Shown in pieces: positions 1 to 24,734 of a stretch of DNA of 24,734 nt. The notes beneath the pieces were generated by a model. That model ran no database searches. It saw nothing but the letters and a program-made list of their open reading frames with translations, and was not told the origin of the DNA. The position numbers were made by a program, and so were the translations under genes. Each line of letters opens with the position of its first letter. The stretch's first letter is position 1. Source of the DNA: a virus; the IMG/VR virus record IMGVR_UViG_3300046559_000532, positions 1 to 24,734 of that record; one strand, given 5' to 3'.

Positions 1-2
1 TC

Positions 3-146
3 CACCGTTCGGGGGCATGGCTGCACCTGACCGTGGCCAGAGGACGCCGGCTGAGGGCTGCGTCGTTCTCCGGGGAACACCACGGACGGTTCGGTGGACT
101 CTTTGAGGCGGCTGGCGACGCTGGCATCTCCTGTGCAACCACCTGA
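3..146 (+). CDS. Possible 3' end of a gene entering from the left edge
   Basis: A reading frame is open from the window edge (phase starts at base 3) to a TGA at 144-146, giving 47 visible residues. It begins HRSGAWLHLTVARGRRL and ends AGDAGISCATT. The WLHLTVARGRRL stretch resembles the 'WLHVSVSR' opening seen in some small phage proteins of unknown function, but this is a weak memory-based match. A second frame is also open from the edge to about base 106. The next gene starts at 160, 13 nt after this stop, which fits the tight packing elsewhere. Only the C-terminal end is visible, so no function can be given. Confidence 0.35.
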   Translation, partial: HRSGAWLHLTVARGRRLRAASFSGEHHGRFGGLFEAAGDAGISCATT

Positions 147-159
147 GTCGCCCACGACC

Positions 160-474
160 ATGACTGTCTACAAGACCCCCGACGCCATCGACCTGGCGAC
201 GCCGACCCACCTCTATTGGGTGGCGCTGTCCCATGTCGACTGGGCCGAGCCCAAGGTCATGGTCGTGCGGGGCGGGCCCGACGCTCTCGAGGCGGTGGTC
301 CGCCTCGTGGAAAACGCCGCGTGGATCCCGCCGGGGGTCGAGTACGGGATCGAGCGCGTCGCCCCGGTCGGCGATTGCTGCGCGACGCATGGGAAGCTCT
401 TCGCGCTCCGGCCGGGCGTGCTGCATCCCCTGAGCGTGCTCGAGGACGAAGGGATTCATGTCCACGCGGTCTAA
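160..474 (+). CDS. Small hypothetical phage protein (104 aa)
   Basis: I do not recognise this protein. It starts MTVYKTPDAIDLATP and has a mixed alpha/beta character, with a run VMVVRGGPDALEAVVRLVE in the middle, two adjacent cysteines (DCCATHG), and the C-terminus EGIHVHAV. An upstream in-frame GTG at 94 would add 22 residues, but those residues are low in information and overlap the possible upstream gene. The ATG at 160 is therefore preferred; no clear Shine-Dalgarno sequence precedes either start. It ends in TAA at 472-474 and overlaps the next gene by 17 nt, which suggests co-translation. No membrane segment is visible. Confidence 0.6.
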   Translation: MTVYKTPDAIDLATPTHLYWVALSHVDWAEPKVMVVRGGPDALEAVVRLVENAAWIPPGVEYGIERVAPVGDCCATHGKLFALRPGVLHPLSVLEDEGIHVHAV

Positions 475-1102
475 CGGCGAGTCGACGGCCCAGCGGTATC
501 CGCTGTCGTGGCCGACCGGGTGGCGCCGCACCCCGGTGGGGACGCGGCAACACGGACGCTTCGGCATCAAGCGCGCGGGGGACTATCGCCGGCCAATCAC
601 CGTGGAGGTCGCCCGCGTGCGAGTCCTCACCGAACTGTCACGCCTCGGGGTGGCGCACGGCGACGCGCTCCTCTCGACGAACCTGCGGGTCCGCCTCGAT
701 GGCTCGCCCTACAGTGACGCCAAGCCGGAGGGCGGTGACCCCGGCGTGGCCGTCTACTTTCGGCTCGACGGCAAGGACCGCGTCTTGGCGTGTGACCGTT
801 GGACGACGGTCGCCGATAACCTCGCCGCGATGGCGGCGCACGTCGAGGCGATTCGCGCCGTGGACCGCTACGGCGTCGGCACGCTCGACCAAGCCTTCGC
901 CGGCTATGTGGGCCTGCCCGCCAAGGGCACCACGTGGAAGACGACCCTCGGGTTTGCGGTCGATGCCGCCCCGACCACCGACGAGATTCAAGCCGCCTTC
1001 CGCCAGCGCGCGCGCACCGCGCACCCTGATGTGGCCGACGGGAGCCATGACGCCATGGCCTCGCTCGTCGCGGCGCGTGATGAGGGACTCAGTGCCGTCT
1101 AG
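458..1102 (+). CDS. Phage J-domain protein (DnaJ-like C-terminus)
   Basis: This 214-residue protein belongs to a family I recognise from uncultured tailed phages. It has a YPLSWPTGWRRTP start, a central region with DPGVAVYF and ACDRWTTVADN blocks, and a C-terminal J-like module. Residues about 165-210 read as helix, HPD loop, helix, with the diagnostic His-Pro-Asp at 189-191 inside ARTAHPD. In DnaJ-type proteins the HPD motif stimulates the ATPase of DnaK/Hsp70. By inference the phage protein could recruit host DnaK during replication or assembly, but its partner is not shown by sequence. A purine-rich stretch (GAGGACGAAGG) precedes the ATG. The gene overlaps its upstream neighbour by 17 nt and its downstream neighbour by 23 nt. 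Confidence 0.85.
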   Translation: MSTRSNGESTAQRYPLSWPTGWRRTPVGTRQHGRFGIKRAGDYRRPITVEVARVRVLTELSRLGVAHGDALLSTNLRVRLDGSPYSDAKPEGGDPGVAVYFRLDGKDRVLACDRWTTVADNLAAMAAHVEAIRAVDRYGVGTLDQAFAGYVGLPAKGTTWKTTLGFAVDAAPTTDEIQAAFRQRARTAHPDVADGSHDAMASLVAARDEGLSAV

Positions 1103-1403
1103 CGAGGCGCGGACGCCTCGCGGGGGGCCCCGTCGCCGGGGCCCAGCGGCCCCCGACCCGGCCGCCGATGCGGTGCTCGCGACACTGGGTGACGAGTTCC
1201 GGTCGCTCTATCGCCTCTATGGGCATCCGGCCGGGCTGAACTCGGCCCACCGGTTCCGCGTGGAACACGGCCGGGCCAAGCTCCAGACGATTGTGAAGGT
1301 GGCGGCCGCGTACGGCTTCGTCGTGCAGCTGCGGCTCGTGCGGCCGCCGGCGCGAATGACGGCCACGCCGCCCGAGGGTGTCACGCTGGACGGAGGGGTC
1401 TGA
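1080..1403 (+). CDS. Small hypothetical protein with HTH-like C-terminus (107 aa)
   Basis: The start is the ATG at 1080, inside the end of the J-domain gene (23 nt overlap). The first 30 residues are Arg/Pro/Gly-rich and probably disordered. Residues about 35-95 (LGDEFRSLYRLYGHPAGLN, then KLQTIVKVAAAYGFVVQLRLV) resemble the second half of a Cro/C1-type DNA-binding domain, in which an LETLLKIAAALG-like helix is followed by a short strand. No convincing recognition helix is visible, so DNA binding is only a guess. It ends in TGA at 1401-1403, sharing bases with the ATG of the next gene (TGATG), a classic translational-coupling overlap. The same frame stays open far upstream, but that part is a shadow of neighbouring genes. 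Confidence 0.6.
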   Translation: MRDSVPSSEARTPRGGPRRRGPAAPDPAADAVLATLGDEFRSLYRLYGHPAGLNSAHRFRVEHGRAKLQTIVKVAAAYGFVVQLRLVRPPARMTATPPEGVTLDGGV

Positions 1404-1762
1404 TGGTCCCGGGGAAGACGCCGCATCAACTGATGCCGACCGAGGTCGCGACGCGCACGTGGGGCACGCTCACGCTCGTCGCCAAGCGCAGTGACGGGGT
1501 CGAGTTCTTCGTGCGGATCGTCCCGACCGCCGACGACCCGCCGACCCCGACCCTCGTCCCGCTCCCGCCCCACCGCGCCTCAGACGTCACGCACGGCTGG
1601 GCCACCCTCGACACCTTCCGCGACTGCGCGTGTACGGCCGACGTCCAGTGCGCCTGGCACGCCGAGTACCTGCCGCGACACGAGCACGGGACGGGGCCGG
1701 GGCGCGTGCTCACGCCGAAGGGCGTGACGCCGGTCGGCGGCGGCCGGCGGGGGGACCAGTGA
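1403..1762 (+). CDS. Hypothetical protein with cysteine cluster (119 aa)
   Basis: Not recognised. The protein opens MVPGKTPHQLMPTEV. It has a strand-rich centre (TWGTLTLVAKRSDGVEFFVRIV) and a compact Cys/His cluster near residues 73-85 (DCACTADVQCAWH) that could bind a metal. The C-terminus is Gly/Arg-rich. It is coupled to the gene before it by a TGATG overlap and to the gene after it by GTGA (GTG at 1759, TGA at 1760-1762), so the run 1080-2070 is probably translated as one coupled set. There is no signal peptide or membrane segment. Confidence 0.65.
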   Translation: MVPGKTPHQLMPTEVATRTWGTLTLVAKRSDGVEFFVRIVPTADDPPTPTLVPLPPHRASDVTHGWATLDTFRDCACTADVQCAWHAEYLPRHEHGTGPGRVLTPKGVTPVGGGRRGDQ

Positions 1763-2070
1763 GCCTGGCCGACCTGCTCCGCAGTTCGCGCTCGCTCGAC
1801 CGGATCGCCGACGCGCTCGAGCGCCTCGCCCACGTCGCCGAAGGGAAGTTCGTCCCGCTCCCCGTCTCGCCCGAAGACGAAGCGAGCGCCGCCATCACCT
1901 ACGTGGACGACCGGCGCATGGCCGCGGCGTACGAGATTGAGACGCGCCTGCGCCGCCACCTCAATCGCGACCCGGAGCCCGAGGAAATCCTGCGGGAGCT
2001 GGACGGCTTGACCGCGCGCGAGGAGATTCCGCCCGAGGACGTGTCGCCGCTGCCGTTCGTGCGGCGCTGA
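1759..2070 (+). CDS. Small helical hypothetical protein (103 aa)
   Basis: GTG start at 1759, overlapping the previous stop by 4 nt (GTGA) and preceded by a G-rich stretch (GGGGGGACCA) that may act as ribosome-binding sequence. Residues 4-28 (LADLLRSSRSLDRIADALERLAHVAEG) form a likely amphipathic helix or short coiled coil. Residues about 50-75 (RRMAAAYEIETRLRRHLNRDPEPEEILREL) are also helical. The composition suggests a small oligomeric or adaptor protein, but I recognise no family. The longer version starting upstream in this frame would lie wholly inside the previous gene and is rejected. Confidence 0.6.
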   Translation: MSLADLLRSSRSLDRIADALERLAHVAEGKFVPLPVSPEDEASAAITYVDDRRMAAAYEIETRLRRHLNRDPEPEEILRELDGLTAREEIPPEDVSPLPFVRR

Positions 2071-2079
2071 GGAGAGGCC

Positions 2080-2358
2080 ATGTTCTACGTGACCGACCTG
2101 CCGCAGTACCGGTGCCACAAAGTCGTGCGGGCCGCGAAGATCGCGGCGGTGGAACCGAACCACCTCACGGGGGGTGCCATCTTGTACTTCGACGAGGCGG
2201 CCCTCGCGGTCGACCCCCACTATGTCGTGCGGTCCTGGGTGGCCAAGCACGCCCCGCAGGTCGGCGGCTACCTCGTCTGCTACGACGACGGGTACGAGAG
2301 CTACTCGCCGGCCGCCGCGTTTGAGGCCGGCTACACTCTCCTGACCGGCGCGGAGTAG
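2080..2358 (+). CDS. Small conserved phage protein, GGYLVCYDDGYESYSP type (92 aa)
   Basis: The ATG at 2080 is preceded by a good Shine-Dalgarno sequence (GAGGAGAGG-like, 2070-2077). The C-terminal half contains GGYLVCYDDGYESYSPAAAFEAGYTLL, given here as GGYLVCYDDGYESYS followed by AAAFEAGYTLL. I recognise this pattern from many small phage proteins of unknown function, often in the form 'GGYxVxYxDGYxSxSPxxAFExGY'. The N-terminal half (CHKVVRAAKIAAVEPNH) matches the usual 'CHKVVxAxKI' opening of the same family. No enzymatic role is known to me. The stop codon TAG (2356-2358) is itself the first half of a TAGACT -10-like box for the next gene. Confidence 0.75.
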   Translation: MFYVTDLPQYRCHKVVRAAKIAAVEPNHLTGGAILYFDEAALAVDPHYVVRSWVAKHAPQVGGYLVCYDDGYESYSPAAAFEAGYTLLTGAE

Positions 2359-2361
2359 ACT
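2356..2361 (+). promoter_or_regulatory. -10-like box TAGACT, leaderless geometry
   Basis: TAGACT overlaps the stop codon of the 92-residue gene and ends 7 nt before the ATG at 2369. That places an expected transcription start at or next to the A of the ATG. There is no Shine-Dalgarno in the 7-nt gap. No TTGACA-like -35 is seen at 16-18 bp. It is one of a recurrent set (see findings). Confidence 0.45.
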
Positions 2362-2368
2362 GCCCACG

Positions 2369-3223
2369 ATGCGGCCGCCCACCCGCGCGCTCTCCCTCGT
2401 CTCCACCGCCTCGAAGCGCGAGGGCGACGCGCTCGCCGCCCGCGAGACCAGCCGCACCTACGCCCAGCCGGGCGCGGTCGCGGCCGTGCGCGCCTTTGAA
2501 GCGGCGGTCGGCGGCCGCGTGAAACTCATCGAGGCGATGCTGCAGGCGCCGCCGTCGAGCGCGCTCGACTATGTGGTCGGCTTGATCGCCGACCCCCGGG
2601 AAGACGCGACCGATCTGGCCGTGCTGTGCGCGCGCGGCGGCGTGACGCTGGGCGAACTCCTCGAAGCCTTCAAGCAAGGCACCTACGCCAAGATGGCGGT
2701 CCTCTCGGTGTACCGGCTCGCGCAAGCGGCCCCGGCGGCCGTCGACGACCTGGCCACCCGGTCGGCGCCGTACGACGAGACGTGCCGCGCGTGCAACGGC
2801 ACCGGCTCGCGCGCGCCGACGACGCCCGACGGCCGCCCGTCCCCCTGCGAGACCTGTAACGCGCTCGGCACGATCCGCCAGCTCCCCGAACTCGAGCGCC
2901 AGAAGCTCTTCTTCGAGATGACGAAGCTCGTGAGCAAAGGTGGGGGCGGGATTACCACCAACGTGGGGGTGAATGTCGCCCCCGCGGCGCCCCTCATCCC
3001 GTCGCAGTCCTATGACCGGCTGATCACCGCCGTGGACCGCATCTTGTATGGACGGGCGAGCGAGGACGACTCGCCCGAGGCCGACGCCCGTGGCGTCGTC
3101 GACGGTACCGTCGTCGCCGAGGCTGACATGACAGAAGCGCCCGACGCGTCCAACCGAAACCTTACCTGTGATACAACGACCGCACCCTCAGCGTCGTTGT
3201 CGTCATCGGAGTCGCTCCCATGA
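2369..3223 (+). CDS. Four-cysteine zinc protein upstream of packaging genes; candidate small terminase
   Basis: A 284-residue protein. Residues about 30-130 are helical and look DNA-binding-like (AVAAVRAFEAAVGGRVKLIEAML, then LCARGGVTLGELLEAFKQGTYAKM). Residues about 137-165 carry two CxxC-x-G pairs of DnaJ-zinc-finger type (CRACNGTGS and CETCNALG), expected to bind one zinc. A helix LPELERQKLFFEMTKLV follows, then a Gly-rich strand segment (GGGITTNVGVNVAP) and a low-complexity acidic/Ser-Thr tail. I recall similar proteins near terminase genes in uncultured phages. The small-terminase proposal rests on position and the helical N-terminus and is an inference. The start has the 7-nt leaderless geometry described for TAGACT. 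The stop overlaps the next start (ATGA). Confidence 0.7.
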   Translation: MRPPTRALSLVSTASKREGDALAARETSRTYAQPGAVAAVRAFEAAVGGRVKLIEAMLQAPPSSALDYVVGLIADPREDATDLAVLCARGGVTLGELLEAFKQGTYAKMAVLSVYRLAQAAPAAVDDLATRSAPYDETCRACNGTGSRAPTTPDGRPSPCETCNALGTIRQLPELERQKLFFEMTKLVSKGGGGITTNVGVNVAPAAPLIPSQSYDRLITAVDRILYGRASEDDSPEADARGVVDGTVVAEADMTEAPDASNRNLTCDTTTAPSASLSSSESLP

Positions 3224-3549
3224 CCGCGAGGGCCACGCGCTACGCGGTCGGGTCCATCGCCGTCGTAGCCCTCGTCGCGATGGAGCGGTGGCTGATGTCG
3301 CAGGACTGGACCGACTTTGCGAAGTGGTGCGCCTCGCTTGGGGTCGGCGGGATCCTGGCCGCCTTCATGTTCATGTTCTACCGGCGGGATATGAAAGACC
3401 GGCTCGCCAATCAGCAGCAGCAGACGGATCTGCTCACCGACGTGGTGAAAGAGAACACGTCGGCGATTACGACGCTCACGACGGAAATCCGGCTGCGCGG
3501 TGGGTGGCTCAGTGAACGGTACGCGCTGCGCAGCGAACGGCACAGTTAG
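3220..3549 (+). CDS. Holin-like membrane protein with C-terminal coiled coil (109 aa)
   Basis: The ATG at 3220 overlaps the previous TGA (ATGA). Two hydrophobic segments are visible: residues about 8-20 (YAVGSIAVVALVAM) and 41-53 (GVGGILAAFMFMFY). A charged segment RRDMKDRLANQQQQ follows, then a heptad-like region ending in LTTEIRLRGG. Size, two membrane segments and a cytoplasmic coiled coil are typical of small phage holins or XhlA-like proteins. The nearby lipoprotein-like and glycosidase-like genes support a role in lysis or envelope attack. No direct functional motif exists for holins, so the role is inferred. Confidence 0.7.
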   Translation: MTARATRYAVGSIAVVALVAMERWLMSQDWTDFAKWCASLGVGGILAAFMFMFYRRDMKDRLANQQQQTDLLTDVVKENTSAITTLTTEIRLRGGWLSERYALRSERHS

Positions 3550-3552
3550 CCC

Positions 3553-4068
3553 ATGCGAGTGGCTTACGCGGATCCGCCCTACCTCGGTTGCTGCGCCCTC
3601 TACGGCCACGATCACCGCTCCGGCTGTTGGAACGATCTGGCGACGCACGCGACGTTGATCCACCGACTGACCGAGGAGTTCCCCGACGGCTGGGCGCTCA
3701 GCGCGTCGTCGCCCTCGCTGCGCGAGCTGCTGCCGCTGTGCCCGCCTGACGTGCGCGTAGCCGCGTGGGTGAAGTCCTTCTGCGCGTTCAAGAAGGGTGT
3801 GCGTCCCTGCTACGCGTGGGAGCCGGTAATTTATCGCGGCGGCCGCAACGCCCACCACCCGCCGCCAGTCAAGGGCGGCAAGCAGACGACGCCCAAGGAT
3901 TTCATCGTTGCGCCGATCACGCTCAAGAAGGGGCTCACCGGCGCGAAGCCCGACGCGGTCTGCGCGTGGATTCTCGACCTGCTCAACGTGCAGGCCGGGG
4001 ACGAGGTCGTCGATCTCTTCCCCGGGACGGCGGCGATGACGCGGACGGCGGCGGCGCTCACCGTCTAG
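3553..4068 (+). CDS. Permuted DNA methyltransferase (N6-adenine/N4-cytosine type)
   Basis: At 171 residues it is shorter than most stand-alone DNA methyltransferases. The catalytic motif DPPY lies at residues 7-10 (VAYADPPYLG). The AdoMet-binding loop is at 154-159 (VVDLFPGT, the FxGxG-type motif I) near the C-terminus, preceded by KPDAVCAWILDLLNVQAGDE, the usual helix before motif I. Catalytic motif first and binding motif last is the beta-class (permuted) order. DPPY predicts an exocyclic amino acceptor on adenine or cytosine. A target-recognition domain is not obvious. The start has no Shine-Dalgarno and follows the previous stop as TAGCCCATG. Likely role: protecting phage DNA from host restriction or marking it; the target sequence is unknown. 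Confidence 0.85.
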   Translation: MRVAYADPPYLGCCALYGHDHRSGCWNDLATHATLIHRLTEEFPDGWALSASSPSLRELLPLCPPDVRVAAWVKSFCAFKKGVRPCYAWEPVIYRGGRNAHHPPPVKGGKQTTPKDFIVAPITLKKGLTGAKPDAVCAWILDLLNVQAGDEVVDLFPGTAAMTRTAAALTV

Positions 4069-4097
4069 CCCGCTAGACTTTCGTCATCCGCGCGCGT

Positions 4098-4103
4098 TAT
4101 CCT
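4098..4103 (+). promoter_or_regulatory. Weak -10-like box TATCCT before GTG 4113
   Basis: TATCCT ends 9 nt before the GTG at 4113. A separate TAGACT lies at 4074-4079 in the same short intergenic stretch, just after the methyltransferase stop. Neither has a clear -35. Either could drive the small membrane gene; the support is only the match to TAnnnT and the spacing. Confidence 0.25.
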
Positions 4104-4112
4104 CCCGCCATC

Positions 4113-4358
4113 GTGGTTGTCGGCTTCCTCGCCGCCATTCTCCTGACTGTGCTCACCCTTGGAGTGCTCACCATGGCCAAGCTCGCAGACGTGAACGATT
4201 CCCTCACCACCCAGACGGCCGCCATCGTGGCGCTCGCCGCCCGCATCCCGACCCCCGGCGCGGCGACCGAAGCGGACCTCGATACGGTCAAGGCCGGCAT
4301 CGACGCCAACACCGCCTCGATCAACCAGCTCGTGCCGCCCGTCACGCCCACGCCGTAG
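4113..4358 (+). CDS. Small membrane-anchored helical protein (81 aa)
   Basis: With the GTG at 4113 the protein begins with a strongly hydrophobic segment, residues 2-20 (VVGFLAAILLTVLTLGVLT). A soluble tail rich in Ala, Asp, Asn and Thr follows (LADVNDSLTTQTAAIVALAARI, then a second helix TEADLDTVKAGIDANTASINQL). An internal ATG at 4173 has a better ribosome-binding sequence (TTGGAG 9 nt upstream) and would give a 61-residue soluble form. Both products may be made, as in dual-start holin/antiholin genes, but this is inference. The clean hydrophobic segment argues that the longer frame is real. It sits in the run of membrane-protein genes. Confidence 0.6.
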   Translation: MVVGFLAAILLTVLTLGVLTMAKLADVNDSLTTQTAAIVALAARIPTPGAATEADLDTVKAGIDANTASINQLVPPVTPTP

Positions 4359-4370
4359 GCGAGTTCCTCC

Positions 4371-4772
4371 ATGGCTGACCACGCCGCCCCGTCGCCGCTC
4401 GGGCCGTCGATTCCCTGCTTGATGCAGGTGAATCCCTTCACGCCGAAGATTGACGGCAGTCTCACCTACCCGCAGACGAAACTGCGCGGGGGGTTGTTTT
4501 ACGTCGGCGAGGCCAATGCCGGGGCCGGCGGCGGCGCGCGCTACGTCTTCATCTCGGACGGCAGCTTCTACAAGTTCGACCCGAAGACTGGCGCCGGCCA
4601 GATCGGCGGCCCGGACACCGCGCCGAGCTTCCCGCAGGAAGCCATCCTCGTGTTCGATGGCGCGAAGGTCACGGCGCAACCTGGGTTCGATTGGTTCGCG
4701 CTCACGGGCGGGAACCCGCCGGCGTTCGATTACTCGGCGACGCGCTCGGATCAGGTGGCGGGAGCGGTCTAG
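4371..4772 (+). CDS. Hypothetical beta-rich protein (133 aa)
   Basis: ATG at 4371, 12 nt after the previous stop. The sequence is rich in short strands and turns (GGLFYVGEANAG, RYVFISDGSFYKFDPKTGAG, EAILVFDGAKV) and has two NPF/NPP turns. There is no signal peptide and no membrane segment; one cysteine lies near residue 16. I do not recognise the family. Its position directly before the putative glycosidase, joined by TAGCCCGTG, suggests the two proteins act together, for example as a binding module and an enzyme, but nothing in the sequence proves this. Confidence 0.65.
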   Translation: MADHAAPSPLGPSIPCLMQVNPFTPKIDGSLTYPQTKLRGGLFYVGEANAGAGGGARYVFISDGSFYKFDPKTGAGQIGGPDTAPSFPQEAILVFDGAKVTAQPGFDWFALTGGNPPAFDYSATRSDQVAGAV

Positions 4773-4775
4773 CCC

Positions 4776-5807
4776 GTGGCGTTCCTCTCGCAGGCGCCGT
4801 ACTACCTGGGGAAGGGGACGCACGGCCGGTCCCCGTACCCGCCGCCGCCCGATCGCTGGTCGCTGATGACGACCCCGTGGCACTTCCAGGGGCTGCGCGT
4901 GCCGGGCCTCCCCATGCCGCCGAACACCGGCTGGTTCGAGCCGGCCCTCGCGTGGATCGAGAAGGCGCAGCGGGCCGCCGTCTACGCGACCAAGGACGCC
5001 GCCGGCGACCGCCTCTATGGCCTGTCGCTCTCGGGCGCGTACATGGAACCGGGCCAGCCGTACGAACAGTACCCGGGCGTCGACTTCAGCCAGGACCTCG
5101 CCGCGCTCAACGCCCTCATCGACGAGATCCTCACGGGCAGCCGCCCGGGCCTCCCGCGTGCCATCCGCCTCTTCCTCGCCGGCGACGGCCAAGGCGCCGG
5201 CCCGGGCTACAACGACCCGGTCGGCCGGACCTACGGCCACGACTGGCTCGTGGCGAACTTCGAGCGCGTGGTCGCTTCCCTCGGCCCACGCGCCCAGTAC
5301 ATTCAATTCATCCCGGGGTACGACGCCATCTTCTACGGCTGGTCGCCGGCGCAAGTGGCTGCCTTCGGCAGCCTGTTTGACGCGGTAGTCCGCGTCAAGT
5401 ACCCGCACGCCGTCCTCGCGCTCGAGCACGGCATCGGCCACCCGCCGCTCGGCGACGGCGCCCTCAACTACGGCGTCGGCACCCAGATGGCGGCCTACGA
5501 CATCGTCGCGAGTGAGTACAACGGCCAAGGCGGCGACACGCAGTGTCTCGTGCACGACGACAACGTGTGGCAGATTAACGGCCGGCTGCGCTATCCCGAC
5601 GACCCGTACAATCGGCCGCCTGATCAGCCCGCCGGCGACGACCCCAACCCACCGGGGTACTTCGCCGACACGGCCCGCGGGCCGATCCTCCACGAGTGCA
5701 TGGAGTGGGCGATCTACGAGGACGTGCGCGGCTGGTGTACGCCGGCCGGTATCGAGAACGACCGGGCGTATCTCCGGGCCATGGTGCCGCACTCGCGCGT
5801 CGCGTAG
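4776..5807 (+). CDS. Putative TIM-barrel glycoside-hydrolase-like protein (343 aa)
   Basis: GTG start at 4776, 3 nt after the previous stop (TAGCCCGTG). The sequence reads as alternating helices and strands. Strand-like segments end in polar or acidic residues: DRLYGLSLSGAYME, IRLFLAGDGQG, QYIQFIPGYDA, AVLALEHGIGHPP, DIVASEYNGQGG, then RGPILHECMEWAIYED. This pattern, together with the many Trp/Tyr/His/Asp residues at strand ends, is typical of (beta/alpha)8 glycosidase-fold proteins. Candidate catalytic acids are the Glu in ALEHG and the Glu in VASEYNG, but the family is not identified. There is no signal peptide, so export would need a holin or virion location. It may be an endolysin, a virion-borne wall or capsule depolymerase, or an inactive sugar-binding barrel. 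Confidence 0.6.
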   Translation: MAFLSQAPYYLGKGTHGRSPYPPPPDRWSLMTTPWHFQGLRVPGLPMPPNTGWFEPALAWIEKAQRAAVYATKDAAGDRLYGLSLSGAYMEPGQPYEQYPGVDFSQDLAALNALIDEILTGSRPGLPRAIRLFLAGDGQGAGPGYNDPVGRTYGHDWLVANFERVVASLGPRAQYIQFIPGYDAIFYGWSPAQVAAFGSLFDAVVRVKYPHAVLALEHGIGHPPLGDGALNYGVGTQMAAYDIVASEYNGQGGDTQCLVHDDNVWQINGRLRYPDDPYNRPPDQPAGDDPNPPGYFADTARGPILHECMEWAIYEDVRGWCTPAGIENDRAYLRAMVPHSRVA

Positions 5808-5810
5808 ACT
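5805..5810 (+). promoter_or_regulatory. -10-like box TAGACT before the 68-residue gene
   Basis: TAGACT overlaps the stop codon of the glycosidase-like gene in the context GCGTAGACT, identical over nine bases to the box at 7004-7012. The next ATG is 27 nt downstream and has a Shine-Dalgarno sequence (GGGAGG at about 5825-5830), so a transcript from here would carry a short leader. Confidence 0.4.
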
Positions 5811-5837
5811 CAGCGCGCATCCCCGGGAGGGAACCCC

Positions 5838-6044
5838 ATGGGCCTGATTGAGTTCTTCGTCTACGTCATCGTCGTGGTGTTGGCCGCGGCCGCCGCCCAG
5901 TGGGTCATTGCGACCTACGCGCCCGGCACCCCCGAGATCATCAAGAAGTCAGTCTGGGCGCTCGCCGCCGTCCTCGTGCTCGTGATGCTGGCGCACGCGC
6001 TCGGTCTGTGGGGCTACGACCCGCAGATTCCGCGGTTGCGCTAG
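5838..6044 (+). CDS. Small membrane protein with two membrane segments (68 aa)
   Basis: The ATG at 5838 is preceded by CCGGGAGGGAACCCC, a good ribosome-binding site. Two hydrophobic segments are visible: residues 4-25 (IEFFVYVIVVVLAAAAAQWVI) and 41-57 (VWALAAVLVLVMLAHAL). They are joined by a short loop with PGTPEIIKK, and a positively charged end IPRLR follows. This layout matches small phage membrane proteins of unknown function that are often called holin-like. With several membrane-protein genes in this cluster, which one is the true holin cannot be told from sequence. Confidence 0.7.
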   Translation: MGLIEFFVYVIVVVLAAAAAQWVIATYAPGTPEIIKKSVWALAAVLVLVMLAHALGLWGYDPQIPRLR

Positions 6045-6150
6045 GTCAGCCTCCCCCGGCGGGTCGCCGCGTCGACTGGGTCGCCGGGCTCCCCCGGTTC
6101 GGCGAACGACGTGGTCGGCTCCCGGGGCGAGTTCGTGTAGAATCCCCGGC
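6045..6150 (+). promoter_or_regulatory. 106-nt non-coding gap with GC-rich structure and promoter box
   Basis: This is one of the larger non-coding gaps of the window. It contains a direct repeat GGGTCGCCG (6061-6069 and 6078-6086), a possible stem CCCCGG/CCGGGG enclosing a smaller GTTC/GAAC stem, and at 6138-6143 the -10-like box TAGAAT. That box lies 7 nt before the ATG at 6151 and is part of the exact 17-mer at 6132-6148 that recurs at 22723-22739. The structured part could be a terminator, but there is no T-run after it. Confidence 0.5.
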
Positions 6151-6378
6151 ATGCGACCCCTGCACTGGGTGGCCCTCGGGGCCTTCCTCACCTCCCTCTC
6201 GGCGCTCGTGACGACGCTCCCCACGTGGGCCGCCGCGACGACGCCGCCCTTTGTCGGCTCGGTCCTCGGGATGCTCGGCGCCTTTGCCGTGGCGCTCCTC
6301 TCCGGGCCGCCGATGCTCGGCTCGAACTTGGAAGCGACCTCGCAGGCGCTCCACATGAACGCGAAGGAAGGGACCTAG
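6151..6378 (+). CDS. Small membrane protein (75 aa)
   Basis: ATG at 6151 with the 7-nt gap from TAGAAT that suggests leaderless transcription; no Shine-Dalgarno is present. Residues about 5-25 (HWVALGAFLTSLSALVTTL) and 33-52 (FVGSVLGMLGAFAVALLSG) are hydrophobic, the latter Gly-rich like pore-forming helices. A short soluble end follows (SNLEATSQALHMNAKEGT). Not recognised as a family. Because the gene starts a unit with its own promoter box and is followed by a lipoprotein-like gene, a lysis role is possible. Confidence 0.65.
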   Translation: MRPLHWVALGAFLTSLSALVTTLPTWAAATTPPFVGSVLGMLGAFAVALLSGPPMLGSNLEATSQALHMNAKEGT

Positions 6379-6380
6379 TC

Positions 6381-6809
6381 ATGCTGCGTCGTCTCAACCG
6401 GCTCATCGACCGTCGCCCCGAGGTGCTGCCGTTCGCGCCGCTCGTGGCGTTCCTCCTCTTCAGCAGCGTGATCGTCTTCACGGCCTGCCCGACCACCCCG
6501 CCGAATCTCTCGCCGGCCGGCGCGACCGCCTTCAACAAGACGCGCGTGGTGAAGGCGCTCGACCTCGTGCGCGACACCGCCATCCTCGCCAACGCGCAGA
6601 CGCCGCCGGTGCTCTCGACCGACGACACGCGCCTGGTCGTCCAGTTCCACGAGGCGACGATCAAGACGTTGCAGGCGACCGACCAGGGCTGGCAGGCCGC
6701 CGTGTCGACTGCCGTGACCGAGTTCAGTAAGACGCTCACCCCGGCCCAGCAGCATGTCATCGCGCCGTACCTCGTGCTGCTCCAAACCCTCATCGCGGGG
6801 CTCAGCTAA
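6381..6809 (+). CDS. Putative lipoprotein (142 aa), spanin-like candidate
   Basis: The ATG at 6381 is chosen because it is 2 nt after the previous stop and preceded by AAGGAAGGGAC, a good ribosome-binding site; an upstream open extension lies inside the previous gene. Residues 1-18 are basic (MLRRLNRLIDRRPEVLPF), and 19-35 are hydrophobic (APLVAFLLFSSVIVFTAC). The end resembles a lipobox, with VFTAC placing the lipidated cysteine near residue 36, although Phe at -3 is not the commonest residue. The mature part is helical (KALDLVRDTAILANA, then HVIAPYLVLLQTL). An outer-membrane spanin or other phage lipoprotein is possible; most o-spanins are shorter and richer in proline. It overlaps the next gene by one base (TAATG). 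Confidence 0.6.
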   Translation: MLRRLNRLIDRRPEVLPFAPLVAFLLFSSVIVFTACPTTPPNLSPAGATAFNKTRVVKALDLVRDTAILANAQTPPVLSTDDTRLVVQFHEATIKTLQATDQGWQAAVSTAVTEFSKTLTPAQQHVIAPYLVLLQTLIAGLS

Positions 6810-7009
6810 TGGGCGCGGCCGCCCCACTGGTCACGATCGCCATCCAGGAGCTGCCGGCCCTCATCGGCTTCCTCAAGGCGGCCTTCGCGTCGCGCAATCC
6901 CGGCGTCGCCCCGCCGACCGACGCCGAGGTCATCGCGGCGTACCTCTCGGCCTGCGCGTCCTCGATCGCCACCGACGAGGCGTGGCTCGCCGCCCATCCA
7001 AAAGCGTAG
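6809..7009 (+). CDS. Small helical hypothetical protein (66 aa)
   Basis: ATG at 6809 shares its A with the preceding TAA (TAATG), so it is probably translated with the lipoprotein-like gene. Residues 6-28 (PLVTIAIQELPALIGFLKAAFA) are moderately hydrophobic and amphipathic. The second half is a polar helix (TDAEVIAAYLSACASSIATDEAWLAA). I do not recognise it. It lies directly before the terminase ATPase gene. Confidence 0.55.
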   Translation: MGAAAPLVTIAIQELPALIGFLKAAFASRNPGVAPPTDAEVIAAYLSACASSIATDEAWLAAHPKA

Positions 7010-7012
7010 ACT
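7007..7012 (+). promoter_or_regulatory. -10-like box TAGACT, leaderless geometry before terminase
   Basis: TAGACT overlaps the previous stop and ends 6 nt before the GTG at 7019, with no Shine-Dalgarno in between. The nine bases GCGTAGACT are the same as at 5802-5810. Confidence 0.45.
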
Positions 7013-7018
7013 GGCCTC

Positions 7019-8344
7019 GTGTTCCACCCCGAGGTCATCGACCGCGCTGAACGCGCGGTCAGTGCGTCCCTGAAGGGGACGCTGCCCGGCGGCCGCCTCG
7101 TCCGCCGCTCGCTCGACGAACGCTGGACGATGCGCGACCAGCTCGCCTCAGCCGCCCCGAAGAAGAAGGGCGAGCCGGCGGCTCGCCCCCTCACCTCAGC
7201 CGAGAGCGACTTCATCACGCACGAACTCCTCCTCGCCAAGCTCGACTATCGGTACTGGAGTGACGCCTGGGCCGTCATCACCAAAGAAACCCAGGACGCC
7301 GCGCCGATCCATCCGCGCTGGGCCAGCCAGCAGCTCTTCCTCGACCACGTCGCCGCCATGGAGATCGACCAGTTCCGCGCGGGGAGTCAAAACGGCGTCC
7401 TCGTGAACGTCGGCAAAGCGCGCCAGCTGGGCCTCTCGACCGAACTCGAAGTCATCATGGCGCACGGCGCGACGACGCAAACGGCCCTGCGGGGTCTGGT
7501 CGCCGCCGACGTCGAGGACCAGTCGAAGTACCTGTTCTCCCTCTTCGAGGGCATCGTCAAGGAACTCCCGTGGTGGCTGCTCCCGACCCTCGGGGCCTAC
7601 GACACCGGCCGCTTCTGGTCGACCCTGACCAACCGGACGGAAGTCCGGACCGCCTGGGGCAAGTCGTCTCGCGGTGGCCTGGCCGACGACGCCAAAGCCA
7701 AGGGCAACATCGGCCGCGGCAAAACCTTCGGCCGGGTGCACCTGTCGGAACTCTCCACCTGGGAGAAGCCCGACCAGATCGACGATGGGTTAATCCCAGC
7801 GATTCCTCGTCGCCCGCGGTCGTTTGCCGGGTTTGAATCCACCGCCAAGGGCCGGCACGACTGGTGGCATACGCACTGGACGGCCACCGCGCGCGGCAAA
7901 ACCCGGTTCCGGAACATCTTCATCCCGTGGTACGTCGAGCCCGAGAAGTACTGGGCCGTGCCGACGTCGCTCACCTGGCAGCCCGACGCGGGGACCCTGG
8001 CGCACGCGGTGGCGGTCGAGCGCGAATCCCCCGAGTGGCTCTTCGGCAAGACCATCCGCCTCACCCGTGAGCAGCTGGCCTGGTACGAGCAGACGCGCGA
8101 CATGTACACCGAGAAGGGCGACCTGTACAAGTTTTACGAGGAGTACCCGGCGACGCCCGCCGAGATGTTTCAGTACTCGGGCCGCTCGGTCTTCACCGCC
8201 GCCACGCTCGAGGCCGTCCGCCGGCAGGAGACCGCGCCGCGGATCCTCAAGATTGAGCCGGCCAAAGACATCGCGACGCTCAGAGCGTGGGAACGCTCTG
8301 AGGAGGGGCGCTCAGGCGCGCCCCGCCCGGACTCCCGGCCATGA
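7019..8344 (+). CDS. terL: Terminase large subunit, ATPase part
   Basis: This 441-residue protein carries the ATPase half of a TerL packaging motor. Residues 133-141 (KARQLGLST) are the Arg-Gln-type Walker A seen in large terminases. Residues 240-248 (VHLSELSTW) are the Walker B/catalytic Glu region, and 272-278 (FESTAKG) are the coupling motif III. Residues 374-392 (EEYPATPAEMFQYSGRSVF) are the usual end of the ATPase domain. The frame ends 50 residues later in a Pro/Arg-rich tail, with no nuclease domain. The nuclease is encoded by the next gene, which overlaps by 4 nt (ATGA at 8341-8344). GTG start at 7019 lies 6 nt after a TAGACT box. Two strong hairpins lie in the last 70 nt. Confidence 0.92.
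   Translation: MFHPEVIDRAERAVSASLKGTLPGGRLVRRSLDERWTMRDQLASAAPKKKGEPAARPLTSAESDFITHELLLAKLDYRYWSDAWAVITKETQDAAPIHPRWASQQLFLDHVAAMEIDQFRAGSQNGVLVNVGKARQLGLSTELEVIMAHGATTQTALRGLVAADVEDQSKYLFSLFEGIVKELPWWLLPTLGAYDTGRFWSTLTNRTEVRTAWGKSSRGGLADDAKAKGNIGRGKTFGRVHLSELSTWEKPDQIDDGLIPAIPRRPRSFAGFESTAKGRHDWWHTHWTATARGKTRFRNIFIPWYVEPEKYWAVPTSLTWQPDAGTLAHAVAVERESPEWLFGKTIRLTREQLAWYEQTRDMYTEKGDLYKFYEEYPATPAEMFQYSGRSVFTAATLEAVRRQETAPRILKIEPAKDIATLRAWERSEEGRSGAPRPDSRP
8279..8302 (+). repeat. Perfect inverted repeat, 10-bp stem with GNRA loop
   Basis: CTCAGAGCGT at 8279-8288, loop GGGA, ACGCTCTGAG at 8293-8302. The arms are perfect reverse complements. GGGA fits the GNRA tetraloop rule, so a stable RNA hairpin is expected. 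It lies at the end of the ATPase reading frame, 38 nt before the nuclease start codon. Confidence 0.8.
8305..8324 (+). repeat. Second inverted repeat at the terminase split, 7-bp GC stem
   Basis: GGGGCGC at 8305-8311, loop TCAGGC, GCGCCCC at 8318-8324. It follows the first hairpin by 2 nt and ends 16 nt before the nuclease ATG at 8341. Confidence 0.65.
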
Positions 8345-9297
8345 GCGAGCCCCTCCTCCTCCCAGCCGGCATGGGCTTCCGCGTCCCGTCGGCCCAGGAA
8401 CTCCGCGAGACCGCCGAGGCGACCTCGCTCGGTCTGGATCTGTTGTTGTGCTATGAGCCCCCGCGACGCCGCGGCACCTACCGCTACGTCATCGGCGCCG
8501 ACATCGGCGACGGCCTCGGGCTCGACCGTTCAGTCGCCCAAGTCGTCCGCCAGGGATCGATCGACGAGCCGGACGAGCAGGTCGCCGAGTTCGCCAGTGA
8601 CACCATCGCGCCGGCGGAATTCGCGTCGATTCTCCTGGCGCTCGGCGACTGGTACCGCGACGAGTCCGGCTACGAGGCGCTCGTCGCCATCGAGTGCAAT
8701 AACCACGGCCTGTCCACCCAGGACACGCTGCAGCTCCACCTCGGGTACACCCACTTCTACCGGTGGGAGTACTACGACTCGGCCGACCCGTCGGCCCGGT
8801 TCAGCACCAAGATCGGCTGGATGACGACGACCCGCACGCGGCCGATCCTCCTCGACAAGTTCCGCACGGCGCTGACGACCCGCGACGCGGTCACGTCGTT
8901 GCCTGACCTCATCACCCATTCGCCGCACCTGCACGAGGAGCTGAAAGACTTCCAGACCCAGGGCGCGCTCTGGGAAGCCGAGGCCGCCAAGGGCGCCCAT
9001 GACGACCGCATCATGGCCGCCGCCATCGCCTACTACTGCACCTGGCGGCTTCGAGCGGGCGAGCAGGAACCGCTCGAAGATCGGCGCCGTCGGCGGAGCG
9101 AGCAGAAGCGCGTGCTCGCTCGGGTGGCTGAAGCCACCCAGGCCGGCACCCCCGACTTTCGCAACACGGCCTGCACGGCCGAGGAAGCCACGTCGCTCCC
9201 GACCGGCCCGGACGCGACCGAGGCGGCCGACGAAGAGGCGTTGTATGATCTGCGCGCGACGGACGTGAGTGCCCATGACGGGTTCTTCACTATCTAG
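8341..9297 (+). CDS. terL: Terminase large subunit, nuclease part
   Basis: This 318-residue protein carries the RNase H-fold nuclease half of TerL. Residues 48-62 (YRYVIGADIGDGLGLD) hold the first metal-binding Asp (D54) with nearby D57 and D62. Residues 116-118 (AIE) hold the second acidic residue, and 220-222 (HDD) the third acidic cluster before a helix RIMAAAIAYY. Residues 35-47 (LLLCYEPPRRRGT) match the segment just before the nuclease in one-piece TerLs. It has no close Shine-Dalgarno; the ATG overlaps the ATPase stop (ATGA), so coupling to ATPase translation is expected. The C-terminal 80 residues are charged and low in complexity. Confidence 0.9.
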   Translation: MSEPLLLPAGMGFRVPSAQELRETAEATSLGLDLLLCYEPPRRRGTYRYVIGADIGDGLGLDRSVAQVVRQGSIDEPDEQVAEFASDTIAPAEFASILLALGDWYRDESGYEALVAIECNNHGLSTQDTLQLHLGYTHFYRWEYYDSADPSARFSTKIGWMTTTRTRPILLDKFRTALTTRDAVTSLPDLITHSPHLHEELKDFQTQGALWEAEAAKGAHDDRIMAAAIAYYCTWRLRAGEQEPLEDRRRRRSEQKRVLARVAEATQAGTPDFRNTACTAEEATSLPTGPDATEAADEEALYDLRATDVSAHDGFFTI

Positions 9298-9312
9298 CCC
9301 GCGAGGTGTGTG

Positions 9313-9822
9313 ATGCGCGTCTCCCTGCCTGACGACCTGGTCGACCTCTACTCCCAGTACGCCGACGCCCACGCGCTCCCGGTCGAATCGGTCATCGCCG
9401 ACCAGCTCGTCCATGCCGCCCCGACGCTGGGCCGCCCGCACCTCACGCTCGATCAGGCGACGCTCGAACTCCTTGCCAAAAAGCTCGGCGCGGTGACGTT
9501 TACCAGCGTCGCCGACCTCGTCATCCGCGTGTCGCAGCTGGCCGGGATCCGCTTCCACCGGGTCGACTTGGACTTCACGCCGTCGCAGCTGGTGGAACTC
9601 GAATCGCGCGCCGCCCGCCAAGGGCTGCCCGTCGAGCGCCTCATCCGCGAGATCCTGCGCACCTTCAACGACCAGTTCTTCTGGAAGGCGACGGGCGACC
9701 TGCCGGTCCTCGTGCGGGAAGCGGCGCAGGCGGACGAGGACGCCGCGCTCGACCGCGCGATCGGTGTGCCGCCACCGGCGTTGAAGCCGACCGCCAAGGC
9801 CCCGAAGGCTGCGCGAGCCTAG
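9313..9822 (+). CDS. Ribbon-helix-helix-like hypothetical protein (169 aa)
   Basis: ATG at 9313 is preferred over the adjacent GTG at 9310 because GAGG (9303-9306) is 6 nt upstream. The first 30 residues (MRVSLPDDLVDLYSQYADAH, then LPVESVIADQL) read as a strand followed by two helices, as in CopG/Arc-type DNA-binding proteins. Residues about 95-120 (LDFTPSQLVELESRAARQG, then LPVERLIREIL) repeat that pattern, suggesting two RHH-like units. The C-terminus is Ala/Lys/Pro-rich. Between the terminase and portal such a protein could be a packaging or regulatory DNA-binding factor; that is inference from fold pattern and position. Confidence 0.65.
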   Translation: MRVSLPDDLVDLYSQYADAHALPVESVIADQLVHAAPTLGRPHLTLDQATLELLAKKLGAVTFTSVADLVIRVSQLAGIRFHRVDLDFTPSQLVELESRAARQGLPVERLIREILRTFNDQFFWKATGDLPVLVREAAQADEDAALDRAIGVPPPALKPTAKAPKAARA

Positions 9823-9825
9823 CCC

Positions 9826-10338
9826 GTGCCCACCCACGACTACCAGTGCCCAAGCTGCGGGGCCGTCTCGCGGAACGTCTACAGCCGCCTGTACACGCTC
9901 CCCGAACCGCGCGTGCGTGACGGGTACCGCGTGACGCAGGACTTCGAGCGGCCGACCTGCGGGACGTGTGGCGACCCGCTCGTCATCCTCCCCCCACGTG
10001 TCGCCATCGACGCCTACGAACCCTTCGGCGAGTTTTCCACCTCGGTCGAAGACGGCCGTGGCGGCTACCGCACCGAGCACATTGACTCGCTCGCCAAGCT
10101 CCGCAAGGTCGAGCGCGAATCCGAGCAGCGGTACCGCAACGGCGAGGGCCGCCCGATGGCGTGGCGCGATTATTCCCAGGATCGGTCCAACCGCGACGTG
10201 CATTCCCTCATGGCCGACCCGTCGGAAGCGCCGACGAAATCCGCCAAGCTGAAGGTGCGCGCGGTGGGCGGCGAGCCGACCGGCGACCTCGGCCCGGGGG
10301 TCACCGAGTCGACGCCGTCCCCCCTCGACGCGCTATAG
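9826..10338 (+). CDS. FmdB-like zinc-ribbon phage protein (170 aa)
   Basis: GTG start at 9826, joined to the previous stop as TAGCCCGTG. The N-terminus MPTHDYQCPSCG matches the FmdB-type zinc-ribbon opening (MPxYxYxCxxCG). The second CxxC pair (TCGTCGD, residues about 45-49) is separated by a 30-residue insert. The C-terminal part (SLAKLRKVERESEQRYRNGEG, given as SLAKLRKVERESEQRY, then PMAWRDYSQDRSNRDVHSL) is a block I have seen in small phage zinc proteins near the portal. Likely a structural zinc protein or DNA-binding accessory; its function is unknown. It ends TPSPLDAL, and its stop TAG is inside the TATAGT box. Confidence 0.75.
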   Translation: MPTHDYQCPSCGAVSRNVYSRLYTLPEPRVRDGYRVTQDFERPTCGTCGDPLVILPPRVAIDAYEPFGEFSTSVEDGRGGYRTEHIDSLAKLRKVERESEQRYRNGEGRPMAWRDYSQDRSNRDVHSLMADPSEAPTKSAKLKVRAVGGEPTGDLGPGVTESTPSPLDAL

Positions 10339-10339
10339 T
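10334..10339 (+). promoter_or_regulatory. -10 box TATAGT, leaderless geometry before portal
   Basis: TATAGT (five of six matches to TATAAT) overlaps the previous stop and ends 8 nt before the portal ATG at 10348. There is no Shine-Dalgarno between them and no good -35 at 16-18 bp. Confidence 0.5.
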
Positions 10340-10347
10340 CTCCGCTC

Positions 10348-12501
10348 ATGGCGGATTACTCGTCTTCGGGCCTCGAAGGCATGGGCCTTCCCTCCCTCAC
10401 GCACGACAGTGTCAGTGGCACCGGCGACCCGCGCGTCCTCGGCTGGATCAAGGAAGCCGTCATGGAGGGCGACCGGATCAACCGCTCGGACCCCTTCTAC
10501 GACCGCGCCGAAATCGGGATGCGGTACGTCTCGGGCGACCAGCGCGTGAATGCCGAGAACGCCGCCGAGCCGCCGGCGTATCTCCCCCGCACGACGCTCA
10601 ACGAATCGCGCCGCGTCGTGAACGCGCACGTCAGTGCCCTCACCGACCTCAAGCCCCTCTTCTCCTACAAGTCGATGGACCCGGCCTTCACGCTGCAGGC
10701 CGACTATCTCAACAAGCTGACCGTCGCCTGGTGGGTCACCGCCATGGCCGACATCGAGCTGGGCTACGTCATCAAGTACGCCGAAGCGGCCGGCACGGGC
10801 GACCTCGTCACCGAGTGGAACCCGTACACCACCCTCGGCGGCGACATCGCGATTCAAGCGCGTGACTTCCGCGACACCCTCCCGATTCGCCCCGCGCCAC
10901 ACGGCCGCTCGGTCCAGAACTGGGAAGGACTCATCCTGCGCGAATCGCACACGGTGAACGTCCTGCGGTCGCTCTACCCGCAGTACGCCTCGGCCTTCCG
11001 GCCCACCACCGACTCGATGCTCAGTACCCTCATGGGTCGGTTCCGCCAAATCTCCGGCCGCTTCCTCTCGCCCGCCAACGACACGCTCTCGGGCCTGAAC
11101 GCGCCGGCCATGGCCTCGCGCGTGCGCAGTGGCGAGATCCTCCTCTACCGGACCTATCTCAACGACCGCTCGCAGAACCTCACGAGCAAGGCGATTCCCA
11201 TGGGCACGCCCGGCGCGTCCTGGTCGTACATCGTGCCGCCCGGCGGGTACCTCTACCCGTACAAGCGCATGGTCGTCTCGACCCCCGAGCAGCTGCTCTA
11301 CGACGGCCCCTCCCCCTACTGGCACGGCCAGTACCCGGTCAGCCGCCTCAAGATGTGGGACCTGCCGTGGCATTTCCTCGGGCAGGGGCTCCTCAACGAC
11401 CTCATCCCCATGCAGGATGGGATCAACCAGTCCATCCAGGACGTGCTGCTCGGCATTCGCAAGTGGATGGACCCGGCCGTCGTGTACGACCGCGGGGCCG
11501 TCAGCGAATCCTTCATGCGCCTGTACGACGCGCGCCGGCCCGGTAGCAAGGTGAAGCTCAACCCGACCGGCAGCAAGGAAGGGTTCAAGCCGCTCGAGGG
11601 GCCGCCGCCGCAGGTGATGCAGCTCTCGCTGGAGATTATCCAGTTCCTCCTCCAGCGATTCGACTCGCTCTCGGGCACGCCGAACCTCCAGGAGATTCTC
11701 GCGCTCCGGCAGCTGCCCGCCGCCGACACGATCGACAAGGCGCTCCAGGCCCTCACGCCCGAGCTGCGTCAAGAGGGCCGGCAAGTCGAAGCGTTCCTCC
11801 GCGACGTGGGCGAGCAGTCCAAAGTCCTGCGCTTCCAGTACGAGTCGTCGGCCCGTCGCGTGACCATTCTCGGCGACGCCGGCACGCTCCTCCAGGACTT
11901 CGACTTCGACCCCGAGGTGCTCGTCCCGGCGCTCACGCCCGGCACGCCGGGGTACTCGCCGCTCATCGACGCCCAGCTCACGCGGGACCAGCGGGCGCAG
12001 GGCGTCCACAAGAAGATCGTCTTCGTGCTCGCGCCCAACTCCATCCTCTCGCTCAACGCCATGGAGGGGAAGCTGATGAAGCTCCAGCTCTCCCGCATGG
12101 GCATGATGGATGTCTGGTCGCTCTGGGAGGCCCTCGAAATCCCGAACGCCGGGGCGCCGCCGAAAATCCCGCTCCCGCCGCTCAAGCCGCTCGACCCGCA
12201 GATCGTCCAGCAGGTGATGCTGCAGGCGCAGCAGGACCCGGCGCTCGCCGCGCAGCTCAGCCAGCAGTACACCATCGACCCGGCGACCGGCCAGATTCTC
12301 GAGATCCGCGAGCCGGTGACGATTGTGGAACGGTTGCAATGTCAGGGGATGCTGGGGATAGGGATGACACAGAGCGCGGCAGGGCGGCCGGCGTCAGCCC
12401 AAGCGCCACCAAAGGTTGAGGAAAAGTCTGACGGCCGTACCACGGTGACCGAGAGCGATCATTCCAAGGGGCCGAATTCGCGGCCGGGGCCGGGGACTTA
12501 A
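10348..12501 (+). CDS. Portal protein
   Basis: At 717 residues it is close to the P22 portal in length (about 725). The portal forms the dodecameric ring through which DNA is packaged. Diagnostic features are the block YPVSRLKMWDLPWHFLGQG, then LLNDLIPMQDGINQSIQDVL and LGIRKWMDPAVV (residues about 330-385), typical of the portal clip/wing core. A long stem-and-crown helix region follows (residues about 425-520, with DTIDKALQALTPELRQEGRQ). The N-terminus (DPFYDRAEIGMRYVSGDQR) is also portal-like. From about base 12322 to the stop, codon use changes: TTG, ATA, ACA, GCA, TCA, CCA and TCT appear. This tract lies next to the minus-strand HNH gene, and the two genes share the palindrome TTAA as their stop codons. 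Confidence 0.9.
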   Translation: MADYSSSGLEGMGLPSLTHDSVSGTGDPRVLGWIKEAVMEGDRINRSDPFYDRAEIGMRYVSGDQRVNAENAAEPPAYLPRTTLNESRRVVNAHVSALTDLKPLFSYKSMDPAFTLQADYLNKLTVAWWVTAMADIELGYVIKYAEAAGTGDLVTEWNPYTTLGGDIAIQARDFRDTLPIRPAPHGRSVQNWEGLILRESHTVNVLRSLYPQYASAFRPTTDSMLSTLMGRFRQISGRFLSPANDTLSGLNAPAMASRVRSGEILLYRTYLNDRSQNLTSKAIPMGTPGASWSYIVPPGGYLYPYKRMVVSTPEQLLYDGPSPYWHGQYPVSRLKMWDLPWHFLGQGLLNDLIPMQDGINQSIQDVLLGIRKWMDPAVVYDRGAVSESFMRLYDARRPGSKVKLNPTGSKEGFKPLEGPPPQVMQLSLEIIQFLLQRFDSLSGTPNLQEILALRQLPAADTIDKALQALTPELRQEGRQVEAFLRDVGEQSKVLRFQYESSARRVTILGDAGTLLQDFDFDPEVLVPALTPGTPGYSPLIDAQLTRDQRAQGVHKKIVFVLAPNSILSLNAMEGKLMKLQLSRMGMMDVWSLWEALEIPNAGAPPKIPLPPLKPLDPQIVQQVMLQAQQDPALAAQLSQQYTIDPATGQILEIREPVTIVERLQCQGMLGIGMTQSAAGRPASAQAPPKVEEKSDGRTTVTESDHSKGPNSRPGPGT

Positions 12502-13151
12502 CGACGCGGGCGTACCGGCGTCGTGAACGCCCGGTACACCGTCCACCCCTTCGTCTGGAGCCGGTAGTACAGCGTCATCGGCTTCATCTGGAGTTCGCGG
12601 GCCCAGTCGAAGAGGCAGCGCGTCTCGCCTTTCCACTCGATGTGGATGTTGTTGCGTCGGTTACGGGCCTGTTCGGCAGTCGTGGCCCATCGACAGTTAT
12701 CGGGGCTGTACGGGCCGTCGTTGTTCTCCCGTTCCAGCGTGGCGCCGTCTGGGCGTGGCCCCATGTCGTCGCGGAAGGCGCTGAAGGCGTCTCGCCACCG
12801 TTTGCACATCCTGATGCCGCGCTGGCCGTAGTGGATGTAGCTCGGGTCGGTGGGATTGTGGCAGCGTCCCTTGGCGGCGCACCAGACGCGATAGACCGGA
12901 TCTTGCCGACCGCCGTTCATGAACCGCCCCGCCGCGCCGTGTGTAACGTGGTTCGTGCGAGCGGTTTCGACGTGGAGACACCCGCAACTTCGCGTCTCGT
13001 TTTTCATCAGGCGACTGCCCCCGGTCGTCGTCTCCTGTCCGCAGTCACAGCGACACCGCCAGAGGGATTTCCCGAACCGATCATTCGCGACGCGGTGGAG
13101 CACCAGGAGTCGTCCGAAGCGTTGCCCATCCAACTGAAGTGGGTGTGCCAT
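12498..13151 (-). CDS. HNH homing endonuclease (217 aa)
   Basis: This is the only minus-strand gene. Residues 31-60 carry a Cys cluster (WRCRCDCGQE and SCGCLH). Residues 85-160 carry the HNH core: VYRVWCAAKGRCHNP, then YIHYGQRGIRMCKRW, then LERENNDGPYSPDNCRWAT. This is the widespread phage HNH family with a 'YxxYGxRGIxxCxxW...DNDGxYxPxNCRWAT' signature. The C-terminal 40 residues (LFDWARELQMKPMTLYYRLQ) look like a NUMOD-type helix-turn-helix that contacts DNA. A longer open frame upstream is rejected because it covers the next gene in antisense; the start MAHPLQLDGQRFGRL is the usual one. It is a free-standing selfish element, inserted between portal and head genes. Confidence 0.88.
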   Translation of the reverse strand: MAHPLQLDGQRFGRLLVLHRVANDRFGKSLWRCRCDCGQETTTGGSRLMKNETRSCGCLHVETARTNHVTHGAAGRFMNGGRQDPVYRVWCAAKGRCHNPTDPSYIHYGQRGIRMCKRWRDAFSAFRDDMGPRPDGATLERENNDGPYSPDNCRWATTAEQARNRRNNIHIEWKGETRCLFDWARELQMKPMTLYYRLQTKGWTVYRAFTTPVRPRR

Positions 13152-13223
13152 CAGGGCGCTCAGTATAGTGCTTGCGGCCGCTTCGTTGACAGCCTTTTCC
13201 CATTCAACGCACAATCCTCCGCC
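13152..13223. promoter_or_regulatory. Divergent promoter region between HNH and small-protein array
   Basis: Plus strand: TTGACA (13186-13191), an 18-bp spacer, CACAAT (13210-13215), then 8 nt to the ATG at 13224. This is the best -35 seen in the window and again fits leaderless geometry. Minus strand: TATACT (plus-strand 13162-13167) ends 10 nt before the HNH start at 13151; no -35 is evident for it. The array would therefore have its own sigma-70-type promoter. Confidence 0.55.
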
Positions 13224-13400
13224 ATGGCGTACGAAGGCTTCAAGGCCGTCGAGGCATCCGCCGCGAAATCCGGCGCGCGCAACCCCGGCGCGGTGGCCGC
13301 TGCCGTGGGTCGCAAGAAGTACGGCGCCAAGAAGATGGCGTCGGCCGCCGCCTCTGGCCACGCTCTCAAGGGCGCCAAGCCCATGGCGAAGGGACGCTAG
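13224..13400 (+). CDS. Small basic protein 1, ends KPMAKGR (58 aa)
   Basis: A Lys/Ala/Gly-rich, strongly basic protein. It starts MAYEGFKAVEASAAKSG, continues VAAAVGRKKYGAKKMASAAA, and ends GAKPMAKGR. The frame is also open far upstream, but that region is antisense to the HNH gene; the ATG at 13224 follows the promoter described at 13186-13215. It is the first of five neighbouring short basic proteins that share a C-terminal end of the type M-x-K-G-R. Possible roles are DNA condensation or capsid-interior protein. It may not fold on its own. Confidence 0.65.
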   Translation: MAYEGFKAVEASAAKSGARNPGAVAAAVGRKKYGAKKMASAAASGHALKGAKPMAKGR

Positions 13401-13402
13401 CA

Positions 13403-13594
13403 ATGGCCGCACCCACCTACGGGAAAGAGCTGCACACGATTCCGGGCGCCTCCTCCAAGGGGAATGAAATCAAGGCGCCCGCGATCAACCTCGACAAGGG
13501 CGGCAAGCGCGGCGGGAAGTCGGGCAAGCACGCGGCCCACAAAGCCTCGGGCCACCACCCGATGGGCGCCGGCCACATGTCGGGGAAGCGGTAA
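13403..13594 (+). CDS. Small basic protein 2, ends GHMSGKR (63 aa)
   Basis: It starts 2 nt after the previous stop. The sequence is rich in Lys, Gly, His and Ala. The first half is MAAPTYGKELHTIPGASSKG and NEIKAPAINLDKGGKRGG, the second half KSGKHAAHKASGHH and PMGAGHMSGKR. There are no hydrophobic core residues to speak of, so it is probably disordered until bound. Its C-terminal MSGKR matches the end of the other four members of the array. The family is not recognised; binding to DNA, RNA or the acidic capsid interior is inferred from charge alone. Confidence 0.65.
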   Translation: MAAPTYGKELHTIPGASSKGNEIKAPAINLDKGGKRGGKSGKHAAHKASGHHPMGAGHMSGKR

Positions 13595-13599
13595 CGGCC

Positions 13600-13800
13600 A
13601 TGGGCGGCTCACCCGTCGGTCTGGCGTCGTCGCACAAGCCGCCGCAACTCCACGGCCACGACAAGTACGACGTCGAGGATGGCCTGCGGACCATGGAGCA
13701 GGCCGAGGCGATCAAGTCGAAGCCCGGCCTGCACGGCGCCATCAAGAAGCACGCGGCGAGCAAGGCCCGCCACATGCGCAAGATTGCTGGGAAGCGATAG
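13600..13800 (+). CDS. Small basic protein 3, ends RKIAGKR (66 aa)
   Basis: ATG at 13600, 5 nt after the previous stop. A Gly/Ser/His-rich start (MGGSPVGLASSHKPPQLHGH) is followed by a helix with DVEDGLRTMEQAEAIKSKPG and a basic end (AIKKHAASKARHMRKIAGKR). It is the most helix-prone of the five. The final IAGKR matches the shared C-terminal end of the array. Confidence 0.65.
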   Translation: MGGSPVGLASSHKPPQLHGHDKYDVEDGLRTMEQAEAIKSKPGLHGAIKKHAASKARHMRKIAGKR

Positions 13801-13805
13801 CCGCC

Positions 13806-13985
13806 ATGCCGTTCTCCACCGTCGAGCAGGGCATGAAGGAATTCAAGTCGGGCGACCTGCACTCGGGCAAGGGCGGCCCGAAGGTCACCTCGCGCAAGCA
13901 GGCGATCGCGATCAGCCTCTCGGAAGCGCGCAAGCACGGCGGCAAGGCGCCGGCCGCGCCCAAGTCGATGAGCAAAGGACGCTAG
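13806..13985 (+). CDS. DUF6496-like small basic protein 4, ends KSMSKGR (59 aa)
   Basis: ATG at 13806. The core MKEFKSGDLHSGKGGPKVTS, followed by RKQAIAISLSEARK, matches the pattern I know as DUF6496 ('MxEFKxGxLxSGSGxKVxSRKQAIAIALSEA'), a family of short basic proteins in phages and bacteria with no established biochemical role. It ends APKSMSKGR, like its neighbours. The open frame upstream is a shadow of the previous two genes. This member anchors the array to a named family; the others may be diverged or merely similar. Confidence 0.75.
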   Translation: MPFSTVEQGMKEFKSGDLHSGKGGPKVTSRKQAIAISLSEARKHGGKAPAAPKSMSKGR

Positions 13986-13988
13986 CCC

Positions 13989-14153
13989 ATGCCGACCCCT
14001 CGCCCGACCGTGATGGACAAGCCGACCGGCCCGACGGGCATTCTGTCGTCGGCCCGGAAGCCGACGACCCCCGGCGGCAAGAAGCCACCGGCCAAGCCCG
14101 GCACGCTCACCTCCCCCGGCCGCTCGATGGGCGGCATGAAGGGACGGCGCTAG
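13989..14153 (+). CDS. Small basic Pro/Lys-rich protein 5, ends GGMKGRR (54 aa)
   Basis: The gene runs from ATG 13989 (junction TAGCCCATG) to TAG 14151-14153. It begins MPTPRPTVMDKPTGPTGILS and is dominated by Pro, Lys, Gly, Thr and Ser (SARKPTTPGGKKPPAKPG). It ends SMGGMKGRR. The next gene starts directly after the stop (TAGATG). Low complexity makes this hard to call in isolation. Support comes from the position between contiguous coding genes, the matching C-terminal end, and the fit of stop and start to neighbours. Confidence 0.6.
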   Translation: MPTPRPTVMDKPTGPTGILSSARKPTTPGGKKPPAKPGTLTSPGRSMGGMKGRR

Positions 14154-14576
14154 ATGTTCGGCGGTGGCGGCGGCTCAGTCGGCGCGGGTCTCCCGGTCCC
14201 CGGGACGACGCCTGGCGCCAATCAACTCGACGGGCCGCCTCCGTCCATGACGCAGTCGCTCGGCCAGGGGAACGGCAACCCGATGCCCCCGATGGGGCAG
14301 ATGGCGCCGCCGATCGCCTCGGCCCAGCTGCCGCCTGAGATGCTCTCCGGGATGCAGTCGGCCGCCGACGCGATGGTGCAGACCCTCAACAGTTTCGCCC
14401 AGGCGACCCCAGACCTGGCCCAAGATTGGGCGGCCGTCCTCACGGCCCTCCAAAGTGCAATGAGCAAACTCCAACTGGCCGGCGCGGGGCCGACCTCTCC
14501 GACCTCCACTGGCCCGGGATTCCCCGGCGGTGGGATCGACCAGAACGGCCCCCCACGCTTGCCCCAGCAAGGGTAG
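14154..14576 (+). CDS. Gly/Pro/Gln-rich protein upstream of scaffold (140 aa)
   Basis: The ATG directly abuts the previous stop. The N-terminal 60 residues are Gly/Pro/Met/Gln-rich (MFGGGGGSVGAGLPVPG, then PMPPMGQMAPPIASAQLPPE). The centre is a single amphipathic helix region (MLSGMQSAADAMVQTLNSFA, then DWAAVLTALQSAMSKLQLA). The end is again Pro/Gly-rich. This arrangement of disordered arms around a helix fits a capsid assembly helper or internal head protein. I do not recognise the family. Confidence 0.6.
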   Translation: MFGGGGGSVGAGLPVPGTTPGANQLDGPPPSMTQSLGQGNGNPMPPMGQMAPPIASAQLPPEMLSGMQSAADAMVQTLNSFAQATPDLAQDWAAVLTALQSAMSKLQLAGAGPTSPTSTGPGFPGGGIDQNGPPRLPQQG

Positions 14577-14577
14577 G

Positions 14578-14583
14578 TAGACT
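14578..14583 (+). promoter_or_regulatory. TAGACT box abutting the scaffold start
   Basis: TAGACT directly precedes the GTG at 14584 with no gap, so transcription from it would begin inside the gene and miss the start codon. It may serve a downstream unit (the capsid gene), or be a chance match. Confidence 0.2.
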
Positions 14584-15342
14584 GTGGCTGATCTCCTCCA
14601 GGCGGGTAAATCCGTCCTTGAAACCGTCCTCGGGAAGCTCCCCCAGGACAAAGCCGACGCGGCTCGGGCCATCTGGAATGACCCTGCGGCTGCGCCTGCG
14701 CTCGAAGAACTCGGGAACGCCGCCTTGCGCCGGGCTGATCACTCGCGCGCGCTCGACGAAGTCAAGCAATCGGAGGCACGGCTCCGCGACCACCAAGCCA
14801 AGCTCGACGCCTGGTGGACGCAGAACGAAGCCGCCGCCAAACTTGGCGCCGCCGCGCTCGACAAAGGCTGGACCCCCGAGGGAGGCTCGACCACGACCCC
14901 CGAGGTCCCCGCCGACGTCCTTCGCAAGAAGGAATTTGAGCAGGCCCTCAATCTTCGGGAAGAGGGCCAGCTGGCCTTCTATCTCGAATCCAACCGCCTG
15001 CGCGACCAGCATCTGGCGACCTTTGGCGAGGCATTGAACCTCCGTGAACTCGTGACCGACCCGCGCGTGGGTCAGCTCGGGCTCGACGGGGTGTACCAGG
15101 CCCGCTTCAAGGAGCGCCTCGACGAGAAGGCCACGACCGACCGGACCAAGCTGATCGAAGCCGAGGTGCAGAAGCGCCTCGGGGAAGAGCGCCGCCGCGG
15201 CGCCGATCGGCCCATCGTCCCGGTGAACGGTCAAGCCCCCTCGCCGCTGGACGCGCTGGCTCCCATTTCCGATGGGAAGCCGGGGCTGGTGCAAGACGCC
15301 GTCGCCGAGTACGAAGCCCTCGTCGCCGCGCGGACGCACTAG
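14584..15342 (+). CDS. Putative capsid scaffolding protein (252 aa)
   Basis: GTG start at 14584. The protein is almost entirely charged helix: DEVKQSEARLRDHQAKLDAW, a linker EGGSTTTPEVPADVL, then KKEFEQALNLREEGQLAFYL, DEKATTDRTKLIEAEVQKRL and GEERRRGADR. A Pro-rich linker (PIVPVNGQAPSPLDAL) and a short C-terminal helix follow. Size, coiled-coil nature and the position immediately before the major capsid gene are the usual marks of a scaffold that directs procapsid assembly and is removed before packaging. No protease motif is visible, so removal may be by exit or by an enzyme elsewhere. Confidence 0.75.
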   Translation: MADLLQAGKSVLETVLGKLPQDKADAARAIWNDPAAAPALEELGNAALRRADHSRALDEVKQSEARLRDHQAKLDAWWTQNEAAAKLGAAALDKGWTPEGGSTTTPEVPADVLRKKEFEQALNLREEGQLAFYLESNRLRDQHLATFGEALNLRELVTDPRVGQLGLDGVYQARFKERLDEKATTDRTKLIEAEVQKRLGEERRRGADRPIVPVNGQAPSPLDALAPISDGKPGLVQDAVAEYEALVAARTH

Positions 15343-15391
15343 CTCGCTCGGGCCTTCCCATCGCTGACCGCGCCCAGGAGGCGCTCTCAGC

Positions 15392-16441
15392 ATGGCTAAC
15401 ATTCTGCTCGACGAAGTCAACACGGTCGCGACCAAGAAGATCAATCGCGGCGTGGTCGACAACTACTTCAAGGCGGGGCCGCTCATCGCGTACCTCAAGA
15501 CCCGCTTCAACCAGAAGTGGACCGGCCCGCTCATCCAGGAGAACTACGAGTTCAAGGCGCTGAAGGGTGGCGCGTACAAGAAGGGCTCGACCTTCAACAT
15601 CACCCGCCAGCAGACCCGCTCGGGCATTCAGTTCACCCCGCGCTACTACGAGGTGAACATCACCGAGTTCCTGGAAGACCTCGAAGTCGAAATGGCCGGC
15701 CCGACGGCGGTCTTCTCGACCCTCAAGGTCGACATGGCGAACGCGGCCCTCACGATGAGCGCGATCCTCGAGATCGCCGCCTTCCAGAACGGCCAGAACG
15801 TGGGGGGCGTCGACCGCACGGCCGAAATCAACGGCCTCGAGGAAGCGTTCACCAACGGCACCGATGCGACCTGGAGCGGGAAGACCTTCCCGAGCTACGG
15901 CCTGCAGACGCGCGCCGCCGTCTCGCCGGCGCTCAACAGCCCGACCGGACTCATCGGCGCCAACATCGCGACGACGTCCTTCCGCATGCTCGAGCAGACG
16001 TACATGTCGTGCGTCATCGGGGCCGAACGGCCCAAGCTCGGCATCACGACCAACCGCGAGATGGGCTTCATCGCCGAGACCTTCACGCCGCAGCAGAAGA
16101 TCGACGTGCTCGACCCGGAGATCAACTGGCCTGGCCTGAAGTTCAACCAGGCGACGATCGTCGTCTCCCAGTACTGCCCCGGGCAGGATGGCGTGAATGA
16201 CGCCGACCTGGGCAACTACTCGAACACGTCGGAGACCTTCTGGTGGCTCAATCCCGGCCCCCAGGGCGACGACGCGTACCTCCGCCTCTACATCGCGGCC
16301 TCGCCCAAGTTCGCCTTCGGCTTCACCGGCTTCAAGGGCGCGCGCGATGACAACCAGGTCAGCGGGCAGATTCTCTTCGGCGGCAATCTCACCTGCCGCA
16401 GCCCGCGCCTCAACCGGGGCCTCTACGGCCTCACCAGCTAA
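15392..16441 (+). CDS. Major capsid protein (HK97-fold type)
   Basis: 349 residues with a strong Shine-Dalgarno (AGGAGG, 15376-15381). The N-terminal arm is MANILLDEVNTVATKKINRG, followed by VVDNYFKAGPLIAYLKTRF. An E-loop-like region is seen (YEFKALKGGAYKKGSTFNIT, RQQTRSGIQFTPRYYEVNIT). The spine-helix region is VFSTLKVDMANAALTMSAIL, and a P-domain and A-domain-like beta-rich C-terminal half ends RSPRLNRGLYGLTS. I recognise this layout from major capsid proteins of uncultured tailed phages. Its place after the scaffold and before a decoration-like gene supports the call. Codon use is strongly biased to G/C-ending codons, as expected for a highly expressed gene in this genome. Confidence 0.88.
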   Translation: MANILLDEVNTVATKKINRGVVDNYFKAGPLIAYLKTRFNQKWTGPLIQENYEFKALKGGAYKKGSTFNITRQQTRSGIQFTPRYYEVNITEFLEDLEVEMAGPTAVFSTLKVDMANAALTMSAILEIAAFQNGQNVGGVDRTAEINGLEEAFTNGTDATWSGKTFPSYGLQTRAAVSPALNSPTGLIGANIATTSFRMLEQTYMSCVIGAERPKLGITTNREMGFIAETFTPQQKIDVLDPEINWPGLKFNQATIVVSQYCPGQDGVNDADLGNYSNTSETFWWLNPGPQGDDAYLRLYIAASPKFAFGFTGFKGARDDNQVSGQILFGGNLTCRSPRLNRGLYGLTS

Positions 16442-16459
16442 GGGGAGAAGGAGGACATC

Positions 16460-17017
16460 ATGCCCAACAACTTCCCGCAGCAGACGCTGTACCTCGTCAG
16501 CGGCAGCCCGCAGACCGAGAACCGCGCGGCGACCGTCTACCCGGGCCAGCTCGGCCAGCGGGCCATCCTCGTCGACAAGTCGGACTCCAACCGCGCCAAA
16601 GGGTGGCAGGTCGTCCAGCTCGACTCGACGATGTCGGTGCTCCCGTATGCCGGCGCCGTCGCCTGGTGGAAGGATCGCGCCAAGTACCTCGTCACGACCA
16701 GCGCCTCGGCGCCGGGTCGCGGCCAGACCGCTGGCGTCTTCCAGTGCACCGCGGCCACGGCCCCGGTCACGGCCGACGTCACCGCGCAGAACATCGTGTG
16801 CATCCAGGTGAAGGGCCTCGGCAACGTGAACTACGTCGACTCGCCCTCGGGCACGCCCGACGCGACGGGCCTCCTGGTCGTCCCCTCGGCGACCGACGCC
16901 AAGGCGGACTGCCTCACGGCCGGCACGGCGGCGACCTACCCGAAGATCGGCTCGTCGGCCGGGGCCGCGACGTCGCACTTCGGCCTCGTCGACATCGACG
17001 TCGACGAGAATCCGTAA
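16460..17017 (+). CDS. Putative capsid decoration protein (185 aa)
   Basis: ATG at 16460 with a strong ribosome-binding site (AAGGAGG, 16448-16454). It is beta-rich with a short N-terminal arm (MPNNFPQQTLYLVSGSPQTE) and strand pairs such as RAILVDKSDSNRAKGWQVVQ and AAVAWWKDRAKYLVTTS-like (in the sequence AVAWWKDRAKYLVTTSASAP). It ends HFGLVDIDVDENP. A small beta protein directly after the major capsid gene, with a ribosome-binding site as strong as that gene's, fits a decoration or cement protein. I do not recognise a named family. Confidence 0.65.
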   Translation: MPNNFPQQTLYLVSGSPQTENRAATVYPGQLGQRAILVDKSDSNRAKGWQVVQLDSTMSVLPYAGAVAWWKDRAKYLVTTSASAPGRGQTAGVFQCTAATAPVTADVTAQNIVCIQVKGLGNVNYVDSPSGTPDATGLLVVPSATDAKADCLTAGTAATYPKIGSSAGAATSHFGLVDIDVDENP

Positions 17018-17026
17018 GGGGGATCC

Positions 17027-17347
17027 ATGCTCGCAGGTACCCTCGACAAGACGCAGAGTGGCAAGGCGCCCCAGGACATCGGGGCCACCACTCGGCGGTA
17101 TCTCTGCTCCTATGTCGGCCCGGCGTCGTACACGACCGGCGGCGACATTGGCGTGAAGGATGCGCTCGGCATCGGCAAGGTGTTCGTGGTGAATGGCTTC
17201 ATCCTGTCGAACGGGACGGCCATTCTCATCGGGCGCTACGAGCCGTCGACCGACGCCTTCCAGGTGTTCGACATGGCCGGGGCGGAAATCGCCGCCCTGA
17301 CCAATCTCAGCACCTACACGGCCTACATCGAAGTGATCGGCCAGTAG
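17027..17347 (+). CDS. Capsid-associated beta-rich protein (106 aa)
   Basis: ATG at 17027 with GGGGGAT upstream. The sequence alternates short strands and turns (RRYLCSYVGPASYTTGGDIG, KVFVVNGFILSNGTAILIGR, YEPSTDAFQVFDMAG, YTAYIEVIGQ). The TTGGDIGVKDALGIGKV part resembles a segment common in small head proteins of uncultured phages. It is probably a head-completion or surface protein. Its stop codon TAG lies inside the first of three consecutive hairpins, so this gene closes the head transcription unit. Confidence 0.65.
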   Translation: MLAGTLDKTQSGKAPQDIGATTRRYLCSYVGPASYTTGGDIGVKDALGIGKVFVVNGFILSNGTAILIGRYEPSTDAFQVFDMAGAEIAALTNLSTYTAYIEVIGQ

Positions 17348-17356
17348 GCCGATCAC
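17333..17356 (+). terminator. Hairpin 1 of three at the end of the head unit
   Basis: GTGATCGGCC (17333-17342), loop AGTA, GGCCGATCAC (17347-17356): a perfect 10-bp stem. The TAG stop (17345-17347) is at the loop. No U-run follows. Confidence 0.6.
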
Positions 17357-17358
17357 GC

Positions 17359-17380
17359 GGCGACGCCCTCGGGCGTCGCC
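17359..17380 (+). terminator. Hairpin 2 of three, 9-bp stem
   Basis: GGCGACGCC (17359-17367), loop CTCG, GGCGTCGCC (17372-17380): a perfect stem, 2 nt after hairpin 1. No U-run follows. Confidence 0.6.
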
Positions 17381-17391
17381 TGACGACCCTG

Positions 17392-17422
17392 GACGCCGGT
17401 GGGGATCCCCCTCACCGGCGTC
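17392..17422 (+). terminator. Hairpin 3 of three, 10-bp stem with inner GGG/CCC
   Basis: GACGCCGGTG (17392-17401) pairs with CACCGGCGTC (17413-17422). The interior GGGATCCC can extend the stem. A weak T-containing stretch (GTTCGTTGT) follows and merges into the promoter box at 17431. This is the most terminator-like of the three. Confidence 0.6.
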
Positions 17423-17430
17423 GTTCGTTG

Positions 17431-17436
17431 TAGAAT
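17431..17436 (+). promoter_or_regulatory. -10 box TAGAAT opening the tail/appendage unit
   Basis: TAGAAT lies 8 nt after the third hairpin, within TTCGTTGTAGAATCCC, a one-base variant of the exact 17-mer found at 6132 and 22723. The next ATG is 20 nt downstream with AAGGAG (17445-17450), so this transcript would carry a short leader with a good ribosome-binding site. Confidence 0.55.
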
Positions 17437-17456
17437 CCCTCCCCAAGGAGACTCGC

Positions 17457-17903
17457 ATGGCCAAGTTTGCGGTGGCGGGCAACAAAGGCACGGCGTCGGT
17501 GAAGTCGATCGTGAACGCGCGGGCGGCCGCCTCGGCCAGCGCGCGTGGCCGCGTCTACGACTACATGGTCGGCAGTCCCGCGACGCCGGCCGACAACGCG
17601 TTCGACCACGAGCTGGTCCGCAGTTCGACCGCTGGCACGGGCGCCGCGAACACGCCGAGCCCGCTCGACGTGGCCGACTTGGCCGCGACCGGCTTTGCGG
17701 CCAGTGACACCTACACGGCCGACCCGACGCTCGGCGTCGTGCTCCTGCGCGTGCCGGTGAACCAGCGCGGCACCTACCGCTGGGCCGCTCAGCCCGGTGG
17801 GGAACTGGTCTGGCCGGTCACCGCGAACAACGGCATCACCGGCGCCTTGGCCTCGGCCTCGGCCGTCGACTTCTCGGCCACGCTGATGGTCGATTCGCAG
17901 TAG
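17457..17903 (+). CDS. Putative virion structural protein (148 aa)
   Basis: It is the first gene of a new transcription unit, with promoter box TAGAAT and Shine-Dalgarno AAGGAG. An Ala-rich N-terminus (MAKFAVAGNKGTASVKSIVN, then ARAAASASARGRVYDYMVGS) is followed by a beta-rich body (ATGFAASDTYTADP, LGVVLLRVPVNQRGTYRWAA) and the end SAVDFSATLMVDSQ. The pattern looks like a small head or head-surface protein of the type usually found just downstream of the capsid gene. No exact family is recognised. Confidence 0.65.
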   Translation: MAKFAVAGNKGTASVKSIVNARAAASASARGRVYDYMVGSPATPADNAFDHELVRSSTAGTGAANTPSPLDVADLAATGFAASDTYTADPTLGVVLLRVPVNQRGTYRWAAQPGGELVWPVTANNGITGALASASAVDFSATLMVDSQ

Positions 17904-17917
17904 GGTCGGGGCCGACA

Positions 17918-18241
17918 ATGCCCGACCCTCGTGTCGCGCGCGGCTACGCCGTCTGGACCGACCCGGACGGCCCGTCCATCGAGCGCGACACGATCACGTG
18001 TTTCCACTGTCAGCACGTGATTCACGTCAAGCCCGGCTCGGCCCAGACGGTGTACCTCCTCCCGCCGCACCTGGGGGCGCCCCTCGGCACCCCGTGGCGG
18101 GAAGAGATGGGCGGCGGCTGCTACACCTGCCAGCGCCCGATCTGCCTCGCCTGCATCGAGAAGGGCGGCTGTGACCCCTGGGAGCGTCAACTCGACCGGA
18201 TCGAGGCCCGCGTCCGGCTCCATCGCGCGGTCGGCATCTAG
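17918..18241 (+). CDS. Small zinc-finger phage protein (107 aa)
   Basis: ATG at 17918. Cysteine pairs CFHC (residues about 28-31), CYTC, CLAC and the Cys of GGCDPWER (about 68-87) form a treble-clef-like pattern. The block GGCYTCQRPICLACIEKGGC matches a family I know from phages: 'GGxCxxCxxxICxxCxxxGxCxPWExxLE', next to structural genes and of unknown role. It is probably a structural zinc site; either virion or DNA/RNA-binding roles are possible. The stop is followed by a compact run of very short reading frames. Confidence 0.75.
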   Translation: MPDPRVARGYAVWTDPDGPSIERDTITCFHCQHVIHVKPGSAQTVYLLPPHLGAPLGTPWREEMGGGCYTCQRPICLACIEKGGCDPWERQLDRIEARVRLHRAVGI

Positions 18242-18243
18242 CC

Positions 18244-18342
18244 GTGCGCGCCCCTGCCGTGTCCACGGGCGGGGGCGGCGTCACGTATTACGAGGCGTAG
18301 CCGATGGCGCTCCTCGCCCATACGGTGTACGGGGTCTCGTAG
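18244..18342 (+). pseudogene. Two micro-ORFs, possible remnant of an original gene start
   Basis: GTG 18244 to TAG 18300 encodes 18 residues (VRAPAVSTGGGGVTYYEA). ATG 18304 to TAG 18342 encodes 12 residues (MALLAHTVYGVS), and the next ATG follows immediately. They may be genuine tiny genes joined by TAGCCGTG and TAGCCGATG, or the left-over beginning of an appendage gene whose N-terminal domain was replaced. The sequence just downstream has different codon use, which favours a recombination joint. Confidence 0.3.
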
Positions 18343-20775
18343 ATGCCCAGTCCCTCTGTTGTCCAGCGTGTCGGCACCACGTCCGGCGTGACAGGTTTTT
18401 CCGTCTCGGTCACGTTCCTCAGTCCGGTCTCGGTTGGAAACCTCATCGTGGTTGGCGTGCAAGCGCAGAGTGGAGGTGGTGCACTACTTCTACTCACAGA
18501 TGATGGAGGAAATAGCTACACGCTCACGCCAAACACGCCGCAGTTCAATGGCGGTGGAAATTACGAATTTATTGGCTACGCCGTCGCGACGACGGGAGGG
18601 ACACTCACAGTTACTGGTGCTTTTGCTGGTGGTGCGGGCTACTTCTGCATGGCCGCGTATGAAGTCGCCGATGCGGACACGTTTGTTATCGACAGCGGCG
18701 GGCAAGGGACCACGCCGGCTATTGATAGTGGCGTGCTCTCCCTTGGCGGCGCGGACTGCATCATCATCGCGCAAATGGAAACGGACACGAGGGGCATTAG
18801 CGCCTTCGGTCCGGGCTACACGGGGAATAGCTCCGACGGCACCAACTACATCTACGATGAATACCATGTCACCTCCGTCGATGAGGCGGCTACGGCAACG
18901 GCCGCTGGAAGTGCCAATTGGGGCATCATCGCGGCGGCGTTCAAGGCGGCATCGGGTCCTCCCCCGACCCCGGCCTATTGCTACCGCCGCACGCTGACGG
19001 TCGATCACACCCAGTGCGGCGCGTCCGACTCGACCGACTTCCCCGTGCTCGTGCGGTTCACCGACGCCACGATGAAAACAGTGGCGAACGGCGGTCACAT
19101 CCAGAACACCACCACCTCAAACGGCCAGACCGTGCCGGCTGACCTCGGGTTCTACGCGGACTCAGCCTTCACGACGGCCCTCAACTGGGAAGTCGAGTTC
19201 TACGACGGCGTGAACGGCATCCTCGTCGCGTGGGTCAAGCTGCCGACCCTCTCGCACACGGCAGACACCGTGTTCTACATGGCCTACGGCGATGCCGGGA
19301 CGACGACGTTTCAGGGCGACGTCAACGGGACGTGGAACAGCAACTTCAAGGGCGTCTGGCACCTGCCGGACGGTACGACGCTCGCGGCCACAGGATCGAC
19401 GGCGACACCGCACAACGGCACGATCACCAGCGCGGTCGCCGCCGCCGGGAACATCGACGGCGCGGCCAGTTTTGCGGGAGGCACTGACAAGATCGATTTC
19501 GGCGCGAGCGCGGATTTCGCCTTCGCCGCCTCCTTCACCGTCTCGGCCTGGGTCAAGACGAGCACGAGCCAACTGGCGTTCCTGTTCGGGATTCAGCACC
19601 TGCCGTTTGGGTCGACCGCCTTCACGATGAAACAGGAATCGGCCGTGCCGCAAGTCCATTGGCACGTCGAAGGCGCGACGAGCGACTGCCATTACCTCAC
19701 CGGCATCGACGACGGGAACTGGCATCACCTCGTCGGCCAGTGGGATGCGGGCGCGGCCGATTCCTACCTCTATGTCGATGGGGTCCTCACGCCCTCGGGG
19801 GGCGCCGGGGGCGCGAGCACGCCGGTCTCGACGGTCCCGCTCACCGTCGGGCTCCCCGATTCAGGCGGCACGGCGTTTACCGGCACCGTCGATGAACTCC
19901 ACGCGGTCAATGCGCTCCTCTCGGCCGACTGGATCGTGTCTGAGTTCAACAGCCAGATGCCGGCCTCCACGTTCCTCGGCGTGAGCGGCGAAACCTTCCT
20001 CTGCGGCGTCACCGTCGTCCCGACGATCTACCCGGACTGGCTCGCGCGCGTGCCGCAGACGCGTGGCTGGTACGCCGCCCCGCCCGCGCCGCCGGTCGCC
20101 CCGCCGTGGATCTCGGTCGACGCGCCCGATCAGGTCCGGCGTGGCGAGACCGGCCGCCTCGGCTGGGAGACGCGACCGCTCCTGCCGCCGCCGGCGCCGG
20201 CCCCGACGTACTTCACCGACACGTTCCCGGATCAGGTTCGCAGCGGGACGAAGGCGCCCGAGGGCTGGTACACGCGCCCGACGACGCCGCCACCCGCCCC
20301 GCCGCTCATCGAGACCGCCCTCCCGCAGGCCCGGTACAGCGTCCCGCTCACCCGGACGACCTACACGGCCCCGGTGACCCCGCCGCCCGCGCCGGCGCCC
20401 ACCTACTTCGTGGATGTCTTCCCGGATCAGGTGCGGCGCGCAGGCTACGCCGCCCCCGACTGGCTCGCCGAGCCGATCCTGCCGCCGCCGGTGCCGTACA
20501 CCGAGTGGGGCCAGACCGAGCCGCTGCACCTGCGCGTGTCGTGGCGCGACCTCACCGCCACCACCGAGCCGCTCCGCATCATCCAGAACCCGGTGCCGCC
20601 GCTTTCGTGGGGGGTTATCTATCCCGACCATCTCACCGTCGTGCGGTCGGCCGCGCTCCTTGGGGCGGCCTACCATGCCCCGTACGGCCCGACGCCCCCG
20701 CCGCACGAGCGGCCGCTCTATCGCCGGAGTCTGCAGCTGCGCATCGGCAGCCGCACCGAACCCGAAAAGCTATAG
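18343..20775 (+). CDS. Mosaic tail/appendage protein: beta domain, DUF2341, LamG, proline-rich repeats (810 aa)
   Basis: Residues about 1-205 are a beta-sandwich domain of adhesin or tail-fibre type (SPVSVGNLIVVGVQAQSGG, LLLTDDGGNSYTLTP, ending WGIIAAAFKAA). About 212-325 match DUF2341 (YCYRRTLTVDHTQ, DFPVLVRFTDATM, DTVFYMAYGDAGTTTFQ). About 330-550 are a LamG/concanavalin-like domain (FKGVWHLPDG, SFTVSAWVKTSTSQ, NWHHLVGQWDAGAADSYLYV, TGTVDELHAVNALLSADWIV). From residue 563 to near the end are seven degenerate repeats of about 33 residues with [FY]PDxVxR and PPPAP elements. The first 205 residues use more A/T-rich codons than the rest. It is likely a carbohydrate-binding virion appendage; whether the C-terminal repeats bind the particle or the host is not shown. 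The stop lies in the TATAGGAT box. Confidence 0.8.
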   Translation: MPSPSVVQRVGTTSGVTGFSVSVTFLSPVSVGNLIVVGVQAQSGGGALLLLTDDGGNSYTLTPNTPQFNGGGNYEFIGYAVATTGGTLTVTGAFAGGAGYFCMAAYEVADADTFVIDSGGQGTTPAIDSGVLSLGGADCIIIAQMETDTRGISAFGPGYTGNSSDGTNYIYDEYHVTSVDEAATATAAGSANWGIIAAAFKAASGPPPTPAYCYRRTLTVDHTQCGASDSTDFPVLVRFTDATMKTVANGGHIQNTTTSNGQTVPADLGFYADSAFTTALNWEVEFYDGVNGILVAWVKLPTLSHTADTVFYMAYGDAGTTTFQGDVNGTWNSNFKGVWHLPDGTTLAATGSTATPHNGTITSAVAAAGNIDGAASFAGGTDKIDFGASADFAFAASFTVSAWVKTSTSQLAFLFGIQHLPFGSTAFTMKQESAVPQVHWHVEGATSDCHYLTGIDDGNWHHLVGQWDAGAADSYLYVDGVLTPSGGAGGASTPVSTVPLTVGLPDSGGTAFTGTVDELHAVNALLSADWIVSEFNSQMPASTFLGVSGETFLCGVTVVPTIYPDWLARVPQTRGWYAAPPAPPVAPPWISVDAPDQVRRGETGRLGWETRPLLPPPAPAPTYFTDTFPDQVRSGTKAPEGWYTRPTTPPPAPPLIETALPQARYSVPLTRTTYTAPVTPPPAPAPTYFVDVFPDQVRRAGYAAPDWLAEPILPPPVPYTEWGQTEPLHLRVSWRDLTATTEPLRIIQNPVPPLSWGVIYPDHLTVVRSAALLGAAYHAPYGPTPPPHERPLYRRSLQLRIGSRTEPEKL
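20029..20720 (+). repeat. Seven degenerate ~33-codon repeats in the appendage gene
   Basis: Units begin at YPDWLARVP (20029), APDQVRRGE, FPDQVRSGT, LPQARYSVP, FPDQVRRAG, EPLHLRVSW and YPDHLTVVR (20620). Unit length is 32-34 residues. Strongest shared parts are [FYA]PDQVRR, a Trp or Tyr about 14 residues later, and PPPAPAPTYF. Units 2, 3 and 5 are the most alike, also at the DNA level (TTCCCGGATCAGGT occurs in two of them). Confidence 0.75.
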
Positions 20776-20778
20776 GAT
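20773..20778 (+). promoter_or_regulatory. -10-like box TAGGAT (in TATAGGAT), leaderless geometry
   Basis: The box overlaps the stop of the appendage gene and ends 6 nt before the ATG at 20785; TATAGG two bases earlier would give 8 nt. No Shine-Dalgarno lies between. Confidence 0.4.
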
Positions 20779-20784
20779 GCCCCC

Positions 20785-22107
20785 ATGCCGGCTGAGAACC
20801 TCCAGCAGTACAACCTGACCCAGCCGCTCGTCTTCATCCTCATCGCGGCCGCCGACCACATTTCACCCGTCGTCGGGGCGACGCCAACGGTGGTGCTGTC
20901 CAAGGCCGGCAGCCCCTTCACCCCGGCCGCCGGCGCCGTGAGCGAGATCGGCAACGGCTGGTACCAAGTCGCGCCGAACGCGGGCGACGCCAACACCCTT
21001 GGCCCGCTGATCCTGCACGCCTCGGCGACCGGCGCCGACCCGGTCGACACCCAGTACGCGGTCGTCTCGTTCTCGCCCCTCCAAGTCGTCCCGACCGCGC
21101 CCTCGGTCGTGACCCCAGCCGCCGGCCCGGGCGTCCTCACGTTCGAGGACGTGTGGCGCAAGGTCCGCCTCTACGCGCCGAACGCGCCGCTCCACCTGGT
21201 CCGCACGTGGGTGCAGGACGCCTTCCGCACGCTCGTGATGAAGCGGCAGTGGGGCTGGGTCGTTGCGCAGGACCAGATTACCTTCGCGGCCGCCCGCCAA
21301 GTCGACTGTGTGGTCACCCTCGGGTCGACGCTCGTCACGGCTGCGGTCGCGACGTTTGTCGCCGGGGATGCCGGCCGGCAGTTCCGTCAAGGGACGTGGC
21401 CGATCTACACGATCCTCTCGGTGGCGGCCGATGGGAGTTCCGTGACGCTCTCGCTGGCGTACCACGGCCTGTCCGCCGGCGCGGTGAGCGCGACCATTTC
21501 CGACTGCTACGCCACGATGCCCGTCGACTTCGGCGCGTTTGTCGTCGTCGTCGACCCGATCTATCAGCGGATGGTCCCGTGGTGGGGCACGCAGATGGAG
21601 CTGGACCTCATCGACCCGAACCGCACGGCGGCCGATGCGACGCCGCGGTTGCTGGTCCCGTCCTCCAACAGCGTCTTCAGCGCGACGCGCGGCCAGATGC
21701 AGTACGAGTACTGGCCCAAACCCACCGCCGCCGGGGCCTTGCAGTACTACTATGCGCGCCGGCCGGTGCTCCTCGCCGATACCGACGCCATCCCGGGCCT
21801 CCTCCAGTCCCGCGTCGACATCCTCGAGACTGGGGCGCTGGCGCGTGCCGCCAAATGGCCTGGCACGCTCGACCAGAAGAACCCGTACTTCAACCTCATG
21901 CTGGCGCGTACGCTCGACGCCGACTTCGAGCTGGCGGCCCAGCAGCTCGACCTGCGCGACGACGACCAATGGCAGCAAAGTTTTGACACGATTCCTTGGC
22001 AGCGGTGGAACATGTACACGTGGGCGTACAGTACACATTTGCTGCAAGCCAGCGACGCGACCCTGTCTTCCTACGCGAACTGGGGAGGGGGAAGTCTTGG
22101 CTGGTAA
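20785..22107 (+). CDS. Head-tail adaptor-like protein with N-terminal Ig-like domain (440 aa)
   Basis: Residues 1-100 look like the beta domain found at the start of some baseplate/appendage proteins (LTQPLVFILIAAADHISPVV, TPTVVLSKAGSPFTPAAGAV, GNGWYQVAPNAGDANTLGPL). From about 117, the segment TFEDVWRKVRLYAPNAPLHL, then VRTWVQDAFRTLVMKRQWGW, is helical and typical of head-tail connector proteins of the gp4/gp6 adaptor kind. Beta-rich and helical parts follow, with LQYYYARRPVLLADTDAIPG and ARAAKWPGTLDQKNPYFNL. From about base 21969 codon use shifts toward A/T (AGT, TTT, ATT, CCT, ACA, TTG, TCT, CTT), next to the HNH gene, whose start it overlaps by 11 nt. Confidence 0.65.
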   Translation: MPAENLQQYNLTQPLVFILIAAADHISPVVGATPTVVLSKAGSPFTPAAGAVSEIGNGWYQVAPNAGDANTLGPLILHASATGADPVDTQYAVVSFSPLQVVPTAPSVVTPAAGPGVLTFEDVWRKVRLYAPNAPLHLVRTWVQDAFRTLVMKRQWGWVVAQDQITFAAARQVDCVVTLGSTLVTAAVATFVAGDAGRQFRQGTWPIYTILSVAADGSSVTLSLAYHGLSAGAVSATISDCYATMPVDFGAFVVVVDPIYQRMVPWWGTQMELDLIDPNRTAADATPRLLVPSSNSVFSATRGQMQYEYWPKPTAAGALQYYYARRPVLLADTDAIPGLLQSRVDILETGALARAAKWPGTLDQKNPYFNLMLARTLDADFELAAQQLDLRDDDQWQQSFDTIPWQRWNMYTWAYSTHLLQASDATLSSYANWGGGSLGW

Positions 22108-22720
22108 GCGCACGCAGGGCAGGCTCGTGGTCTGCGGGCAGTGTCGTGTGGAATTTCATCCATGGCACGCCAGCACCAAGTACTGCTCGCCAACATGCGC
22201 GTACGCACACATCAGATCGCGCAAGAAACCGCGTCCCTGTCAGCAGTGCGGACAGCCCGTACATGGCGGTTGGGTCCGCCGCCGCTTTTGTTCGCGGGCT
22301 TGCTATGGCGCCTCGCTTCGTGTCGCCCTTCCACCGTGTAGCGAGTGCGGACGGCCGTGCAAGCTCCCCAAGCATCAACTGTGTTCGCGGTCGTGCGCGA
22401 CCCGGCACCGTAACCGGCTCATCCGCGCGCAGAAGCTGGTCGTGGGCCGTTCGCGTTATCGGCCTCTCGGTGACCGCCAAGTCGATAAAAATGGCTACGT
22501 CTCGGTGAAGACGCCGCGCGGCTGGGAGAAGGAACACCGCCTCGTGATGGCCGAGAAGCTCGGGCGACCGCTGACGCGCCACGAGGATGTGCATCATCGC
22601 AACGGCGACCGGGGAGATAATCACCCCGATAATCTTGAACTCTGGCTGACTGGGCAATGGACGCATCGCGGCGTGCGGCTCGACCAAGGCACCGGGATGC
22701 TCCCGATGCAGCACGACTGA
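22097..22720 (+). CDS. HNH homing endonuclease with three zinc fingers (207 aa)
   Basis: The TTG at 22097 is chosen as start: it has a strong G-rich ribosome-binding sequence (GGGGAGGGGGAAG) and gives the natural N-terminus MAGKRTQGR; the open frame further upstream is antiparallel to nothing known and lies inside the adaptor gene. Three CxxC...CxxxC fingers follow: C13/C16/C30/C34, C48/C51/C65/C69 and C81/C84/C96/C100. A linker NGYVSVKTP leads to the HNH domain at about 145-183 (EHRLVMAEKLGRPL, EDVHHRNGDRGDNHPDNLEL), with H166-H167 and N169 in the active-site region. It is a free-standing mobile element inserted in the virion operon. The zinc fingers probably give DNA target contacts. Confidence 0.88.
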   Translation: MAGKRTQGRLVVCGQCRVEFHPWHASTKYCSPTCAYAHIRSRKKPRPCQQCGQPVHGGWVRRRFCSRACYGASLRVALPPCSECGRPCKLPKHQLCSRSCATRHRNRLIRAQKLVVGRSRYRPLGDRQVDKNGYVSVKTPRGWEKEHRLVMAEKLGRPLTRHEDVHHRNGDRGDNHPDNLELWLTGQWTHRGVRLDQGTGMLPMQHD

Positions 22721-22722
22721 GC

Positions 22723-22739
22723 TTCGTGTAGAATCCCCG
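22723..22739 (+). promoter_or_regulatory. Exact 17-mer with -10 box TAGAAT before the 81-residue gene
   Basis: TTCGTGTAGAATCCCCG is identical to 6132-6148. TAGAAT is at 22729-22734; the ATG at 22751 is 16 nt downstream with GAGG between. It restarts transcription after the HNH insertion. Confidence 0.6.
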
Positions 22740-22750
22740 ACGAGGACCTT

Positions 22751-22996
22751 ATGGCTGAACTCCAGACCCCGTTCGAGAAGGCCGTGGCGAGCGCCCCGTC
22801 CGGCAGCCCCTCCGGCGACGGCAACACCACCGGTGGCTTCGACCTGCCCGGCGGCGCCGAGAAAGAGTCGGCCAATTCGATGTCGGGCCTCCCGGCCCAG
22901 ATCACCACCTTCGGCGTCACCGGCGGCGAGAACGGCCCGGGCACCCAGGTCGACATGCCGCCGGTGGCTTCGCCGGGTACCTTCAAGACCGAGTAG
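22751..22996 (+). CDS. Small Gly/Pro/Ser-rich hypothetical protein (81 aa)
   Basis: ATG at 22751, with CGAGGACC upstream. The sequence is low in complexity and probably disordered: MAELQTPFEKAVASAPSGSP, then GDGNTTGGFDLPGGAEKESA, and the end DMPPVASPGTFKTE. The phrase VDMPPV recurs in the next protein (GVDMPPVPATG), which may mean shared origin or chance. No family is recognised. Confidence 0.6.
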   Translation: MAELQTPFEKAVASAPSGSPSGDGNTTGGFDLPGGAEKESANSMSGLPAQITTFGVTGGENGPGTQVDMPPVASPGTFKTE

Positions 22997-23002
22997 CTAA
23001 TC

Positions 23003-23488
23003 ATGCAAGTCGGCCAGATCATCCTCGTCCAGACCGACCCGGCGACGCAGTTCACGGCGACGCTCGCCCAGAACGCGACGCTCGGCGTCGACATGCCCCC
23101 GGTGCCGGCGACCGGGGTCGCGGCCAACCCCCCGGTCGGCTACGTCGACCAGGGCCTGGGCGGGACGAGCGTTGCCTGCCGCATCCGCGGGATCACGGTC
23201 GTCTCGGTCGACAACCTCGACTGGGAAATCGACGTCTTCTCGGCAGCCGTCGCCTCGGCCATCGCGAGTGCGAGCTTCCTGGGCGGCTGGCGCTTCGTCG
23301 CCGCCGACGGGAAGCAGTTCGCCGGCGCCGGCAGCTTCTACTACTACAAGGGCGGCCTGGACATCCCGTACTTCGACGCGGCCGGCGCGGGCAAGATCCA
23401 CCTCGTGCTGTGCAACCGCTCGGCGGCCGGGAAGACGACCGGCGCCATCCAGATCATCCTGCACGCTGAACCGTCCTACGGGCGGTAG
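23003..23488 (+). CDS. Putative virion protein (161 aa)
   Basis: ATG at 23003, 6 nt after the previous stop. The protein is beta-rich (VGQIILVQTDPATQFTATLA, RIRGITVVSVDNLDWEIDVF, GWRFVAADGKQFAGAGSFYY, KIHLVLCNRSAAGKTTGAIQ, IILHAEPSYGR). Strand-turn repetition and the aromatic triple YYY suggest a small structural or receptor-contact protein. Not recognised as a family. It is joined to the next gene as TAGCCGATG. Confidence 0.65.
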   Translation: MQVGQIILVQTDPATQFTATLAQNATLGVDMPPVPATGVAANPPVGYVDQGLGGTSVACRIRGITVVSVDNLDWEIDVFSAAVASAIASASFLGGWRFVAADGKQFAGAGSFYYYKGGLDIPYFDAAGAGKIHLVLCNRSAAGKTTGAIQIILHAEPSYGR

Positions 23489-23491
23489 CCG

Positions 23492-24734
23492 ATGGCGGTC
23501 GCGCCGACTGGTGCGGGCGGCGCCGGCCTCCAGCGCCTCGGATCCGCCTCGGGCGGCTTGCCGTCTCCCGCGCCGACCGCCTTCACGATCATGGGGTGGT
23601 TCCGGGGCGACGGGACCACGTTCCACCTGCCTGAACCGTTCGACATTTTCGATAGCAGCGGCTTCCGCAGCCACATCATCGACGTCGAGCACTGGGCGAG
23701 CCCCCCGCCGGTGGGGGACTTCCTCACCTACAGCGGGTACGACGGCACGACCTTCGTCTCCCCGCGTGGCGTGTTCGATCTCACCGCCGCGCAGCTGGCC
23801 TCGGTCTGGTACCACGTCGCCTTCGTCTGGACGACGGCCGGGGGCGGGACCGGCACCATCTACCTCACGACCGAGGACCACACCGAGAACCTCGCGGCCG
23901 ACCTCACCTTCACGTTCGACCCGCTCCTCACCAACTGGGACGAGGTCGACATCAACTGCTCGGCCCATGGCGGGATGACCAACGTGAAGGTCTGGACGGT
24001 GGCGCTCACCCCGACGCAGATCGCGCAGGAGCGTGACGCGTACGCCATCACCAACACGACCGGCATCTACTCGGCGACCAACCTCTCGAATAATCTCGAC
24101 ACGTCAGACGCCTCGGGGCAATCCCACCCGTTCGCGGTGCTCGTCGGGTTCCAAACGGTGGCCGGCCCGGCGGTCCTCGGCGGCGGCGGGGGGACCATCC
24201 CGAATACGCCGACCGACGTCGCGCTCGACATGTCGGCGTTTGAGGCGACGACGATCACCTGGACCGATAACTCCACCAACGAGGACGGCTTCCACGTCCA
24301 GCTGTCGGTGGACAACGTCGTCTGGGGACCGACCCACACGACCGGCCCGAACGTGACCTCGCTCGTGCTCCCCGTCTCGCCCGACCAGCTGTACTTCGCG
24401 CGCGTCTCGGCGTTTAACGCGACCGGCGAGTCGACCTTTGCGGTCGCCGGCCCCGCGCATTCCCGGCAGAACCTGTCCATCCGGCTGACGAGCGGGCCGC
24501 GGAGCTACCTCACCATTCCCGACACGTCCCTCGCGCAGTCGCGCACGCTCGCCTTCGGTGGGGCCAGCCCGCAAGCCATCGCCGACACGAACGGCAACCT
24601 CACCTGTGAGGCGTACATCCGGCTCGACAACACCGGGTCGGCGACCATCTACTCGGACATCCGGCATCGCGCCTGGCCGTTTCAGGACGACCTGCGCAAG
24701 ACCTTGCCGATCCCGCCGCCGGGGCTGCCCCCGA
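23492..24734 (+). CDS. LamG-like and fibronectin-III appendage protein, cut by right edge
   Basis: The frame is open from ATG 23492 to the window end, giving 414 visible residues. Residues about 25-190 look like a LamG/concanavalin-type beta sandwich (FTIMGWFRGDGTTFHLPEPF, SVWYHVAFVWTTAGGGTGTI, GGMTNVKVWTVALTPTQIAQ). Residues about 233-325 are a clear fibronectin type III domain (ATTITWTDNSTNEDGFHVQL, YFARVSAFNATGESTFA), with the 'WTDNSxNEDGF' signature. A second lectin-like domain begins at about 333 (RSYLTIPDTSLAQSRTL, LTCEAYIRLDNTG). It is likely a host-binding virion appendage, related in build to the 810-residue protein. The start was picked because it follows the previous stop by 3 nt. 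Confidence 0.75.
   Translation, partial: MAVAPTGAGGAGLQRLGSASGGLPSPAPTAFTIMGWFRGDGTTFHLPEPFDIFDSSGFRSHIIDVEHWASPPPVGDFLTYSGYDGTTFVSPRGVFDLTAAQLASVWYHVAFVWTTAGGGTGTIYLTTEDHTENLAADLTFTFDPLLTNWDEVDINCSAHGGMTNVKVWTVALTPTQIAQERDAYAITNTTGIYSATNLSNNLDTSDASGQSHPFAVLVGFQTVAGPAVLGGGGGTIPNTPTDVALDMSAFEATTITWTDNSTNEDGFHVQLSVDNVVWGPTHTTGPNVTSLVLPVSPDQLYFARVSAFNATGESTFAVAGPAHSRQNLSIRLTSGPRSYLTIPDTSLAQSRTLAFGGASPQAIADTNGNLTCEAYIRLDNTGSATIYSDIRHRAWPFQDDLRKTLPIPPPGLPP

Follow-up and report, generated by a model that had tools for sequence, protein, structure and literature searches.

Transcription of the capsid operon in the virus fragment analysed here is probably interrupted by a leaky intrinsic terminator, accompanied by two extra hairpins, that closes the unit formed by the major capsid protein gene (MCP) and two further genes, A and B, and it would be restarted by a promoter that serves a movable gene cassette. 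The window, that is, the whole stretch of DNA that was analysed, is a linear fragment of 24,734 nt with a GC content of 68% (IMG/VR record IMGVR_UViG_3300046559_000532). Its three hairpins, H1, H2 and H3, lie together within 90 nt after gene B (17333-17422; Table 1). They are real and beyond chance, and the joint looks like a variant of the leaky stop that some phages put after their capsid genes, lowering the amount of later products. A sequence-only reading of this DNA had taken the place for a unit boundary, with a terminator followed by a promoter. This proposal gains from the recurrence of hairpins at the same joint in relatives and from the recurrence of the GTAGAATCCC box; termination itself we infer.

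Gene content of the locus

Proteins of the window match terminase, portal and the major head protein. Upstream of the hairpins the genes are ordered MCP-A-B, and downstream follow C, D, the laminin-G-like gene E and F. Searches with the MCP and portal proteins returned only the phages Tunturi_1 and Tunturi_2 (MCP 25%, portal 23-24% identity), which are described as podoviruses of Acidobacteriota with the host Tunturiibacter (PMC11924767). HMMs built from relatives and run against three Tunturi_1 proteins, gp9-gp11, paired gp9 with A, gp10 with B and gp11 with F, and thus the gene order is shared with Tunturi_1. The host of the window phage is a guess, because it rests on 23-25% identity to the Tunturi phages. 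No relative was found in the bacterial genomes scanned with the MCP alignment and with a part of the terminase, and a DNA search of phage records with 17000-17900 gave no match.

Gene A has no PHROG or Pfam match. The structure model of the gene B product reaches a pLDDT of 90.5; structure searches with it gave weak PDB matches and two predicted viral proteins without known function (E 1.8e-4 and 2.4e-4). The model of the gene C product aligns with the HFTV1 turret (VIA, Z 7.6, 96 aligned, 3.2 A), a match tied with many others, and the VIA matches at Z 6-7.6 comprise, beside the turret, many other coat and non-viral proteins. These matches are suggestive of a jelly-roll and, with every Z below 8, too weak for naming the protein. 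That B is the last head gene, as the sequence-only reading had it, is therefore not established, given the predicted jelly-roll protein encoded beyond it.

Gene F has a weak match to SU10_adaptor (E 7.6e-4, under the Pfam cut-off). In the window it carries approximately 118 extra N-terminal residues (20785-21138), which are absent from the F matches of eight relatives; these matches begin at residue 106-120 of the window protein. The extension is a domain fused to the adaptor-like protein.

Several hairpins were also observed elsewhere in the window. The one that begins in the stop codon of gene C is present in L003 and L006, two close relatives of the window, and has one mismatch in a third, L002; translational coupling of C and D is possible. 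The second strongest hairpin of the window (18249-18277, -21.9 kcal/mol) lies just past gene D and is found in L002 and not listed in L003 or L006. This hairpin and H3 would then enclose C-D and set it off as a unit of its own. At 1102-1144, two back-to-back GC-rich hairpins without a T-rich tail stand at the stop codon of the gene at 458-1102.

Table 1. Features of the window at and around the joint between genes B and C
Feature	Position	Strand	Remarks
GTAGAATCCC copy	6137..6146	+	TAGAAT at 6138, ATG at 6151
MCP, major capsid protein gene	15392..16441	+	PHROG 9953 major head protein, E 2.5e-8
Gene A	16460..17017	+	homologue of Tunturi_1 gp9 (annotated head scaffolding protein); HMM 2.9e-15
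Gene B	17027..17347	+	106 aa, mostly beta; homologue of Tunturi_1 gp10; directly before the hairpins; HMM 1.4e-17
Outer helix, 5' strand CTACATCGAA	17323..17332	+	possible
Hairpin H1	17333..17356	+	10 bp, loop AGTA, over the gene B stop; -18.5 kcal/mol
Gene B stop codon TAG	17345..17347	+	H1 loop and first base of the H1 3' arm
Hairpin H2	17359..17380	+	9 bp, loop CTCG; -18.2 kcal/mol; varies in relatives
Hairpin H3	17392..17422	+	13 bp with one G-U, 5-nt loop; -26.4 kcal/mol; candidate terminator
Partial U-tract GTTCGTTG	17423..17430	+	also the upstream half of the promoter motif
Outer helix, 3' strand TTCGTTGTAG	17424..17433	+	possible
GTAGAATCCC, promoter -10 type box	17430..17439	+	TAGAAT 17431-17436; one of three exact copies in the window
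AAGGAG	17445..17450	+	ribosome binding site of gene C
Gene C	17457..17903	+	predicted beta jelly-roll; first gene past the boundary, ATG at 17457; model pLDDT 87.5
Stop-overlapping hairpin	17902..17929	+	begins in the gene C stop codon; gene D start codon (17918) in the loop
Gene F	20785..22107	+	head-tail adaptor-like; homologue of Tunturi_1 gp11 'tail protein'; HMM 1.2e-22
GTAGAATCCC copy	22728..22737	+	TAGAAT at 22729; upstream of the gene at 22751

Structure of the three hairpins

As had been noted from the sequence, three stems follow gene B and the first lies across its stop codon. The stem lengths given at that time, 10, 9 and 10 bp, stand for H1 and H2; H3 is longer, although it has an alternative pairing of 10 perfect bp around an 11-nt loop. 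The hairpins are separated by gaps of 2 and 11 nt and are unequal: H3, which begins 45 nt past the stop codon of gene B, is the strongest hairpin of the window and is followed by a half-strength U-tract (GUUCGUUG). Where the sequence-only reading saw no classic U-run, a partial, interrupted U-tract with 5 T in 8 does exist. The 10-nt tails of H1 and H2 hold 0 T and 2 T, respectively. With 13 bp and -26.4 kcal/mol, the predicted stem of H3 is of the intrinsic-terminator kind.

RNA folding, which had been suggested as a check, supports the structure: a 141-nt stretch folds at -83.3 kcal/mol against -54.3 +/- 4.2 for dinucleotide shuffles (z -6.9), and none of the 200 shuffles does as well. Stems of at least 9 bp within 100 nt formed 0 triples and 2 pairs in 100 first-order Markov sequences as long as the window; the window itself holds 1 triple, and 12 such stems compared with a Markov mean of 2.5. 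A scan for dense hairpins, defined as three stems of -15 kcal/mol or lower within 110 nt, was run on both strands of 748 kb, consisting of the window, 53 cluster representatives, 15 longer stretches and 4 close relatives with some overlap. It found two places only, the triple of the window and L033 5070-5231 of G001; the four close relatives fail it because H2 is mismatched there. The cluster in G001 sits in a called gene (3294-6269).

A terminator scan of 14800-20500 returned 3 sites, H3 among them, versus 2.9 from shuffles, which is the chance level. Further, the T-rich stretch that makes up the U-tract belongs to the promoter motif TTCGT(T)GTAGAAT and may owe its T content to the promoter; for the window itself, the U-tract argument is weaker for that reason.

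Conservation in close relatives

In four close relatives (L002, L003, L006 and L007), H1, the spacer 17383-17391, H3 and the stretch 17423-17456 are unchanged (98 of 98 positions in each), and H2 with its edges (17357-17382) shows 2, 4, 5 and 4 changes per 26 positions, respectively. At third codon positions these relatives diverge from the window as follows: MCP 0-6%, A 5-20%, B 1-11%, C 3-12% and D 7-20%. Of C, L007 includes 16 nt, which are unchanged, and it has nothing of D. For H1, the 12 positions from the stop codon onward are too few to inform. With H1 and H3 invariant and H2 changing, the triple resolves into a strong invariant H3, a hairpin at the stop codon and a drifting H2. Next to the H2 stem, the bases at 17358/17381 pair as C-G in three relatives and as A-U in L007 and do not pair in the window; a further pair of the H2 region is A-U in the window only. 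Covariation thus amounts to one compensatory pair (C-G to A-U, in L007), a value reached by 213 of 500 shuffles; the close relatives are so nearly identical at the joint that covariation is not informative. Gene E of L006 and of L003 is 53% and 32% identical to that of the window, respectively, over part of its length.

A conserved triple-hairpin RNA was considered and rejected, and the earlier view of three hairpins in series does not survive as one conserved unit. The triple is confined to the window and these four near-identical relatives, where H2 is already mismatched, and beyond them the joints analysed carry none, one or two hairpins. The search for triple stems at the same joint in related phages, proposed with the original observation, gave hairpins there in other lineages, singly or in twos, and some lineages with none.

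The candidate promoter box

The TAGAAT found 8 nt past H3 is a box of the sigma-70 -10 type and part of the recurrent intergenic GTAGAATCCC. Three exact copies of the latter exist in the window against 0.015 expected, all intergenic, on the coding strand and shortly upstream of a start codon, and through them the box has better support than the sequence-only reading could offer. If one mismatch is permitted, 3 or more matches are also seen in 4 of 100 shuffles. The plus strand of the window has three TAGAAT sites and the minus strand none.

In four genomes, with gene calls from our own script, TAGAAT lies outside genes at 9 of 9 sites (window 3, G001 5, G002 0, G009 1), compared with 120 of 515 for its 59 anagrams; two of the window sites are orthologous to two G001 sites, which leaves seven independent ones. 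An ATG follows within 7-20 nt at 8 of the 9 sites, and all five sites of G001 stand before starts. At the 6138 box and at three G001 sites the ATG comes only 7-10 nt past the box, so that an mRNA starting there would be nearly leaderless; these sites suggest leaderless mRNAs.

Among eight A/T patterns, TANNNT is the most intergenic on the plus strand (7.8-fold). It is also raised on the minus strand (5.0-fold), and TANNNA is raised too (4.1-fold), so the enrichment is in part due to the scarcity of TA in coding sequence. No promoter-like pair with a -35 element TTGACA at 16-18 nt was found in 14800-20500. The 63 stretches retrieved from viral contigs with a 14-base promoter pattern come without a chance level and are left aside. 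The GTAGAATCCC box would provide a concrete promoter motif for the window's clade.

The joint after gene B in distant relatives

Clustered at 90% nucleotide identity of MCP, the 81 loci, with the window among them, gave 54 clusters. Of these, 46 had a readable joint after B, and 52, 47 and 41 had one after MCP, A and F, respectively. Hairpins of -18 kcal/mol or lower, starting between -25 and +70 nt from the stop codon, occur after B in 17 of 46 clusters, after MCP in 1 of 52, after A in 5 of 47 and after F in 0 of 41, which gives 17/46 versus 6/140 with coding hairpins included (p 1e-7). If 9 of the 17 B matches and 2 of the 5 A matches are set aside as the coding start of the next gene, a decision made by inspection and post hoc, noncoding hairpins remain at 8 of 46 B joints versus 4 of 140 MCP, A and F joints pooled (Fisher p 0.0018). 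The eight clusters are those of the window, L051, L053, L054, L066, L067, L079 and L118; for two of them, L054 and L118, the F match extends a few residues upstream of the assumed start, and the hairpin ends near a possible coding start. G002 and G009 have strong hairpins between genes at other joints too, so the contrast for the B joint holds only against the three neighbouring joints.

The 10-nt tails of the eight hairpins hold 32 T in 80, versus a T content of 15-18% in the records, and the 10 nt that precede the hairpins, where a tail on the opposite strand would stand, hold 18 A in 80. The best U-tracts are GTTTTCTTTC in L051 and TGTGTTCTCT in L054. Hairpins of different lineages at this joint are unrelated in sequence. 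In L124 (MCP 28-29%), two hairpins stand before F, and the second is followed by TTGTTGTTTT; B was not detected in this locus, and the place of the joint was taken from the gene order.

A strong noncoding hairpin is absent from the B joint in 38 of the 46 clusters. The called gap after B is shorter than 20 nt in 23 of 46, and no boundary is shown there. Nine called gaps measure at least 60 nt; two of them (L098, L080) were judged to result from miscalled starts, and the other seven all hold hairpins, five strong and two weak (L068, L117). Among 12 joints that were folded, z-scores run from -7.6 in the window to -0.2 in L117; L067 (-1.2) and L068 (-1.6), like L117, fold little or no better than shuffles.

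Gene F, or the gene containing its match, directly follows B in 38 of 46 clusters; another gene stands between B and F in 6, the window included, and 2 are without an F match. In the 16 other clusters where C has its expected length, it is located behind F, 1.3-2.1 kb past B. From these gene orders, the C-D pair, at 17457-18241 in the window, appears to be a cassette that has moved, placed directly after B only in the window's clade among these clusters. In nine clusters (L061, L065, L078, L080, L088, L091, L093, L094 and L101), strong hairpins of 10-13 bp were seen in the first codons of the adaptor-like gene, within a similar coding stretch; they are either a coding accident or a translation-control structure.

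The gp10/gp11 joint of Tunturi_1 contains a small 5-bp hairpin right at the stop codon and the hairpin AGGGGCGGG..CCCGCCCTT, behind which stands TTCTCT; the 597 bases queried are identical in Tunturi_2. The joint of these phages (PP887698, PP885685) resembles that of the window in its homologous flanking genes, in the hairpin at the stop codon and in the strong hairpin upstream of the next gene. In contrast to the window, it has one strong hairpin, a better U-tract, no TAGAAT box and an unrelated sequence. The whole Tunturi joint is only modestly above shuffles (z -1.3 and -2.0 in two folds). The words terminator and promoter are absent from the main text of PMC11924767.

A proposed leaky terminator followed by a promoter

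The observations at this joint are best explained by the following sequence of events. A polymerase that has passed MCP, A and B would make H1 and H2, partly masked by the ribosome that ends gene B. A ribosome covers roughly the first dozen nucleotides past the stop codon, so that a ribosome finishing gene B would mask H1 but not H3, which would fold some 45 nt past the stop codon, clear of it. Together with its half-strength U-tract, H3 would release a fraction of the polymerases. The outcome would be a large pool of capsid-operon mRNA ending in compact hairpins and a smaller read-through pool with the downstream genes. At the GTAGAATCCC box right after H3, transcription of the C-D cassette would begin anew; in the window's clade this cassette is found between B and the adaptor-like gene. 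The two other hairpins, H1 and H2, would be accessory to the stop at H3: they may aid pausing or shield the 3' end. A protective role is possible for both.

In two cases, L051 and Tunturi_1, the box is missing and a ribosome binding site comes immediately after a terminator-like hairpin; the gene behind it is F in Tunturi_1. The next gene would then be reached by read-through, as in T7, unless antitermination or an unseen promoter is at work. Because the hairpins are unrelated between lineages and their position recurs, selection would keep the place and the leakiness of the stop, not its sequence.

Alternative explanations

It is possible, though unlikely, that the hairpins mainly stabilise a 3' end. 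The polymerase would stop further on, by Rho or otherwise, and 3'-5' exonucleases would trim the transcript back to the hairpins, which would protect the capsid mRNA. Such a role agrees with the T-poor tails of H1 and H2, with the position of H1 adjoining the coding end, and with hairpins without good U-tracts as the 3'-terminal structures of Rho-dependent transcripts, as reported in passages of PMC8269248. However, trimming would have to coexist with read-through mRNA, given a promoter box and a gene no more than 35 nt away, and some relatives have better U-tracts at the same joint. Stabilisation and a leaky terminator are not mutually exclusive.

We consider it improbable that the region forms a structured RNA, in which an outer helix of CTACATCGAA and TTCGTTGTAG would join the three hairpins in a four-way junction to which a protein binds, or which is processed or set free as a small RNA. 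The helix (9 pairs, one U-U mismatch, 4.2 kcal/mol) belongs to the MFE fold of the window and of the four close relatives, and its chance with random flanks is about 0.015. Yet its 5' strand is coding and its 3' strand is promoter motif, so the complementarity may be accidental, and the helix was not seen in the other joints folded. The Rfam family ar7 matches below threshold (E 0.002); a known RNA family was rejected, as the gathering score was reached by none (ar7 25.2 of 60 bits, ar14 21.4 of 58.8, CcsR1 18.3 of 65.3). In a related proposal, which seems to us decidedly improbable, the end of gene B, H1-H3 and the tail would form one four-way-junction RNA whose outer helix and H1 need the ribosome gone, so that 3' ends would track the translation of gene B and the ratio of capsid to downstream mRNA would respond to it. 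With one strand coding and the other promoter motif, the helix lends this proposal little weight.

That the hairpins are a functionless by-product of high GC content and coding constraint is very unlikely. The window has 68% GC, the 5' arm of H1 is coding, and coding hairpins are common in these phages; against this stand the z-score of the fold, the lack of triples in 100 Markov windows, the invariance of H3 and its flanks in close relatives and the hairpins at the joint in other lineages. Least of all do we expect the stems to be DNA-level palindromes bound by phage or host proteins that control the downstream promoter, even with a 10-nt DNA palindrome GGGGATCCCC inside H3, a 3' arm of H3 in the would-be -35 region and a weaker hairpin (6081-6105, -14.4 kcal/mol) ending 32 nt upstream of the 6138 box copy, since no listed hairpin lies just upstream of the 22729 copy and the joint hairpins of the relatives are unrelated in sequence.

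Comparison with known systems

The leaky-terminator reading has parallels in GC-rich bacteria. Passages of the study by Gupta and Pal (2021; PMC8355165) describe hairpins that cluster near stop codons, within 80 nt, at spacings below 15 nt, with a mean of three hairpins per cluster and two the commonest; the clusters are favoured at high GC, and a U-trail is not required and is often missing. The hairpins of the window likewise keep to that distance from the stop codon and to that spacing; unlike these clusters, which belong to host operons, they are in a phage, and H1 overlaps the stop codon. In Streptomyces clavuligerus, the 3' ends called HS-U-rich have a hairpin below -23 kcal/mol with at least 3 U in the next 8 nt, as given in part of PMC8269248. 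At -26.4 kcal/mol and with 5 T in 8, H3 would pass, although these values were derived in S. clavuligerus from the 40 nt upstream of mapped 3' ends and may not be those of the host. As such hairpin clusters and weak or missing U-tracts are published for GC-rich bacteria (PMC8355165, PMC8269248), the host-specific type of terminator that had been considered for the joint is not needed. Narrow literature queries for a hairpin terminator at the capsid end of a phage and for triple hairpins found nothing, which does not imply absence from print.

In phage T7, the adaptor is the product of gene 11. According to passages of the T7 literature, a single terminator for T7 RNA polymerase follows gene 10 (PMC5592923, PMC6068830), and genes 11-12 are expressed only by read-through of this terminator, Tphi (PMC5592923; also PMC6068830). 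A terminator after MCP is likewise described for LUZ100 in part of PMC10134795. The window shares with both the site past the capsid genes and downstream genes that would partly need read-through, and the hairpins of several relatives and of Tunturi_1 precede the adaptor-like gene; with F directly after B in most clusters, the layout resembles that at Tphi. There are also differences: Tphi serves the phage's own RNA polymerase, whereas the polymerase at the joint of the window may be another; A and B stand between MCP and the site; and in the window's clade the adaptor-like gene is preceded by the extra hairpins, the promoter box and a C-D-E cassette. What is added to these known systems is that unrelated hairpins recur at one joint across a family extending to a cultured phage of Acidobacteriota, plus a promoter motif. 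If the leaky-terminator reading is true, uncultured phages related to podoviruses of Acidobacteriota would use a T7-like layout, with many capsid and fewer downstream transcripts.
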